Shown here: positions 1 through 64,000 of the stretch, one piece after another
Layout of the letters: each line of letters opens with the position of its first letter
How positions within the stretch are numbered: position 1 is the first letter of the stretch
Source of the DNA: Ardenticatenaceae bacterium
Lineage (GTDB): Bacteria; Chloroflexota; Anaerolineae; Promineifilales; Promineifilaceae
Assembly: GCA_020634415.1 (NCBI GenBank)
Contig: JACKBT010000022.1
Span: 1 to 64,000, forward strand
Direction of reading: 5' to 3'
Length of the DNA stretch: 64,000 bases
Translations under genes and position numbers: made by a program
Notes under the pieces: model-generated
The model's input: the letters and a program-made list of their open reading frames with translations, nothing else
Told to the model about the DNA's origin: nothing
The model's database searches: none

Positions 1-1881
1 CTGGTAGCGAATGGCCGCAGGCCAGATCATGGTACGGCCGATTTCCAGCGACAGATTCCCCTCCACATGAATCGCCTTAGCATACTGCTCCAAACTCACC
101 TCCAAACGGCTTTCCACTTCCACTTCGCTCAAGACATTGTATTTCTCGAACAGAGCAATGGACTCTGGGCTGCCAAAGGCTGGCAGCGCTTCAGCAGTAT
201 TGCGCAAATTGGGCAAACCACGACGGGCGGCTTCTTCATGCCAGGCTTCCGAGTAACCATCCCCGTTGAAGATGATGGAGCTGTGTTCCTCGATGATCTC
301 TTTGAGCAGGGTTTGCACGGCCGTATTAAAATCACCATCGGCCGTTTCCAACCGTGTCGCCATAAAATCCAACGATTCCGCCAAAATCGTGTTCAGCACC
401 GTGATGGGCATGGCAACAGATTGGCTGGAACCCACCGCCCGGAACTCAAACTTGTTGCCCGTAAAAGCAAAGGGGCTGGTACGGTTACGGTCGCCAGAGT
501 GCAAAGGCAGCGGCGGCAAGGTGTCCACACCCAGCATCATTGTGCCCGTGGCCTTAGAAGAACTGGCACTGCCCGAAGCCTTGATTTGCTCAAAAATGTC
601 CGTCAACTGGTCGCCCAAGAAGATGGAGATGATAGCTGGCGGTGCTTCATTGGCCCCCAAACGGTGATCATTACCCGCAAAAGCAATGACCGAGCGGAGC
701 AGTTTGGCATATTTGCTAATGGCCCGGATAACGGCCGTTGTAAACACCAAAAAGCGCACATTATCATGGGGCGTATCACCCGGCTCCAGCAAATTGCCCA
801 AAGTAGCACTGCCCAACGAATAGTTCACATGCTTGCCCGAACCATTAATCCCGGCAAACGGCTTCTCGTGCAGCAGACAAGCCATGCCATACTTAGGGGC
901 CAGCCGCTTCAACGTCGTCATCATCAACTGCTGATGGTCCGTCGCCACATTCGCATTCTCATACACAGGGGCCATCTCATACTGGCCGGGAGCCACTTCA
1001 TTGTGGCGCGTCTTAATCGGCACACCCAGCTTAAACAGCTCCCGCTCCACTTCCAACATAAAACCCAACACCCGTTCGGGCATGGCCCCAAAATAATGAT
1101 CATCAAACTCCTGGCCTTTGGAGGAGGGTGCGCCAAAAATGGTGCGTCCCGCCGTTACCAGATCGGGCCGGGCGAAGTAGAAATTGCGATCAATCAGGAA
1201 AAATTCCTGCTCAGGGCCGGCCGTCGCGTTAATCCGGGAACCATCCGCATCGCCAAACAGCTTAAGGATGCGCTGTGCCTGCTTGTTGAGAGCCTGGTTG
1301 GAACGCAGCAGTGGTGTTTTCTGGTCCAACGTAATGCCCGTCCAGGAGACAAAGGCGGTAGGGATGCACAGCGTCGTGCCGTTGGGGTTTTCTAAAATGT
1401 AGGCCGGGCTGGTCACATCCCAGGCCGTGTAACCGCGTGCTTCAAAGGTGGGGCGCAAGCCGCCGGTGGGGAAGCTGGAACCATCAGGTTCACCCTGAAT
1501 GAGCTGCTCGCCAGAGAATTCGGCGATAGCGCTGCCACCGCCGTTGGGGGAGAGGAAGCTATCGTGTTTTTCGGCCGTTAAACCAGTCAACGGATAAAAA
1601 ACGTGGGCGTAATGGGTCGCGCCCTTCTCAATGGCCCAATCCTTCATGGCATTCGCCACCGCATCGGCAACGGACGTGTCCAAAGGTTCGCCGCCCTCAA
1701 TGGTGCGCATCAACGATTTGTAGACACTTTTGGGCAGCCGTTCTTTCATAACGGCCGTACTAAACACATTGGCGTTGAACAGTTCGCGGGTTGGCGTTTC
1801 CGCAAAATTCAACTGCTGCTTCATCGGGGCGTAGCTGTTTATAGCAGCTATCGCGTTCAAACGGGTAATGTTTCCACTCAT
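1..1881 (-). CDS. glnN: Glutamine synthetase type III (GlnN), C-terminus cut by window edge
   Basis: ATP-dependent condensation of ammonia with glutamate to glutamine in the cytoplasm. Reading the minus strand from the ATG at 1881 gives 627 uninterrupted residues before the window ends; GSIII proteins are usually about 700-730 residues, so roughly the last 100 are missing. Visible GSIII/GS signatures include [30 protein letters not shown], the ATP/glutamate loop [11 protein letters not shown], and [13 protein letters not shown]. The start MSGNITRL is supported by an AAGGAG ribosome binding site just upstream. It lies next to amt and gltBD, so this is an ammonia-assimilation locus. Its leader carries a terminator-like hairpin shared with amt (separate entry). 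Forward-strand open frames over this region are shadows. Confidence 0.96.
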
Positions 1882-1929
1882 GATAAAACTCTCCTTAAAC
1901 TAAAATTTCTTGCTTCTTATCTGAGGCTC

Positions 1930-2010
1930 AAAATAAAAGATGCCTCCACATACCCAGACTCTTCATCTGCATATGGGAGGCATCTTGGCCTTCAAAATAA
2001 TTCTTTTGTC
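1930..2010 (-). promoter_or_regulatory. glnN leader hairpin, terminator-like (shared with amt leader)
   Basis: On the minus strand AAGATGCCTCC (1986-1976) pairs perfectly with GGAGGCATCTT (1947-1937), and a U-rich run follows, so it has the form of an intrinsic terminator 55 bases before the glnN start. The 5' side GAATTATTTTGAAGGCCAAG is closely matched in the amt leader. A small stem CAAAA/TTTTG precedes it. This suggests attenuation control of nitrogen genes; the sensing partner is not visible. Confidence 0.6.
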
Positions 2011-2089
2011 ACTGCCACCCGATGTTATGACGGGCAGACCAAAAACAATATAGTTAAACCTACAAAAAGTTACTTGCCTATTTTTGTAT

Positions 2090-2440
2090 AGAGTTCACAA
2101 ATTGTCAATTTTTAACCAACCTCAGTCACTCTAAGCCCACATTCTGTCAATCCGCCTTACACTCGTGCGGGAAAAGTTGTGTAAGAGCGTAGGGGCGGGA
2201 CGGGCGGAGCTTGATTCGGCCGTTGCCTAACACCTTTTCTCCCGCCTGTCTCGCCCTGCGGCCAGGAAGGTGAGACGAGGCGGTGAGGAGGTGTCAGCAA
2301 ATCTACGTCTATCCCCCGTGTCGTCCCACCCCTACAGTTAGTCCCCCTCTAAAAGCGAATATATCCGCACGGGGTGCGGATATATTCAAAGAGAGAGAGG
2401 AGAAATACAGAGAGAGGAAGTAACTGAAATATCCAGGCTG
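2090..2440. other. Intergenic region between glnN leader and amt 3' end
   Basis: No credible gene. It contains GC-rich imperfect palindromic stretches (about 2160-2340) of the kind seen elsewhere in this window, and a short AT-rich inverted repeat (GAATATATCCGCAC / GTGCGGATATATTC, about 2356-2389) that could terminate amt transcription. Confidence 0.4.
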
Positions 2441-3808
2441 TTAATCTGTGGGGCTGGGGATCATCTGTGGTTCTTTTTCCCTAACAGGTATTTCCTCAGG
2501 GATAAACTCTGGGTAAGAGCCAATGCCATGATAGGCCAGATCAATACCAGCCGCTTCAACAGCCGGGGATATACGCAAACCAATGGTCTTCTCAATCAGG
2601 TAAAACATGAGGAAAGCCAGGGGTAATGTCCAAACCGTACAAGCCAGCAAACCGAGTGCCTGAATGCCTAACTGCGTAAAACCACCACCATGCAGCAAGC
2701 CCACACCATCCACGCCCCAAATGCCCACCGCCAACACCCCGAACATGCCATTGAGACCATGCACCGGGAAAGCGCCAACGGGATCATCAATCTGCAAACG
2801 CTCCATCAGCCCCACGCCATAGTAGCTGATGATGCCAGCAATGAGGCCAATGACGAGAGCCGCCTGCGGCGTGACAAAGGCGGTAGGGGCGGTGATAGCC
2901 ACTAGACCGCCGAGTGCGCCGTTAAAGGCCATACTCACATCCCACTTCTTGGTGTGGATGTAGGCCAGGAACATGGCGGCGATGGCCCCTGTGGTGGCGG
3001 CAAAGTCGGTGGTGACAAAGATGAGGGAGATAGCATGAGGTTCTGCGCTCAGTTGGCTGCCGGGGTTGAAGCCAAACCAGCCCAGCCAGAGAATGAACGT
3101 GCCCAATGCCGCCAGGGCGATGTTATGGCCGCGAATGGTTTGTCCAAATACTTTATCGCGCCGTTTGCCCAGCAAGAGGGTGCCAGCCAGACCGACGTAA
3201 GCACCCACCAGGTGAACAACGGAGGAGCCAGCGAAATCAAGATAACCCATTTGGGCCAGCCAGCCGCCGCCCCAAACCCATTTGCCGAAGATGGGGTAGA
3301 TGATGAGGCCAGTGAGGAAGCTGTAGGCTAAATCGGCTTTGAAGTCGGTGCGCTCGGCCATGAGGCCGGAGGCGATGGTGGAGGCGGCGGCGCAGAAGGC
3401 GAATTGGAAGAAGAAGAAGGCCAGGGTGGGAATGGTGAGGCCGGGATAGACATCGGGGATGCCGCTGAGGAAGAACCATTCTTGCCCAAAGAAGTTATTG
3501 CCTGTGCCAAACATGAGGCCGAAGCCGAGAATGACGAAGCCCATGGTGGTCATGGTGGTGTCCATGAGGTTTTCGGCCATGATGTTGACGACGTTTTTGG
3601 AGCGGACAAAGCCTGCTTCCAGGAAGCCGAAGCCGGCCTGCATGAAGAAGACGAGGGCGGCAGCGATGAGGACCCAAACGGTATCTACGGCGGAAACGGC
3701 CGTTTCCCCCTCCTGCGCCAACGAGGGACTGACAAACACAAATAGCAACAAAAAGGCAAAGGCCACATTAAAAACACGGCGAAAAGTACGGATATTTTGC
3801 TTAAACAT
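2441..3808 (-). CDS. amt: Ammonium transporter Amt
   Basis: Amt/MEP/Rh-family channel that conducts ammonium across the inner membrane, 455 residues. The N-terminus is a cleavable signal peptide (positive start, hydrophobic run, then SLAQE) followed by about 11 membrane helices, the usual Amt topology. Family landmarks seen: GFGFLEAGFVRSKN in the first helix, the Asp of LDFAGSSVVHLVGA, and the pore twin histidines in SVVHLVGA and FPVHGLNGMFG. It lies next to glnN and diverges from gltBD. No glnK/PII gene adjoins it, although Amt is often regulated by PII. The start ATG at 3808 has GAGG nearby. Expression is probably nitrogen-controlled through the promoter palindrome and leader hairpin upstream. 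Confidence 0.96.
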   Translation of the reverse strand: MFKQNIRTFRRVFNVAFAFLLLFVFVSPSLAQEGETAVSAVDTVWVLIAAALVFFMQAGFGFLEAGFVRSKNVVNIMAENLMDTTMTTMGFVILGFGLMFGTGNNFFGQEWFFLSGIPDVYPGLTIPTLAFFFFQFAFCAAASTIASGLMAERTDFKADLAYSFLTGLIIYPIFGKWVWGGGWLAQMGYLDFAGSSVVHLVGAYVGLAGTLLLGKRRDKVFGQTIRGHNIALAALGTFILWLGWFGFNPGSQLSAEPHAISLIFVTTDFAATTGAIAAMFLAYIHTKKWDVSMAFNGALGGLVAITAPTAFVTPQAALVIGLIAGIISYYGVGLMERLQIDDPVGAFPVHGLNGMFGVLAVGIWGVDGVGLLHGGGFTQLGIQALGLLACTVWTLPLAFLMFYLIEKTIGLRISPAVEAAGIDLAYHGIGSYPEFIPEEIPVREKEPQMIPSPTD

Positions 3809-3884
3809 AATCTTTTCCTCTTTTTCTAGATAAACATTCTCAGATGGGAGACCCTGACCAAAAACAGCGCTATTTTCTGCCAGA

Positions 3885-3945
3885 AAACAAAAAACGCCTC
3901 CGCACCCTGGGGGGGTGGGAAGCGTCTTGGCCTCAAAAATTATTC
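3885..3945 (-). promoter_or_regulatory. amt leader hairpin, terminator-like (shared with glnN leader)
   Basis: Minus strand: AAGACGCTTCC (3928-3918) pairs with GGAGGCGTTTT (3901-3891), followed by T-rich DNA. Compared with the glnN leader the stem has one compensatory change (T-A to C-G) and two changes to wobble pairs, and the flank GAGGCCAAGA is conserved. A preceding small hairpin CCTCAA/TTGAGG lies right after the -10 box. Confidence 0.6.
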
Positions 3946-3955
3946 GATTGAGGGC

Positions 3956-3990
3956 ATTATAGGCAGTCTCCTTCTGTGAATCAATTCACA
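3956..3990 (-). promoter_or_regulatory. amt promoter with overlapping palindromic operator
   Basis: Minus strand -10 TATAAT (3961-3956) and -35 TTGATT (3984-3979) are separated by 17 bp. The -35 box lies inside a perfect 16-bp palindrome TGTGAATCAATTCACA (3975-3990, TGTGA-N6-TCACA), which resembles CRP/FNR-superfamily sites. The overlap with -35 favours repression or a competing activator; which protein binds is unknown. Confidence 0.55.
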
Positions 3991-4071
3991 ACTTGCTAAA
4001 AGATAAAAGCAGAATATCGTGCAATTTGTCTAACGCGAGTCATCTGAACGGCCGTTATAATCAAAAGACCT

Positions 4072-4089
4072 TATTACAGTAACGTAATA
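4072..4089. promoter_or_regulatory. Palindrome upstream of gltB
   Basis: TATTAC (4072-4077) and GTAATA (4084-4089) form an inverted repeat with a 6-bp spacer, about 120 bp before the gltB start. It is a candidate operator for the GOGAT operon; no regulator is assigned. Confidence 0.35.
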
Positions 4090-4206
4090 GGTTTGAACCC
4101 AACTATTTCCCCCCAAAAACTGCAAACTTGTTATGAATTCCGGGTTGGCCGGAAGTTGTACTTTACCAAACCACCCTGATTGTTTTGTTTGAAGGAGAAG
4201 AAGAAA

Positions 4207-7200
4207 ATGGGGAAATTAACTGGAAATCCAGGAAAAGTTGGCTTATATGACCCGCAGTATGAGCATGATGCTTGCGGCATGGGCTTTGTTGTCAATATCA
4301 AGGGTAAGCAATCCCATCAGATTGTGCAGGATGCCCTGACAGTGTTGGCCAATATGAGCCATCGTGGGGCACGCGGCAGCGACCCCAACACCGGAGATGG
4401 CGCGGGGATTACAGTGCAGATGACGCACACTTTTTTGCAAAAAGCGTGTACGAAGCAGGGGTTTACCCTGCCTCAGCCAGGTGCCTATGGCGTAGGCATG
4501 ATCTTCTTCTCCGCCGATGCCGACGCACGACAGCGCTGCCAAAAGCAGTTTGAGCAAGTTGTACAAGGGGAAGGTTTGCAGGTATTGGGGTGGCGGGATG
4601 TGCCCGTAAACAGTAAGGGATTAGGAAAAGCAGCCAGCTTATCCCAACCACACATCACACAGGTCTTCATCGGGGGACTAGACCAACTCCCAGACGAAAA
4701 CAGCAAAGAACGAAAATTGTATATTACCCGGCGTGTAGCCGAAAAGACGCTAAGCTGCGAGCGTTTTTACGTCTGCTCGCTCTCCACACGCACCCTGGTT
4801 TACAAGGGAATGCTGTTGGCTGAGCAGCTGCGCGACTACTATTTGGATTTAGCCGATCCCGATCTCGAATCGGCCATTGCCCTGGTGCATTCCCGCTTCA
4901 GCACCAACACCTTCCCCAGTTGGGAACGCGCCCACCCCTATCGCTACGTCATCCACAACGGCGAGATCAACACCCTGCGCGGCAACGTCAACTGGATGCG
5001 CTCGCGGGAAAGCTATCTCTCATCCAAACTGTTTGACGCGGAACTCAGCAAAATCCTGCCCGTGATTGATGAGGAGGGCAGCGACACGGCCCAGTTTGAC
5101 AATGTGCTGGAATTGTTGACGCTAAGCGGCCGTTCGCTGGCGCATGGCGTGATGATGATGATTCCCGAACCCTGGGAGAAGCACACCCTCATGGATGCCA
5201 CCAAGCGGGCCTTTTATGAGTACCACAGTTGTTTGATGGAACCCTGGGATGGCCCCGCCTCCATTGGCTTTACCGATGGCACACGGGTGGGCGCGGTGTT
5301 GGATCGCAATGGTTTACGGCCGTCTCGCTACTACGTGACCAAAGATGACCGGGTGATCATGGCTTCGGAGGTGGGGGTGCTGCCGATTGCGCCAGAGAAT
5401 GTGGCGCACAAGGGGCGTTTGCAGCCGGGACGCATGTTTTTGGTGGATACGGCCGTTGGCCGCATCATCGGCGACGAAGAGTTGAAGCAGCAGCTTGCCA
5501 GTGAATATCCCTATCAGCAGTGGCTCGATGACAACCTGCTGACTTTGGCCGATTTGCCCCCCTCTTCCGTCTCCCCCAAAGGGGGAGAAACCCAGTCCCC
5601 CTCCCTTTGGGAGGGGCTGGGGGAGGGAGAAGGCTATGGTGAGGGTGCCTCACTGCCCTTCTCACTCATCCAGTTGCAGCAGGCCTTTGGGTACACCTAC
5701 GAAGACCTGCGCATCCTCCTCAAGCCGATGGCCGAGAAGGGGATGGAGGCCATTGGCTCGATGGGCGACGACACGCCGCTGGCCGTTTTGTCGGACAAGC
5801 CGCAGCCGCTTTATAACTACTTCAAGCAGCTTTTTGCCCAGGTGACCAACCCGCCGCTGGACGCGATCCGCGAGGAGTTGGTGACGAGTACGGCTTTGAT
5901 GTTGGGGACGGAGGGCAATTTGCTGGAGCCTAGCGAAGCCGACTGCCGCCTCATTCGCCTGGACTCACCCATTTTGACGAATGCGGAGTTGGCGAAATTG
6001 CGGCGTATTGATGTGCCTGGTTTTCGGGCCAAGACATTGGACATTTTGTATCCGGTGCAGGCAGGTGAGGCTGGTTTGGCCGCCGCCTTGGACTCTTTAT
6101 GTCAACAAGCGGAAGCGGCCATTGCGGATGGTTTTAACTTGTTCATTTTGTCGGATCGCCGGATTACGTATGAACGGGCGGCGATGCCAGCGCTGCTGGC
6201 CACGGCCGCTTTGCATCACCATCTCATTCGGGCGGGGAAACGAACGGCCGTCAGCCTCATCGTCGAGTCGGGCGAGCCGCGTGAGGTGCACCATTTTGCC
6301 ACGCTGTTGGGGTATGGCGTGTCGGCGGTGAACCCTTATTTGGCTTTGGAAACGGCCGCGCAACTGGTGGGTGAAGACAATGCCGAAGAAGCGATTTACA
6401 AAATGAAAAAAGCCATCGTCAAAGGCATGGTCAAAGTCATGTCCAAGATGGGCATTTCCACCTTCCAAAGCTACCAGGGGGCGCAGATTTTTGAGGCGGT
6501 GGGGCTGAATCGCTCGGTGGTGGACAGCTATTTTGTAGGCACATCGTCACGGATTGGCGGTGTGGGGCTGGATGTGTTGGCGAAGGAAGTGCAGATGCGC
6601 CATCAACATGCCTTCCCCGCACGGCAGGTGAATGGCAAAACATTGCCAGAAGGCGGCCGTTACCAATTCCGTGAGGATGGCGAGGCTCATCTGTTTAATC
6701 CGGCGACGATACATAATTTGCAAACGGCCGTGCGCAGCAACAGCTACGACCATTACCAAAAGTATGCCCAGGACGTGAACGACCAATCGCAGCGGCTGTA
6801 CACCTTGCGCGGCCTGATGCAGTTCAAATTCAACCGCGAACCTGTGCCGCTCGACGAGGTGGAGTCGGTGGAGAGGATCATGCGCCGCTTTAAGACGGGG
6901 GCCATGTCCTACGGCTCCATCAGCAAGGAGGCGCACGAGAGCCTGGCGATTGCCATGAATCGCATTGGGGGCAAGAGCAACACGGGTGAGGGGGGCGAAG
7001 ACCCGGCGCGGTATAAGCTGGATGAGAATGGCGATTCGCGCAATAGTGCCATTAAACAGGTGGCAAGCGGCCGTTTTGGTGTCACCAGCCAATATCTGAC
7101 CGAGGCCAAAGAGATTCAGATCAAGATGGCACAGGGAGCCAAGCCCGGCGAGGGCGGCCAACTGCCTGGTCACAAGGTCTATCCCTGGATTGCCGAAGTG

Positions 7201-8856
7201 CGCCACGCCACACCCGGCGTGGGGCTGATTTCGCCGCCGCCGCACCACGACATCTACTCGATTGAGGATTTGGCGCAGTTGATTTACGACCTGAAAAACG
7301 CCAATCCGCAGGCGCGGATTAACGTGAAACTGGTGTCGGAAGTGGGCGTGGGCACCATTGCCGCCGGTGTGGCTAAGGGCCATGCTGATGTGATTTTGAT
7401 TAGCGGGCACGATGGCGGCACGGGCGCATCCCCGCAAACGAGCATTAAACACGCGGGCTTGCCCTGGGAACTGGGGCTGGCGGAGACGCAGCAAACTTTG
7501 CGGCTGAATGGCCTGCGCAGCCGGGTGGTTTTGGAGACGGATGGACAGCTCAAGACGGGGCGCGATGTGGTGATTGCGGCGCTGCTGGGGGCGGAGGAGT
7601 TTGGTTTTGCCACCGCGCCGCTGGTAGCGTTGGGCTGCATTATGATGCGGGTGTGCCATTTGGACACCTGCCCGGTGGGGGTGGCGACACAGAACCCGGA
7701 ACTGCGTAAGCGGTTTATGGGTGATCCGGCGCATGTGGTGAATTTTATGCGCTTTTTGGCGGAGGATGTGCGGCAGTTGATGGCGCAGTTGGGCTTCCGC
7801 CGCTTTGAGGAGATGGTGGGGCAGACGGAGCGGTTGGAGATGCGGCCGGTGGTGGCGCATTGGAAGTCGCAGGGGTTGGATTTGTCGCCGATTTTGTGCC
7901 AGCCGGAGTGGCACGGCGAGGACACCGGCCACAGCGAGCCAGACGGCCGTTACCAGCAAACAGAGCAGCAGCACAGATTGGAAGAAACGCTGGATTTTCG
8001 GACTTTGCTCAGGTTGTGTCAACCGGCCCTGGAGGAGGGGAAGCCAGTGCGGGCGACACTGCCCATTCATAATCAGAACCGCACGGTGGGGACGATGGTG
8101 GGCAGTGAGGTGACGCGCCGTTTTGGGGCGGAAGGGCTGCCAGAGGATACGATTCGGCTGCGCTTTCAGGGATCGGCGGGGCAGAGTTTTGGCGCATTTG
8201 TGCCGCCGGGGGTGACGCTGGTGCTGGAGGGGGATGCCAATGATTATGTGGGCAAGGGGTTGTCAGGCGGCAAGATTATTGTGTCGCCGCCGCCGGGGGC
8301 CACGTTTGTGCCATCGCAGAATATTATCATTGGTAATGTGGCTTTTTATGGGGCGACGGGCGGTGAGGCGTATATTCAGGGGCGGGCGGGTGAGCGTTTT
8401 TGTGTGCGGAACAGTGGGGTAACGGCCGTTGTCGAAGGCGTAGGCGATCATGGCTGCGAATATATGACGGGCGGCCGTGTGATTGTGCTGGGCCGCACCG
8501 GGCGCAATTTTGCCGCAGGTATGTCGGGCGGCGTGGCCTATGTGCTGGATGAAGATGGCGATTTTGCCGGACGCTGCAATCAAGAAATGGTGTCGTTGGA
8601 GCGGCTGGTGGATCATGATGAGGAGCTGGTGGTGAAGCAGATTATCCGCCGCCATGCCCAGGCCACGCACAGCGAACGGGCGCAGCAGGTGCTGGTGCAT
8701 TGGCATGAGATGAAACAGCTTGTGGTGAAGGTTGTGCCCACCGATTATTTGCGGATGCAGATGGCGATTCAGCAGGCGGAGGCCAGTGGCTTGCGCGGGG
8801 AAGCGGCGGTGTTGGCGGCGTTTGAGACGAGTAAGAGACAGAAGGTAATTGGGTAA
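4207..8856 (+). CDS. gltB: Glutamate synthase large subunit (GOGAT alpha)
   Basis: Transfers the glutamine amide to 2-oxoglutarate, giving two glutamates; it works with GltD. About 1549 residues from the ATG at 4207, which has AAGGAG (4192-4197) in place; an upstream TTG would span the ribosome binding site. A short propeptide precedes Cys23 (HDACGMGF), the Ntn amidotransferase nucleophile. The FMN/synthase domain shows [29 protein letters not shown] and [11 protein letters not shown], and the 3Fe-4S cysteines are in [16 protein letters not shown]. The C-terminal GXGXG helix domain is intact. About 25 extra residues rich in P/S/G (nt 5556-5632) come from an inserted repeat. gltD follows 75 bp downstream. 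Confidence 0.97.
5556..5632. repeat. G/C-tract palindromic repeat inserted in frame in gltB
   Basis: Two tandem hairpins, CTCCCCC-aaa-GGGGGAG (5571-5587) and CCCCTCCC-ttt-GGGAGGGG (5598-5616), lie inside gltB and keep its frame. They encode a P/S/K/G-rich linker between the amidotransferase part and the central domain, which is foreign in composition to both flanks. Confidence 0.7.
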
Positions 8857-8861
8857 TTGGG

Positions 8862-8917
8862 GACTAGAGACTAGAGACTGGAGACTGAGAATAGTCTCCA
8901 GTCTCTAGTCTCTAGTC
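8862..8917. repeat. Family A hairpin (GAGACT heptamer repeat), between gltB and gltD
   Basis: A perfect 25-bp stem (8862-8886 against 8893-8917) with a 6-base loop, built of 7-bp units AGAGACT/GGAGACT. The same family recurs at 17514, 23971, 28973, 29425, 31996 and 59745. In the transcript it would be a strong hairpin between the two GOGAT cistrons and may adjust their ratio. Confidence 0.85.
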
Positions 8918-8931
8918 TCAAGAAATTTATT

Positions 8932-10416
8932 ATGGCAAAAACAACGGGATTTTTGGAGTTTAAGCGAGAGGCGGGGGGGGAACGGCCGTTACAGGAGCGC
9001 ATTCATGATTGGCAGGAGTATCTGCTGCCGATGGCCGAGGGTGTGCTGCAAGAGCAGGGGGCGCGGTGTATGGATTGTGGCATTCCTTTTTGCCACAAGG
9101 GTCAGATTTTGAATGGGATGACATCGGGCTGCCCGATAAATAATTTGATTCCTGAGTGGAATGACTTGGTGTATAACGGCCGTTGGCAGGAAGCCCTCGA
9201 CCGTTTGCAGCGCACCAACAACTTCCCCGAATTCACCGGGCGCGTTTGCCCTGCACCGTGTGAAGCCGCTTGCACGTTGGGCATCACCGATCCGGCGGTG
9301 ACGATAAAGAACATCGAGCGCACCATCGTCGAAAAAGGCTTTGCTGAAGGCTGGATTGTGGCCGAGCCGCCGAGTAAACGCACCGGCAAAAGAGTGGCGG
9401 TGGTGGGTTCGGGGCCAGCGGGGCTGGCCTGCGCGGCGCAGTTAAACAAAGCCGGGCATTGGGTGACGGTCTTTGAGCGGTCGGATCGGATTGGTGGGCT
9501 GCTGATGTATGGCATCCCTAACATGAAATTGGAGAAGGATGTGATTTTGCGCCGCCTGGATTTGATGGTGCAGGAGGGCGTTCAGTTTGTGACCAATGCC
9601 GAAGTGGGGAAAAGCGTGGACGTGGCCTGGCTGCGCGAGGCGTTTGACGCGATTGTGCTGTGTACGGGGGCAACGGTGGCGCGGGATTTGCCTGTGCCGG
9701 GGCGGGAGTTAGAGGGTGTGCATTGGGCGATGGAGTTTTTGCAGGGTAATACCAAAAGTTTGCTGGATTCGGGGTTGGCGGACGGCCGTTACCTCAACGC
9801 CAGCGACAAAGATGTGATTGTCATTGGCGGGGGCGACACGGGCACGGACTGTGTGGGCACGGCGCTGCGGCATGGCTGCAAAAGTCTGGTGCAGTTTGAG
9901 ATTATGCATCGGCCGCCCGACGAGCGCACAATGGACAATCCCTGGCCGCAGTGGCCACGTGTCTATAAGTTGGATTATGGACAGAAAGAGGCCAAAGCTG
10001 TGTTTGGTGCGGATCCGCGCACGTATAGTGTGCTGACGAAGCGGTTTGTGGGGGATGAGGCGGGGAATTTGCAAGCTGTGCACACGGTCGCTGTGCGCTG
10101 GGAGAGTAATGGAAACGGCCGTCCGCACCTGGTGGAGATTCCCGGCAGTGAGCGGGAGTGGCCGGCGCAGTTGGTACTGCTGGCGATGGGCTTTTTGGGG
10201 CCAGAGGGTGGGCTGCTAGAGCAGTTGGGGGTGGAGGTGGACGGCCGTTCCAACGCCAAAGCCGCCTATGGACAGTATAGCACCAACGTGGAAGGCATCT
10301 TTGCCGCGGGCGATGCGCGGCGCGGGCAGAGCCTGGTGGTGTGGGCGATTAATGAAGGGCGGGAAGCGGCGCGAGAATGTGACCGCTATTTGATGGGGGA
10401 GACGGATTTGCCGTAA
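8932..10416 (+). CDS. gltD: Glutamate synthase small subunit (GOGAT beta)
   Basis: NAD(P)H-oxidising FAD flavoprotein that passes electrons to GltB, 494 residues, the usual length. The N-terminal 4Fe-4S region has [12 protein letters not shown] and a second cysteine set [12 protein letters not shown]. The FAD Rossmann motif is [14 protein letters not shown] and the NAD(P) motif is [13 protein letters not shown]. The C-terminal [19 protein letters not shown] is typical of the family. It forms an operon with gltB. The start ATG at 8932 lies right after the hairpin repeat, with only AAGAAATTT upstream and no clear Shine-Dalgarno, so translation may depend on the structure of the spacer. Confidence 0.97.
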
Positions 10417-10536
10417 AGACCAAAATCTTTAAGAATGCATAGTCCCTGTTAATGCAAATAGTAGAGACTGCTAGCTTATTTACTTGTAGGTAGTACAGAA
10501 AAATGACCTGTAATACAAAAAGTTATTACTCAAATA

Positions 10537-12684
10537 TCATAGAACCTGAATAAGCTCAATAATTACAGTTACGACCATACCGCCAAAAACATAGCCTTTT
10601 CTTGTAGGATTGTTATCCGCAACCAACCAAGATAGTCCAATTATTTCCAAAATGGCTGCTAAATAAAGCCCATTTTTATGTGGATGTGTATTGAACCAAT
10701 GAATTCTTGGAAAAAAGAAGAAAACGAGCACAAAGCCTACTAAAGAGACAATTATGCCTAGCACTATTCGCGCATACATTTCATAACGGTCACGTTCTCT
10801 TTGCGATTTTTCAAGCTCAACTTCCTTGCTACTTGCTTTTTCTCGTTCAGATTCTAATTTCTTCGAAAGTTCTACAATTTCTGATTTATTTTGCTCAATT
10901 AGTGATGTGAGATTTTGCCTTTCTTCTCTCAATTCATTGAGACTTCTCTCTCTTTGAGTAGCTATATCCGTTTGTTTCTGTGCCAATTGTCTGGTCGCCT
11001 CTGCTTCTTCCGTTAAATTTTCAACTTTTTCAGTTAGCTGTGCGATTTCCTCAATCAAGGCTCCATCAACTATATCTTTGAACTCCTTAGAACTTTCCTC
11101 TATATCCTTAAGGCGATCTTGCAACAAGGTATTTGACAACATCCTGATTGCTGTTTCTTCCTCAACTCCACGAAAGGTCGTGAGATAAGAAAGTATCTTT
11201 GAATTTACAGTTGAATAATCTGCTTCTGTTGCACGAAATGCAGGAATGGCAAACGTTTCTACAAAATGCTTATTCAAATCATCGTTGACTGGTAGAAAAG
11301 GACGGAGTATTTGTAAGAAATGATTTGGTAACAGTATTCTTCCAACATGTGATTTTTGCCGCAGTAACTGCCAATCAAAAGAATACAAATAGTAGTCAAT
11401 CGTTAAAACAAAGGCATGAGCATCAAGCACTGATGAGCCATTTACACGAAGTTCGTTAACCGTCTGCCACAAAACTATATCGTGGTTAAGTACCTCATAA
11501 GCTTTTTCACCACGTTTGCGGTTTTGTTTTATATATTCGTCGTACTGAGTAGTCAATTCGTATCTTTCGTTGTCTAATTTCTTATTGCTTCCCGAAGAAC
11601 GATAGATAGTGAAACCCATGCTGGATAATAATTCTATGGCATGCTCATATTTGGACAGAAAAATATCTGGATGGATTGGATTAACTGAATTTTCCTTATG
11701 ATAACGGTATTCTATCCCAGAAAGAGGAGCGTGGATTGCTGCTTTACTCAAAGATTGAGTCCAATTTCTTCCTTTTAGGCGGCTCCCTACAACATGAATT
11801 GCGCTAAGAAATTCTTCCAATGTTTTCTCATGATAATACAGACGAAAAGGTAGATTGTGTGTTTGAATAATTCGAACCAGTTCTTTTGTGACTTCAGCCA
11901 AAGGGCTTGAGCTTAAATCAAGCAATCCAAAAATGAAGTTTGTATCTAAAAACAAAGATAAGCTAGGAATATTACTACTCAAATAATCCGACGCAGTTCT
12001 GTCTATAGTCAAGGCGAAATAAGTGAAAGTTGCATCCAATAACTGTGCAACGTATTTAGTCCGTAAATCTGTATTTGTAGTAAAAAAGCTACTTACTATT
12101 TCCGTAGCTTTTTCAGCAGGTATTTGCCCGCAGGCTTCAGAAATGGCTTCCTCAAGATATGTTGAAAGATGCTTTCGATCTTCCCTTGGGATATCATATT
12201 TGGGGTCAAGCAGAAGGGTCGTCTCTATTCCATGCCTGTGGAATGCTCTTGCCATGTAATTTTTTAGACACATCCATAATGGATCAAGCCAATCTGTTGG
12301 AATAGGGTAAGGGAATTTTTCAAATGATGTAAACCACTCTTTACGAACTGCCTCTTCTGTAACATTAGTCTCTTGTATTCTTGCTTTGACGGAAGCTAGT
12401 ACTTGAGGCGTAACAACAAATACACCTCTGTGGCTATAAATTTTATTGGTACTGATAAGTCTGTTTATAGACGATTCCAAAACCCGTTCTTCTAGAGTTA
12501 GGTTAAAATAAACATCAATAGCTTCGGTAATCTCATTAATATTAGTCGGAGCAAAACTTTCATCAATACCAAAAATGGTTAAAATTAGGTTATCCAAAGC
12601 GACTTCAGTTTTGCCATCTCTAGAAAGAGCGACCATGTGACACAATTGGTTAAATGTTTTTGAGTAACGGGACTGGTTTGTCAT
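10537..12684 (-). CDS. PIN-domain nuclease-like protein with coiled coil and C-terminal membrane anchor
   Basis: No named family recognised. About 715 residues. The N-terminal ~240 residues are helical and of unknown fold. A PIN-like core follows: LFLDTNFIFG (Asp near 249), an acidic LEEFLSA, NHDIVLW, and DAHAFVLTIDYYLYSFDW, which gives the expected spaced acidic residues. Residues about 530-640 form a long charged coiled coil (many E/K/Q heptads), and the last ~75 contain two or three membrane helices ending at the C-terminus. I infer a membrane-tethered ribonuclease, possibly in defence or stress. Codon use is clearly more AT-rich than the neighbours and the gene has no ACGGCCGT, which suggests transfer. 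ATG 12684 is preferred to GTG 12690 because AAGAGA is then correctly spaced. The neighbours are toxin-antitoxin remnants. Confidence 0.7.
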   Translation of the reverse strand: MTNQSRYSKTFNQLCHMVALSRDGKTEVALDNLILTIFGIDESFAPTNINEITEAIDVYFNLTLEERVLESSINRLISTNKIYSHRGVFVVTPQVLASVKARIQETNVTEEAVRKEWFTSFEKFPYPIPTDWLDPLWMCLKNYMARAFHRHGIETTLLLDPKYDIPREDRKHLSTYLEEAISEACGQIPAEKATEIVSSFFTTNTDLRTKYVAQLLDATFTYFALTIDRTASDYLSSNIPSLSLFLDTNFIFGLLDLSSSPLAEVTKELVRIIQTHNLPFRLYYHEKTLEEFLSAIHVVGSRLKGRNWTQSLSKAAIHAPLSGIEYRYHKENSVNPIHPDIFLSKYEHAIELLSSMGFTIYRSSGSNKKLDNERYELTTQYDEYIKQNRKRGEKAYEVLNHDIVLWQTVNELRVNGSSVLDAHAFVLTIDYYLYSFDWQLLRQKSHVGRILLPNHFLQILRPFLPVNDDLNKHFVETFAIPAFRATEADYSTVNSKILSYLTTFRGVEEETAIRMLSNTLLQDRLKDIEESSKEFKDIVDGALIEEIAQLTEKVENLTEEAEATRQLAQKQTDIATQRERSLNELREERQNLTSLIEQNKSEIVELSKKLESEREKASSKEVELEKSQRERDRYEMYARIVLGIIVSLVGFVLVFFFFPRIHWFNTHPHKNGLYLAAILEIIGLSWLVADNNPTRKGYVFGGMVVTVIIELIQVL

Positions 12685-12714
12685 TTTCACATTATCTCTT
12701 TTAAATTTTTGTTA

Positions 12715-12735
12715 GCACTTGATGGCATCAAGTGC
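12715..12735. promoter_or_regulatory. 21-bp perfect palindrome upstream of the PIN-membrane gene
   Basis: GCACTTGATG-G-CATCAAGTGC, with 10-bp arms around one base, lies 30 bp before the start of the minus-strand PIN gene. This is typical of a dimeric repressor operator. A second inverted repeat, TGTTGTA-N4-TACAACA, lies at 12786-12803. Confidence 0.5.
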
Positions 12736-12839
12736 CAAATTTTGACAAGAAGAATAGCACAAATTTTCTGTTAAATCAAGATAATTGTTGTACTTATACA
12801 ACAGTTAGATTAATAAGAGGGCAACCACAATGTAAACGG

Positions 12840-13283
12840 CCATATCTCCCTCAAGTTCTATCTTAACAATAACAATTGGGGTGTTTGCTATGACGGAATG
12901 GTGCTTCTTTTTATATTTTGCAGCTTGTGCGGACAAGGCAAATTGAGTTGGCGTTATCTGTCCCAGTCTATATGGAGTATCAAGATGTATTGCATCGAGA
13001 AAAGTCTTTAACAGCACTAGGCTTAGCCAAAACAGATGTAGATGCTTTCCTCAGACTGGCGGCCTATCTCGGCAAGCCCCATGACATCTTTTACTTGTGG
13101 CGACCCAATTTGCGCGATGAAGCGGATAATATGCTGCTTGAATTAGCTGTCGCCAGTCGCAGTCAATGGCTCATTACCAACAATGTGCGTGATTTTTCAG
13201 TTGGTAATGAGTTGAGGCATGATGGACTATTAATCGGCACACCCGCCCAGTTTGTTCGCCAATGGAGGCAAGAAAATGAATAA
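12840..13283 (+). pseudogene. PIN-domain toxin (VapC/COG1569-like), N-terminus decayed
   Basis: The open part (TTG 12918 to 13283, 121 residues) matches the body of PIN-family toxins: VYMEYQDVL, a helical middle, PNLRDEADNMLLELAVAS and the terminal SQWLITNNVRDF. The expected N-terminal strand with the catalytic LDTN is absent. Upstream DNA gives only scrambled or stop-containing frames (stops in frame near 12891 and earlier), although fragments such as RNGASFYILQLV are still readable. The gene therefore seems broken by small indels and the product would lack one catalytic acid. It ends 8 bases inside the antitoxin gene, a normal coupled arrangement. I infer a dead toxin with a retained antitoxin. 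Confidence 0.7.
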
Positions 13284-13545
13284 CACGCAAGTGATCACCT
13301 TACGTATCCCATCAGATTTGAAATCACGTGTAGCAAGGCTGGCGGCTGAACAAGGAGTATCCATCAACCAGCTTGTGACCTATGCCCTTACCGAAAAAGT
13401 GACAGCCCTTGAAGCGGAACGCTTTCTGGCTTCAAGCTGGAGCGGCAAGACAGAAGCGGAAATTTTTGCTGAATTTGATGCCGTCATGGCTAGAGTGCCG
13501 AAACGTAAAGAAGAAGCGATTCCAGAATGGGATAGGTTGGCGTAG
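13276..13545 (+). CDS. Ribbon-helix-helix antitoxin-like protein
   Basis: 89 residues beginning MNNTQVITLRIPSDLKSRV, a CopG/HicB-type ribbon-helix-helix start (beta strand then helix, with AAEQGVSINQLVTYALTEK). Its probable job is to bind DNA and neutralise the PIN toxin upstream. The ATG at 13276 has GGAGG (13264-13268) and overlaps the toxin stop, so the pair was translationally coupled. Antitoxin genes usually precede vapC; here the order is toxin then antitoxin. The RHH part is intact though the partner looks broken. Confidence 0.75.
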   Translation: MNNTQVITLRIPSDLKSRVARLAAEQGVSINQLVTYALTEKVTALEAERFLASSWSGKTEAEIFAEFDAVMARVPKRKEEAIPEWDRLA

Positions 13546-13767
13546 AAACGGCCGTATTCTCCATCAAGCTTTATATTATGAAGGTGTGGTGGGAGGGGAA
13601 ACGGCCGTTAGATGGCAAATATTATCCACAAATCCCACTCCTTTCTTTCCGTTTCTCGCACCAACTTCCCATGTTACAATATCCTCATAACAACAGAGAT
13701 TCAAAGCAGTGTACGTATTTAGGGCAGAGGCTTTGGCCGATTCATCTTTTCAGGCCAACTGCAACCT
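13546..13767. other. Intergenic region with two ACGGCCGT copies
   Basis: No gene seen. The sequence around 13580-13607 (GTGTGGTGGGAGGGGAAACG) is nearly repeated at about 14442-14465 downstream of the next gene (GTGTGGTGGAGGGAGGAACG), so the 13.77-14.34 kb gene is flanked by short direct repeats. Confidence 0.4.
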
Positions 13768-13788
13768 ATGGTTAGAGGGTTTAACAAG

Positions 13789-14337
13789 ATGGAAACAATT
13801 GAAATGAAACACAACATCCCTGCTTGGGCCAAGCAAAAGGTGACTCCAAAGAATCATAATTATCTCGAAGTGCAACAATTGCATGAGCAAGGTAGAACAC
13901 AAATCCAGTTGCCCGACCTGCCAAAGCTAAAAGACTGGGCAAAGTCTCAGAGCTGGCCCACGCCCTGGTTTGGTTTCCAGAAAGCATTTATCGCCAAACT
14001 GTTTGAAAGTGATGAGACCTTTACGCTGGCGCTCAACAAAAGCGGCATCAACATTCATGTTCCCATCAAAGAACACACGCTCACGCTAGAAATGGTGAAG
14101 GAATTGGATGCGTTGTATGAAGAAAGGGAAGATGTGGGAGGCCGTCCCACTCAGTGGGGAAGCCTGGTCAGTGAGCTGCGCGAGATACGCCGCCTGGTAG
14201 AAGCGGGTATTAAGGTGAACGTTGAAGGGACAGAGACGGTTCTGACCACATGGCAGGGTTTCTATAATTGGGCACACGGCCGTTACCACATGCTTGAAGA
14301 CGGCTACGACAGTTGGATAGGTGATGACGACTCGTAA
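13789..14337 (+). CDS. Hypothetical protein
   Basis: 182 residues from ATG 13789 (an in-frame ATG at 13768 is the alternative; neither has a good ribosome binding site). No family recognised. It is soluble and mildly acidic, with a tryptophan-rich early part (DWAKSQSWPTPWFGF) and a helical EMVKELDALYEEREDVGGRPTQWGSL middle, ending DSWIGDDDS. The GGRPTQWGSLVSELREIRRLVEAG stretch looks like a conserved helical surface. It lies alone in an accessory stretch after a toxin-antitoxin remnant; its function is unknown. Confidence 0.6.
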   Translation: METIEMKHNIPAWAKQKVTPKNHNYLEVQQLHEQGRTQIQLPDLPKLKDWAKSQSWPTPWFGFQKAFIAKLFESDETFTLALNKSGINIHVPIKEHTLTLEMVKELDALYEEREDVGGRPTQWGSLVSELREIRRLVEAGIKVNVEGTETVLTTWQGFYNWAHGRYHMLEDGYDSWIGDDDS

Positions 14338-14736
14338 AGATAAGAGGTATCAGGGTTTGGTGGGGGTTGTGAGATAAGGCAGCTGTGGCCTGGAGTTTCA
14401 TGAAACTGCTTACAGTGGAGGGCAAGCTTGTCTGTCGTGAGGGTGTGGTGGAGGGAGGAACGGCCGTATCAATACAAGTGCATACATCTTCTACCAATCG
14501 CTCGCGTGTGAGTAAAAGTCGTGTATCACTAAACTGGAGCAGATTTGGAAACTGCTTCAGTCTTCCGAGCCAATACACAGAAAGTAATCACACCCCAAAC
14601 GCTCCCCAACATTGACAAATTAGAACACAAGTTCTAGAATCAGCCATATATTATCCTGAATCCTAAAAGTCAACATTGTTCACCTACTTTGAACAAGACA
14701 ACCAAGTAGCAATTCAGATGTTGGAGGAATTGAGTC
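14338..14736. other. Intergenic region, no gene seen
   Basis: About 400 bp without a convincing reading frame. It has one ACGGCCGT (14459), a small inverted repeat AGAAC-ACAA-GTTCT near 14622-14636, and GGAGG at the 3' end serving the next gene. Confidence 0.35.
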
Positions 14737-15333
14737 ATGAGAAAAGTTATTGTACTTGAACACATCTCCCTTGATGGTGTCATCCAAGCTCCAGGCGGGC
14801 CAAAGGAAGATACAAGCGGTGGTTTCAAGTATGGTGGGTGGGTGGCACCCTATTCGGATGAGCTTCTGGGAACAGCCCTGAGAAAGCAGATGAATATGCC
14901 GTTCGACCTGTTACTAGGGCGCAAAACCTTTGACATTTGGGAACCATATTGGCCGCAACATGCCGATGCCTGGCCGAGTGTCAACACGGCCACCAAGTAC
15001 GTCGCCTCGACTACCAGAACGTCCAGCCAATGGCAGCCGTCCGTATTCATAAACGGAGACATCGCCGCAAAAATCGCGCAAACCAAGCAACAACCAGGGC
15101 CAGATTTGAACGTTTGGGGAAGCAGTAATCTTCTTCAAACTCTTATCAAGCATGATTTGGTTGATACCTTCTGGCTGATGATATATCCGATAACGTTAGG
15201 CGATGGAAAACGGCTGTTTGCCGATGGTACGATCCCGACTGCATTCCAGGTGACAGATAGCCAAGTTACCCCGAATGGTGTCATTATTGTGAATTACGAA
15301 CGTGTGGGCGCAGTCACAACCGGCACTTCATAA
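14737..15333 (+). CDS. Dihydrofolate reductase/RibD C-terminal-like family protein
   Basis: 198 residues of the RibD-C/DHFR-like superfamily (YyaP/YwjB type), probable NADPH-dependent reductases of uncertain substrate. Seen: [21 protein letters not shown], the typical start; [43 protein letters not shown]; and [25 protein letters not shown] precedes the ATG at 14737. It stands in a run of small stress or resistance-type genes without ACGGCCGT copies, which suggests acquired DNA. Confidence 0.88.
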
Positions 15334-15381
15334 AATATTTCCGCTGGATCAGGCAGCCTCACATCAAGAATTGGAGGAACT

Positions 15382-16068
15382 ATGAATAACCGTATTCGGG
15401 TGACATTAGAAGTTGGGCCAAAAGGCAAGAAGGTGGTAGCGGTAGCACCTGATTGGCCCGGTCTCGAGCGCGGGGCGAAGACCGGAGAAAAGGCAATCGA
15501 AAGGCTGCATTCTTACATTCCGCGATACGCACAGGTGGCAAAGCTGGCCGAAATGAACGCAGAGTTTGACACCATCCAGGAGTTTGATGTAGTTGAGCAG
15601 TACCCAGGCACAGGCTCAACTGATTTCTGGGGCATCTCGTTCGCGTTTTCAAGCATTGACAAACAAGACATGTCAGGTGACGAATTGGAACGTGAGCTGG
15701 TATTGATGCAGGCGTGCTGGGCGTTTTTCGACAACGTGCGCCAGCGAGTGTCGGCTGAGATGCAGAAGGGGCCACGCGGGGGAGGCCGAGACCGGGACCA
15801 CATCGTCCGTCATACGTTTGCCGCCGAGCAGGATTGGGCACGGGGAGTTGGGGTACTCACCCCCGACGGCGCGATGCTGACTGACGAGGGGCTGCAAGCG
15901 CATCGCAATGCCTATTGCCAGGCCATACGGGACTATCACTCACAGGGCGAATGGGCCGGCAATAGAGCGAAATGGCCGCTCCGGTTCCTGATTCGGCACA
16001 CCGCCTTTCACACTATGGATCATGCCTGGGAAATGGAAGACAAGGACCTGACTGCCAAAGAAGCGTGA
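15382..16068 (+). CDS. DinB/YfiT-like putative metal-binding protein
   Basis: 228 residues. The C-terminal half resembles DinB-like four-helix proteins: spaced histidines appear in RDHIVRHTFAAEQDW and RHTAFHTMDHAWEMED, the sort of pattern that binds a divalent metal in this superfamily. The first ~60 residues (MNNRIRVTLEVGPKGKKVVAVAPDWPGLERG) look like a small beta-rich domain. GGAGG lies before the ATG at 15382. Some DinB-like proteins are thiol-dependent transferases, but the substrate cannot be told here. Confidence 0.6.
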   Translation: MNNRIRVTLEVGPKGKKVVAVAPDWPGLERGAKTGEKAIERLHSYIPRYAQVAKLAEMNAEFDTIQEFDVVEQYPGTGSTDFWGISFAFSSIDKQDMSGDELERELVLMQACWAFFDNVRQRVSAEMQKGPRGGGRDRDHIVRHTFAAEQDWARGVGVLTPDGAMLTDEGLQAHRNAYCQAIRDYHSQGEWAGNRAKWPLRFLIRHTAFHTMDHAWEMEDKDLTAKEA

Positions 16069-16194
16069 AGCCGAATGCTCTGTCAGCCTCGCTGTGGTAC
16101 GTAACTGTATCTCTTGTCTGGGAGAAACTTTGACTGTCTGGCAATTCAAGCGGAAGGCCCTTTTCAGCTTCCATATAATACGAGGAGAAACTTA

Positions 16195-16866
16195 ATGAAA
16201 TTATTACTTACTTCTGCGGGCATCAAGAACGCCAGCATCTACAACACCCTACTCAACCTACTGGGTAAACCAATTGCCCAGTGCAACGCCCTCTGTATTC
16301 CCACAGCGTCATACGGACATCGCATGGTCACGCCTGTCCAGGCCTGGAAATTCATCAGCGGGCAAGAACCCCAAACGCCCATGTGCGAATTAGGGTGGAA
16401 GTCTCTGGGCATTCTGGAGCTAACCGCGCTGCCTAGCATCGGCAAAGAACGCTGGGTCTCCTGGGTCCGGGAGGCAGATGTTTTGCTGGTGAACGGCGGC
16501 GACCCCCTGTATCTGTGCTACTGGATGCGGCAGTCTGGACTGGCAGACCTCTTGCCGTCGCTGCCAGAGACGGTTTGGGTGGGACTGAGCGCCGGGAGCA
16601 TGGTAATGACCCCCCGCATTGGGGAAGAGTTCGTCGGTTGGAGACCACCTGTCGGTGGTGATGAAACGTTGGGGCTGGTTGAGTTTGCGATCTTTCCACA
16701 CCTGGATCACGAGATGCTGCCGGAAAACACAACGGCCGATGCAGAACGATGGGCCGCCAACATGAGCGTGCCAGGGTATGCCATTGATGATGAAACCGCC
16801 ATCAAAGTAGTAGACAACACCGTCGAAGTCATCTCCGAAGGGCACTGGAAACTGTTTACGCCATGA
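16195..16866 (+). CDS. Peptidase S51-like protein (PepE / cyanophycinase fold)
   Basis: 223 residues of the class-I glutamine-amidotransferase-like S51 group, which use a serine nucleophile at a tight turn. Seen: MKLLLTSAGIKN at the N-terminus, VLLVNGGDPLYLCYWMR, and the nucleophile elbow VGLSAGSMVM, with Ser in GLSAGS. Many S51 enzymes are Asp-X dipeptidases; here the substrate is unknown. The ATG at 16195 with AGGAGA (16183-16188) is chosen over upstream ATG 16114, whose extra residues do not match the family. Confidence 0.85.
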   Translation: MKLLLTSAGIKNASIYNTLLNLLGKPIAQCNALCIPTASYGHRMVTPVQAWKFISGQEPQTPMCELGWKSLGILELTALPSIGKERWVSWVREADVLLVNGGDPLYLCYWMRQSGLADLLPSLPETVWVGLSAGSMVMTPRIGEEFVGWRPPVGGDETLGLVEFAIFPHLDHEMLPENTTADAERWAANMSVPGYAIDDETAIKVVDNTVEVISEGHWKLFTP

Positions 16867-17374
16867 CCTGGACAAGCCAGAAACAAATAGGCTCACCGGT
16901 CGGCTGAACAATTTGAAGAAAGTGTTTGTTTGTCATAGGAAAACGCAACTTGAACACATTAATTTTCGCGTCTGAAACACTCAACATCGCGGAAACAACA
17001 CACATGATTGGAATTGCCAAAGCATCACAGGACAAATTTCACTGTATTTTGCGGATACTTCCAGGCAAGTTCTTAGATCACCTCACCAATGCATGGCTCA
17101 AAAACACAAAGCTGTGATAAAACCCTTCCAACGGGTTGCCCAGCATTACGGAGTTCCACCCCTCAAGAGATTGGGATTCTTTGGGATTTGAAAGGGTAAT
17201 CGGCGTTTGTGGTAGAGTCGAGACGCGCCTCGACTCTACATCTGGTGTCAACCCCATGAGTTCCTAAAGAACCGAGATTGGTTGATATTTTGGAATGGAA
17301 CCAAAAATTCTGCTGAGTTCTTAAAACGAACATTCAGCTAAAATAGACTGCGGACGAACATTTTTTAAGTAGAT
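16867..17374. other. Intergenic region with a hairpin
   Basis: No credible gene; a 63-residue open frame at 16926 lacks signals. A perfect 11-bp hairpin GTAGAGTCGAG-N6-CTCGACTCTAC lies at 17212-17239. Confidence 0.4.
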
Positions 17375-17467
17375 GTAATCGTTCAGTCCCACGAGCGAAA
17401 AATCCTCCGGAGGCTTCTTTTACGAAGACACTCTCGAGGGAAAACCTCGGGGAGGGTGAACGGTTAC
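17375..17467. repeat. Family B repeat, inverted copy
   Basis: A ~93-bp element with GTTCAGTCC near one end, CCTCCGGAGGC in the middle and GGAGGGTGAAC at the other. It is the reverse complement of the copies at 20403 and 22766. Confidence 0.8.
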
Positions 17468-17513
17468 AAGTAGATAAAGGTTCGATCAAAAACAACTTTG
17501 GACTTTGGCAAAC

Positions 17514-17561
17514 TGGAGGCTAGAGGCTAAGCAGTCCCCACTCTCTAGCCTCTAGTCTCTA
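17514..17561. repeat. Family A hairpin, degenerate copy
   Basis: GGAGGCTAGAGGCT on one side and AGCCTCTAGTCTCT on the other; a diverged member of the AGAGACT heptamer hairpin family. Confidence 0.6.
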
Positions 17562-17608
17562 CCAAACTGAGAAGTTATTTTCCGCGAACCTTAAGGAGAT
17601 TGATTCAT

Positions 17609-18037
17609 ATGAGTTCAAAAAAGGGATTCACAAAAGAAGAACAAGAGGCCATGAAGGCCCGCGCCCAAGAATTGAAAGCAGAAGCACGTGCCAACAAGAA
17701 AAAAGAAGAGGGGGAAAAAGACATATTTGAAAAGATCGCCGAAATGCCCGAACCAGAGCGCACCATGGCAACGCGGCTCCATGAAATCATCATGACAAAT
17801 GCACCAGACCTCTGGCCCCGAACCTGGTATGGAATGCCTGCTTACACGAAAGACGGCAATGTCATCTGCTTTTTTCAAGGCGCCTCCAAGTTCAATACAC
17901 GGTATGCGACCCTCGGCTTCCAACATGACGCGAAACTTGACGAAGGCAACATGTGGCCAACGGCCTTCGCCTTAAAAGAGTTGACCGCTGCCGAAGAGGC
18001 TAAGATCGTCGCCCTCATAAAGCAAGCTATAAGTTAA
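17609..18037 (+). CDS. DUF1801-type (YdhG-like) protein
   Basis: 142 residues. An N-terminal charged helix ([23 protein letters not shown]) is followed by a small domain with [23 protein letters not shown] and [30 protein letters not shown], typical of the DUF1801/YdhG family. The biochemical role is unknown. The start at ATG 17609 has AAGGAG at 17593-17598. Confidence 0.8.
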
Positions 18038-18105
18038 AACCTTCGCCAACAACAGAAGAACCCTCGCTTATCCTCACCCACGCCCCGACCCTTTCTTGGG
18101 GTCTG

Positions 18106-18214
18106 CGAACAAATTGTCATAGAGGATTGGCAGTCCTGAATTTAGACGCATTGGTATGCCTAAATCGTCAGGACTGCCAGTCCTTGAGCTACAAATTCAC
18201 TGACAAGTTGTTCG
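18106..18214. repeat. Nested palindromic element upstream of LacI gene
   Basis: Outer arms CGAACAAATTGTCA (18106-18119) and TGACAAGTTGTTCG (18201-18214), and inner arms AGGATTGGCAGTCCTGA (from 18123) and TCAGGACTGCCAGTCCT (ending 18184). Each pair has one mismatch, and a further ATTTAG/CTAAAT lies inside. It is about 109 bp long and resembles a MITE-like or REP-like element; it ends 14 bp before the LacI promoter. Confidence 0.7.
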
Positions 18215-18227
18215 TGTATCCCCTTTC

Positions 18228-18269
18228 TTGCTCTGCATTTACAAAAACATTATAATGCAACCGGTTGCA
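18228..18269 (+). promoter_or_regulatory. lacI-type gene promoter and operator O1
   Basis: -35 TTGCTC (18228-18233), 17 bp, -10 TATAAT (18251-18256), then a perfect palindrome TGCAACCGGTTGCA (18256-18269) touching the -10 box. The identical 14-mer occurs before the aldo/keto reductase gene. This is the usual form of LacI-family operators with a central CG, and it implies autoregulation. Confidence 0.85.
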
Positions 18270-18286
18270 AGAATTAGGGAATGGCA

Positions 18287-19300
18287 ATGAGTGAAAAACC
18301 CGTCCAAACCATTGAAGACATCGCCCGATTGGCCCATGTGTCCAAATCCACTGTCTCACGCGCCCTAAACAACAGCCCCCTCATCAGCCAACAAACCAAA
18401 GAACGCATTCAAGCCATCGCCCAAGAGCATAACTTCCGCATCAGTGCCCCGGCCCGCAACCTTAGCTTGCGCCAAAGCCACACCATCGCCTTCATCACCC
18501 CAGATTGCGAACCAGATTTCTTTTCCACAGAGAGCTTATTTGGGTTGGAGATTTTGGGCGGCATCGGCAACGGCTTGCGCTCACTCGGCTACGATCTCCT
18601 CATTGTTCATGTAAACCCGCAAGATAATGCCTGGGTCAATTCCTATTTTGACAGTTCGCGGGTAGATGGCTTCATTCTAATGGGTTCGCGCACCAGGCCA
18701 TCTCTTCTCAAAAAATTGATTGAACAGAAAGCACCGTTCATCGCCTGGGGCGTGCCTTTGCCCAATTTCCGCTACTGCACCGTCAGTGGCGACAACATCA
18801 CCGGTGGCACACTGGCAACTCACCACCTCCTCCAGCTTGGCCGCCAGCGAATTGCCTTCCTGGGCGGCCCCCAAAATGATTTGACTGTACAGCACCGTTT
18901 TCAAGGTTACGAAAATGCCTTGCTCGCTGCTGGGCACAGCGTGGATGCTAGCAGAGTGATTTATGGTGATTATTCACATGCTTCCAGCATTGCCGTGATG
19001 CGGCGTTTATTACAGCAATCACCTAACCTGGATGCCGTCTTCGCTAACAGCGACCTGATGGCTATTGGGGCTATTCAGGTCATTAAAGAAAGCGGCAAAC
19101 GGGTTCCCGAGGATATTGCGGTGGTTGGGTATGATGATGTGTCCATCGCTATGTATAACAACCTGCCCCTGACCACAATTCGGCAAAATGTTCCCCTGGC
19201 CGGCAAATTATTGGCGCAGAACCTTATTCAATATATCCAAACGGCCGTTGTGACCAACGTCACTACACCCGTAGAACTGGTCATACGGCAATCAGCCTGA
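18287..19300 (+). CDS. LacI-family transcriptional regulator
   Basis: About 338 residues. The N-terminal helix-turn-helix reads TIEDIARLAHVSKSTVSRALNNSPLIS followed by the hinge RNLSLRQSHTIAFITPD, then a periplasmic-binding-protein-like effector domain (VDGFILMG, DAVFANSDLMAIGAIQVI, VPEDIAVVGYDDV). It probably senses a sugar released by the downstream beta-glucosidase and binds the two TGCAACCGGTTGCA sites. ATG 18287 is preferred because AGGGA is correctly spaced; ATG 18281 is two codons upstream. The aldo/keto reductase follows about 75 bp downstream. Confidence 0.95.
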   Translation: MSEKPVQTIEDIARLAHVSKSTVSRALNNSPLISQQTKERIQAIAQEHNFRISAPARNLSLRQSHTIAFITPDCEPDFFSTESLFGLEILGGIGNGLRSLGYDLLIVHVNPQDNAWVNSYFDSSRVDGFILMGSRTRPSLLKKLIEQKAPFIAWGVPLPNFRYCTVSGDNITGGTLATHHLLQLGRQRIAFLGGPQNDLTVQHRFQGYENALLAAGHSVDASRVIYGDYSHASSIAVMRRLLQQSPNLDAVFANSDLMAIGAIQVIKESGKRVPEDIAVVGYDDVSIAMYNNLPLTTIRQNVPLAGKLLAQNLIQYIQTAVVTNVTTPVELVIRQSA

Positions 19301-19322
19301 GCCAGGACACAAAGATTTTTTT

Positions 19323-19353
19323 ATGCTGCCGTGCAACCGGTTGCAAGCAGCAT
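19323..19353 (+). promoter_or_regulatory. LacI-type operator O2 inside a larger palindrome
   Basis: TGCAACCGGTTGCA (19332-19345), identical to O1, is flanked by ATGCTGC (19323-19329) and GCAGCAT (19347-19353). It lies 31 bp before the aldo/keto reductase ATG and can act as operator for that gene and as a hairpin at the end of the regulator transcript. Confidence 0.8.
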
Positions 19354-19376
19354 GGTAAAACTAAAGGAGTCTATCA

Positions 19377-20375
19377 ATGACAGTAACACATAAACGATTA
19401 GGTAAACATGGCGTGCTCGTAAGCAATCTTTGCCTGGGCACGATGAATTTTGGCTGGCACACAACAGAAGAAGAGAGCTACAAGATCATGGATCGCGCTC
19501 TGGAATTGGGGATTAACTTCTTTGACACGGCCGATGTCTATGGCTGGGCCGTAGAACATGGTCACACCGAGGAAATTATCGGCCGTTGGTTTGCCCTGGG
19601 CGGCGGGCGGCGCGAGGCCACAGTGTTGGCAACAAAGGTGTATAATCCCGTCACGCGCAAGGCAAATTTACCCGAAGTGAACAGCGACAAACGCAGCCTG
19701 TCGGCTTACAAAATCCGCAAACATTGTGAAGGCAGTCTCAAGCGGCTGCAAACCGATTGGATCGACCTCTACCAAATGCACCATATTGACCGCGATTGTC
19801 CCTGGGATGAGACCTGGCAAGCTTTTGGCAGCCTCATCAATCAGGGCAAAGTAGTTTATGTGGGTTCTAGCAATTTTGCCGGTTGGGACATTGCTACTGC
19901 CTGCCAGGAAGCGTCCAAGCGCGGCCTGTCGGGGCTAGTAAGCGAGCAAAGCATCTATCATCTCAACAACCGGATGGTCGAACTGGAGGTGATTCCCGCC
20001 TGTCGTCATTATGGTTTGGGGCTTATTCCCTGGAGTCCTTTGGCGGGTGGTTTATTAGGCGGCGCGTTGGAGAAATTGGAAACCGGCCGTCGTAAGGGCA
20101 CCGACTTTGAAAAAGAGGTGGCAGAAAATCGGGATAAGCTGGAAAAGTATGAGTCGCTGTGCCGTGAGATAGGGCATCCACCGGGTGAAGTGGCGCTGGC
20201 CTGGCTGCTGCACAATCCCATTGTCACTGCGCCTATTATTGGGCCGCGTACTATGGAACAGTTAGAGAGTGCCGTGCGGGCCGCAGAGATTGTGCTAGAA
20301 GAAGCGGTGCTGCAAAAGCTGGATGAGATATTCCCAGGGCCGGGCGGTGAAGCACCAAATGCCTATTCCTGGTAA
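19377..20375 (+). CDS. Aldo/keto reductase
   Basis: 332 residues, (beta/alpha)8 NADPH-dependent oxidoreductase. The catalytic tetrad is visible: Asp and Tyr in FFDTADVYGWAVEHGH, Lys in LATKVYNP, and His in YQMHHIDRD. The C-terminal NADP part has IPWSPLAGGLL and APIIGPRTMEQLE. AAAGGAG precedes the start. The operator upstream and the beta-glucosidase downstream suggest conversion of a sugar or glycoside aglycone under LacI control; the exact substrate is unknown. Confidence 0.93.
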   Translation: MTVTHKRLGKHGVLVSNLCLGTMNFGWHTTEEESYKIMDRALELGINFFDTADVYGWAVEHGHTEEIIGRWFALGGGRREATVLATKVYNPVTRKANLPEVNSDKRSLSAYKIRKHCEGSLKRLQTDWIDLYQMHHIDRDCPWDETWQAFGSLINQGKVVYVGSSNFAGWDIATACQEASKRGLSGLVSEQSIYHLNNRMVELEVIPACRHYGLGLIPWSPLAGGLLGGALEKLETGRRKGTDFEKEVAENRDKLEKYESLCREIGHPPGEVALAWLLHNPIVTAPIIGPRTMEQLESAVRAAEIVLEEAVLQKLDEIFPGPGGEAPNAYSW

Positions 20376-20402
20376 CTTTTAGGCCCACTGCAAACTATTT
20401 TT

Positions 20403-20495
20403 GTAACTGTTCACCCTCCCGGAGATTTTCCCGCGAGAGAGCCTCCGTAAAAGAAAGCTCCGGGAGGATTTTCACTCGAGGAACTGAATAATTAC
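20403..20495. repeat. Family B repeat, copy 1
   Basis: Starts GTAACTGTTCACCCTCC, has a centre of CCTCCG...CTCCGGGAGG, and ends ACTGAATAATTAC. It is nearly identical to 22766-22858 and inverted at 17375-17467. Copies 1 and 2 flank the beta-glucosidase gene as direct repeats. Confidence 0.88.
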
Positions 20496-20518
20496 CTATT
20501 TTTATAGAAGGAGATATG

Positions 20519-22753
20519 ATGAACGAGACAAAAAAAACGGGAACGGCCGTTCCCACCGACACTGAAATTACTGAACGTGTAGAAGCCCTGCTGGGCCGCA
20601 TGAGCCTCGCCGAAAAAATCGGCCAACTCAACCAGGTTGGCGGCGCCGCTTTTGCCCCAGGGCCAAAGGCCGAAGACCAGATTCGCGCTGGCGGTGCCGG
20701 TTCGGTGCTGTGGTTAAATAACACCCAACGTTTTAACGAACTGCAAAAGATCGCCATCGAGGAAAGCCCCTCCGGCATCCCCCTGCTGTTCGCCCTGGAT
20801 GTCATTCACGGCTACCGCACCATTTTCCCCGTACCGCTGGCCATGGCCTCCTCCTGGGACCCGACCGTACCGGAGAAATCCCAGACAGTGGCCGCCCAAG
20901 AAGCCCGCGCCGCCGGCATCCATTGGACATTTGCGCCCATGATTGACATCGCCCGCGATGCCCGTTGGGGGCGCATTGTGGAAGGCGCCGGTGAAGACCC
21001 CTACCTGGGATCGGCGATGGCTGTGGCCCAGGTGCGCGGCTTCCAGGGCGACGACATCTCTGACCCGGAGCGGGTGCTGGCCTGCGCCAAACATTTCGCT
21101 GGTTATGGGGCTTCCGATGGCGGGCGCGACTATGATCCCGTCTATCTATCTGAAACCCAACTGCGCAACATCTACCTGCCACCCTTTGCCGCTGCGGTTC
21201 AGGCTGGCGCAGCCACCTTCATGAGTGCCTACATGGACCTCAACGATGTTCCCGCCACTGGCAATCGCTTCCTCATGCGCCAGGTTTTGCGCGAGGAGTG
21301 GGGTTTTGAAGGGTTTGTGGTTTCCGATGCCTTCGCCGTCGGCAACATGGTCATCCAAGGCCACGCCCGCGACCGCCGCGAGGCAGCCCTGCGCGGCATC
21401 CAAGCTGGCCTTAACATGGATATGTCTAGCTATACTTACCCCGAGAATCTGGCCGGATTGGTAGCCGATGGCACTTTATCTATCGCTGAGATTGAAGAGT
21501 TGGTGCGCCCCATCCTGGCTATTAAGGTCAAAATGGGTCTGTTTGAACAGCCCTATGTGGATGAAAATCGGCTGGCAGCGGTTTTGGCTCAACCGGAAAA
21601 TCGCCAGACTGCCCGTTGGGCCGCCCAGCGTTCGATGGTGCTGCTGAAGAACGAAGGCGGGCTGCTGCCGCTTAAAACGGATCTTCAGAAGGTGGCGGTG
21701 ATTGGCCCTGTGGCTGATTCGATGACGGCCACCGAGGGGTCGTGGATGGTCTTCGGCCATGAGCCAGCGGCGGTGACGGTGCTGGCGGGCATCCGCGCCA
21801 AGCTGCCGGAAGCGGAGGTTAGCTACGCGCCCGGCCCAGAGATTCGGCGCGACATTCCCTCCTGGTTTGAGAGCCTGATGGCGGGTGAAGCCCCCAAACC
21901 GCCGCAAACTCCCGAAGAGGCTGAGGCTGCTTTCCAAACGGCCGTCTCCACCGCCCGTGCCGCTGACCTGGTCGTGATGGTGCTGGGCGAGACAGCCCTG
22001 ATGGCGGGCGAAGCTGCCTCGCGGGCCTCACTCGATTTGCCCGGCCGGCAGGAGGAACTGCTGAAGGCTGTGGCCGATTTGGGTAAGCCAGTGGTCTTGG
22101 TGTTGTTAAACGGCCGTCCCCTCAGCATCAACTGGGCTGCCGAACACATTCCCGCCATCCTCGAAGCCTGGGAACCCGGCAGCGAAGGCGGCCATGCGGT
22201 AGCCGACATCCTCTTTGGCGACGTAAATCCTGGTGGCAAACTGCCCGTCAGCTTCCCCCGCAAAGGCAGCCACGCACCGCTCTACTACGCTCGCAACCTC
22301 ACCCACTCGCCGGAAAGCAGCCCAATGTACAACCCGCGTTACTGGGATGGGCTGCCTGTGCCGCTCTATCCCTTCGGCTTTGGCCTGAGTTATACAACCT
22401 TTGCATTCTCCAACCTGAAAGTTTCAGCCGCGCAGGTGAAGGCGGGGCAAAGCGTTACCGTCAGTGTGGATGTGACCAACACCGGTGATGTGGCTGGCGA
22501 TGAAGTGGCCCAGCTTTACATCCACCAGAAATGGGGCAGCGATTCACGCCCCATGCGTGAGTTGAAGGGTTTCGAGCGCATCACTCTGCAACCGGGCAAG
22601 ACGAAAACCGTTACCTTCCCGCTTGGCCCCGATGAACTAAGATATTGGAGTACCAATGCCAATGGCTGGGTTCAAGAAGCCGCTGAGTTCGACATTTGGG
22701 TCGGTGCGGATTCCCAAGCAACGCTGCACGCTGAGTTGGCGGTAGTGGCATAA
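20519..22753 (+). CDS. Glycoside hydrolase family 3 beta-glucosidase-like enzyme
   Basis: About 744 residues. It hydrolyses terminal beta-linked glucose (or a related sugar) with retention. Domains in order: an N-terminal (beta/alpha)8 barrel (IGQLNQVGG, ALDVIHGYRTIFP, GRIVEGAGEDPYLG, CAKHFAGYGAS), with the nucleophile Asp in GFVVSDAF; an alpha/beta sandwich (VLLKNEGGLLPLK, VMVLGE); and a C-terminal fibronectin III-like domain (YPFGFGLSYTTF, VTNTGDVAGDEVAQLYI). There is no signal peptide, so it probably acts inside the cell on imported oligosaccharides. ATG 20519 fits the AAGGAG spacing better than ATG 20516. Flanked by family B repeats. Confidence 0.95.
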   Translation: MNETKKTGTAVPTDTEITERVEALLGRMSLAEKIGQLNQVGGAAFAPGPKAEDQIRAGGAGSVLWLNNTQRFNELQKIAIEESPSGIPLLFALDVIHGYRTIFPVPLAMASSWDPTVPEKSQTVAAQEARAAGIHWTFAPMIDIARDARWGRIVEGAGEDPYLGSAMAVAQVRGFQGDDISDPERVLACAKHFAGYGASDGGRDYDPVYLSETQLRNIYLPPFAAAVQAGAATFMSAYMDLNDVPATGNRFLMRQVLREEWGFEGFVVSDAFAVGNMVIQGHARDRREAALRGIQAGLNMDMSSYTYPENLAGLVADGTLSIAEIEELVRPILAIKVKMGLFEQPYVDENRLAAVLAQPENRQTARWAAQRSMVLLKNEGGLLPLKTDLQKVAVIGPVADSMTATEGSWMVFGHEPAAVTVLAGIRAKLPEAEVSYAPGPEIRRDIPSWFESLMAGEAPKPPQTPEEAEAAFQTAVSTARAADLVVMVLGETALMAGEAASRASLDLPGRQEELLKAVADLGKPVVLVLLNGRPLSINWAAEHIPAILEAWEPGSEGGHAVADILFGDVNPGGKLPVSFPRKGSHAPLYYARNLTHSPESSPMYNPRYWDGLPVPLYPFGFGLSYTTFAFSNLKVSAAQVKAGQSVTVSVDVTNTGDVAGDEVAQLYIHQKWGSDSRPMRELKGFERITLQPGKTKTVTFPLGPDELRYWSTNANGWVQEAAEFDIWVGADSQATLHAELAVVA

Positions 22754-22765
22754 GGTTTTTATATT

Positions 22766-22858
22766 GTAACTGTTCACCCTCCTGGAGGTTTTCCCTCGAG
22801 TGAGCCTCCGTAAAAGAAGCCTCCGGGAGGATTTTCACTCGAGGGACTGAATAATTAC
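22766..22858. repeat. Family B repeat, copy 2
   Basis: GTAACTGTTCACCCTCC ... GGGACTGAATAATTAC; a direct repeat of copy 1 with a few substitutions, just after the GH3 stop. Confidence 0.88.
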
Positions 22859-22894
22859 TTTATTTTTTGGACTTGTTTCTCCACAAGTTCCCCA

Positions 22895-22950
22895 GAGTTC
22901 CCCTCAGTTCCGCAAAAATCACACTCACTCATAGGAACTGGGGGGAACTC
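22895..22950. repeat. GTTCCCC-type inverted repeat
   Basis: GAGTTCCCCTCAGTTCC (22895-22911) pairs with GGAACTGGGGGGAACTC (22934-22950) with one mismatch. A related sequence is inserted in frame at 31186-31257 in the second DUF2298 gene. Confidence 0.65.
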
Positions 22951-22987
22951 GTAGGTTATGGGGAGTTTGTGATGTTCTACTTTTATC

Positions 22988-23968
22988 ATGGAAAGCAAAA
23001 CTAAAAATAAACAGACACGGGAACAAATAGCAGCGATGGCGGCCAGAGCTTTTGGGGGCATGAGTTTGGCGGAAGGGGAAACGGCCGTTACCGAACTAAA
23101 AGAAGGTTGGTTCAACGCCGCCTACAGCATCCGGCTGGCCGATGGGCACGAGGTCATTCTTAAAATTGCGCCGCCACAAGATGCTGAAGTAATGCTGTAT
23201 GAAAAGAATATCATGGCGACGGAGGTGGCCGCCATGCGTCTGGTGCAGCAGAATCCGGCCATCCCTGTACCCACCATCTACTTTTTCGATAATGCCCACG
23301 ATTTGTGCGACGCGGATTACTTCTTCATGGAGAAAATGGATGGGGACAATCTGGAGCATGTGAAGGCCACTTTGCCGGAGGCCACACAAACAGCAATTGA
23401 CCAACATATTGGGCAGATTATCCGGGAGATCAACGGCTTCCCTGGCACCTATTTTGGCTATGATGGCAACCCAGACCTGCGGGCCAATACCTGGCGCGAA
23501 GCCTTCAACAAGATTGTGGAAGCGGTGCTGGCGGATGCGGCCTGCAAGCAGGTGCAGTTTGACTTCGGCTATGACGAGCTGCGTGCCACCATCCAGAAAC
23601 ATGCCCCGGCTTTGGCAGAAATCACCACGCCCTGCCTGGTGCATTGGGATGCGTGGAACCCGAATTTTTTTGTGCGAAACGGCCGTATCAGCGGCATTAT
23701 TGACTTTGAACGGGCATTATGGGCCGAACCGCTCATGGAAGCCCAATTTAGATCCCTCTTTGGGGCCACCGGCATCACCAACGCCATGCAAGGCTACGGC
23801 AAAACCTCCTTCACCTTCGCCGAAGAACAGCGCAACCATCTCTACTCGCTGCACCTGGCGCTCGTCATGCACGTCGAGTGCTACTACCGCAATTACGACA
23901 CCGACCACATCTTCAACTTCTCACGGCAGTACATTAGCGACACAATGGCCTGGCTGCAAGCTAACTAA
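22988..23968 (+). CDS. Aminoglycoside phosphotransferase (APH)-family kinase
   Basis: 326 residues with the protein-kinase-like fold of APH/choline kinases. Seen: an N-lobe EVILKIAPP lysine strand, FFMEKMDGDNL, the catalytic loop LVHWDAWNPNFFV (Brenner-type HxDxxxxN), and the metal-binding GIIDFERALW. The substrate is a small molecule; the sequence does not show whether it is an antibiotic. The neighbouring MATE exporter fits a resistance or detoxification role, but that is inference. The start at 22988 has no strong ribosome binding site. Confidence 0.88.
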   Translation: MESKTKNKQTREQIAAMAARAFGGMSLAEGETAVTELKEGWFNAAYSIRLADGHEVILKIAPPQDAEVMLYEKNIMATEVAAMRLVQQNPAIPVPTIYFFDNAHDLCDADYFFMEKMDGDNLEHVKATLPEATQTAIDQHIGQIIREINGFPGTYFGYDGNPDLRANTWREAFNKIVEAVLADAACKQVQFDFGYDELRATIQKHAPALAEITTPCLVHWDAWNPNFFVRNGRISGIIDFERALWAEPLMEAQFRSLFGATGITNAMQGYGKTSFTFAEEQRNHLYSLHLALVMHVECYYRNYDTDHIFNFSRQYISDTMAWLQAN

Positions 23969-23970
23969 GC

Positions 23971-24027
23971 GAGACTAGAGACTAGAGACTTTCTAGTCTC
24001 CAATCTCTAGTCTCCAGTCTCTACCAA
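23971..24027. repeat. Family A hairpin between kinase and MATE gene
   Basis: GAGACTAGAGACTAGAGACT then AGTCTCCAATCTCTAGTCTC; heptamer-unit arms around a short loop, same family as 8862-8917. Confidence 0.8.
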
Positions 24028-24040
24028 ACCTTAAACAGCT

Positions 24041-25402
24041 ATGAGCAATTCAGCCAGAGTTGAACGCCTCAGCACCGAGAAAATCGGCAAACTGCTGTGG
24101 GAAATGTCTTCACAGACGACATTCTCGCTGCTGGTTTATGCCCTCTACAGCCTTACAGATACCTACTTCCTTTCCGTAGGTATCAATTCACTGGCCGCCG
24201 CCGGGGCTTCGATCATCTCGCCGGTACTGATCGCCCTCGGGGCCGTAGCCACGACCGTTGGGGCTGGCGGTGCCTCGGTGGTGTCCCGCGCCCTGGGCGA
24301 GCAAAACGAGGCCAGGGCTTCGCGTACAGTCGCCAACACCTTCCTGATTTTCTGGACAGCGGCCATTGCCATCACCATCTTGGGCGCAGTTTTCATTAAG
24401 CCGATTGTCTACTTATTGGGAGCGACGGACAGCATTGCGCCTTATGCTATTGCTTACGGCCGTATTATCTTCCTCGGCACTATCACCAGCACCGGCTTCT
24501 CCACCATCATCCGCGCCGATGGCAATATCCGCTACTCAACCGCCATCTGGGTCATTCCCGTCACCGCCAACCTCGTGCTTAGCTGGCTGTTCATCATGGT
24601 GATAAAAATGGGCGCGGCTGGGGCAGCCCTGGCAACTGTTGCAGGACAGGCCATATCGGCCCTCATGAGCATCTACTTCTTCTTTTTCCGCCAAAATCGC
24701 TCCTACCAGATCAAGGCAGCCTACTTCAAACCCGACTGGCCCCTCATCGGTGAGGTGCTGCTGATTGGCTTTCCCTCGCTGATTAAAAATCTTAGTGCCA
24801 GCCTGCTGGTCATTGTAACAAACAATCTTCTCAAGCTTGCGGGGGGTGATACCGCTCTAGGTGTATTTGCCATTGTCAATCGGCTGTATGCGGGGCTGAA
24901 CATGCCGCAAACAGGCATTGTGCAGGGGATGCAGCCGCTGATCGGCTTCAACTTTGGTCAGAAGAAGTTCCAGCGGGTGCAAGAAACTATCCGGCTTTCG
25001 CTCAGTGCGTCGCTGTTCTATGGCCTGCTGGTTTTAGGCATTTGTTTATTAATGCCAGCAACACTGATTTCGCTGCTTTCTAAAGAAAAGGCCATCATTG
25101 CCGAGGGGCAGATCGCCCTACGCTTGCTGGCCCTTTCTTACCCACTAACTGGCATCGCCATGATTACGGCGGCCTCGTTTCAATCAATTGGCCGGGCCAA
25201 AGAAGCCCTCACGCTTACTTTGGGAGGCATCATACTGGTCAAGTTACCAGTGCTGCTGCTGGCCTCGCATCTGTTCTCTCTAAATGGCATTTGGGCTTCG
25301 GAGGCAAGTTCAGAGCTGATTCTTTGCCTGGTGTCGTTTATGATGTTGAAGCGTTTTCAGGGCAGAACGTATCGTCAATGGCAGTATGAGCAAGTTGGGT
25401 AA
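24041..25402 (+). CDS. MATE-family efflux transporter
   Basis: 453 residues with about 12 membrane helices in two related halves (SLTDTYFLSVGINSLAAAGASIISP, GAGGASVVSRALGEQNEARASRTV, and the second-half GIVQGMQPLIGFNFGQKKFQRVQ). Exports small organic cations or drugs by Na+ or H+ antiport in the inner membrane. It follows the APH-like kinase across a hairpin repeat and could be co-transcribed with it. The substrate is unknown. Confidence 0.93.
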   Translation: MSNSARVERLSTEKIGKLLWEMSSQTTFSLLVYALYSLTDTYFLSVGINSLAAAGASIISPVLIALGAVATTVGAGGASVVSRALGEQNEARASRTVANTFLIFWTAAIAITILGAVFIKPIVYLLGATDSIAPYAIAYGRIIFLGTITSTGFSTIIRADGNIRYSTAIWVIPVTANLVLSWLFIMVIKMGAAGAALATVAGQAISALMSIYFFFFRQNRSYQIKAAYFKPDWPLIGEVLLIGFPSLIKNLSASLLVIVTNNLLKLAGGDTALGVFAIVNRLYAGLNMPQTGIVQGMQPLIGFNFGQKKFQRVQETIRLSLSASLFYGLLVLGICLLMPATLISLLSKEKAIIAEGQIALRLLALSYPLTGIAMITAASFQSIGRAKEALTLTLGGIILVKLPVLLLASHLFSLNGIWASEASSELILCLVSFMMLKRFQGRTYRQWQYEQVG

Positions 25403-25403
25403 A

Positions 25404-25490
25404 GGTTTTCCAAACATAACCCTCCGGGAGGCTTATGCCAGAGACAAAGGTCTTGCAGGAAACCTCCCGGAGGCTCTTTCCCTTCTCACG
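25404..25490. repeat. CCTCCGGGAGG-type hairpin repeat
   Basis: CCTCCGGGAGGCT near 25412 and CCTCCCGGAGGCT near 25463, separated by GGTCTTGCAGG-type sequence; related to the core of family B. It lies 3' of the MATE gene and may end its transcription. Confidence 0.5.
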
Positions 25491-25650
25491 CATACCAATC
25501 CACCACCGACAAATTCTCAATGCGGCTAAACTCACTTGTGTTTCGCGTGACCAACACGCCCCTGTTGGCTAAAGCCGTGGCCGCAATCAACACATCATAA
25601 GCCCCAATGGGCTGACCTTTGTTTTCTAAGGCGACCCGAACGTGAGCGGC
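25486..25650 (-). pseudogene. C-terminal fragment of a VapC-type PIN toxin
   Basis: The minus strand reads ALENKGQPIGAYDVLIAATA, then LANRGVLVTRNTSEFSRI, ending VVDWYA before TGA (25488-25486). This is the C-terminal third of VapC toxins, including the GAYDVLIAA and LVTRNTSEFSRI motifs. The N-terminal part and any antitoxin are missing; homology stops close to an AACGGCCGCT motif near 25650. A remnant, presumably not functional. Confidence 0.75.
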
Positions 25651-25746
25651 CGTTTACCCACTCCCCCCCACTTACACATTAAAATCTTAGCCACCGCTAC
25701 GCCTTTGACAGCAAATAGGTGTATAAATAGGGGGTTGACACTTTTT

Positions 25747-25779
25747 AGATTGGTTCAATCTGGCAGATTGAACCAATTT
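25747..25779. repeat. Family E hairpin just before the giant GT/YYY gene
   Basis: AGATTGGTTCAATCT - GGC - AGATTGAACCAATTT. A sister element, AGATTGGGTCAATCT - TGA - AGATTGACCCAATCT, lies at 55088-55120. Here it reaches within 2 bases of the ATG, so it replaces any Shine-Dalgarno. Confidence 0.75.
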
Positions 25780-25781
25780 TC

Positions 25782-28700
25782 ATGCTTATGACTGTAGAAG
25801 AAACCGAAATCGTCGAACCAACACAACCACAGACCTCCGAGGTCTCCAAGACCTCGGAGGTCTCGTCACCATCACCCCAATCCTTCTGGGAGAACCTGGC
25901 TATCATCCCCCTCATCCTCATCCTCCTGCTAGGAGCCTACTTCCGCTTCACGGGCCTCAATTGGGATGGCAACTTCCATCTACATCCTGACGAACGCTTC
26001 CTCACCGACACCACCAGCCGCCTCCAAGTCACCTTCGACCCCTTCCTCTACCTGCGTACCTCCGAGTCGCCGCTCAACCCCTACAACGTAGACAAAGGCT
26101 TCTACGTCTACGGCAACTTCCCCATGACCTTTACCCGCTACTTTGCCGAGTGGGTGACGCAGTGGTGCAGTATGTTCGAGGGACGCTGCGACTACACCTA
26201 TACCGCCTACGACGGCGTGCATCTAATCGGCCGTTTCCTCTCCGGCTTCACTGATTTACTCTCCGTCTTCTTCATCTTCCTCATTGGCCGCCGCCTGTAT
26301 GATTGGCGCGTGGGCCTGCTGGCCGCCCTGTTACTCGCCGCCGCCGTCATGCCCATCCAGCAGAGCCACTTTTACACGATGGACAACTGGGCGGCAGCTT
26401 TGACGACGTTTACCTTGTATACGGCCGTTCGCGCTGCCGGTTTTGGCGATGAAAACAACCCCTTCAAACGCCGCTGGTACATCCTCTTCGGTCTCGGTTT
26501 GGGCCTCACCGTCGCCTCCCGCATCAACGTGGCCCCCTTAGCCGCCATGATCAACGTCTCCGCCATCATCTGGCTGGCGCGGCGCGGCCACACCTGGCAA
26601 AGCATTAAGGAGAATCTGGGCGGTGTAGATGGGCAAAAAGTGATTGGCGGCGTGGTCTTAGCGGCCGTTCTCTCCATCCTCGTCTTCCGCATCGCCCAGC
26701 CCTACGCCTTCGCCGACAGCACCATCGTGCGCCAAACCATGCTGGCCGAAACTGGCCGCGAACCGGGCTTCCTCAGCCTCACCCTGCGCTCGCTCATCGG
26801 CTTCAACCCGCAGTGGCTCGGCAACATGGAAGAAATCCAGCGGCTGCAAGCCCCCGAAGCCTCCTTCCCCCCCGCCGTGCAGTGGACCGACCGTGACCCC
26901 ATCATCTTCCCCTTCACCAACATCACCCTTTACGGCATGGGCCTCACCGCCGCCCTCGCCGCCTGGATCGGCCTGCTGTGGGCTGGCGTTCGCCTCATCC
27001 GCTTCAAGCCCGATTGGATGAGCCACGCCATTCCGGTGCTGTGGACGGGCTTCTATTTCCTCTTCATGGCCACCCGTTGGGTCAAATCCATCCGCTACTT
27101 CCTGCCCATCTACCCCACACTATTGTTACTGGGCGCATGGGCCTTAGTGGCTCTGTGGCAGCGGGCCAAAGCACACGAAGGCTCCAGCCGCACGCTGCGT
27201 CAGGCAGGGGCAGCAGCACTCGTACTCATCGTCACCATCCCCACCATTTTGTGGGCCAACGCCTTCATCGAGATTTACCAAAAGCCCATCACCCGCGTGG
27301 CTGCTTCTGACTGGATGTTTGAGAATGTTCCCTCTGGTGCGGTTCTGCTTTACGAGGCGGAGGGGCAAACGAAGGAGTTTAATCTCCCGCTCAAAGGTTA
27401 TGAATTTCAACAGGGCAGTTTCCCGCTGACGCTCAACTTCACCATGCCGGAGAATGGCACGGTAACGGCCGTTCGCTTCACCAACTTACTCCGCCCCGCC
27501 AACGACCTCAGCACCGACCAATCCTTGGTTATAAATCTTGATGGCGGTGCAACCACCACCGCCCAACTCAACCTCACCCATGAAAAACAGGCGGTTACGA
27601 TTGATCTGCCCCCACAAACCCTGGAAGCCGAATCCTTCCATCAAATTTTGGTAGAGCTTGGCCCTGGCGGCGGCGTTTTGGCCGACACCAGCCGCATTGT
27701 GAATGAGCATTGGGATGATTTGCTGCCGGTGGGCACAAACGGCCGTCAAGCCTACGCCCAATATTACAGCGAAGTGCCGGGCGGCCAACGCCCCGTCACC
27801 CATCCCGACAGCCCCGAAAAGCGCACCGAAGTCGTGCAATGGCTGGACGATGCCGACTACATCGCCCTCAGCAGCCAGCGTGCCATCTGGTCACTGCCGC
27901 GCATCCCCCTCACCTACCCCCTCATGATTCGCTACTATGAGGCTCTGTTTAGCGGCGAGTTGGGCTTTGAACTGGTACACCAGGAACATGCCGATTTCCA
28001 CATCGGCCCGCTTTACATCAGCGACACCAGCGGCCAGATAAGCTGGGGCGAACCGCCCGATGTGGGCTGGCCGCCCCCCGGCGACCTGGCCGCCGAGGAG
28101 GCTTTCAGCGTCTACGACCATCCGCCGGTGTGGATTTTTAAGAAAACGGCCGCTTACAGCCACGAAAACACGGTGCGCATTCTGGGCGCGGTGGATTTGA
28201 GCCATGTCATCATCATGAACCCCAGCGAGGCCACGCGCTCGCCCAACGGCCTGATGTTGACAGAAGCGGAATTAGCCACACAGCGGGCCAATGGCACATT
28301 TAGCGAGCTTTTCAACCCGGATGGGCTGCTGTCTAGTCATCCAGCATTGGCGGCGGTGGTGTGGTGGCTAACGGCCGTTCTCCTGGGCCTCATCGCCTTC
28401 CCCATCATGTTCGTCATCTTGCGCGGCCTGCCCGACAAAGGCTACATGCTGGGGCGCATCTTCGCCCTGCTCTTCATCTCCTACTTCACCTGGCTGCTCG
28501 CCAGCCTCGACGTGTTGCCCCATACACGCGGCACACTCCTGCTGGGCGTGCTGCTCATGGCCGTCATCAGTGCCGCCATCTTCCTGCGCCAGCGCCAGCA
28601 GATCATGGCCTTCATCCACGCCAATCGCAACTACCTCATCATCGTCGAACTATTGGGCATTGTGCTTTACCTCATCGCCATCCTCATCCGCCTGGGCAAC

Positions 28701-30845
28701 CCCGATGTGTGGGACATTATTTATGGCGGTGAGAAGCCGATGGATTTGTCTTATTTTACGGCCGTTCTCAAATCCACCACCTTCCCCCCCTACGACCCCT
28801 GGTACGCCGGCGGCTACATCAACTACTACTACTACGGCTTCGTCTACGTCGGCGCCATCACCAAACTCTTGGGCATCGTGCCCGCCCTGGCCTACAACCT
28901 CATCCTGCCCATGCTGTTCAGCTTCACAGGGTTGGGGGCGTTTAGTGTGGCCTTTAATTTGGCAGCTTACAAGGAGACTGGAGACTGGGGACTAGAGACT
29001 AGTACCAGTCTCCAGTCTCTAGTCTCCAGTCTGCGCCACCGCGCCGTCATCGCTGGCTTCATCGCCGCCACCCTGTGCGTACTGCTGGGCAACCTGGCCG
29101 AAGTGGGCGTAATTGGCAATGCCTGGTATCGCGCCGGAGATGCCAACCTGGAGACTTTGCCGCTGGTAGGCAAATTAGCCCGCACCATTGACGGCGGCCT
29201 CAGTCTGGTGGGCGAACCCCGCGCCCCCATGCCCACCGGCGACTGGTTCTGGACAGCCACCCGCGCCATCAACATCAACGACGGCGAAGTGGCTCCCATC
29301 ACTGAATTCCCCTTCTTCACCTTCCTTTACGCCGACCTCCACGCGCATATGATTAGCCTGCCTTTGCAGTTGTTGATGTTGGGCTGGATTGTGGGATTGG
29401 TGTTGCAGGGGAGCAGGGGAGATGAGGAGACCGGAGACTGGAGACTGGAGACTCAGGCGAATCTCCAGTCTCTAGTCCCTAGTCTCCGATGGCTCATTGG
29501 CGGCATCACGCTGGGGGCGATGCGGGCGACGAATTCGTGGGAGTGGCCGACGTATGTGGTGCTGGGGGCGTTGGCGATTTTCTTTTATGCGTATCAGGTA
29601 CACGGCCGTTTTTCGCTCAAAATGTGGATACAAGGCGGGTTGCAAACGGCCGTACTCGTGGGCCTCTCCATCCTTACCTTCTGGCCCTTCATCGCCAACT
29701 ACGGCGTGGGCTACACCAAAGCCCGGCTGTGGGAAGGCTCCTACACCGAGGTTATCAACTATCTCAGCGTGTACGGCCTCTTCCTCTTCTTCATCCTCAC
29801 CCATCTGGCGCGAGAATTCCGCGCCTGGACGCGCACCTGGACCCAAGACAACTTGCGCCAATTAGAATCCGTGATCGGCGGGTTACTGCTGGCCGTTGGC
29901 CTGTATCTGGTGCTTATTCTCTTGCTGCTGCTGCAAGGCTACTGGATCGCCCCCATCGTTGTCACCCTCATCGTCATCTCCGGCCTGCTGGCCCTGCGGC
30001 CCGAACTGTCCACACCACGCCGCCTCGTCCTGGCTCTCATCGCTGCCGCCCTGGGTCTCACCCTGCTGGTGGAGATTTTTGTGCTGGAAGGGGACATTGG
30101 GCGCATGAACACGGTGTTTAAGTTTTATATGCAGGTGTGGGTGCTGTTGAGTGTGATTGGCGGCGTAACGGCCGTTTGGGCCTGGCCCGCGATTAAACGT
30201 CGCCATCTCTCACGCCAAGTGTGGCAAACAGTTCTAACCTTCCTCGTCATCGCCGCCGCCCTCTACCCCATCCTGGCCACCAAAGCCAAATGGGACATCC
30301 GCATGAGCAAAGAAGCCCCCAACACCCTCGATGGGGCCGCCTTCCTGCAATACGTCTCCTACGGCGACACCCAAAACAGCACCATCCCCCTCGTCTACGA
30401 CTACAAGGCCATCCAGTGGATACAGCGTAACATCAAAGGTTCACCCGTCATGGCCGAAGGTCACAGCCACAACAACGGCGGCTTCAGCCCCTACCGCTCC
30501 GTCACCAACCGCATCTCCATGTACACTGGTCTGCCCGCCATCGTCGGTTGGGACTGGCATCAGCGACAGCAGCGGGCCGTTTTGCCGGGCAATTTGGTGA
30601 GTGACCGCGTGAATGAGGTGAACATGCTGTATAACACAACAGATGTGGGCGTGGCCCGCGCCATTTTGCAGAAATATGATGTGGCCTATGTTTACGTCGG
30701 CCTGCTGGAACAGGTCTATTACAGCGCCGAAGGCATTTTCAAGTTTGAACAAATGGTCGCCCAGGGCGACTTAGAACGAGTTTATCAGGAGGAAGGTGTG
30801 ACGATTTATCATGTGATACAGAGAGAGGAGGTTCGGAGTAATTAG
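25782..30845 (+). CDS. Giant membrane protein: GT39/ArnT-like plus DUF2298 (Chlor_Arch_YYY) fusion
   Basis: 1687 residues. Part 1 (about 35-480) is a GT-C type membrane glycosyltransferase: the first helix is followed by HLHPDERF, with the acidic Asp-Glu pair (70-71), then many helices and a soluble region (about 500-800) of beta type. Part 2 (about 880-1687) is a DUF2298 unit with [19 protein letters not shown] and [20 protein letters not shown]. Predicted role: lipid-linked sugar transfer onto surface polymers or proteins; activity is unproven. The frame contains three inserted repeats: residues about 17-28 ([12 protein letters not shown]), about 1064-1084 and 1215-1236 (GDW-LET type). The start ATG (25782, or 25788) follows a hairpin without a ribosome binding site. 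A second DUF2298 gene lies downstream. Confidence 0.85.
25831..25863. repeat. Palindromic repeat in frame at N-terminus of the GT/YYY gene
   Basis: GACCTCCGAGGTC - TCCAA - GACCTCGGAGGTC, a nested palindrome that encodes [11 protein letters not shown] ahead of the first membrane helix. Confidence 0.65.
28973..29032. repeat. Family A hairpin inserted in frame in DUF2298 part
   Basis: Arms of GGAGACT/GGGGACT heptamers (28973-29001) and their complement (about 29006-29032) within the coding sequence. The reading frame is kept, encoding [20 protein letters not shown]. Confidence 0.85.
29425..29488. repeat. Family A hairpin inserted in frame, second copy in same gene
   Basis: GGAGACCGGAGACTGGAGAC arms and complementary AGTCTCTAGTCCCTAGTCTC side. 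It encodes [20 protein letters not shown] in the same frame as the first copy, 450 bp upstream. Confidence 0.85.
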
Positions 30846-30922
30846 TGTATTAGTATCTTGGTATAGTAGTTTAATATACAAATATACCAATACACCAATA
30901 CACCAATTTACCCAATATACCC
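30846..30922. repeat. AT-rich inverted repeat between the two DUF2298 genes
   Basis: TTGGTATA (30858-30865) and TATACCAA (30883-30890) form a hairpin, followed by tandem ACACCAAT-type units. It occupies the position of the ribosome binding site region of the next gene. Confidence 0.5.
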
Positions 30923-33526
30923 ATGTATTTCAGTGACATTCTCTCCGCCCTCCGTTGGTGGCTGGTTCTCTTGGTTTTGGGAACGGCCGTTTTTCCTCTC
31001 GCTTTCGTCATTTTCCGGCGGCTGCCGGATCGGGGGTACGCCTTCACCAAAATGTTGGGCTTGCTGCTCGTCAGTTATCTGTTTTGGATTTCCGGCAGCC
31101 TGGGCATTTTGGGCAATAACTTGGGTGGGGTTTTGGTCTCGCTGGTGGTGATAACGGCCATTGCCCTCTGGTTCTACCGCCAAAAGCTCCCCCCAGTTCC
31201 CCCCCGTTCCCCCCAAGAAACTCTGGGGAACTCTGGGGAACTCTGGGGAACTCTGGGCCAATGGCTGCGCGACAATCGCAGTCAAATCATCATCACCGAA
31301 CTGGTTTTTGCCGCCCTGTTCGCCCTGTGGGTGTGGGTACGCGCCCAAAATCCGGCCATCGCCGCCACCGAAAAGCCGATGGAATTCGCCTTCCTCAACT
31401 CCGTTGGCCGCAGCCCCACCTTCCCGCCGCTCGACCCCTGGCTCTCCGGCTACGCCATCAGCTACTACTACTTCGGCTACGTCATGACCAGCCTGATGGC
31501 GCGTCTGGCCTTCGTGGCCGAACCCATCGCCTTTAATTTGGGCATTGCCTGGCTGGTGGCTGGTTCAGGGACGGCCGCTTTCGGCCTCGTCTACAATTTA
31601 GTAGCGGCACGCGGCGTGCGGCGCAATGCCTTACTGTTAGGGCTGATGGCCTCGCTGGCCCTGCCCATCGCTGGCAATTTGCAAATCATCCTGGAAGTGC
31701 TGCACGCCAACGGCGGCGGCTCGGCCGAATTCTGGCAGTGGCTCGATGTACGCGACATCAACGACGCGCCCGACATCACACAAACGCCGCGCTACGAGAG
31801 TTCGGCCTGGTGGTGGTGGCGCTCCTCCCGTGTTATTCATGAGTATCATCTCTCCGGCCGTTCGGAAGAGGGCCTGGAACCCATTGTCGAGTTCCCCGGC
31901 TTCAGCTTCGTCTTGGGCGATATGCACCCCCATGTCTTGTCTCTGCCCTTTGCCTTTTTGAGTTTGGCGATAGCGTTGGTGTGGTTTTTGGGGAGCGGAG
32001 ATTGGAGACTGGAGACTGGAGACTGGAGACTGATGCGAAGCGTTGGCTGGCCGTTGTGGTTGCTAACGGCCGTTATGCTCGGTGGTCTTGCCTTTTTGAA
32101 TACGTGGGATGTGTTGATTCACCTGTTTGTGGTGGTGGCGGCGTTTGCTTTGGGGCAATGGCAGCGAGAGGGCTGGAACGGCCGTATTTTGTCCCAAAGC
32201 CTCCTCCTGGCTGTCCTACTCTTCATCTCTGCCTACCTTCTCTACTTGCCCTTCTTCATAGGCTTTAGCTCCCAGGCCGGTGCGCCCTATCTGCTGCCCA
32301 CGCTGGTGCGCCCCACGCGTCTGCCGCATTTTTTGATTATTTTTGGTCTGCCGCTGCTGAGTATTGTGACGCTGCTCCTTGTTTTGGCGGTGAAGCAGCG
32401 GTTGGCGCAGTGGAAGGTGGGTTTGATAACGGCCGTTTCCCTCCTCTTCACCCTCCTTTTCCTGATGCTTTTTCTGGGTATCCTCATTGCCAGCAGCCAG
32501 GAAGGGTATGGCCGCATCAGCAATTTGGCGAGTGAGTTGAACGTGGCATTGTCACCACGACCCGAAGGGCCGCTGGCGTTGGGTTGGGGCATAACGGCCG
32601 TCTTCACCCTCCTCCCCACCATCCTCAGCGCCAAACTGGCCTACCCCGGTGTCACGCTGCTGTTACTGGGCATTATTACGGTGGTGGTGATGATCTGGAG
32701 CAATGTGAAGGGCGAAGAGCGAGAAGCGAAGAGCGAGAACATCCCTCATCCCTCGCCCCTCACCCCTCACCCCTCGCCTCTCCCCTTCCTCCTCCTCCTC
32801 GTCCTCACCGCCGCGCTGCTCACGCTGGGGCCAGAATTTGTTTACTTACGTGACAACTTTGGGCAGCGGCTGAATACCATGTTTAAGTTTTATTATCAGG
32901 CATGGGTGATGTTTGGCGTGGCCGGGCTGGTGGCGATTGATTATTTGTGGCGGGAGGTAAAAGCTTTGGCAGGGGTGGTAACGGTGGCATATACGGCCGT
33001 TTTCGCCCTCACCCTCCTCTTCCCCTACTACGCCATCCAATCCCGCGCCGCCGAATATCGCGGCGCACCCACCGCCGAGGATCGGCGGCCAGCCACCTTG
33101 AATGGTTTGGCGCAAGTAGAACGGTTTAATCCCGACGAATACGCCGCCATCATGTGGCTGCGCCAAAATGTAGAGGGTACCCCTGTTATCTTAGAGGCTG
33201 TGGGCGGGCAATATAGCAATTACGGCCGTATCGCCGCCAACACAGGTCTGCCCACCATCCTCGGCTGGGCCGGCCACGAATACCAATGGCGCGGCAGCGA
33301 CACCCCCGAACCCGCCCAGCGCGATCCGGCCGTTTCACAAATTTACACCGATCCGGCCTGGGGCGGTTCACCCCTCCTGCTGGACAAATACAATGTACAG
33401 TTTATTTACGTCGGTGGCCTGGAAACCAGCACCTACGGCCCCCTCGGCTCCCAAAAATTCGCTGACCAGCTAGAAGTGGCCTACCAAAACAACAGTGTTA
33501 CCATCTACCGCTGGCAGCCACAGTAA
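30923..33526 (+). CDS. DUF2298 (Chlor_Arch_YYY) multi-spanning membrane protein
   Basis: 867 residues, predicted about 15-18 membrane helices. It matches the C-terminal half of the preceding giant gene: LGLLLVSYLFWISGSLGIL, EKPMEFAFLNSVGRSPTFPP, DPWLSGYAISYYYFGYVMTSL, and FPGFSFVLGDMHPHVLSLP, plus the late LNTMFKFYYQAWVMFGVAG. The function of DUF2298 is not established; a polyprenyl-linked sugar enzyme of the GT-C class is likely. Three foreign stretches lie in frame: residues ~88-111 (ETLGNSGELWGTLG repeats), ~358-371 ([12 protein letters not shown]) and ~595-622 (S/P/H low complexity). No Shine-Dalgarno is seen at ATG 30923. Confidence 0.85.
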   Translation: MYFSDILSALRWWLVLLVLGTAVFPLAFVIFRRLPDRGYAFTKMLGLLLVSYLFWISGSLGILGNNLGGVLVSLVVITAIALWFYRQKLPPVPPRSPQETLGNSGELWGTLGQWLRDNRSQIIITELVFAALFALWVWVRAQNPAIAATEKPMEFAFLNSVGRSPTFPPLDPWLSGYAISYYYFGYVMTSLMARLAFVAEPIAFNLGIAWLVAGSGTAAFGLVYNLVAARGVRRNALLLGLMASLALPIAGNLQIILEVLHANGGGSAEFWQWLDVRDINDAPDITQTPRYESSAWWWWRSSRVIHEYHLSGRSEEGLEPIVEFPGFSFVLGDMHPHVLSLPFAFLSLAIALVWFLGSGDWRLETGDWRLMRSVGWPLWLLTAVMLGGLAFLNTWDVLIHLFVVVAAFALGQWQREGWNGRILSQSLLLAVLLFISAYLLYLPFFIGFSSQAGAPYLLPTLVRPTRLPHFLIIFGLPLLSIVTLLLVLAVKQRLAQWKVGLITAVSLLFTLLFLMLFLGILIASSQEGYGRISNLASELNVALSPRPEGPLALGWGITAVFTLLPTILSAKLAYPGVTLLLLGIITVVVMIWSNVKGEEREAKSENIPHPSPLTPHPSPLPFLLLLVLTAALLTLGPEFVYLRDNFGQRLNTMFKFYYQAWVMFGVAGLVAIDYLWREVKALAGVVTVAYTAVFALTLLFPYYAIQSRAAEYRGAPTAEDRRPATLNGLAQVERFNPDEYAAIMWLRQNVEGTPVILEAVGGQYSNYGRIAANTGLPTILGWAGHEYQWRGSDTPEPAQRDPAVSQIYTDPAWGGSPLLLDKYNVQFIYVGGLETSTYGPLGSQKFADQLEVAYQNNSVTIYRWQPQ
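31186..31257. repeat. GGGGAACTCT tandem repeat in frame in DUF2298 gene
   Basis: GTTCCCCCC-type sequence is followed by about four tandem copies of the 10-bp unit GGGGAACTCT, with partial complementarity between the two halves. It encodes a P/G/L/W-rich loop. Related to the inverted repeat at 22895-22950. Confidence 0.75.
31996..32034. repeat. Family A heptamer array (single arm) in frame in DUF2298 gene
   Basis: Five tandem GGAGACT-type units without the opposite arm. Three 7-bp units equal seven codons, giving the heptapeptide period GDWRLET. Confidence 0.8.
32707..32790. repeat. Low-complexity AGCGAAG / CCCTCA-type repeat in frame
   Basis: GAAGAGCGAGAAGCGAAGAG is followed by TCACCCCTCACCCCTCGCC-type tandem sequence. 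It encodes a charged then S/P/H-rich loop between two membrane helices. Confidence 0.5.
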
Positions 33527-33553
33527 AGACCAACGTTGCAACAGAAAACGCTT

Positions 33554-34429
33554 ATGACCACTTGGAAGTATTTTACGGAATATAAAGAACAGGCTCATAA
33601 CTGGATAACTTTGTCAAGTGGCGAATTCTATCCGGATGTTCTTGAGGATGCTGTTGCCCTTTACACACCAGTTTTAGAGCTTTATAAAAAGCTACTACTT
33701 ACATCTGCTTCATCAGAAGAGTTATTTTTGCAAATAACCCATGTCAAGCAAACTTGGATGCGAATACAGCTTTGTCGGGTATTTCGGAAATATGTTAGCC
33801 CCTCCACACCTGTAGAGATGCTCAAAAAGAAAACACAAGCCAAGAATATAATCTCCCAATTTGGCAATCAATTTCGTCTAATCCCAGAAGTACAGGCTGC
33901 TTTTATGAGCCGTCCTTTACCCGACGAAGCAATGTGTGCTCTTTTATGGGAATATAAAAGCCGGGGACAAAAGGGATATGATTTAACTGAGAGATTTTTC
34001 GAGCTATTCCGTTCTCGATTTCCTGATCTATACATACTTGGCCCAGAAAGAGCAGGACAAGATATCAGATTGGGCAACCTCTTTCATAACTACCCAAACC
34101 CCAATCGCCCAGTTGATTTTGTTATATTTGACGAAGACAATCAAACAGTTTTAGCAATTGGTTTGGCAAGGTACGATTCAGATAGGGGTGGTGCACAAGA
34201 AGATGACCGCACAGGTGGTTACAGGAACTGCGCCAACGAGATATTGTCTTTCGCACAAGAAAATAAGACCAACGTCAAAGTTATTTTCTTAAATGATGAG
34301 CCAGGCCTGTTATTGGGATCTATGTGGACTGATTATGCTAACCTCGAAAAAAGCTGGCCTTCAAAGGTAATGGTTTTAACTTTGCGTATGATCCCTGAGA
34401 GATTGGTGCTTGAGTGGTTACGTTCATAG
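33554..34429 (+). CDS. Probable type II restriction endonuclease
   Basis: 291 residues, no family confidently named. It directly precedes a DNA methyltransferase (9-bp gap), the standard restriction-modification layout. The C-terminal part has PVDFVIFDEDNQTVLAIGLARYDSD and GGAQEDDRTGGYRNCANEIL, a beta-strand/acidic arrangement that could be a PD-(D/E)XK-like core, then VKVIFLNDEPGLL. Codon use is AT-richer than the flanking membrane-protein genes and ACGGCCGT is absent. ATG 33554 is chosen over the upstream TTG. The recognition sequence is unknown. Confidence 0.7.
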   Translation: MTTWKYFTEYKEQAHNWITLSSGEFYPDVLEDAVALYTPVLELYKKLLLTSASSEELFLQITHVKQTWMRIQLCRVFRKYVSPSTPVEMLKKKTQAKNIISQFGNQFRLIPEVQAAFMSRPLPDEAMCALLWEYKSRGQKGYDLTERFFELFRSRFPDLYILGPERAGQDIRLGNLFHNYPNPNRPVDFVIFDEDNQTVLAIGLARYDSDRGGAQEDDRTGGYRNCANEILSFAQENKTNVKVIFLNDEPGLLLGSMWTDYANLEKSWPSKVMVLTLRMIPERLVLEWLRS

Positions 34430-34438
34430 GAAACAGTT

Positions 34439-35806
34439 ATGGCTACAGGATTATCAAAAACAAAGTGGAGCAGTGACGATCTTGAGGTAGGGAACGCAGC
34501 CAATTTGCCGATCTATTTGCAATACCCTGATAAAAAATCTGAGCAAGCTGTCCTTGGCGTACCTCCTGGACAATACACAACCCTTTATCAAGGAAACAAC
34601 CAACTCAATAGACTTTACTTTGGCGATAACTTAAAAGTGTTGTCATCATTAGTCAGGGATCCTGGTGTTGCAGGGCAGGTTGAACTGGTTTACATCGATC
34701 CACCTTTTGCTACAGGGAGTGTCTTTCAATCGCGCAGCCAGGATGACGCTTACACGGACTTACTAAAAGGGGCCGCATATCTTGAGTTTATCAGACAGCG
34801 GCTTATTTTGCTGCGCGAGTTGTTATCAGATAGCGGATCTATTTACGTGCATTTAGATGCTAACATGGTTTTTGCCATTAAGCTGATTATGGATGAAGTA
34901 TTTGGCGAAAATAATTTCCGTAACTTAATCACCCGAAAAAAGTGCAACCCTAAAAATTACACGCGCAAGAGTTACGGCAATATTTCAGACTACATTCTTT
35001 TTTATACACAAACCGACAATTACACCTGGAATCGGGCTTATGAACCCTGGTCGCCAGAGGATGCAGAAAAAGAGTATACCTACATTGACGGAAGCACTGG
35101 ACGACGCTACAAAAAAGTCCCTATCCATGCACCGGGCACACGCCGGGGGGAAACGGGGCAACCCTGGCGTGGTATGATGCCGCCACCGGGTAAACATTGG
35201 CAGTATCGGCCGTCTACCTTAGAAAAAATGGACCAACGCGGAGAGATTTATTGGTCGCCAACGGGCAATCCTCGGCGGAAAATTTTTCTGGATGATAGCC
35301 CTGGCAAGCCAGTACAAGACATCTGGTTGGATGTGAAGGATGCTCACAACCAAAATATCCGTATCACGGGCTATCCAACTGAGAAGAATCCGCATTTGTT
35401 AGAGCGTATCATCGAAGCTTCATCTAATCCTGGCGATTTGGTGCTGGACTGCTTTTGTGGCTCAGGGACAACGTTGGCAGTTGCTGACCAACTTGGGCGC
35501 AATTGGATTGGGGCTGACAGCAGCACCGAGGCTATGGCAACAACGTTGAGACGCTTTACAAGGGGTACAGAGATCATGGGAGATTTTGTGACGAAAAAGG
35601 ATGTGACGGATCAAGTTGGGCAAATGTCTTTATTTGACGATCCTGGGGAGGTTGTGGATACAAGGCCATCTGAGCAGGATTTAGAGCATCAGTCAATAGA
35701 GGACTTTGGTTTTTATTGTGAAGTTGGTTTGGAAGAAGAGATCAGTGAAGATTGGAATAAATGGTTGGCAATGGCGGAGATAACGCATGACCCATTACAA
35801 ATGTAA
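34439..35806 (+). CDS. Site-specific DNA methyltransferase (type II, beta-class order)
   Basis: 455 residues. Transfers methyl from S-adenosylmethionine to exocyclic N of adenine or cytosine. Motif IV VYIDPPFATG (DPPF at about 87-90) comes before the AdoMet motif I LDCFCGSGTTLAV (about 338-350), i.e. beta-class order, followed by GRNWIGADSS. A target-recognition region lies between. The last ~70 residues are an acidic tail (SLFDDPGEVVDTRPSEQDLE). It protects host DNA from the upstream nuclease. The pair interrupts a run of large membrane-glycosyl genes and has foreign composition, so it was probably inserted. Confidence 0.92.
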   Translation: MATGLSKTKWSSDDLEVGNAANLPIYLQYPDKKSEQAVLGVPPGQYTTLYQGNNQLNRLYFGDNLKVLSSLVRDPGVAGQVELVYIDPPFATGSVFQSRSQDDAYTDLLKGAAYLEFIRQRLILLRELLSDSGSIYVHLDANMVFAIKLIMDEVFGENNFRNLITRKKCNPKNYTRKSYGNISDYILFYTQTDNYTWNRAYEPWSPEDAEKEYTYIDGSTGRRYKKVPIHAPGTRRGETGQPWRGMMPPPGKHWQYRPSTLEKMDQRGEIYWSPTGNPRRKIFLDDSPGKPVQDIWLDVKDAHNQNIRITGYPTEKNPHLLERIIEASSNPGDLVLDCFCGSGTTLAVADQLGRNWIGADSSTEAMATTLRRFTRGTEIMGDFVTKKDVTDQVGQMSLFDDPGEVVDTRPSEQDLEHQSIEDFGFYCEVGLEEEISEDWNKWLAMAEITHDPLQM

Positions 35807-35951
35807 GAAGTCTAAACGGAATGTTGTTTGCACAATTTGTACCCCATTTAAGTGGATGGGTAATTGTGCGGAGAAACGCCACCCCGTGAAAAGAGGACGT
35901 TTGATGGTAAACGGCCGTTTAACAACAGAAATTGGCAACTAATAGAAAAGT

Positions 35952-37709
35952 ATGACTGATATAATGCTGAATCAAGAAATACAAACCACGCGGCCAAGTT
36001 GGTTGGCGCGGGTGACGGTGGCGGATGGAGTGATGGGATTGGTGTTGGGGCTAACGGCCGTTCACACTCTCACCCACCTCGGTAAGCTGCCCCTCTCGCC
36101 ACAAGAAGCGGAAGCCGCTTTGGCTGTGTGGCAGTGGTGGCAGCCCGGTGGCTTGGCAACGGCCGTTGCCAGCCCCGCCTACTTCAGCCTCACCGCCCTA
36201 CTCAGCCAGATATTAGGCTTTAACGATGCGGTGATGCGGCTCGTACCGGCCCTGTTTGGCATCGGGTTGGTGGCCTTGCCCTGGTTCATGCGCCAACGAT
36301 TGGGCGAAATTGGCGCGTTGGTGATGAGCATCTTCCTGGCCGTGTCGTCCTTGCAAAGTGTGGTGGCACGGACAGCGGGTGGAGAGGCCATTGCTTTGTT
36401 TGCGCTGCTGTTAACGGCCGTTGCCTGGCTGCGTTATCAAGATGGCGGCGAACAGCGCTGGTTCAACACCCTGTTTGTGGCCTTAGGCTTGGGGGCCGCC
36501 AGTGCGCCCCTCTTTTACGGCGGTTTGCTCAGCCTGGCACTGGCTCTGTGGATACAGCAAGGCGTTGGCCCGCAACTACGGCCAGAGGGTCTGGCACGCT
36601 GGCCGGAACCAGGCCAGCGTCGGCAGGCCCTGCTCATGGGGCTTGTCTTCTTCATCGCCATGAGCACCCTCTTTTTGTGGCACTTAGGCGGCTTAGGCGC
36701 AGCCGCCCAAATATTGGGCGATTGGCTCGCGCAGTTCCGCCTGCAAACAGATGTGACCGTGCTGCTGAACCCCATTTTGCTGTTTGGGCGATACGAAGTG
36801 CTGCTATTTGTTTTGAGTACGCTGCTGATTGCCTGGGCGATCTGGCGTAACGAAGGAACGGCCGTCTTCGCCGCCTTCTGGTTTACTGCCCTTTTCGTCC
36901 TCATCCTGGTGCAGCATGGCAACAACCACAACACCGTGCTGCTCACCCTGCCTGGTTACTTCCTCCTCGGCCTGCTCACCGACAGGCTGTGGCGGGGGCG
37001 GCCAGAAACTGTGAGTTATGTACTGACAGGGGTCTTGATTTTCTTGGGGGCGTTGATGTGGGTGAATGTGGCCCGATACGGCCGTCTTATCACCAGCAAT
37101 CCGGGGCAAATGGGCAGCTTTTGGCTGGCCTTGCTAGCCCTGGTGCTGGCCCTAAGCGCACTCTATTTTGTGGGGTCGGGTTGGGAGATGGATATTGCCT
37201 GGCAAGGGGCATTAACCAGTTTGTTAGTCCTCTTCTTCTTTTACCAGTGGGGCACAAGCTGGTGGCTGGGCCAGGAAGCAGCCAATGACCCCCGTGAAAG
37301 GTGGGTGGCTTTGCCCGCAACGGATGATGATGTGCCCGTGATGACTGACATTTTGCGTGAAGTCTCGCGCCAAACCATCAACTCTGAGTTTGATTTGGCC
37401 CTGTTTAGCACAGTGGATACGCCGCTTTTGCGCTGGTATTTGCGGGATTATGCGCGGGCGCAGTTTGGCAATGTGATGCCTGCCACCGGGGCGTTTGAGG
37501 CCATTATCAGCACCGCAGAACAAACTGAATTGGCCCTGAACAGCGACTATATGGGCACGGATTTTGGCCTGATGCGGATGGGTATTGAGCCGCGTCCGGG
37601 CCAATCGGCGGTGATAGATACGCTGCGCTGGTGGCTGTTTCATGAATCGAATACGGCCGTTTCCCAACAACGCATCATCTTGTGGGTGCGCACAGATTTG
37701 GCGAATTAG
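35952..37709 (+). CDS. Multi-spanning membrane protein, GT39/ArnT-like
   Basis: 585 residues: about 11-12 membrane helices then a soluble C-terminal ~150 residues. The first extracytoplasmic loop LGKLPLSPQEAEAALAVWQWW is placed like the acidic loop of GT-C enzymes, and the helix pattern (RLVPALFGIGLVALPWFMRQRLGEIGALV, SLQSVVARTAGGEAIALF) resembles GT39/PMT relatives. A catalytic Asp-Glu pair is not obvious; the loop has Glu only, so activity is uncertain. It is followed 10 bp later by an ECF sigma gene. Start ATG 35952 has weak upstream signals. Confidence 0.7.
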   Translation: MTDIMLNQEIQTTRPSWLARVTVADGVMGLVLGLTAVHTLTHLGKLPLSPQEAEAALAVWQWWQPGGLATAVASPAYFSLTALLSQILGFNDAVMRLVPALFGIGLVALPWFMRQRLGEIGALVMSIFLAVSSLQSVVARTAGGEAIALFALLLTAVAWLRYQDGGEQRWFNTLFVALGLGAASAPLFYGGLLSLALALWIQQGVGPQLRPEGLARWPEPGQRRQALLMGLVFFIAMSTLFLWHLGGLGAAAQILGDWLAQFRLQTDVTVLLNPILLFGRYEVLLFVLSTLLIAWAIWRNEGTAVFAAFWFTALFVLILVQHGNNHNTVLLTLPGYFLLGLLTDRLWRGRPETVSYVLTGVLIFLGALMWVNVARYGRLITSNPGQMGSFWLALLALVLALSALYFVGSGWEMDIAWQGALTSLLVLFFFYQWGTSWWLGQEAANDPRERWVALPATDDDVPVMTDILREVSRQTINSEFDLALFSTVDTPLLRWYLRDYARAQFGNVMPATGAFEAIISTAEQTELALNSDYMGTDFGLMRMGIEPRPGQSAVIDTLRWWLFHESNTAVSQQRIILWVRTDLAN

Positions 37710-37719
37710 GAGATTGATA

Positions 37720-38337
37720 ATGGCTTCTGATCAATCCATATTAACCTGGCCCACGACAACGGCCGATCTCCCTGCCTATGCCGATGAGGAAACCCATCGG
37801 CTCATTATCCGCTGTCTGGCAGGAGACGAGACGGGCTACGTGGCTCTTTACCATGCTTACAGCGGCATGATTTACCGGCTGGCCTACAGCATGTTGCAGC
37901 ACAAGGAAGATGCCGAAGAGGTGCTGCAAGACAGCTTCGAGTATGCCTTCCGCAAATTAGGGCAATATGATGCCCATAAAGCCTCCTTCAAAACCTGGCT
38001 TTACCGCATTGCCATTAGCCGCTGCCGCAACAAACGGCGGCGCAAATGGCTGCCTACGTTCTCCTTGAGCCAGTTGATGGGCACGGAGGCGACAGATAAG
38101 GAGACACCAGCCCCCGCCGAAACGGTAATGCTGACGGAGAAGCAGCGGCAGGTCTGGTCGGCCTTGCAAGAGCTATCACCTAAACTGCGGGAAACGGCCG
38201 TTCTCCGCTACTACGAAAATCTAACCTATGTCGAAATCGGCGACATCCTCGATATCCCCGCCAAAACAGTGGAATCGCGCATGAGATTGGCGCACAAAGC
38301 ACTGCGGGAAATATTAAGTAATTACGTAATTACGTAA
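37720..38337 (+). CDS. ECF-type RNA polymerase sigma factor
   Basis: 205 residues. Region 2: YHAYSGMIYRLAYSMLQHKE then DAEEVLQDSFEYAFRKL. Region 4: LRETAVLRYYENLTYVEIGD and IPAKTVESRMRLAHKALREI (helix-turn-helix). Directs RNA polymerase to alternative promoters and is usually held by a membrane anti-sigma factor; the next gene fits that. ATG 37720 has TAGGAGAT just upstream, overlapping the previous stop, so it is transcribed with the membrane protein gene. Longer open frames upstream are not coding. Confidence 0.94.
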   Translation: MASDQSILTWPTTTADLPAYADEETHRLIIRCLAGDETGYVALYHAYSGMIYRLAYSMLQHKEDAEEVLQDSFEYAFRKLGQYDAHKASFKTWLYRIAISRCRNKRRRKWLPTFSLSQLMGTEATDKETPAPAETVMLTEKQRQVWSALQELSPKLRETAVLRYYENLTYVEIGDILDIPAKTVESRMRLAHKALREILSNYVIT

Positions 38338-38342
38338 TTACG
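38319..38342. repeat. Three tandem copies of TAATTACG at the sigma factor 3' end
   Basis: An 8-bp palindromic unit (TAATTACG x3) covers the last codons and stop of the sigma gene and the spacer to the anti-sigma gene. Copy-number slippage would change the sigma C-terminus and the 12-bp spacer. Confidence 0.8.
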
Positions 38343-38349
38343 TTTTACC

Positions 38350-38886
38350 ATGATGAACCAAGAACACGTAAAAAACCAAATCCCTGACTATGTTTTAGGG
38401 TTGTTACCGCGGCAGGAGCGGCTGTGGGTGGAACAGCATACGGCCGTTTGCACCCAATGCCACCAACTGCTGCAACAAGAAAGTGAACTAAGCCAACTGG
38501 TGCGGGCCACCTTGACTGCCGCCACCCAGCCTGCCAGCTTGCGCCTGCGTCAATTGATGCCCCCTCCCCCCCGCCGCCCAGCCAGCCAGTGGCACACCTC
38601 TGGCTGGACGAGACAGTTAGCTCTGGCGGCACTGCTGTTGACCTTGTTGTGGGCCGGGCTGGGGCTTTACCAGCAGCAGTTCGCTGCTGGCAGCACACAG
38701 CCAAAGCAATTGGCCGTGACGGCCACGATGACGCAGGAGCCGACGATGACCCTGGCGAGTTTGGAGGAGGAAAAGGGCGTGGAAGCAGTGACAACGGCCG
38801 TTCCCGCCCTCTTCCTCGAACCATCCGCCACGCCAGCCCCCATCCCCACCCCCATCGCCGCCCTACCCTCCCTATCCTTCAACTAA
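38350..38886 (+). CDS. Membrane anti-sigma factor (zinc-finger type)
   Basis: 178 residues. The N-terminal ~60 residues show the anti-sigma zinc motif HxxxCxxC in EQHTAVCTQC, preceded by DYVLGLLPRQERLWVEQH. One membrane helix (QLALAALLLTLLWAGLGLY) is followed by a Thr/Pro-rich external tail. It would sequester the ECF sigma encoded just upstream and release it on an envelope signal. ATG 38350 or 38353; no Shine-Dalgarno, since the TAATTACG repeat fills the spacer. Confidence 0.88.
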   Translation: MMNQEHVKNQIPDYVLGLLPRQERLWVEQHTAVCTQCHQLLQQESELSQLVRATLTAATQPASLRLRQLMPPPPRRPASQWHTSGWTRQLALAALLLTLLWAGLGLYQQQFAAGSTQPKQLAVTATMTQEPTMTLASLEEEKGVEAVTTAVPALFLEPSATPAPIPTPIAALPSLSFN

Positions 38887-38902
38887 TAACCAATTACTGA
38901 TT

Positions 38903-41900
38903 ATGAGCGAAATAACCGTTAACCCTGAAAAAGAACAAACCTTCCTCTCCCGTCCGCTATTAGCAGCCCTCAATTTGGATTGGGAGAAAACCATCTACAT
39001 CATTTTTGTCCTCATCGCCATCGTCACCCGCTTTTGGGACTTGGGCAGCCGCGTGATGAGCCATGATGAGAGCCTGCATACGCAGTTCTCGTACCAATAT
39101 TTTATTGGTGACGGCTATAAACATACGGCTTTGATGCACGGGCCGTTTTTGTTTCATATTACGGCCGTTTCCTACTGGCTCTTTGGCGACAGCGACACCG
39201 CTGCCCGCATCCCCGTCGCGCTGTTTGGGGTCATCCTGGTTATCATGCCCTACTTGCTGCGCCATTGGATCGGCCAGCGTGGGGCCTTATTCGCCAGCTT
39301 CTTCTTCCTCATTTCGCCCTACATCACCTACTACTCCCGCTACATTCGCCACGACATCTACGTCATTACCTGGGCACTCATTGTCTTTTTTAGCATCTGG
39401 TACTACTTGCGCGAACGCCAGGAAAAATATCTGTGGTGGTTTGCCGCGGGCACAGCTTTAATGTTCTCCACCAAAGAGGTCTCCTTCATTTATGTGGCGA
39501 TCTTTGGCAGCTTTTTGGTGCTGCGGCTCGTCGTCCAGCTTTGGGGGGCCAAATGGTTTTTGCAAACATTGCCCAACCTGCGCCCGGCACTGGGTGTGTT
39601 GATTTTGGGGCTGCTGCTGGTGGGCGGCTCGCTGGCTGTTGACGTTTTTCGGGGTGATGGCACTGGCGCGGAAACGGCCGTTACCGCCACCGAAGAAGGC
39701 TTTGCCGCGGATCCCAATCAGGATTTATCGGCCGTTACTGAAAACGCCACCAACACCGAAGCCGCCCTCGGCTGGGTACAAGTTGCTGGCCTCATCATCT
39801 TCTCCGCCGGCCTCGTCATCGCCGCCCAACAAATGCGCCCCCACCTCGATAACTACCCCGAATTCGACCTCATCCTCCTCTTCGCCACCCTGCTGCTGCC
39901 CTCCGTCTCCCCCCTCCTCACCACCCTCGTCGGCCAAAACCCAATGGAATACAACATCGTCCCCTGCGTTTTAGAAGGGCAAGACACCATGACCGGCCTG
40001 CAAATCTTCCTGGCCCGCCTCGGCCAGGCCCAATGTTGGCAGCCCATCTTCCAAACCAGCGTCATTTACTCCATTGGCTTCTTGCTCCTCACCATCCTCG
40101 TCTCCATCCTCGTCGGCCTCTGGTGGCACCAACGCCGCTGGACAATCGCCGCCATCATCTTCTACAGCCTCTTCACCATCCTCTACACCTCCGTCTTCAC
40201 TAACCCCGAAGGCTGGGCCAGCGGGGCCATTGGCTCACTGGGCTACTGGCTAGAGCAGCAAGAAGTAGCACGAGGCAACCAGCCAGAGTTTTACTACTTC
40301 TTTGTCGTTACCTTTTACGAATTCTTGCCGCTTACGTTTACACTGCTGGCTATACGACATTGGCTGCGGCAAAACCGCATTAGCCAGTTTGTGGGGCATT
40401 GGCTCACGCTCATCATCGTCGTCTTGCTCACCTCCAGCCTGGTAAACTGGTGGTACAACCAACCCCTGCTGCAAACGGGAACCACCACCAGCCAAACACC
40501 AGGTCTGATCGCGGCCATCGTCGTGCTCATTCTGGGCATCGCACTCTATTTCCTTTACACTCACAAACGCATTCTGCAAAAGTATGAGCTGAACGGCCTG
40601 CTGCAAACAACCGACCGCGAGGCCATGACGGCCTTCATCCCCTCGGTCATCTGGTGGTTCCTGCTGACCTGGGTAGCCTACTCTTACGCTGGCGAGAAAA
40701 TGCCCTGGCTCAGTGCCCATTTTGTGGTGCCGATGGCCTTTTTGAGCGGCTGGTATTTGAATGACAAGCTGGCAGCGGTAGCCTGGAACCGGCTCGTCTC
40801 CCGCGATAATCTGATCTTATTGGGGTTGACGGTGCTGCTGGCGGTGGCGGCTTTGGTGGCGGCTGGCCCAATTTTGTTGGGCAGTGTGCAATTTGGCAAT
40901 CAGGAGGCAGGGAATTTGGTGGGAATCGGCCGTTTTCTCGGCAGTGTCGTCGTCGTGGGCGGCATCCTCTATCTATGGCTGCGGCAGGCCAAAATCGAAC
41001 TAACCGACCAACTCGTCATCCAACTGGGCGCGATTTTGCTGCTCTTTGCCTCCCTGGTGTTTGCCCAAAACAGCACCATTCTCTCCACCATCGTGCGCTG
41101 GGCCTTGCGCCTCATCGCCCTGGGCAGCCTGGTGTATGTGTGGTGGCAGGGCCAGGACGAAGAACGTGACCCCATCTTCAAAACCAACACCATTCTCACC
41201 GTCTTCCTCCTGCTCAGCCTATTAACCATCCGCTTCACCTACATGGCCAATTACGTCAATGCCGATTACACCACCGAATTCATGGTCTACGCGCACGGTG
41301 CGCCAGCCACCAAAGCCACCGTCCTGGCACAGGTAGAAGAGCTGTCTATGCGCCTGCACGGAGACAAAAGCATCCGTGTGGCCTATGACAACGATGTTTC
41401 CTGGCCGTTTACCTGGTATTTGCGCGATTACCCTAACCGCCTCTACTTTGGCGACAATCCCACAAACAGCATCAGCGATGCGCCAGTGTTGGTGGTGGGG
41501 CGAGCCAGTTGGGAGAAGGTGGAGCCTTATTTGGGCAATAATTATGAGTCGCGGGAATACACCTTCCTCTGGTGGCCGATGGAGGAATATCGCAAAATCA
41601 ACAACTGGAACGCCATCTTGGGCGATCCGCTGCGCCCAGAAAATGAGCAGCGCGGGTTGGGCAACCCCACTGTGCGCCAGGCTTTGTGGGATATTTTCTT
41701 TTACCGTGATTACACCAAGTATGGCGAGGTTTTTGGCGGCAATTATGCTGTGGGCGAGTGGCCGCTGCGCCATGATTTGCGCTTGTATATTCGCAAGGAT
41801 GTGTTGGCAAATTTGTGGGATTATGGCGTGGGGGCAACGGCCGTTATCGAGGACCTCAAAGACCCCTACGAAGAAAATGTGCTAACGCTGGAGCCGACGC

Positions 41901-42880
41901 TGATTTTGGATGGCGTGGGAACCGACGCGGGGCCGTTTACCTCGCCGCGCAATGTAACTGTGGCCCCCAACGGCAATATCTACGTGGCCGATTCTGGCAA
42001 TCACCGCATCCAGGTCTTTGATGCCAGCGGCAATTTCCTCACCAGTTGGGGCAGCTTTGGCAGCGAAGCTGGGCAGTTTAACGAACCCTGGGGCATTGTG
42101 GCCGATGAAACGGCCGTTTACATCGCCGACACCTGGAATCACCGCATCCAAAAATTCTCACTCGATGGCGTTTGGCTCAATTCCTTTGGCATCAGCGGCT
42201 CACCGGGCGAAGATGAGACGGGCCTGGGCCTCTTCTTTGGGCCGCGCTCCCTCACCCTGCTGCCCGATAACCGGCTGCTCGTCACCGACACGGGCAACCA
42301 TCGCTTGCAGCTTTTGGATCGGGACGGGCAGTTTTTGGCGCAGGTGGGTGCGCCGGGGGCGGCTTTGGGCTTTATGAATGAGCCGGTGGGGCTGGCAACG
42401 GGGCCGGATGGCTCGGTTTATTTGGCCGATACGTGGAACGGCCGTATCCAAAAATTCTCGCCCGACCTGATTGTGGAAGCCGAATGGCCCGTCAACGCCT
42501 GGACAGGGCAATCCATCGTCAACAAACCCTACATCGCCGTAGACGGCCAAAGCCGCGTCTACGTCACCGACCCCGAAGGCTATCGCGTTCTCGTCTTCGA
42601 CAGCGAAGGCAACTACCTGGCCCGCTTTGGCTCCTTCGGCAACCAGGCCAGCAACTTTGCCCTGCCCAATGGCATTGCCGTAGATGCCCAAAACAATGTG
42701 TACGTGGCCGATGCCGACAACAGCCGCGTCCTCAAATTCGCGCCCATCTTTGGCGTGGTGGTGGAGCCAGATGTAGAAGAACCGGCCCAAGATAGTGAAT
42801 CTAACGTTGAGGAAAATGATGCTCCGGTAGAGGAACAGCCCCCAGAGGAAACGCAGCCTACACCAACGGAGAGCGAATAA
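38903..42880 (+). CDS. TIGR03663-like GT39 membrane protein with C-terminal NHL beta-propeller
   Basis: 1325 residues. Residues ~25-760 are a polytopic GT-C unit: SRVMSHDESLHTQFSYQYF (acidic HDES loop after helix 1), AARIPVALFGVILVIMPYLL, and YYSRYIRHDIY, as in TIGR03663/Agl23-type proteins. Residues ~760-1000 form a soluble region with RVAYDNDVSWPFTWYLRDYP. Residues ~1009-1290 hold about five or six NHL repeats (NGNIYVADSGNHRIQVFDAS, AVYIADTWNHRIQKFS, NNVYVADADNSRVLKF), forming a propeller, then an acidic Glu/Pro tail. Likely a surface glycosylation enzyme with its own binding module. It lies downstream of a sigma/anti-sigma pair and may be in the same operon. Confidence 0.85.
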   Translation: MSEITVNPEKEQTFLSRPLLAALNLDWEKTIYIIFVLIAIVTRFWDLGSRVMSHDESLHTQFSYQYFIGDGYKHTALMHGPFLFHITAVSYWLFGDSDTAARIPVALFGVILVIMPYLLRHWIGQRGALFASFFFLISPYITYYSRYIRHDIYVITWALIVFFSIWYYLRERQEKYLWWFAAGTALMFSTKEVSFIYVAIFGSFLVLRLVVQLWGAKWFLQTLPNLRPALGVLILGLLLVGGSLAVDVFRGDGTGAETAVTATEEGFAADPNQDLSAVTENATNTEAALGWVQVAGLIIFSAGLVIAAQQMRPHLDNYPEFDLILLFATLLLPSVSPLLTTLVGQNPMEYNIVPCVLEGQDTMTGLQIFLARLGQAQCWQPIFQTSVIYSIGFLLLTILVSILVGLWWHQRRWTIAAIIFYSLFTILYTSVFTNPEGWASGAIGSLGYWLEQQEVARGNQPEFYYFFVVTFYEFLPLTFTLLAIRHWLRQNRISQFVGHWLTLIIVVLLTSSLVNWWYNQPLLQTGTTTSQTPGLIAAIVVLILGIALYFLYTHKRILQKYELNGLLQTTDREAMTAFIPSVIWWFLLTWVAYSYAGEKMPWLSAHFVVPMAFLSGWYLNDKLAAVAWNRLVSRDNLILLGLTVLLAVAALVAAGPILLGSVQFGNQEAGNLVGIGRFLGSVVVVGGILYLWLRQAKIELTDQLVIQLGAILLLFASLVFAQNSTILSTIVRWALRLIALGSLVYVWWQGQDEERDPIFKTNTILTVFLLLSLLTIRFTYMANYVNADYTTEFMVYAHGAPATKATVLAQVEELSMRLHGDKSIRVAYDNDVSWPFTWYLRDYPNRLYFGDNPTNSISDAPVLVVGRASWEKVEPYLGNNYESREYTFLWWPMEEYRKINNWNAILGDPLRPENEQRGLGNPTVRQALWDIFFYRDYTKYGEVFGGNYAVGEWPLRHDLRLYIRKDVLANLWDYGVGATAVIEDLKDPYEENVLTLEPTLILDGVGTDAGPFTSPRNVTVAPNGNIYVADSGNHRIQVFDASGNFLTSWGSFGSEAGQFNEPWGIVADETAVYIADTWNHRIQKFSLDGVWLNSFGISGSPGEDETGLGLFFGPRSLTLLPDNRLLVTDTGNHRLQLLDRDGQFLAQVGAPGAALGFMNEPVGLATGPDGSVYLADTWNGRIQKFSPDLIVEAEWPVNAWTGQSIVNKPYIAVDGQSRVYVTDPEGYRVLVFDSEGNYLARFGSFGNQASNFALPNGIAVDAQNNVYVADADNSRVLKFAPIFGVVVEPDVEEPAQDSESNVEENDAPVEEQPPEETQPTPTESE

Positions 42881-42892
42881 GAATCAGTTTCG

Positions 42893-42990
42893 GGGCGAAT
42901 GAATTCGCGGCAACGACTACGAAGTCGGCCTTCGCCGACTTTAGCCCGCGAAGGCGGGCTTTGTAATCGTTGCTGCGGTTTTAACCGCCG
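42893..42990. repeat. Family C nested hairpin element, copy 1
   Basis: GGGCGAATGAATTCGCGGC, then ACGACTACGAA, inner hairpins GTCGGC/GCCGAC and GCCCGC/GCGGGC, then the closing GCTGCGGTTTTAACCGCCG. The second copy at 46437-46539 has the two inner hairpins in swapped order. Confidence 0.85.
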
Positions 42991-43011
42991 TTTGAGAAGA
43001 AGGAGTCCAAG

Positions 43012-43797
43012 ATGTTTGCCATTACAAACTTATTTGCTGTCGCTGGCAAAGTCGCCCTAGTAACGGGCGGATCACGGGGCATTGGTTTGATGATTGCACG
43101 GGCCTATGTGGAGAATGGGGTGAAGGTGTATATTTCGGCACGGAAGGTAGCTGCTTGTGAGCAAACGGCCGTTGAACTCTCCCAAAACGGCACCTGCATC
43201 GCCATCCCCGCCGACCTCGCTACGGCCGCAGGCCGCGCCGCCCTGGTGAATGAAATTCAGGCGCGAGAGACACAGCTAGACATTCTCGTCAACAACGCTG
43301 GCGCCTCTTGGGGTGCGCCGCTGGACGATTTCCCCGAAGCTGGCTACGACAAGACAATGGACATCAACGTCAAAGCCCTCTTCCTGCTCACGCGGGATTT
43401 GCTGCCCCTGCTGCGGGCCAGCGGCACGGCCGAAAATCCGGCACGGGTCATCAACATCGGCTCTATTGACGGCTTGCGCGTGCCTGCCGTTGCCAATTTC
43501 CCGTATGCGGCCAGCAAAGCGGCCGTGCATCACCTCACCCGAGTGCTGGCGGTGGAGTTGGGGCCGCAGCATGTAACGGTAAATGCCATCGCGCCAGGGC
43601 CATTCGAGAGCAAGATGACCGAGTGGCTGCTGGAAAATTTCCAGGATGATATTGAAGCCGCCTGCCCTTTGGGCCGCATTGGTTCGCCGGAGGATATGGC
43701 TGGTGCAGCCCTATATCTGGCTTCCCGCGCTGGGGCTTATGTGAATGGCACAGTGATTCCCATTGATGGCGGCATCTGGCTGCGTGGGCCACGTTAG
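43012..43797 (+). CDS. Short-chain dehydrogenase/reductase
   Basis: 261 residues, NAD(P)-dependent oxidoreductase. The Rossmann motif TGGSRGIG lies near residue 20, with LVNNAGASW, the catalytic Ser in INIGSIDG, Tyr and Lys in YAASKAAV, and a C-terminal NGTVIPIDGG typical of the classical SDR/FabG-like group. The substrate is unknown. AAGGAG precedes ATG 43012. A GNAT gene begins 2 bp after its stop, suggesting co-translation. Confidence 0.95.
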   Translation: MFAITNLFAVAGKVALVTGGSRGIGLMIARAYVENGVKVYISARKVAACEQTAVELSQNGTCIAIPADLATAAGRAALVNEIQARETQLDILVNNAGASWGAPLDDFPEAGYDKTMDINVKALFLLTRDLLPLLRASGTAENPARVINIGSIDGLRVPAVANFPYAASKAAVHHLTRVLAVELGPQHVTVNAIAPGPFESKMTEWLLENFQDDIEAACPLGRIGSPEDMAGAALYLASRAGAYVNGTVIPIDGGIWLRGPR

Positions 43798-43799
43798 CC

Positions 43800-44354
43800 A
43801 TGATTGACATCCGGCCGCTAACGACCTTAACTCTGCCAGACTTCCAGCGCATCGCCAGCGGCTATCGCGCTGACAAACAGTATGCCGTCACGTATACCAC
43901 AACCGCCGGCGGCGTGGCCTTTACGCTAGAGCCAGTGTGGCTAGCTCAACCCTTTATCAAGGAATGGACACATGAGGCCGACACGATAGCCCGTTACGCG
44001 GCGATTTTGGCGGCGGGCTATTCGTTTGGGGCCTATGCAGGGGTTATGTTGGTGGGGATAGTCGTTGCCGAGGCTCATGAGTGGAATCACAGCCTGTGGG
44101 TGTGGGAATTTCATGTTGCCACCGATTATCGTCATCACGGAATCGGCCGTCGGTTAATGGCATCTGTTGTGGAGAAAGCGCGAGAGGCCAAGTTTCGGGT
44201 CATTGTGTGCGAGACGCAAAATACGAATGGCACTGGCATTGATATTTACCGCCAGTTGGGTTTTCAAGTGGAGGGGGTGGATATTTCCTATTACACCAAT
44301 CAAGATTATCCCGATGGCGAAGTGGCTGTGTTCATGAAGCGGCGTTTGGATTAG
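43800..44354 (+). CDS. GNAT-family N-acetyltransferase
   Basis: 184 residues. The acetyl-CoA binding core is visible: WVWEFHVATDYRHHGIGRRL (strand 4 and the R/Q-x-x-G-x-G/A loop), then IDIYRQLGFQVEGVDISYY near the C-terminus. Transfers acetyl from acetyl-CoA to an amine; the substrate is unknown. It starts 2 bp after the SDR stop and is followed 27 bp later by the deiodinase-like gene, so the three may form one transcript. Confidence 0.9.
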   Translation: MIDIRPLTTLTLPDFQRIASGYRADKQYAVTYTTTAGGVAFTLEPVWLAQPFIKEWTHEADTIARYAAILAAGYSFGAYAGVMLVGIVVAEAHEWNHSLWVWEFHVATDYRHHGIGRRLMASVVEKAREAKFRVIVCETQNTNGTGIDIYRQLGFQVEGVDISYYTNQDYPDGEVAVFMKRRLD

Positions 44355-44381
44355 AAACCGGCATTGGGGTATAAAGGTGAC

Positions 44382-45023
44382 ATGATAAAGATAGATGAAA
44401 GCCAATTTGTAAACCCGCAAGACCTAACAGGTGTTTATGCCCAGCCCGATCCTGTGCAGCAAGAGGCGATGATTTGCAGCATTACCACCTATCGCGCTCC
44501 CAATAAGCTGCATGTGGGTGATGGGATCCCCCATGTGCCATTGACGGCTCTAGCTGATGGGCAGTCTGTAGATTTGCGGGATTTGGCGGCGAAACGGCCG
44601 CTTGTCCTCTTCTTCGGCAGTTACACCTGACCGCCTTTTCGTCGTCAGGCTGGCGACTTACAGGCAATGTGTAATCAGTTCCAGGATCGGGCCGACTTCT
44701 ATGTCATCTATATTGCCGAAGCCCATGCCACAGATGAATGGCAGTTGGGCATCAACGAGCAGGAGAGCGTTTTGCTGCCCCAGCATCGCCAATTTGAGGA
44801 GCGGCTGGCGGCGGCCCGGTTGTGCGCGGAGGCCCTGCAACTGCACATGCCCACGCTGGTGGATGGCATGGACAACGCCGCCAGCACCCTCTTTGCGGCC
44901 TGGCCGGAGCGCATTTACATCTTGGACAAAGGTGGTGTGGTTCATTATCGTGGCGGCTATGGCCCCTTCGATTTTAAGCCAGATGAAGCTGCCATTTCGT
45001 TGGCAGAATTGTTGTCAGAGTGA
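44382..45023 (+). CDS. Iodothyronine deiodinase-like selenoprotein, TGA read as selenocysteine
   Basis: 213 residues when the in-frame TGA at 44628-44630 is read as Sec (residue 83). The context is LVLFFGSYT-U-PPFRRQ followed by DFYVIYIAEAHATDEW; deiodinases have the same xFGSxTUPPF active site and the same YIEEAHAxDxW strand with a conserved His. Frames on both sides are identical and no other stop interrupts. A stem GTCGTC-AGGCT-GGCGAC (44641-44657) follows, with loop G 17 bases after TGA, inside the usual bacterial SECIS spacing. The fold is thioredoxin-like, so a redox or dehalogenation role is inferred. The start ATG 44382 has AAAGGTGA upstream. Treating TGA as a stop would leave two useless halves. 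No sel genes are in the window. Confidence 0.85.
44641..44657 (+). promoter_or_regulatory. SECIS-like hairpin after the Sec codon
   Basis: Six-base-pair stem GUCGUC/GGCGAC (one U-G pair) with apical loop AGGCU; a G stands at loop position 2, as expected for bacterial SECIS elements bound by SelB. Confidence 0.65.
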
Positions 45024-45172
45024 AAAGACCGCCGAGGTTTTGTTGGTCTTTAAATAATTGATCGGGTAACAAAATAGAGCGATTTTGCAAATCGCTCGGA
45101 CGATTTACAAAATCGTCCTACTCGTTACCCGATTTATTTTTTAATCTGCAAGGAAACCTCGGCGGTCTTTTT
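45023..45172. repeat. Family D three-tier nested palindrome (about 150 bp)
   Basis: Outermost AAAAGACCGCCGAGGTTT (45023-45040) pairs with its complement ending at 45172; a middle tier ATCGGGTAAC/GTTACCCGAT; and two inner hairpins GAGCGATTT/AAATCGCTC and GACGATTT/AAATCGTC. It begins at the stop codon of the selenoprotein gene. MITE-like or a multi-hairpin terminator. Confidence 0.8.
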
Positions 45173-45263
45173 AGCAATGGCCTATCGTGCCTGAATCGTA
45201 GATAATACCGCCCCGCTGCAACACAGCAGACATTCAAACTGAAAAGAGTAGTGACGATTTGAG

Positions 45264-46424
45264 ATGAAATTCGCAAAACGACTTGACGCGCAAAAAAATG
45301 TTCATTGGGCGATTGTTCGCCAATTGTTAATGGAAAAGGCCAAAGACGGCCGTTCTATCATCCAACTGTCTTCCGGCGACCCCGACATTCCTACGCCAAC
45401 ACATATTGTGGAGACGCTGCGGGAATCGGTACTCGATCCGACCTATCATCGTTATCCATTCAGCTTTCAGACGGAGCTGCATGAGGCGGTGGCGGGGTGG
45501 TATAACGGCCGTTTCGGTGTCACCCTCGATCCCGCCAGCGAAGTCCGTATGTCATCTGGCTCACAAGCGGGCATCGGGGCCACCGGGTTGGCCCTGCTAG
45601 AAGCGGGTGATGTGGCCCTGATAACCGATCCCGCCTATGGCAGCTACGCCCGCGCCACCGAATTCGCTGGCGCTGACATTTATTGGATGCCCATCAGCGA
45701 AGAATCCGGCTTTTTGCCTGATTTAGAAGCTGTGCCTGCCGCTGTTTTAGCCAAGACCCGCGTTTTATGGCTAGGCTATCCCCACAACCCTACCGGAGCC
45801 ATCGCCCCCCTTTCCTTTTTTGAAGAGGTCGTGGCTTTTGCCAAGAAGCATGACATCATCGTGGTGCATGACAACGCCTACGGCGACATCACCTATGATG
45901 GTTATGTGGCCCCCAGCTTTTTGGCCGTAGATGGGGCCAAAGAGGTGGGCATTGAGTTGAACACCTTGAGCAAATCGCACAATATGGCGGGATGGCGCGT
46001 GGGCATGGCGGTGGGCAATGCCGAGATTATTCGTGCTTTGAACATTGTTGGCTCGAACACGACGATGGGGCTGTTTGGGCCGGTGCAGTTAGCGGCCGTA
46101 GAGGCCCTAACCGCCGACCAAAGCTGGATTGCCGAGCGTAACCTGATTTACCAGAGGCGGCGCGATATTGTGGTGGATGGGCTGCGGCGGGCAGGTCTGT
46201 CGCCCTATGTGCCTAAAGCCACGCTGTATGTTTGGGCGCGGCTGCCAGAAGGGTATGACGATTCCTTTGCCTTTTCCAAAATGGTGCTGGAGCAGACGGA
46301 TGTGTGGATGACTTCGGGCAATTTCTTTGGCGAGGGGGGCAACCGCTATATCCGCGTGACGCTGACGATGCCGGATGAGATTTTGCAGGAGGCGATGGAT
46401 CGGCTGCAAAAGCTCAAATTATGA
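45264..46424 (+). CDS. PLP-dependent aminotransferase class I/II
   Basis: 386 residues, fold type I aminotransferase. Seen: IQLSSGDPDIPTP at the start, SSGSQAGIGATGLALL, DPAYGSYA, the PLP-contacting HNPTGAI and HDNAYGDITYDG, and the Schiff-base Lys in LNTLSKSHNMAGWRVG. It resembles the LL-diaminopimelate/alanine aminotransferase-like subgroup, but the substrate cannot be fixed by eye. It stands alone between two nested repeat elements. The start MKFAKRLDAQKNVHWA at 45264 has only a weak ribosome binding site (GATTTGAG). Confidence 0.93.
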   Translation: MKFAKRLDAQKNVHWAIVRQLLMEKAKDGRSIIQLSSGDPDIPTPTHIVETLRESVLDPTYHRYPFSFQTELHEAVAGWYNGRFGVTLDPASEVRMSSGSQAGIGATGLALLEAGDVALITDPAYGSYARATEFAGADIYWMPISEESGFLPDLEAVPAAVLAKTRVLWLGYPHNPTGAIAPLSFFEEVVAFAKKHDIIVVHDNAYGDITYDGYVAPSFLAVDGAKEVGIELNTLSKSHNMAGWRVGMAVGNAEIIRALNIVGSNTTMGLFGPVQLAAVEALTADQSWIAERNLIYQRRRDIVVDGLRRAGLSPYVPKATLYVWARLPEGYDDSFAFSKMVLEQTDVWMTSGNFFGEGGNRYIRVTLTMPDEILQEAMDRLQKLKL

Positions 46425-46436
46425 TGAGACCGAATT

Positions 46437-46539
46437 GGGCGAATGAATTCGCGGCCACGACTACGAAGCCCGCCTTCGCGGGCTGCTCTTTAGTCGGCGA
46501 AGGCCGACTTTGCAGTCGTGGCTGCGGTTTTAACCGCCG
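46437..46539. repeat. Family C nested hairpin element, copy 2
   Basis: Same outer sequence as 42893-42990, but the inner hairpins appear in the reverse order (GCCCGC/GCGGGC first, GTCGGC/GCCGAC second), with a slightly longer spacer. Confidence 0.85.
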
Positions 46540-46659
46540 AGCCGCCGAGCGCAATGTAAACTGAGAATTGCTGGATCTTTGCAGAATTGGTGCTTGCTTT
46601 ACGATAATTTCAGCTAGAATACGCGGTTACTGTTTTGAGAAAAGGAGATTTTGAATTAA

Positions 46660-47835
46660 GTGAAACGTAAAAAATCAAATTTATGGCGGGGCCAACGGCC
46701 GAATACGAGATGGGTAATGCCCATCTTTTTGTTGTTGTGGGGGGCGGGGCTGCTGGCTTGCAGCAGTGAACCGCAGCTTGTAGAGGTGACGCGCATTGTC
46801 AGCGAGACGGTGCCGGTGACGGTGGAAGTGCCGGTAGAGATGACGGTGGAGGTGCCGGTGGAAGTGCCGGTGGAGATGACGGTGGAAGTGCCGGTAGAGG
46901 TGGCGGTGGAGGTGACACGGCTGGTGGAAGTGGTGGTTTCGCCCACACCGGAGCCAACGAGTGAGGCCGAACCTACGGAAACCCCTGTGCCAACGGCAAC
47001 GGCCGTTATTGCCACAGGCAGCAGCTACACCGTGCAATCGGGTGACACATTGGCCTACATTGCCACTATTACAGGAGTACAGGTGGCCGATATTATGCAG
47101 GCCAATGGCCTGAGCGATCAGAATTTCTTGCAGGCGGGGCAGGAGTTGACCATTCCGGGTTGGGATGGTGTGCCTCTGGTTGAGCCGACAGTGATTGCCA
47201 ATCCCACCACTGTGGCGGCAGTGCCAGCGGCAACGGCCGTTGCCAGCGTCAGCGCCAATCTACTGCCTAATGCCTCTTTTGAAGGCGATTGGTACTTCTT
47301 TAACAGCATCAACGAACTGCAAATTCCGGTAGGCTGGGCGGCGTATACCGATGAGGGGTTCAACACATTAACGGCCGATCCCGATGATGTCTTCTTCCGT
47401 CCCGAGATTCGAGTTGTGCCAGCCCGTGATTTACCGGAATCTGAGCGCGGCATGTTTATTTTTGATGGAGAGAACACGATCAAAGCCTTCAAAGGGGGCG
47501 CACCGACCAGCTTTGCCATCTACACCGATATTGCTTTGACCGCTGGCACATACCGCTTCTCGATGAGCTTCTTCCCTGACATTGTTTCTGTTTACAATGG
47601 CGGCAGCAAGGTTTGGGCGACTGACCCGGACTCGGCCGAAGCTCGCGTGATTCTGAACGATGGCGGCACGGCCTGGGCCACGACCAACATTGCCACGAAG
47701 AATACGGTGACGTATGAGTTTACGCTGGAGCAGCCAGCGACGGTGCGTATTGGTGGGGCTTTCCGCAATCGTTATGTCAATAGCAACAATGGCTGGTTTT
47801 TGGATGATTGGTCGTTGGTGCGGTTGGGAGGATAA
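46660..47835 (+). CDS. LysM-domain lipoprotein with repeat stalk
   Basis: 391 residues from GTG 46660 (AAGGAG at 46642-46647). An N-terminal membrane segment ends in the lipobox LLACSS, so it is a lipid-anchored exported protein. Residues ~35-85 are a repetitive V/E/P/T stalk (VEVPVEMTVEVPVEVPVEM), encoded by near-tandem 12-bp units such as GAGGTGCCGGTG. A Thr/Pro linker leads to a LysM domain (YTVQSGDTLAYIATITGV, IMQANGLSD, LQAGQELTIP), which binds peptidoglycan-type glycans. The C-terminal ~180 residues (NLLPNASFEGDWYFFN ... NNGWFLDDWSLVRL) look like a carbohydrate-binding beta-sandwich. Cell-envelope role. Confidence 0.88.
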   Translation: MKRKKSNLWRGQRPNTRWVMPIFLLLWGAGLLACSSEPQLVEVTRIVSETVPVTVEVPVEMTVEVPVEVPVEMTVEVPVEVAVEVTRLVEVVVSPTPEPTSEAEPTETPVPTATAVIATGSSYTVQSGDTLAYIATITGVQVADIMQANGLSDQNFLQAGQELTIPGWDGVPLVEPTVIANPTTVAAVPAATAVASVSANLLPNASFEGDWYFFNSINELQIPVGWAAYTDEGFNTLTADPDDVFFRPEIRVVPARDLPESERGMFIFDGENTIKAFKGGAPTSFAIYTDIALTAGTYRFSMSFFPDIVSVYNGGSKVWATDPDSAEARVILNDGGTAWATTNIATKNTVTYEFTLEQPATVRIGGAFRNRYVNSNNGWFLDDWSLVRLGG

Positions 47836-47843
47836 GGCAAGGA

Positions 47844-47883
47844 GCAAGTGGCAGGTAAATTCGTTCTGCCACCTGCCACTTGC
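47844..47883. terminator. Hairpin between converging lipoprotein and P450 genes
   Basis: GCAAGTGGCAGGT (47844-47856) and ACCTGCCACTTGC (47871-47883) form a perfect 13-bp stem in the 59-bp space between two convergent genes. A bidirectional terminator role is likely, though the T-tracts are weak. Confidence 0.5.
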
Positions 47884-47894
47884 CACTTATAACC

Positions 47895-49241
47895 TTAAAC
47901 GGCTTCCAGATGGAGGCCGTTTTTGGTGGGGGTGAACGGCCGTTCGGCCACGCGCATCAATAACGCCTCTTTAGGCCGCAGTGTCACCACCGTATCCACC
48001 TCCACCGGTTTGGTCACAGCCAGTTGCAAACCCACCTGCTGCATCATCGTTGCCAGAATAACCTGCGCTTCCAGCATGGCAAACATATTGCCCAGGCAGA
48101 TGCGCGGCCCGGCACCAAAGGGGTAGTAGGTGTAGCGGTCGGGTTCGTTGGTTTTGTCTAGAAAGCGCTCTGGTTTGAAGGCTGTTGGCTCGGCGTACAG
48201 GTCGGGGCGGCGGTGGGTGATGTAGCTGAGGAAGAGAACGACAGCCCCCTGCGGAAAGGTGGTGTCATTGGCCGTGAAGGGTTCCATCACGGTGCGGCCA
48301 AAGCTGAATGCGGGTGGATAGAGCCGCATGGTTTCTTTGATCACCGCTTCGAGCAGAGGCAGTTCGGGCAGTTTGTCGAAGGTGATGGGCTGATCGCCTA
48401 AAACTGCGTCAATTTGCTCGTAAAGCTGTTGGGCGATGGCCGGATACTGACTGAGCAGATACCAGGTCCAGGTGAGGACGGCGGCGGTGGTTTCGTGGCC
48501 GGCCACAAACAACGTTAAACATTCGTCTAAAAGCTGTTGTTCGGGCATGGGATTGCCCTCTTCATCGCGCACGCTGAGGAGCATGGAGAGCAGATCGCCG
48601 TGATCGGCGGCGGTGGCCTGCCGCTGGTGGATGATTTGGCGCAGGAGGTTGGTGATGTTTTGGTAGGCGGCGTGGTAGCGGCGGTTTTGGCGGGTGGGCA
48701 GCCATTGGGGCGGCACGAAGGTCATTTTGAGCTGTTCTTCGACGATGCTGAGGATTTCTTTCATGTTGTGGCCGATAACGGCCGTTTCCTCGGCAATATC
48801 CACGTCATACATCGTCTTGGCAATGATGCGCAGTGTGAGATGGGTGAGGGCTTCATCTACCGGCAGCGTCTGGCCCGGCTGCCAGCTCTCGACCATTTCC
48901 CGCGCATAGTGGGCCATGATGTCGGTGTAGGCGCGAATGCGGGTGGCATGGAAGGCGGGCTGCATCAGTTTGCGCTGCTTTTTCCAGAGGTCGCCTTCGG
49001 CGACAAAGACGCCGTTGCCCATGAAGCGTTTGAAGACGCGGGAGACGAAGGGGTCGCGGTGCAGTTGGTGGGAGTGGTGGACCAATATTTCGCGCACGGC
49101 GGCTGGTTCGGAGACGAGGAACATGTGCATGTTGAGAACTTTGAGGTGGGTGATGCCGCCATCGGTAACGGCCGTTTTCTGGGCGAACCCCAGCATGTCT
49201 TTTTGAAATTCTTTAATTTCAGCAAAACTCAGTTTTTTCAT
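47895..49241 (-). CDS. Cytochrome P450
   Basis: 448 residues, haem-thiolate monooxygenase. The I-helix oxygen motif is AGHETTAAVLTW, the K-helix is ETMRLYP, and the haem-binding loop is FGAGPRICLGN with the Cys ligand. There is no membrane anchor, so it is a soluble bacterial form needing separate redox partners; none are nearby. Substrate unknown. It is transcribed divergently from a TetR-family gene, and a 17-bp palindrome lies 28 bp before its ATG, so it is probably derepressed by a hydrophobic ligand. Confidence 0.95.
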   Translation of the reverse strand: MKKLSFAEIKEFQKDMLGFAQKTAVTDGGITHLKVLNMHMFLVSEPAAVREILVHHSHQLHRDPFVSRVFKRFMGNGVFVAEGDLWKKQRKLMQPAFHATRIRAYTDIMAHYAREMVESWQPGQTLPVDEALTHLTLRIIAKTMYDVDIAEETAVIGHNMKEILSIVEEQLKMTFVPPQWLPTRQNRRYHAAYQNITNLLRQIIHQRQATAADHGDLLSMLLSVRDEEGNPMPEQQLLDECLTLFVAGHETTAAVLTWTWYLLSQYPAIAQQLYEQIDAVLGDQPITFDKLPELPLLEAVIKETMRLYPPAFSFGRTVMEPFTANDTTFPQGAVVLFLSYITHRRPDLYAEPTAFKPERFLDKTNEPDRYTYYPFGAGPRICLGNMFAMLEAQVILATMMQQVGLQLAVTKPVEVDTVVTLRPKEALLMRVAERPFTPTKNGLHLEAV

Positions 49242-49269
49242 TGCGATTTATCCATTTTGGGTTAAGATG

Positions 49270-49286
49270 TGCAACACAGTGTTGCA
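49270..49286. promoter_or_regulatory. TetR-type operator, P450 side
   Basis: Perfect palindrome TGCAACAC-A-GTGTTGCA in the 127-bp space between the divergent P450 and TetR genes. Confidence 0.7.
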
Positions 49287-49340
49287 GAAGTGATGGTACT
49301 CATTTGTGTAGTGGCTGTCAATCAACAAAACGGCCGTATC

Positions 49341-49356
49341 TGTTGCCTTTGCAACA
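49341..49356. promoter_or_regulatory. Second inverted repeat, TetR side
   Basis: TGTTGC-CTTT-GCAACA, using the same GCAACA half-site but in the opposite arrangement. It ends at the ribosome binding site (AAAGGAG) of the regulator gene, consistent with autoregulation. Confidence 0.55.
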
Positions 49357-49368
49357 AAGGAGCAAAAT

Positions 49369-49947
49369 ATGTCGCAAAATCGTGATCCGCGTACCCGCCG
49401 CACCCAACTCTCGATTCGGGATGCCTTTATAGAGCTGCTGATTGAGCAGGGTTTTGACAACATCACCGTTCGCGCCGTCACCGAACGGGCCAATATTAAC
49501 CGCGCCACTTTTTACCGCCACTACACCGATATTCATGATCTGGCGGCCCGTTTGACCGACCTGCTGTTTGTGGATGTCGTCAGTAACCTGCGCGAGGAGC
49601 CAGCCATCAGCAATGTTGAAAGTTGGGCAATTTTATTTGAGCATGTGGCCCAATATGCCCCTTTTTACCGGGCAATGATCGGCCCACAAGGTATTCCTGG
49701 CTTTCGTGATCGGGTGCAGGAGTCGGTGGAGGTGGAGATGCGGCAGTGGCTGGAAACAAGCGGGGTTGATGAGGCGCAAGCCAAAATGCCCACGGCATTG
49801 GCAGTGCGTTATATGGCGGCGGCACAGGTGGGGTTTATTCAGTGGTGGCTGGAGAATGAGATGCCGTTTGCGCCGATGGAAGCGGCCGTTTATCTGATGA
49901 ATTTGCACTTCCAGGGAGGTGGGTGGGCCTTAGGTTTTAGTCCTTAA
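49369..49947 (+). CDS. TetR/AcrR-family transcriptional regulator
   Basis: 192 residues. The N-terminal helix-turn-helix reads IRDAFIELLIEQGFDNITVR then AVTERANINRATFYRHYTDI, the standard TetR signature; the rest is a helical ligand-binding domain (ILFEHVAQYAPFYRAMIG). It is divergent from the P450 gene with two inverted repeats between them, so it likely represses the P450 and itself. AAAGGAG precedes ATG 49369. It has two more ACGGCCGT-like sites around its promoter (49330). Confidence 0.94.
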   Translation: MSQNRDPRTRRTQLSIRDAFIELLIEQGFDNITVRAVTERANINRATFYRHYTDIHDLAARLTDLLFVDVVSNLREEPAISNVESWAILFEHVAQYAPFYRAMIGPQGIPGFRDRVQESVEVEMRQWLETSGVDEAQAKMPTALAVRYMAAAQVGFIQWWLENEMPFAPMEAAVYLMNLHFQGGGWALGFSP

Positions 49948-50025
49948 CTCCCGTCTAGCCCGATTTGACAAAGAAAAGCAGTGCGGTTACAGTGTGGCTT
50001 CAATAGAGATAGGATAAGGTAAGCA

Positions 50026-50433
50026 TTGAGAGTTAAAACTACTCCATCTTTTACGAAACAAAAATTTGGCCTCCATCTGCTGTTGGTAGCCACCATATTT
50101 TTGTATCTTTACAGTCCTCTCTTGGATCATTGGTTGGGAGTAGAGTCTTATGCCAGACCGCACACCCATATAAACGCTGCCACAAGCTATTTAAGCACCC
50201 TTCCAGAACACGCAAAGACGCATTCAGGAGCCAATTCCGAAGCTCATGAAGAGGGCGTTTTTTGTTTCCTGGATATCAATGCCCTGCTCTCAATGGCGCT
50301 TTCCATTAACACAAGTCCGGTGTGGTTTCTGGATTTCGCCCACCATGCCTCGTTGGTGTTTGATCTGTTGCCTTCCTATTTCTTATTCCCTTCAGTCTAT
50401 CTTTCTTCCCTGGATCCCCCTCCCCGTTTTTAA
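50026..50433 (+). CDS. Hypothetical small exported or membrane protein
   Basis: 135 residues from a TTG at 50026 (AAGGT upstream); no family recognised. One N-terminal membrane segment (FGLHLLLVATIFLYLYSPLL), then a His/Ala-rich polar stretch (ARPHTHINAATSYL, HAKTHSGANSEAHEEG), a second hydrophobic part and a SLDPPPRF tail. Small proteins of this shape with a Pro-rich end often accompany metal transport loci. Just upstream of the C39 ABC exporter and the zinc operon, so a metal-related or export-accessory role is possible but unproven. Confidence 0.5.
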   Translation: MRVKTTPSFTKQKFGLHLLLVATIFLYLYSPLLDHWLGVESYARPHTHINAATSYLSTLPEHAKTHSGANSEAHEEGVFCFLDINALLSMALSINTSPVWFLDFAHHASLVFDLLPSYFLFPSVYLSSLDPPPRF

Positions 50434-50681
50434 GTAAACAAATAATCTAACTGAATACTTTGCTGAGTCAGGCTTGATGGGTCTCTACTGTAGACCTAAC
50501 TGTGTCAGCCTATATACACCGCTGATGGGCAGTTTGGATGCCCTTGCGGTGTGGGTTATCGGCAGCTCTCTGGCTCTGGCAGCAGTGTTCATCTCCCCTT
50601 TTTGTTTGTAAAACGCAATGATGCTGGTGCCAGTTTGGTCTGGGCATTGGCAGCTATGAATGGAGCGATTGTAAGCGGATC
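50434..50681. other. Intergenic region before the peptide exporter
   Basis: No open frame with coding character; no clear promoter or repeat beyond a weak GGTCT/AGACC pair near 50481-50497. Confidence 0.3.
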
Positions 50682-52868
50682 ATGTTTAGAAGAAAGCGAC
50701 GGGTACCTGTTATTTTCCAAATGACATTTGCAGATTGTGGTGCGGCTTGCCTGGCAATGATCCTGGGTTATAACGGCCGTAAAACCCGTTTAGCCGAGTG
50801 CCAGAATTATTTCAGCAGTGGCCGTGATGGTGTGAGTGCCTGGGAGATCATAGAAACGGCCGAAAAATTTGGCCTGGAAGCAAGCGGTTACGAAGTAGAT
50901 GCCAGCGATTTAGATCAGGTGCCGCTGCCAGCCGTTGCCTATTGGAACAATAACCACTTTGTGGTGGTTGAGGCCTGGTCGCCGCAAAGTATTTCTGTTG
51001 TTGATCCGGCAAACGGCCGTGTCACCTACACCCCATCCCAATTCAAAGAACAGTTCTCCGCAGTCATCCTCACCTTTACACCAAACCAAAGCTTTAACAC
51101 AAAAAGCAAAAACAGCCCTTCCCTCTGGCGCACCTACCTGCAAGGTATGCTCCAGACCCGCAGCGCTCCCCGGTTCCTAGCCAAAATCATCACAGCCTCC
51201 ATCGCCCTCCAGCTCCTAAACATAGCTTTACCCCTCCTCACCCGTTACCTCATTGATGACATCATTGGCCTAAACCTCACCAAGCCCCTAAACATTTTCG
51301 GGTTGGGCCTCCTCTCCCTTATTCTGTTCTTTCTCTTCACAACCTACGTGCGCGGGCGCTGGCTCGTTTTGCTGCAAGCACAGTTCGACAAGCAAATCGT
51401 GCTCAACTTCTTTGCCCATATTTTGTCACTCCCCATCACCTTCTTCCAGCGGCGCACCAGCGGCGACCTGCTCAACCGCTTAGGCAGCAACATGACCATC
51501 CGAGAAACCTTCACCAACAACACCCTTTCCACCATTCTCGATGGCTTACTCATCCTCACTTACCTCATCATCCTCATCACCTGGTCGCCGACCTTCGCCG
51601 CCATTGTTCTACTGTTAGCCCTCATTCAGGTTGCTTTATTAATTGCCACCGCCCCCCAAGTATACGTTTTGACCCAAAGAGCCTTAATTGGCGAAGTAAA
51701 CTCCCACAGCTACTTGCTGGAAGCCCTTCACAACATCGTTACCCTCAAAGCCTTTGGGGCCGAAGATAGGATTCAAAGCCATTGGTCTAAACTCTTCCAC
51801 GATTATTTAGATATTTTGATCAAACAAAGCTTCCTGGCTGCCGCCATCGAGGCCACCTTATCCACCATCCGCCTGTTTTCGCCCCTTTTGCTGCTGTGGG
51901 TGGGAGCCTTCTTCGTTCTCAACAACGGCATGTCGCTGGGCACAATGTTGGCCCTGAATGCCCTGGCGATCTCTTTTCTCACGCCATTATCGTCGCTGAT
52001 CGAAAATGGGCAGCAGTTACAATTCGTCGGGGCACATTTGGCCCGCGTTGCCGATGTGATGGAAACCCAGCCCGAACAAAACTCATCAGAGACAAAGTTG
52101 TCCCCTGCGTTAAGTGGTCAGATTGACATGCAAAATATCTCTTTTCGATATGACAAAAGCGGCCCTCTCGTATTGCAAAATATATCGCTTGGCATCCAAC
52201 CAGGGCAAAAGATTGCCCTGGTGGGGCATACAGGCTCAGGCAAAAGCACCCTAGCCGCGCTGCTGTTAGGTCTCCATATTCCTGAAGAGGGGCAGATGTT
52301 TTTTGATTCCTATCCTCTTGGGGCTTTGCATTATCAATCTATTCGTCGCCAATTCGGGGTGGTGTTACAAGAAATCTCCCTCTTCAACGCCTCTATACGA
52401 GACAACATCGCCCTGCAAGACCATCATATGCCCCTGGAAAAGATCATTAGGGCCGCCCGATTAGCCCAGATTGACGATGAAATTCAAGCAATGCCGATGG
52501 GGTATGAGACTGTTTTGGGTGAAGACGGCAGCGGTCTTTCGGGGGGACAAAAGCAGCGGCTTATGTTGGCTCGTGCGCTGGTAAATCAGCCCAAAATACT
52601 TTGCCTGGATGAGGCGACCAGCCATCTGGATGCGGCCACTGAACAGCAAATTATGCACAACTTAAACTCGCTGGGCATCACCCAAATTGTGATTGCCCAC
52701 CGCTTGAGTACGATTCAAGACGCTGACCAGATTTTTGTTTTGGACAAAGGCCAGATTATTGCTTGTGGTACTCATGATGAGCTGCTGGCTGATAATGAGC
52801 ATTTTGCTCTGTTGGCTGGCAAACAAATTCTTTCTCGCGTTCCTCAGCTTGACCGTGACAGGCTGTGA
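50682..52868 (+). CDS. Peptidase-containing ABC transporter (C39 family peptide exporter)
   Basis: 728 residues. It cleaves a double-glycine leader and exports the mature peptide. C39 domain (1-135): Gln13, Cys19 in FADCGAACLAMI, His92 in NNHFVVVE and Asp108 in VVDPANG, all expected catalytic residues. Membrane domain (~155-450) with six helices. ATPase domain: Walker A GHTGSGKST (~515), signature LSGGQKQR (~620), Walker B ILCLDEATSHLD and the switch His in VIAHRLST. The substrate gene follows 30 bp downstream: a 30-residue peptide with a GG leader. No separate membrane-fusion (HlyD-like) gene is present, consistent with a one-membrane cell envelope or an independent exporter. Confidence 0.95.
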   Translation: MFRRKRRVPVIFQMTFADCGAACLAMILGYNGRKTRLAECQNYFSSGRDGVSAWEIIETAEKFGLEASGYEVDASDLDQVPLPAVAYWNNNHFVVVEAWSPQSISVVDPANGRVTYTPSQFKEQFSAVILTFTPNQSFNTKSKNSPSLWRTYLQGMLQTRSAPRFLAKIITASIALQLLNIALPLLTRYLIDDIIGLNLTKPLNIFGLGLLSLILFFLFTTYVRGRWLVLLQAQFDKQIVLNFFAHILSLPITFFQRRTSGDLLNRLGSNMTIRETFTNNTLSTILDGLLILTYLIILITWSPTFAAIVLLLALIQVALLIATAPQVYVLTQRALIGEVNSHSYLLEALHNIVTLKAFGAEDRIQSHWSKLFHDYLDILIKQSFLAAAIEATLSTIRLFSPLLLLWVGAFFVLNNGMSLGTMLALNALAISFLTPLSSLIENGQQLQFVGAHLARVADVMETQPEQNSSETKLSPALSGQIDMQNISFRYDKSGPLVLQNISLGIQPGQKIALVGHTGSGKSTLAALLLGLHIPEEGQMFFDSYPLGALHYQSIRRQFGVVLQEISLFNASIRDNIALQDHHMPLEKIIRAARLAQIDDEIQAMPMGYETVLGEDGSGLSGGQKQRLMLARALVNQPKILCLDEATSHLDAATEQQIMHNLNSLGITQIVIAHRLSTIQDADQIFVLDKGQIIACGTHDELLADNEHFALLAGKQILSRVPQLDRDRL

Positions 52869-52898
52869 ACAAACCCATCTTATAAGGAGGTATGAACC

Positions 52899-52991
52899 AT
52901 GAAAAAATTGACCAAAGCGGATTTGCAGAAAGTTGTTGGTGGTAAAGCCAAACCCGTTGGCTGTGGCTGCGGCAGTGGTGGCGGAAAATAA
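52899..52991 (+). CDS. Double-glycine leader peptide, Cys-Gly-rich core (putative bacteriocin, RiPP or metallophore precursor)
   Basis: A 30-codon gene with a strong AAGGAGG (52884-52890) eight bases before the ATG. The leader MKKLTKADLQKVVGG has the LxxxxL-type amphipathic helix and ends in GG, the exact cleavage signal of C39 peptidases. The predicted mature product is 15 residues: it begins KAKPVG, carries Cys-Gly-Cys-Gly, then SGGGK, so net positive with two Cys spaced by one Gly. It lies 30 bp after its matching exporter. Too short for routine gene calling, hence probably unannotated. No modification enzyme is adjacent, so an unmodified peptide, or one with a disulfide or bound metal, is likely. 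Two strong hairpins follow. Confidence 0.8.
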   Translation: MKKLTKADLQKVVGGKAKPVGCGCGSGGGK

Positions 52992-53032
52992 TCGTATCGG
53001 CCTTTGTTTAATTCTCTCTTAGGGCGAGACGA

Positions 53033-53065
53033 AGGCTTATTAATCTCACGGTAGTTAATAAGCCT
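53033..53065. terminator. Hairpin 1 after the peptide gene
   Basis: AGGCTTATTAA (53033-53043) and TTAATAAGCCT (53055-53065), a perfect 11-bp stem. Likely the end of the exporter-peptide transcript, although no long T-run follows. Confidence 0.5.
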
Positions 53066-53079
53066 GAGTCCCATTTAGG

Positions 53080-53112
53080 ATTGGGTGAGATGTCGCTAGC
53101 ATCTCACCCAAT
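53080..53112. terminator. Hairpin 2 after the peptide gene
   Basis: ATTGGGTGAGATG (53080-53092) and CATCTCACCCAAT (53100-53112), a perfect 13-bp stem with a 7-base loop. Confidence 0.5.
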
Positions 53113-53135
53113 TCGTGTGTAAAATAGTCCGAAAG

Positions 53136-53150
53136 TGATATTTTGTATCA
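53136..53150. promoter_or_regulatory. Fur/Zur-like palindrome before the zinc operon
   Basis: TGATA-TTTTG-TATCA, 15 bp; 11 of 14 positions agree with the Fur-family 7-1-7 pattern TGATAAT-N-ATTATCA. It lies 92 bp before the ZnuA-like gene, consistent with zinc-dependent repression. Confidence 0.5.
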
Positions 53151-53241
53151 ATTAGTATAGACTAGTTGATGTCACTAAGCAAGCTCTTGGCCTCAAGGTT
53201 GGGTGTCAGGGCACATATAACTCAGAAAAGAGAGGTTTTCT

Positions 53242-54351
53242 ATGATTGCAAAGCAAAGATTTTATTCACTTTTATGGAGTTTATGCTGCGTTTTAGCTTT
53301 CGGACTGTTGCTGATAGGCTGCACTAGCTCAGCAGAACCAGAGGAAACACCGAATTCTAATACGACAGATGAACATGATGTAGAACATGAACATGATGAT
53401 AGCACCGAGACTTTGAGTCTGCCGGAGTTGGGGGCAGCGGCGTTGAACGGCCGTAAATTAACCGTCGTCGCTACCACCAGCATCATTGGGGATGTGGTGG
53501 CCCAAGTGGGAGGCGAGGCTATTGACCTGACTATATTGATGGAAGCGGGGCAGGACCCGCACAGTTATGAACCAGGGGCGCAGGAGTTAACGGCCGTTGC
53601 CGATGCCGATGTCATCTTTATCAATGGCTGGGACTTAGAAGAAAGTTTGGTTGACAGCCTGGAAAGCATAGGCGAAGAGGCACTGGTAGTTCCAATCTCT
53701 GCCAATATCCATCCGCTGGCCTTTGGCGAAGATGAACATGAGCACGAAGGTGAGGAGGCAGAACATGAAGAAGAAGATGAACATGATGAAGGAGAGCACC
53801 ATCACAGCGGTGCTGATCCTCATGTCTGGTTTAGCATTCATAACGTAGAACAGTGGATGGAAAACGTCGAACACGTTCTCAGCGAACTCGATCCGACCCA
53901 TGCCGGAACGTATGAAGCCAATGCAACTGCCTACATGACAGAGCTGGCAGAGCTAGAAGCTTATGCTGAAGCCCAATTGGCCCCGATTCCCACTGAAAAG
54001 CGTTTTTTGGTAACCAACCATGATTCGTTTGGTTATTTTGCCGAGGAATACGATTTCACCGTTTTAGGCACCGTGATTCCCAGCATAAGCACTGCAGCCG
54101 AACCATCCGCCAGCGATTTGACTGACCTGATTGCCGAAATGGAAGAACACACTGTGTGCACCATCTTCACCGAAACGACAGTGAACGACACACTGGCACA
54201 AACAGTGGCCAGTGAGCTGTCGGGCTGTGATGCCGTGCAGGTTCTGAAGCTGTACACTGGCGCTGTGGGGTCGGAAGGCAGCGGCGCAGAAAGCTACATC
54301 GGCATGTTCCGTACCAATATAGACACGATAGTTGACGGCTTAAAACAATAA
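53242..54351 (+). CDS. Zinc/manganese ABC transporter substrate-binding lipoprotein (ZnuA-like)
   Basis: 369 residues. Lipobox LLIGCTSS, so membrane-anchored. Captures Zn(II) outside the membrane. Cluster-9 SBP features: VVATTSIIGDVVAQVGGEA, a His ligand in GQDPHSYEPGAQEL, a long His/Glu/Asp loop (~160-190, HEHEGEEAEHEEEDEHDEGE), HHHSGADPHVWF, the SNHDSFGYFAEEY-like His region and IFTETTVND. A second acidic His tract (HDVEHEHDDS) lies near the N-terminus. No permease or ATPase partners of the ZnuBC type are in the window, so it may use a distant pair or the operon below. Confidence 0.92.
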   Translation: MIAKQRFYSLLWSLCCVLAFGLLLIGCTSSAEPEETPNSNTTDEHDVEHEHDDSTETLSLPELGAAALNGRKLTVVATTSIIGDVVAQVGGEAIDLTILMEAGQDPHSYEPGAQELTAVADADVIFINGWDLEESLVDSLESIGEEALVVPISANIHPLAFGEDEHEHEGEEAEHEEEDEHDEGEHHHSGADPHVWFSIHNVEQWMENVEHVLSELDPTHAGTYEANATAYMTELAELEAYAEAQLAPIPTEKRFLVTNHDSFGYFAEEYDFTVLGTVIPSISTAAEPSASDLTDLIAEMEEHTVCTIFTETTVNDTLAQTVASELSGCDAVQVLKLYTGAVGSEGSGAESYIGMFRTNIDTIVDGLKQ

Positions 54352-54372
54352 TTAATATAAGGAAGATGAATC

Positions 54373-55062
54373 ATGTTCAGATATTTAACTCTCATTTGTT
54401 TATTGATTGGCTTAACGGCCGCTTGCACCCCAACCACCCAAGAACCAACAGAAACCCAACTCACAGAGTCTGAGGAAATGCACGAAGATGAACATGAATC
54501 CGAAGAGGATCATGATCATGAAGATGAAGCAGACCATGAAGACGAACACGAACATGAAGAAGGTGACGATCACCGCGAACATGGGGCACACGAACATGGA
54601 GTCGCTGAATTAACCATTGCCTGGTCCGGCAACGAATTGGCCATTGATTTAGAGACACCTGCTTTTAACATCCTGGGGTTTGAACACAGCCCCCATACGG
54701 AGGAAGAACAAAAACTTCTGGATGAAAGTCTGGCGACATTAGAAGAGGGCAATCTCTTGCTCATCCTTCCCCAAGATGCTGATTGTACGCTTATGGATAC
54801 GGCCGTTCACACAGAGCTAGGCGAAGCAGATCATGCAGACGAAGATGCTGAACACGATGAAGCCGAAGAAGAAACCCACTCTGATATTGATGTTGCCTAC
54901 AACATTCAATGCCAACATCCCGACAAAATCGAAGCCTTAGATGCCAGTGAGCTATTTGCTCACTTCCCTAACTTTGAAGCCTTACATGTCCAATGGGTTT
55001 CGGACACACAACAATCAGCCCAAGACCTGACCCCAGATGATTCCCTGTTATCACTCAAGTAA
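54373..55062 (+). CDS. DUF2796 (ZrgA-like) lipoprotein
   Basis: 229 residues. Lipobox LTAACTPT. A very His/Asp/Glu-rich stretch (HEDEHESEEDHDHEDEADHE, then more) precedes the DUF2796 body GAHEHGVAELTIAW, DLETPAFNILGFEHSPHTEEE and a second half with FPNFEALHVQWVS. DUF2796 proteins are the ZrgA component of zinc-uptake clusters in proteobacteria; a zinc-binding role outside the cell is inferred. It starts 21 bp after the ZnuA-like gene. A hairpin lies between it and the ATPase gene. Confidence 0.85.
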   Translation: MFRYLTLICLLIGLTAACTPTTQEPTETQLTESEEMHEDEHESEEDHDHEDEADHEDEHEHEEGDDHREHGAHEHGVAELTIAWSGNELAIDLETPAFNILGFEHSPHTEEEQKLLDESLATLEEGNLLLILPQDADCTLMDTAVHTELGEADHADEDAEHDEAEEETHSDIDVAYNIQCQHPDKIEALDASELFAHFPNFEALHVQWVSDTQQSAQDLTPDDSLLSLK

Positions 55063-55087
55063 GCAATCATCCGTTTGAAATTCAGCG

Positions 55088-55120
55088 AGATTGGGTCAAT
55101 CTTGAAGATTGACCCAATCT
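55088..55120. repeat. Family E hairpin between DUF2796 and ATPase genes
   Basis: AGATTGGGTCAATCT - TGA - AGATTGACCCAATCT, 15-bp perfect arms; sister of 25747-25779. Confidence 0.8.
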
Positions 55121-55154
55121 GAAAATCGCTAACTTATTTGCGAGGGCTTACTCG

Positions 55155-55850
55155 ATGTCCGAACCAATTATCGAACTACAAAACCTCCGCTTTGCCTGGC
55201 CTAAACAAGACCATGATCTCCTCTACATTCCTGAACTAGTCATTGAAAAAGGCAAACACCTCTTCATCCAAGGGGCCAGCGGTAGTGGCAAAACCACCCT
55301 ACTCAACCTTTTGACTGGCATTAATGTAGCCAATTCTGGCTCTATTAAAGTCTTAGACACTCCGTTAGAAACATTAAGCACAAGGCAGCGCGATCAATTC
55401 CGTGCTGATCACTTGGGGGTCATCTTTCAACAATTCAATTTGTTACCCTATCTCTCCTTGTTGGAAAACGTGCAACTACCCTGCTGGTTCTCCGCCAGAA
55501 AAAAGCAAAATGCTGATCATATCCAGGAAACCAGCCTGCGCTTACTGGAGGAATTGAACATACCAATGACCTTAGTGCATAAACCCATAGCCGAGTTAAG
55601 TGTGGGTCAACAACAAAGGGTGGCTGTGGCCCGTGCTTTAATTGGCAATCCCGAAGTGGTTATCGCCGATGAACCCACCTCCGCCCTGGATACTAAAAAT
55701 CGCAACCGCTTCCTTGAACTGTTATTCCAAGAAGCCACCCAGCAGGGCAGCACCCTGGTCTTCGCCAGCCATGATCCCTATATTGCCAGCCAATTTGAGC
55801 GTGTCATTGACCTGGTTGAGATCAATCAGGCGGGGAGTAATTCCTTATGA
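55155..55850 (+). CDS. ABC transporter ATP-binding protein (LolD/MacB-like)
   Basis: 231 residues. Walker A GASGSGKTT, Q-loop VIFQQFNLLPYLS, signature LSVGQQQR, Walker B VVIADEPTSALD and switch His in FASHDP. It energises the FtsX-like permease encoded by the overlapping next gene. In zinc-related Zrg clusters this pair acts with the DUF2796 and DUF3299 proteins; the transported object is not settled. The start at 55155 has GAGGG nearby, and its stop overlaps the permease start by 4 bp. Confidence 0.93.
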   Translation: MSEPIIELQNLRFAWPKQDHDLLYIPELVIEKGKHLFIQGASGSGKTTLLNLLTGINVANSGSIKVLDTPLETLSTRQRDQFRADHLGVIFQQFNLLPYLSLLENVQLPCWFSARKKQNADHIQETSLRLLEELNIPMTLVHKPIAELSVGQQQRVAVARALIGNPEVVIADEPTSALDTKNRNRFLELLFQEATQQGSTLVFASHDPYIASQFERVIDLVEINQAGSNSL

Positions 55851-57103
55851 TATTTGTCAGAATTGTTCTCAAAAGTGCCTGGCATCGTCGTGTCAGCTTA
55901 CTTTTAACCATCCTCTCCATCACCATTAGCATCACCTTGCTCTTGGGCGTGGATAAAATCCGCAAGGAGGCCAAAAGCAGCTTCATTAACACCATCTCCC
56001 AAACCGATCTGATTGTTGGTGCCCGCAGCGGACCTATCAATTTACTGTTGTACAGTGTGTTTCGCATTGGCAATGCCACCAATAATGTCTCTTGGGAGTC
56101 TTACCAAGAAATTACCGAATTGGATGAAGTGGCCTGGTCTATCCCTATTTCACTGGGAGATTCGCACCAGGGCTATCGTGTCATGGGCACAAATCAAGAT
56201 TATTTTGACCATTATCATTACGGGCAAAATAAGAATTTATCCTTCACTGATGGCGGTGAATTCACCGATGTTTATGACGCAGTGCTAGGGGCTGATGTTG
56301 CCAAGTCACTTAATTACAAGTTGGGTGATGACATTATCATTGCACATGGTCTGGTATCTACCGAGTTTTCTCAACATGATGACAAACCCTTTGTTGTCGT
56401 GGGCATTTTGCAAAAAACAGGCACCCCTGTTGATCGTACTATTCATGTTTCTTTAGAAGGTATTGAGGCTATTCACATTGATTGGAGTGGTGGAGCGCGA
56501 ATGCCTTTGCAGTTAACGGCCGATCAGGCACGAAAAATGGATTTGCAGCCGAAGACGATCACCGCCTTTATGGTCGGTTTAGATAACCGCATCAATACCT
56601 TTCGTTTACAACGAGCCATCAATGAGTATCAGGAGGAGCCCCTTTTGGCTATTATACCGGGCGCAACCTTGGCTGAACTTTGGCGAACGATCTCTATTTT
56701 TGAGCAAGTTCTCTTAGTCATCTCCGGGTTTGTCTTGGTGGCTGGCCTCTTGGGGATGCTGACAACCATCTTATCAACCCTCAATGAACGCCGCCGCGAA
56801 ATGGCTGTTTTGCGGGCCATTGGTGCCCATCCTTATCACATTATCCTGTTATTCATGTTGGAAACATTTTTCATTGTTTTAGCCGGATGTTTGACCGGAA
56901 TAGGGGTGTTGTATGCGCTGCTCTTTCTGGCACAGCCTCTTTTAATCAGCAAGTACGGCATTAGCATCGCTGTGACGCTGCCTGATTTAGGGCAATGGGG
57001 GCTGTTTATTATTGTTATTGCTCTTGGTGTTTTTGTTAGTTTGATACCAGGTGTTATTGCTTACAGGCGATCCTTGCAGGATGGCCTGACAATTAAAATT
57101 TGA
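55847..57103 (+). CDS. FtsX-like ABC permease
   Basis: 418 residues with an N-terminal helix (VSLLLTILSITISITLLLGV), a large extracytoplasmic domain (residues ~50-270, with TDLIVGARSGPINLLLYSVF, IPISLGDSHQGYRVMGTN) and three C-terminal helices (VLLVISGFVLVAGLLGMLTT, NERRREMAVLRAIGAHP), the MacB/FtsX layout. It overlaps the ATPase gene by ATGA (55847-55850). It probably acts mechanically on an envelope complex rather than as a simple metal channel; the zinc link comes from context. Confidence 0.92.
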   Translation: MIFVRIVLKSAWHRRVSLLLTILSITISITLLLGVDKIRKEAKSSFINTISQTDLIVGARSGPINLLLYSVFRIGNATNNVSWESYQEITELDEVAWSIPISLGDSHQGYRVMGTNQDYFDHYHYGQNKNLSFTDGGEFTDVYDAVLGADVAKSLNYKLGDDIIIAHGLVSTEFSQHDDKPFVVVGILQKTGTPVDRTIHVSLEGIEAIHIDWSGGARMPLQLTADQARKMDLQPKTITAFMVGLDNRINTFRLQRAINEYQEEPLLAIIPGATLAELWRTISIFEQVLLVISGFVLVAGLLGMLTTILSTLNERRREMAVLRAIGAHPYHIILLFMLETFFIVLAGCLTGIGVLYALLFLAQPLLISKYGISIAVTLPDLGQWGLFIIVIALGVFVSLIPGVIAYRRSLQDGLTIKI

Positions 57104-57116
57104 CGGAGGCATGGTG

Positions 57117-58013
57117 ATGTTATTTTCAGACATAAATTATAAACGAATAAAGATAGGCTGGATTTTATTAGGTTTGGTGCTGGTCTCTTGTGTTAGCTCC
57201 GAGCAATCAGCCAGTCAGGCAACGGCCACACCAATCGTTGCCTATGGTGCGTCTTTGGATGAATGGGAAGCGGCCAAACAGGAAAGTGCATCTCAACCAG
57301 CGAATGACGCTGCCTCGTTACCTCAAGTGCCCGCAGATCCCATTGTTACTGAATCTACTTTGACCAGTCCGAGTGAAGTAGCCGTTACGGAAAGTGGTGC
57401 TTTGACCACAGCTATACCGATAACAGTCACACAGTCAGATAACAGCATGTCATCCGTCTCAGCTGATAGTGGAGGTGGTGTGGAGACAACGGCCGTTACG
57501 CCCACTTCAAAAATCGAGTTAGCCAATTCAGAAATTGGGGAAGGATACCTGGAGCTGAATTGGAACGATCTGATTCCATCTGATTTTCAACCAGAAGCTA
57601 TTATGGTCAGGTACCAGGAAAGACTCAGCCAGTTTGAAGACGGCGACCCTGAAGCTATGGATGTGTACATGGAGATGCAAGAGGAATTCAATAATGCGCC
57701 AAGAAATGAAGCATTAAATAACATGTTCATTAAACTGCCGGGTTTTATCGCTCCACTTGAATATGTAGATGGCTATGTTACCGAATTCTTGCTCGTACCA
57801 TATTTTGGTGCCTGCATCCATGTACCACCTCCACCCGTCAATCAGACAGTTTTGGTCAAAGTTGCAGAAGGTTATGGCATTAGAATCGAAGAGTCGTTTA
57901 ATCCGTTTTGGATATTGGGAAAATTAATCACTGAAGGCACGACAACCGATTTGGCTGAAGCAGGTTATTATATTGAAGGTGCGATTGTTGAACCCTATGT
58001 CTATTCCCCCTAG
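57117..58013 (+). CDS. DUF3299 lipoprotein
   Basis: About 298 residues. N-terminal helix then lipobox LVLVSCVSS, a Ser/Thr-rich linker, then the DUF3299 region: YLELNWNDLIPSDFQPEA, NNMFIKLPGFIAPLEYVDG, and FLLVPYFGACIHVPPPPVNQ (Cys and His conserved in the family). DUF3299 is the usual last member of the DUF2796-ATPase-permease set. The Cys-His pair in YFGACIHVPPPP may bind metal. GGAGG spacing favours ATG 57117; ATG 57111 is the alternative. It ends the operon. Confidence 0.85.
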   Translation: MLFSDINYKRIKIGWILLGLVLVSCVSSEQSASQATATPIVAYGASLDEWEAAKQESASQPANDAASLPQVPADPIVTESTLTSPSEVAVTESGALTTAIPITVTQSDNSMSSVSADSGGGVETTAVTPTSKIELANSEIGEGYLELNWNDLIPSDFQPEAIMVRYQERLSQFEDGDPEAMDVYMEMQEEFNNAPRNEALNNMFIKLPGFIAPLEYVDGYVTEFLLVPYFGACIHVPPPPVNQTVLVKVAEGYGIRIEESFNPFWILGKLITEGTTTDLAEAGYYIEGAIVEPYVYSP

Positions 58014-58134
58014 ACTAGCTATAGATCGGGCATGATCTAGACACTTTACCTCTTCTTGGTTTACCCATCATTTGGCATAAGTGGGGTAACTGCAAGATAC
58101 TTACAAATGACAAACTGACTATTGGAGAGTAATC

Positions 58135-58677
58135 ATGACACAAAAACTAGAAAAAGCGACATTGGGTGCAGGTTGTTTTTGGTGCATTGAGGCCATTTAC
58201 CAGGACTTGCAAGGTGTGCATAAGGTTGAATCGGGGTACGCCGGTGGCCATGTGGCGGACCCCACTTACCGTGAGGTATGCAGCGGCACAACGGGCCACG
58301 CCGAGGTGGCACAAATCACCTTCGACCCAGAAGTGATTTCCTTTGCAGATATTCTGTACATTTTCTGGCGCACACATGATCCGACGACGCTGAATCGGCA
58401 AGGGGCGGATGTGGGCACACAGTACCGCTCGGCGATTTTTTACCACGATGAACAGCAGAAGGCGCGGGCCGAGAAGGCGCGGGCGGAGACGGAGGCTTCG
58501 GACTTATGGCCGAATCCCATTGTGACCGAGATTGTGCCGTTGGATAAGTTTTATGTGGCCGAGGATTATCATCAAAACTATTTTAAGGATAATCCTTACC
58601 AGCCTTACTGCCGGGCAGTGATTGACCCCAAAGTGCGTAAGTTCCGCAAGGAGTTTAAGGAGCGGTTGAAGGGTTAG
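58135..58677 (+). CDS. msrA: Peptide-methionine (S)-S-oxide reductase MsrA
   Basis: 180 residues. Reduces methionine-S-sulfoxide in proteins and free Met. The catalytic Cys is in GAGCFWCIEA (a Cys, not Sec, in this copy), followed by VESGYAGGHVADPTY, VCSGTTGHAEV, FFYWRTHDPT-like FWRTHDPTTLNRQGAD and QYRSAIFY. The single-domain form without an MsrB fusion. TTGGAGAGTAATC precedes ATG 58135, giving a good ribosome binding site. Confidence 0.96.
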   Translation: MTQKLEKATLGAGCFWCIEAIYQDLQGVHKVESGYAGGHVADPTYREVCSGTTGHAEVAQITFDPEVISFADILYIFWRTHDPTTLNRQGADVGTQYRSAIFYHDEQQKARAEKARAETEASDLWPNPIVTEIVPLDKFYVAEDYHQNYFKDNPYQPYCRAVIDPKVRKFRKEFKERLKG

Positions 58678-58814
58678 AGTTATGGTGTAGAGGTGCAAGG
58701 CACTTAGGAAAGTGCCTGGCACCGATGTTTCGTTGGTTAGGGGTAGAACGGCCGTCTAACCATCCCCCTCATTCTCCTCTACAATAATCCGCATAAACAA
58801 CAGGAGGCTTTGTG

Positions 58815-59738
58815 ATGCGGATTACCCATCTAACCAGCGACGATTACGAGGCTTGGGCGGAATTATTGGCGGCAGCATTTGCGCGTCAGCCATCAGAAAT
58901 GGTTCAGCTATTAACTTTCTTGCAATCAGCCGCACCGCTGATTGCCTATGGGGCGTGGGATGGGGCGCAGTTAGCGGCGCAGTATAGCTGCTTGCTGCGC
59001 CATGTGCATGTGCCGGGCCAGCCACTGCCCATCACAGTGGGCGTGAGTCTCAACATGGCCGTCCACCCCGATTATCGGGGGCGGGGATTGGTGAAGCAGG
59101 TGGCACAGCCGGTGTATACGGCCGTTCACAACCAGGGCGGCACAGCCGGGGTTGGTTTTTCCAATGCAGCAGGGGTGCAGGTGGATAGGCACAGCAAGGG
59201 CTATGGCTACCAGGTTGTGGGACGACTGGATTCGGTGGTGGGGGTGTGGCAACGGCCGTTATCCGCCCCTCCCCTAACCCTTACCACCTGTTGGCCCGAT
59301 TCTCTGCCCTGCTTCTCATCTGCGTGCCCCATCAAGCACCATTTCATCAGCAGTTCCGCGTGGTTGGCGCACCGCTTTGCCCAACATCCTTTTCGCCAAT
59401 ACCACTTTGGCGTGGGTGAAGCAGGAGTGGTGGTATATCGGCCGTTTCACTGGCACGGCTGGAGGGGAGTATCCTTATTGGCTGCTCACGGGCCAGATTT
59501 GGCAGCTTTGCTGCGCCACTTTAGCGCAGCTTTGTGGCCGCAGGGCATCAGAATGGTGCATCTGCTGACCTCACCCCAGTCAAGTTTGTTAAAAGGGCTT
59601 AGGCAAACGGCCGTATGCCTGCGCCTGCCCTATTCCCGTTCCCCCTACTACCTCACCGCCAAACCCTTGTGTACCCAAACCGCCGCCAGCCTCTTCAACT
59701 TTAACCAATGGGACTGCATCGGCGGCGATATCTTGTAA
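58815..59738 (+). CDS. GNAT-family N-acetyltransferase
   Basis: About 307 residues; the GNAT core lies in the first half: SDDYEAWAELLAAAFA, then SLNMAVHPDYRGRGLVKQVA (the acetyl-CoA loop), and GVGFSNAAGVQVDRHSKGYG. The second half (~150-308) is a longer domain of unknown role with WLAHRFAQHPFRQYHFG and a Cys-containing C-terminus. This size resembles two-domain Eis/YobR-like acetyltransferases. AGGAGG (58802-58807) favours ATG 58815 over GTG 58812. Confidence 0.8.
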   Translation: MRITHLTSDDYEAWAELLAAAFARQPSEMVQLLTFLQSAAPLIAYGAWDGAQLAAQYSCLLRHVHVPGQPLPITVGVSLNMAVHPDYRGRGLVKQVAQPVYTAVHNQGGTAGVGFSNAAGVQVDRHSKGYGYQVVGRLDSVVGVWQRPLSAPPLTLTTCWPDSLPCFSSACPIKHHFISSSAWLAHRFAQHPFRQYHFGVGEAGVVVYRPFHWHGWRGVSLLAAHGPDLAALLRHFSAALWPQGIRMVHLLTSPQSSLLKGLRQTAVCLRLPYSRSPYYLTAKPLCTQTAASLFNFNQWDCIGGDIL

Positions 59739-59744
59739 CTCATT

Positions 59745-59797
59745 GGAGATTGGAGACTGGGGACTAGAGCTTAACCAGTCTCCAGTCTCCAATCTCC
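59745..59797. repeat. Family A hairpin between GNAT and phosphatase genes
   Basis: GGAGATTGGAGACTGGGGAC (arm from 59745) and AGTCTCCAGTCTCCAATCTC (from 59777), with one mismatch between 21-bp arms. Confidence 0.85.
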
Positions 59798-59873
59798 CTC
59801 CATGCCAAAGAAAGTCATTTACAGACCATTAGTTCCTTACTGCCTTTCCCCAAAATGGCCTATACTTGAAACC

Positions 59874-60479
59874 ATGAGAATTTACCTCGTCCGACATGGA
59901 CAGTCACGCTGGCAGGTGGAGCGAAACGACGATGATTGGAACAGCCCCCTCACCGCTTTAGGCCAGCAGCAAGCCCATCACCTGGCAACTTGGCTGGCGA
60001 ACGGCCCCATTATAGACAATAACACACGAGTAGATGTACAAAGCCTTCACGCCAGTCCCCTATTACGCGCCCAGCAAACGGCCGATCCCCTCACCCAAGC
60101 CCTCCACCTCCCCCTCATCACCGATGAGACTCTGAGCGAAGCCGCTTTTCTGGTATCGGCCCATCTCGCCAGCGCCCTCACACCCGCTCACTATCCACCC
60201 GTTCATACCCTGTCAGAAACATACACCGCCTTCAAAAACCAGGCCCAATGTGCTCTGGCAAATTTGGTAGAAATGGCCGAAAATCACCACGGCTCCGTCC
60301 TGGCAATCGCTCACGGTGGCCTCATCTCCACCGTGCTGCGGCTGGCTGTGGGCAGCGACAGCGTTTCCTTTTGGCTGTACAACACCACGCTCAACCTGAT
60401 TGAGTGGAAACGAGGACGCTGGCATCTTGTTCACCTCAACTTTTGGGATCATCTCCCACCTCCCCTCCGCACCTATTAA
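59874..60479 (+). CDS. Histidine phosphatase family protein
   Basis: About 201 residues. The catalytic RHG motif is in MRIYLVRHGQSRW, the second half has SPLLRAQQTADPL, and the distal acid/His region is VLAIAHGGLISTVL. Acts on phosphorylated small molecules or proteins through a phosphohistidine intermediate. ATG 59874 starts the conserved strand and a -10-like TATACT lies at 59861-59866; an in-frame ATG at 59802 would add unrelated residues. Confidence 0.88.
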   Translation: MRIYLVRHGQSRWQVERNDDDWNSPLTALGQQQAHHLATWLANGPIIDNNTRVDVQSLHASPLLRAQQTADPLTQALHLPLITDETLSEAAFLVSAHLASALTPAHYPPVHTLSETYTAFKNQAQCALANLVEMAENHHGSVLAIAHGGLISTVLRLAVGSDSVSFWLYNTTLNLIEWKRGRWHLVHLNFWDHLPPPLRTY

Positions 60480-60481
60480 CT

Positions 60482-61462
60482 ATGGACGTTTTATCTGGTC
60501 TTATCATTGCCTTTGGTCTCATCATCCTGGCGAATGTATTGGCTCAACGCCAACACAAAACAGCCATTACGGTCTTTGAATGGGCTTTGTTCTTCGTGAA
60601 CATCCCACTTATTTTGCAAGGCGCACTGCATGTTTTCTGGCCGCAACGGCCGTTTTCCGCCCTCAGTCTCGCCATTACCACCCAAGAATCCGGCTTCATC
60701 TTGCTAGGGATGGGCCTGTGGGGAGCGCTGATGAGCTACCGCCCCTTCCGACGCATCCTGGCCCGCATCATGCCCATTGACCCGGCTTCACCCGTGCATA
60801 CCCTGGCCCTCATTTTGAGCGGCTATTTGATGGCCAACACCCTGCTGGCGTTAAGCGAAGGAGCTTTGGAAGCGTTGGCGGAAACGGCCGAATCCATCAG
60901 CATCACCGAGTTTGTCTTGCAGCAGCTCCTCTTCGCCATTCTGGCCTTCCTCGGCGTAGGGCTGTTCCTGCGGCGCAGCAGTGAAAAGGTGCAGGCCCGC
61001 TTAGGGTTGGAGTTACCCACACGGCAGCAGTTATTTGTGGGTCTGCGCTGGATACCCTTGTTGGTCGTGCTGCAATGGCTGGTCACCGCTGTGTGGTTCT
61101 TCGTCAATCCCGAGCAGGTAGAGGAAATCGGCAACGTCAGCAATAATCTTTTAGGGGGCGTAGACTCGGTTTGGGAGTGGTTTGCACTGGCGATAGCGGC
61201 AGGCATTGGCGAGGAACTACTTTTTCGGGGAGCGCTACAGCCGGTGTTGGGTATGTGGTTTACGGCCGTTCTCTTCGCCATCTCCCACATCCAATATGGC
61301 CTCACCCCGGCCACCTTAGCTATCTTCGTGATTGCCATCGTTCTGGGCCTCATCCGTCGGCGCACCAACACCACCGTCGCCATCCTGGTCCACTTCGGCT
61401 ACGACTTTACGATTGGCTTACTGGCCCTGTTAGCGACCTACTTAGAACCATTCGTCCAGTAG
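60482..61462 (+). CDS. CPBP-family intramembrane metalloprotease
   Basis: 326 residues with about eight membrane helices. The CPBP (CAAX protease/bacteriocin-processing) motifs are visible: GIGEELLFRGALQPVL (EExxxR), FAISHIQYGL with the zinc His, and LVHFGYDFTIGL. Such proteins cleave membrane-near peptides; some accompany bacteriocin systems, but this one is 7.5 kb from the peptide gene. ATG 60482 follows the preceding stop by 2 bp, so it is probably coupled to the phosphatase gene. Confidence 0.9.
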   Translation: MDVLSGLIIAFGLIILANVLAQRQHKTAITVFEWALFFVNIPLILQGALHVFWPQRPFSALSLAITTQESGFILLGMGLWGALMSYRPFRRILARIMPIDPASPVHTLALILSGYLMANTLLALSEGALEALAETAESISITEFVLQQLLFAILAFLGVGLFLRRSSEKVQARLGLELPTRQQLFVGLRWIPLLVVLQWLVTAVWFFVNPEQVEEIGNVSNNLLGGVDSVWEWFALAIAAGIGEELLFRGALQPVLGMWFTAVLFAISHIQYGLTPATLAIFVIAIVLGLIRRRTNTTVAILVHFGYDFTIGLLALLATYLEPFVQ

Positions 61463-61569
61463 ACTATGGACAACAAAACGAACACCCATTACCCCATTAC
61501 CCCATTACCCAATTGCCTCTTAGAATTTGCCGCTAACTATCCCTTTTGTTATAATCCTCATTACCTTGT

Positions 61570-61646
61570 CGGGGCATGGCGCAGCCTGGTAGCGCGCTTC
61601 AATGGGGTTGAAGAGGTCGTGAGTTCGAATCTCGCTGCCCCGACCA
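61570..61646 (+). tRNA. tRNA-Pro (anticodon GGG)
   Basis: Cloverleaf of 77 bases with an encoded CCA. Acceptor CGGGGCA/TGCCCCG, D-arm with GCAGCCTGGTAGC, anticodon stem CTTCA/TGAAG with loop ATGGGGT (anticodon GGG at 61604-61606, T at position 33), T-arm GTGAG-TTCGAAT-CTCGC. Reads CCC and CCU proline codons. It is not associated with an integrase. Confidence 0.97.
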
Positions 61647-61647
61647 A

Positions 61648-61678
61648 AAAACGCCGTATCAAAAACGGCGTTTTTTTT
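61648..61678 (+). terminator. Rho-independent terminator of the tRNA
   Basis: AAAACGCCGT (61648-61657), loop ATCAAAA, ACGGCGTTTT (61665-61674), and a run of T to 61678. Confidence 0.9.
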
Positions 61679-61694
61679 ATGGGAGAAAAGAGAA

Positions 61695-62189
61695 ATGAGC
61701 AAAGAGAAAGTCACGCAAGTACGGCATGTTATCCTCTGGCTGCTGCTGGGAGTGGGGGTCATCATGCTCGTTCTATCGTTAGCTGCCGACTCATTGGGGT
61801 TAAATTTAACACCTGGTTTTGGCATCGTGCAGATGGTGCCGCTGTTATTGGGGATTAGCTGTTTTACCTTAGTGGCGTTTGTTTATGTACACGAGGGCCG
61901 CCCACCCCATTCGCCGCGTTCGTTGCAGGCTGACATTGCTGTGCGCCTGGCCGCCACCGGGCTGGTGTTTTTGTATGTAAGCGGATTGTCCGATCTGATT
62001 GGGATTGGCACACACAGTCAGCCAAACTTTGAACGGCCGTTTGTCGGCCCATTGCAATTAGGTGGTATGGGACTGGGTTTACTCTCTATCCTGATTGGCC
62101 TCTACCTCTACCACACCAGCCGCGGCACACGCGCCTCATCCTCAATGCAATTCCTGATCAACGACAACAGCCAGAGAGAGGAAAACTAG
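61695..62189 (+). CDS. Hypothetical four-helix membrane protein
   Basis: 164 residues, no family recognised. Four predicted membrane helices: VILWLLLGVGVIMLVLSLAA, MVPLLLGISCFTLVAFVYV, LAATGLVFLYVSGLSDLIGI and GMGLGLLSILIGLYLYH, ending in a polar tail. The loop between helices 2 and 3 is EGRPPHSPRSLQADIA. The start at ATG 61695 has GGAGAAAAGAG. It overlaps the end of the convergent minus-strand gene by 4 bp (62186-62189). Confidence 0.7.
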   Translation: MSKEKVTQVRHVILWLLLGVGVIMLVLSLAADSLGLNLTPGFGIVQMVPLLLGISCFTLVAFVYVHEGRPPHSPRSLQADIAVRLAATGLVFLYVSGLSDLIGIGTHSQPNFERPFVGPLQLGGMGLGLLSILIGLYLYHTSRGTRASSSMQFLINDNSQREEN

Positions 62190-63562
62190 CGTAAGTTACT
62201 TAGTTCAAACTGCTGATTGAGAACGGTAAAAACGGCGCTGGTGGCGGTAGACGGCCGTTGAAAACTCACCGCAAACTGCACAGTTTGTCCCGGCGCTACC
62301 GACCAGGGAAAAGCCGGATTCGTTGAAAGCAGCAAATAGACCGAGCCATCATTCGTGCGCAGCGACACACTCTGCTCCCCAATAACCAGCGGCTGCGTTC
62401 CCCCATTTACCACCGTCCCCGATAAATTCAAACTGGTTAAATCTGACGAGACATTCACTGAATTAAGCGAAATAACCGTGCCTTGCCCACCGCCGCCGCC
62501 AGCATTAAAGGGAATCGTCACTTGAATTTGAGCACCTGTGTTCGTTTGCAGCACAGTCCAGTTCAAATTCGGACTCACCAGCCCCACTGGAATCTGATAA
62601 CCTACTGTTACCGAGGCCAACTGCCCCGAATTCAAAAAGCCGCTCAATGGTGGGTAATTGCCCAATTGACTGGCCTGCGAATTCAGGGCGTAGGTATTGC
62701 CCAAACTATCCAGCAAAGACATCTGTAACAGGCTCGTATCTAAAGCCGTCAAGCCTGTATTTTGTATCTGATAATCTACCAGGAAAAAGGCAAATCCTGG
62801 CGGTGCTTCCGGGCGATCAGGCAAATAGGTGGCTCCATTCACCGTAATTTGCACGCTTTCTAGCTGTGCCGGATCACCAATTTCAAATACACTGTCGGAA
62901 CGGCCGCTTTCCGGCTCAGGCACCACATAAGTCCCCTGCACCACCAGACGCTCCTCACCCAGGCTGGTATCGCCCAACAAAACCAAAGTAATGCCAGGCG
63001 TACTTTGGGCAAAAATATCTCGGTTTGTGGCTGGCACTTGCCTGCGATTGTTAAAGGAGAAAACAAACTCTCGCTCCCCGCGTGTGATTAACACAATATC
63101 GTCACCCAAAGCAAGCTGCTCTAACAGATTTTGATTGTCGCGGGAGTAGGGCAAGCCAATGACGTAATTGATAATGGAGCCGTAGACCCAAACGGCCGAT
63201 CCCTCACCCTGTGCCGCTGGCACCCAGGCTCCATCCGCTGGAATAGCCTGCGCCCGCACCGAAAAATCCTGCCCCAGAACACGCAAAGAGACTGGCGATT
63301 CCAAAGTGACCGACATGGTTTGGGAAGAAGAAAAGACTTGGTAGGGAACGGCCGTTGGCACAGCCGCCGCCACCCGCGTATCTACCGGTACAGGCGTATT
63401 CCCATCCTCTCCCCCATCCCGATTCCGCAGCAACAAAAAGCCAAATATGACAACCGCTAACAAACCCACAACGCCCAAAACAACCAGAAGCACCAGCCTC
63501 CGATTGTCCGTCCACTTCCCTGTAGCCTCATCACCAGGCTCAACCATCTCCTCCTCAGACAT
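62186..63562 (-). CDS. Membrane-anchored extracellular protein, beta-rich domains
   Basis: About 458 residues. A short cytoplasmic N-terminus, one membrane helix (LVLLVVLGVVGLLAVVIFGF) and a long outside part. Its first domain has LLEQLALGDDIVLITRGERE then FVFSFNNRRQVPATNRDIF, with a faint resemblance to sortase-like barrels but without a clear catalytic Cys. The second domain is of the DUF4352 type (FAFFLVDYQIQNTGLTALD ... LDSLGNTYALNSQ), followed by a third beta domain (VVNGGTQPLVIGEQSVSLRT). A binding or accessory surface protein is inferred. ATG 63562 is chosen over an upstream TTG. Confidence 0.7.
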   Translation of the reverse strand: MSEEEMVEPGDEATGKWTDNRRLVLLVVLGVVGLLAVVIFGFLLLRNRDGGEDGNTPVPVDTRVAAAVPTAVPYQVFSSSQTMSVTLESPVSLRVLGQDFSVRAQAIPADGAWVPAAQGEGSAVWVYGSIINYVIGLPYSRDNQNLLEQLALGDDIVLITRGEREFVFSFNNRRQVPATNRDIFAQSTPGITLVLLGDTSLGEERLVVQGTYVVPEPESGRSDSVFEIGDPAQLESVQITVNGATYLPDRPEAPPGFAFFLVDYQIQNTGLTALDTSLLQMSLLDSLGNTYALNSQASQLGNYPPLSGFLNSGQLASVTVGYQIPVGLVSPNLNWTVLQTNTGAQIQVTIPFNAGGGGGQGTVISLNSVNVSSDLTSLNLSGTVVNGGTQPLVIGEQSVSLRTNDGSVYLLLSTNPAFPWSVAPGQTVQFAVSFQRPSTATSAVFTVLNQQFELSNLR

Positions 63563-63630
63563 GAACACCAACCTTCATAAAAATAGATAAAGGCCCGAGA
63601 AAGTCATTAACCAGTCAGGCCAATATATAA

Positions 63631-64000
63631 TTACGGGATACCAATCGGCAAAGGCTGCGGCGCGATCCGCAAAAGCAAATCCTCACTCCCACCCACTACA
63701 ATCTGGTTATAATTCAAAAACGGCACCACCACTCGTACCGGCCCTGAAGAAGCCACGCCCGTAAAACGGATCGTCCCCGTCTCATTCGTCGTACCAAACG
63801 AAAGCAAATTACCTGTGGCACTATCAAACAAGAAGACAGCCACATTAGCCACCCCTTCTGTTAATTCCGGTGTGTAGCTTTCATTCACATCATAATACAG
63901 CGTTACATTGATCGTCACATCTTGCCCGCCACCGGAAATGGAAGTCGCTGTTGGCAGCGGTTGAAACTGCACAATTGGCGGCGTAGGCGTGGGGGTTGCT
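63631..64000 (-). CDS. Secreted/surface protein C-terminal part, cut by window edge
   Basis: The open frame runs past 64000. Visible residues start with a Thr/Pro linker (ATPTPTPPIVQFQPLPTAT) and end in a small beta-sandwich with VTINVTLYYDVNESYTPELT and GVANVAVFLFDSATGNLLSF, resembling SdrD-B/CNA-B-like or carboxypeptidase-regulatory repeats of surface proteins (GTTNETGTIRFTG). The upstream part is outside the window. Co-directional with the neighbouring membrane-anchored gene (62186-63562), so they may form one operon. Confidence 0.65.
   Translation of the reverse strand, partial: ATPTPTPPIVQFQPLPTATSISGGGQDVTINVTLYYDVNESYTPELTEGVANVAVFLFDSATGNLLSFGTTNETGTIRFTGVASSGPVRVVVPFLNYNQIVVGGSEDLLLRIAPQPLPIGIP

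What the first reader, a model, noticed from the sequence alone, without database searches (positions are those of the whole stretch)
50682..52991. Minimal peptide-secretion module: C39 ABC exporter plus an unannotated 30-residue double-glycine peptide with a Cys-Gly-Cys-Gly core
Directly after a complete C39-peptidase ABC transporter lies a 93-bp gene with a strong AAGGAGG and leader MKKLTKADLQKVVGG, which fits the exporter's cleavage rule. The predicted product is only 15 residues, cationic, with CGCG and a Gly-rich tail, and no modification enzyme is present. Neighbouring zinc-uptake genes make a metal-chelating or metallophore-like peptide a real alternative to a bacteriocin. I know of no described peptide with this core.
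Basis: partly seen in the sequence, partly recalled or inferred. Interest (0 to 1): 0.9.

Follow-up and report, generated by a model that had tools for sequence, protein, structure and literature searches.

The report
Tiny secreted peptide with dedicated exporter
A bacterium, probably of the Chloroflexota, carries a gene for a very short peptide directly behind the transporter that most likely cuts and exports it; this is a new example of a well-known kind of peptide secretion, and a link to the zinc genes around it is possible but not supported.

Summary
A complete C39-peptidase ABC exporter (50682-52868) is followed after 30 bp by a 30-codon ORF (52899-52991) with the only + strand AAGGAGGT in the window and a full bacteriocin-type double-glycine leader (TIGR01847, 15.9 bits; cut-off 15.7). 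The strict leader motif with start and ribosome-binding site occurs once in the window and in 0 of 60 simulated sequences. In 10 of 80 homologous exporter loci a double-glycine ORF starts within 1 kb downstream, with longer leaders and other cores; 23 of 80 have LanM, the window none. Best reading: a cognate pair that secretes a roughly 15-residue cationic peptide of bacteriocin or signal type; target unknown. But 0 of 3 readable zinc loci have the exporter, 0 of 80 exporter loci have the zinc genes sought, and the one operator-like site lies after the peptide, behind two hairpins. No relative of the peptide was found in the collections searched; the three closest exporters could not be examined as DNA. 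New member of a known kind.

The parts
50682..52868 (+). C39-peptidase/ABC exporter (PCAT/AMS type), 728 aa, predicted to cut and export the peptide
   Evidence: Pfam PF03412, PF00664, PF00005; Cys19, His92, Asp108 line up with LahT and PCAT1 peptidase domains
52884..52891 (+). Shine-Dalgarno AAGGAGGT of the peptide gene
   Evidence: sequence; one of two AAGGAGGT in the window
52899..52943 (+). 15-residue double-glycine leader MKKLTKADLQKVVGG
   Evidence: TIGR01847 15.9 bits, cut-off 15.7; motif count
52944..52991 (+). predicted mature 15-mer KAKPVGCGCGSGGGK (two Cys, one Ser, no aromatic residue) and stop codon
   Evidence: translation; calculated pI 9.4, charge about +2.7 at pH 7, average mass 1305.5
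53028..53112 (+). two strong hairpins between the peptide gene and znuA, possible end of the transcript; no T-tract
   Evidence: inverted repeats I1, I2; folding z-score -5.97 for 52992-53241; not listed by the terminator scan
53136..53150 (.). palindrome TGATATTTTGTATCA in front of znuA, operator-like (inferred; not part of the pair)
   Evidence: single exact match in the window; exact TGATATTTTRTATCA otherwise only at two places, in G100 and G346, among 139 loci
50026..50433 (+). 135-aa membrane-type ORF (TTG start) upstream of the exporter; its family precedes zrgA in two relatives; setting, not part of the pair
   Evidence: 23 homologues; next to zrgA in L136 and L137
53242..58013 (+). zinc-uptake cluster znuA, zrgA, ABC ATPase, FtsX-type permease, DUF3299; setting
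   Evidence: Pfam ZnuA, ZrgA, ABC_tran, FtsX, DUF3299

Best explanation
The exporter and the 30-residue ORF are a cognate pair. The leader docks on the C39 domain through Leu-12, Asp-8, Leu-7 and Val-4, Cys19 cuts after Gly-Gly, and the ABC core pushes out the roughly 15-residue, unmodified or only thiol-oxidised cationic peptide KAKPVGCGCGSGGGK. The most likely role outside is that of a small bacteriocin-type or signalling peptide (I put antagonism at about 0.4, signalling at about 0.25, a metal role at about 0.12, other or modified the rest). Shown by sequence: gene order, leader family, peptidase and ABC domains with active-site residues. Inferred: translation, cleavage, export, lack of modification, and the role.
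For: Complete C39/TMD/NBD exporter; peptidase domain aligns with LahT (6mpz, E 3.8e-23) and PCAT1 with Cys, His, Asp in place; leader model TIGR01847 above cut-off over its full length; strict leader motif with start and SD once in the window against 0 in 60 simulated sequences; among homologous exporters 33 of 80 loci have at least one + strand double-glycine ORF against 8 of 80 on the other strand, and in 10 of 80 one starts within 1 kb after the exporter match, nearest 56 bp; same arrangement in G346, G339 and G257 among 7 further places; no LanM in the window, 23 of 80 loci have one; PCAT rule from PMC6959990 (passages). Small double-glycine proteins that need a C39 transporter and serve biofilm formation rather than killing are reported for Synechococcus (PMC4997328, passages).
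Against: TIGR01847 exceeds its cut-off by 0.2 bits only. No relative of the peptide was found in the searches made, so conservation is not shown. The leader (15) is shorter than all 43 ATG-start leaders near homologous exporters (minimum 22; one ORF left out of that set, TTG-start in L027, would have 12). No immunity protein, receptor or two-component system among the neighbours scanned. The exporter is below the curated cut-off of each of the 25 NCBIfam models shown of 191, and its own start has no strong SD. A P450 lies 1.4 kb upstream on the other strand. A modification enzyme elsewhere cannot be excluded, since no genome is held.
Confidence: 0.75

Rival explanations
1. The peptide is a zinc-binding, metallophore-like or zinc-delivery peptide that works with ZnuA/ZrgA: the exporter and peptide are a working part of the zinc cluster in which they lie.
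For: The pair lies between the 135-aa gene whose homologue directly precedes zrgA in G404 and G420 (L136, L137) and the znuA-zrgA-ATPase-permease-DUF3299 genes, all on one strand; two Cys in a CGC core. A contig of 4,438,610 bp is given for both the close exporter P0004 and the permease P0172, which suggests one genome, not linkage.
Against: 0 of 3 zinc loci with readable sequence upstream of zrgA have the exporter: G100, G404 and G420; in G001 and G352 the contig ends there. 0 of 80 exporter loci match znuA, zrgA, the permease or DUF3299 at E up to 1e-5, flanks up to 6 kb and often shorter. The operator-like palindrome lies only in front of znuA, none within 3 mismatches in 49900-53135, and two hairpins separate the peptide from znuA. 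No His in the core; CxC not enriched among such cores.
Confidence: 0.12
2. The precursor is a RiPP whose modification enzyme lies elsewhere in the genome, or is the upstream P450 (the exporter is kin to LanT exporters).
For: G346, among the closest exporters with readable DNA (52%), has a LanM of 1050 bits and a mersacidin-type precursor beside it; 23 of 80 loci have LanM. A P450 stands at 47895-49241, and 2 of 80 exporter loci (L045, L076) also hold a P450 match.
Against: No LanM in 64 kb and no other recognised RiPP enzyme among 33 of 37 long ORFs; TIGR03898 is not among the six families listed for the peptide at E up to 10, though filters drop weak matches; in a quick tree the window's clade of 10 exporters is apart from the LanM-labelled rows, but the loci of the other nine could not be read. 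The P450 is divergent, next to a TetR gene, and the core has no aromatic residue (that P450 RiPP enzymes act on aromatic residues is recalled).
Confidence: 0.15
3. The ORF is not a gene; the exporter serves peptides elsewhere.
For: Length of 30 codons, no relatives found, borderline family score.
Against: Strong SD, strict motif count 1 against 0 in 60, location 30 bp behind the exporter, the only such leader in 64 kb.
Confidence: 0.08

Closest known systems
Double-glycine (bacteriocin-type) leader peptides, TIGR01847
   Same: 15-position leader model matched end to end, 15.9 bits against 15.7
   Different: core KAKPVGCGCGSGGGK matches no family; short and Gly-rich, not the amphipathic helix usual for class II bacteriocins (recalled)
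PCAT/AMS exporters: LahT (6MPZ), PCAT1 (4RY2), ComA (8HF4)
   Same: C39 peptidase, TMD, NBD in one chain; catalytic residues aligned
   Different: below the cut-offs of the NCBIfam models shown; over the whole chain ABCB1 chains score slightly higher than PCAT1, 380 against 377 bits
Type 2 lanthipeptide loci with LanT and LanM (PMC3951391, passages)
   Same: kindred exporter and precursor directly downstream in relatives; that paper also reports orphan LanT homologues, one of them in Ktedonobacter
   Different: window has no LanM and a short leader not matched by TIGR03898
EbfG/PteB of Synechococcus elongatus (PMC4997328, passages)
   Same: small GG-motif proteins that need a C39 transporter for efficient secretion
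   Different: four proteins in biofilm development; no sequence relation tested here
ZrgABCDE zinc system of Vibrio (PMC9817125, passages)
   Same: window cluster has zrgA, ATPase, permease, DUF3299 (zrgE); in relatives the 135-aa gene stands where zrgD stands
   Different: exporter and GG peptide are not among the five genes in that paper's table; znuA is added

Membership tests
Double-glycine leader peptide (TIGR01847) | score at or above the curated cut-off over the leader | tested here: met
   15.9 against 15.7 bits, positions 1-15 of 15; margin thin
Double-glycine leader peptide (TIGR01847) | L-12, acidic -8, L-7, GG at -2/-1 | tested here: met
   LTKADLQKVVGG against the rule in PMC6959990 (passages); D in place of E
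PCAT/AMS exporter | C39 peptidase with Cys-His-Asp, ABC membrane and ATPase domains in one chain | tested here: met
PCAT/AMS exporter | cleavage of the neighbouring leader | not testable with these tools
   needs enzyme assay
NHLM exporter (TIGR03796) | score above cut-off | tested here: not met
   607.7 against 853.3 bits
Type 2 lanthipeptide | LanM encoded in the locus | tested here: not met
   no hit in the window; rest of the genome not held
Type 2 lanthipeptide | mersacidin-type leader TIGR03898 | tested here: not met
   not among the six families listed at E up to 10
Class II bacteriocin | neighbouring immunity protein | tested here: inconclusive
   the small membrane-type neighbour examined, the 135-aa ORF, belongs with zinc genes in relatives; a 45-aa ORF at 50474 was not examined
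Class II bacteriocin | antimicrobial activity | not testable with these tools
   needs assay
Zrg zinc-uptake system (for the exporter and peptide) | linkage to zrg genes kept in relatives | tested here: not met
   0 of 3 zinc loci with readable upstream sequence; 0 of 80 exporter loci; the three closest exporters not testable
Zrg zinc-uptake system (for the exporter and peptide) | shared operator upstream | tested here: not met
   only site at 53136, downstream of the peptide; that the site is a zinc operator is inferred

The most novel reading that the evidence does not exclude
A zinc-linked peptide export module: the bacterium has placed an exporter and a secreted Cys-Gly-Cys-Gly peptide inside its Zrg zinc cluster, the peptide acting as a ribosomally made zinc carrier, or as a thiol peptide released when zinc is scarce, for ZnuA and ZrgA at the cell surface.
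Probability: 0.1. Interest if true: 0.75.

Novelty: new member of a known kind. Interest (0 to 1): 0.36.

Why it matters
It adds a very small predicted exporter substrate (15-residue leader, shorter than the 43 compared, and a 15-residue core) in a two-gene form that is easy to test with one synthetic precursor and one purified peptidase domain. If the zinc placement proved functional, it would join peptide secretion with zinc uptake; among the 7 papers listed by my one search for that combination I recognised no example from titles and abstract starts.

Tried and rejected
Zinc role: raised when the 135-aa gene was found before zrgA in relatives, lowered by the missing linkage and the operator position. 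Mobile insertion into the zinc cluster: no shared direct or inverted word of 9 bp or more between 50433-50700 and 52991-53242, so no sign of a target-site duplication. P450 as modifier: put aside because it is divergent, beside TetR, and the core has no aromatic residue; not excluded (see rival 2). CGC as special signature: 7 of 43 cores have CxC, 6.0 expected from shuffled cores, 3 have CGC. For that count I kept 43 of the 48 + strand ORFs listed and dropped five with TTG or GTG starts (L002, L023, two in L027, one in L045); one dropped L027 ORF has a CKC core and a 12-residue leader. Viral pattern for D[L/F]QKVVGG: 16 loci; 9 lie in open frames of 457 codons or more, and none looks like a leader-core peptide, though L113 is a 29-codon frame (stop to stop, without ATG) ending VVGGYCPVC that I did not pursue. 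Peptide against 56 genomes: matches in 22 of 56 at E up to 10, best 0.062, 38 places listed, 12 read; none has leader and CGC core. L123 among them meets the strict leader motif but ends six residues later; such a motif is expected by chance about once per 2 Mb (0.033 per 64 kb). Search for the close exporters in more genomes: 396, 56, 154, 367 and 400 genomes (overlapping sets, E limits 1e-190 to 1e-235), none above 54% identity to the query. Herbidospora L076 as a clean pair without enzyme: put aside, since one of its six scanned neighbours is a P450.

Limits of the controls: the - strand figure of 8 of 80 contains three that look like real GG peptides (L040, L055, L078). Loci differ in length and many end at contig ends, so LanM and peptide counts are lower bounds. 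The palindrome search at two mismatches gave 7 matches in the window against 5.1 expected, so only the exact match counts. The tblastn of a 30-residue, Gly-rich peptide with a low-complexity filter is insensitive. PMC10957091 was seen in passages and not used.

Full report
What is there. The exporter ORF 50682-52868 has all three parts of a peptide-processing ABC exporter. Its peptidase part aligns best among solved chains with LahT (6mpz) and then PCAT1, with the Cys, His and Asp of the active site in place; the whole chain matches PCAT1 over 5-703, with ABCB1 chains scoring slightly higher on the ABC part alone. Thirty bases after its stop codon begins the 30-codon ORF, behind TAAGGAGGT. The leader reaches the curated cut-off of TIGR01847 (15.9 against 15.7 bits) over all 15 positions; five other models, ComC and a Chryseobacterium leader among them, are listed below their cut-offs. 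At the default threshold no Pfam or NCBIfam family matched the peptide.

More than chance. A strict six-frame leader motif hits once in 64 kb, against a mean of 0.03 in 60 first-order Markov sequences; with start codon and Shine-Dalgarno it is 1 against 0 in 60. A looser motif with start and SD is 1 against a mean of 0.5, which by itself would be unremarkable. The leader fits the consensus L(-12)xxxE(-8)L(-7)xxxxGG reported for PCAT substrates, with Asp at -8; the same paper says position -4 likely sets specificity, Val-4 facing Ile137 in LahT and Met-4 facing Gly135 in PCAT1 (PMC6959990, passages only). In the alignment the window exporter seems to have Val128 opposite LahT Ile137, compatible with its Val-4; residue numbering was not checked, so this is soft.

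Relatives. With one motif-plus-SD rule, 33 of 80 loci have at least one double-glycine ORF on the exporter's strand and 8 of 80 on the other; in 10 of 80 one begins within 1 kb after the exporter match. Of 7 further exporter places read, three (G346, G339, G257) have such an ORF within about 130 bp; in G346 (exporter 52% identical) a LanM of 1050 bits follows. LanM is found by tblastn in 23 of 80 loci and not in the window. A clean pair without any enzyme was not established elsewhere: Herbidospora L076 has two GG peptides behind its exporter and no LanM hit, but a P450 among six scanned neighbours. In a quick tree of 91 exporters, rooted at the midpoint, the window falls with P0002, P0003, P0004 (support 100) in a clade of 10 (support 100), apart from the LanM-labelled rows; the DNA around the other nine was not available, and further genome sets did not hold them.

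The peptide is an orphan in these searches. No match in 72,556 plasmid or 50,697 phage records; 16 viral loci with the D[L/F]QKVVGG pattern do not look like leader-core peptides; in 56 genomes of the order of G346, 22 have matches at E up to 10, best 0.062, and none of the 12 of 38 places that I read has leader and CGC core. Its leader is shorter than all 43 compared (minimum 22), and CxC is not enriched in those cores (7 against 6.0 expected); five ORFs with other start codons were left out of that set.

The zinc setting. Downstream lie znuA, zrgA, an ABC ATPase, an FtsX-type permease and DUF3299, the set that in Vibrio parahaemolyticus is zrgA, zrgC, zrgB, zrgE with zrgD as a fifth gene (PMC9817125, passages). 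Upstream of the exporter is a 135-aa membrane-type ORF with 23 homologues; in G404 and G420 its homologue directly precedes zrgA. Six contig lengths are shared between the hit lists of this protein and of the permease (9726, 7258, 24477, 6439, 5100, 4959), from which I infer that the two are often linked. Against it: no exporter in the three zinc loci with readable upstream sequence, G100, G404 and G420, the contigs of G001 and G352 being cut; no match to znuA, zrgA, permease or DUF3299 at E up to 1e-5 in any of 80 exporter loci. Compared by eye, the 120-row hit lists of exporter and permease share two contig lengths: 4,438,610 (P0004, P0172; probably one chromosome, linkage unknown) and 2839 (P0106, P0244; different sources, probably chance).

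Regulation. The palindrome TGATATTTTGTATCA occurs exactly once in the window, at 53136-53150 in front of znuA; at two mismatches the count is no more than chance. Among 139 loci, exact TGATATTTTRTATCA is found only in L098 and L100 (one place, before zrgA of G100) and twice in L138, a G346 locus with a piece of the 135-aa family, an ArsP-type permease, DUF1980 and CobW genes. I infer a zinc-type operator; that the L138 genes serve zinc is recalled, and no regulator was tested. No such site within three mismatches lies in 49900-53135, before the 135-aa gene, exporter or peptide. Two hairpins stand between peptide and znuA, without the T-run of an intrinsic terminator. The pair therefore looks like its own transcription unit. 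L136 and L137 also lack the site before their 135-aa gene at up to two mismatches, so the absence is moderate, not strong, evidence.

Judgement. It works like, and by leader and exporter domains belongs to, double-glycine peptide secretion through a peptidase-containing ABC exporter. It is not shown to be a bacteriocin, lanthipeptide or metallophore. In print: one search listed two papers for double-glycine, leader, Chloroflexi and C39, of which PMC3951391 (passages) reports LanT homologues with LanM in Ktedonobacter and Herpetosiphon and one Ktedonobacter LanT with none; searches listed nothing that I recognised as this peptide from titles and abstract starts.

Noticed in passing
window 50026-50433: Uncharacterised 135-aa membrane-type protein family (YSPLLDH, RPHTH, EEGVLC, SSLDPPP motifs), no Pfam match, 23 homologues, directly before zrgA in G404 and G420; candidate zinc-homeostasis protein in the place of ZrgD.
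   Followed up: partly
window 53136-53150; L100 10122-10136; L138 10906-10936: Shared exact palindrome TGATATTTTRTATCA at metal-type loci only (3 of 139 loci, two places), a candidate zinc-repressor operator of this lineage.
   Followed up: partly
L026 204-410 and 559-774 (Ktedonobacteraceae MAG): Two double-glycine peptides with cores rich in His, Cys and Tyr near a C39 exporter; they look more like secreted metal-binding peptides than the one in the window.
   Followed up: no
L020 8365-8938 (Thermosporothrix hazakensis): Two precursors with WWGGG repeats ending in CGC or CGCGGC-type tails, beside LanM and a C39 exporter.
   Followed up: no
L076 2691-3902 and 8183-8598; L077 8220-8602 (Herbidospora): Tandem GG peptides with Trp/Tyr-rich cores behind a C39 exporter; in L076 a P450 lies upstream, a possible P450-type RiPP locus.
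   Followed up: no
window 53028-53112: Two strong hairpins in tandem, one a perfect 13-bp inverted repeat; their 10-base arm words occur nowhere else in the window.
   Followed up: partly
window 53242-58013: znuA joined to a Zrg-type cluster; the ATPase and permease score best with LolD/bacteriocin-export and LolCE/FtsX models, not with ZnuC or ZnuB.
   Followed up: no
L100 13535-15283 (G100): Subtilisin-like protein ending in a Gly-Cys tail (DDGGCGCCG) upstream of the zinc cluster.
   Followed up: no
window 47895-49947: Divergent cytochrome P450 and TetR regulator pair upstream of the zinc cluster; judged unrelated to the peptide but not excluded.
   Followed up: partly
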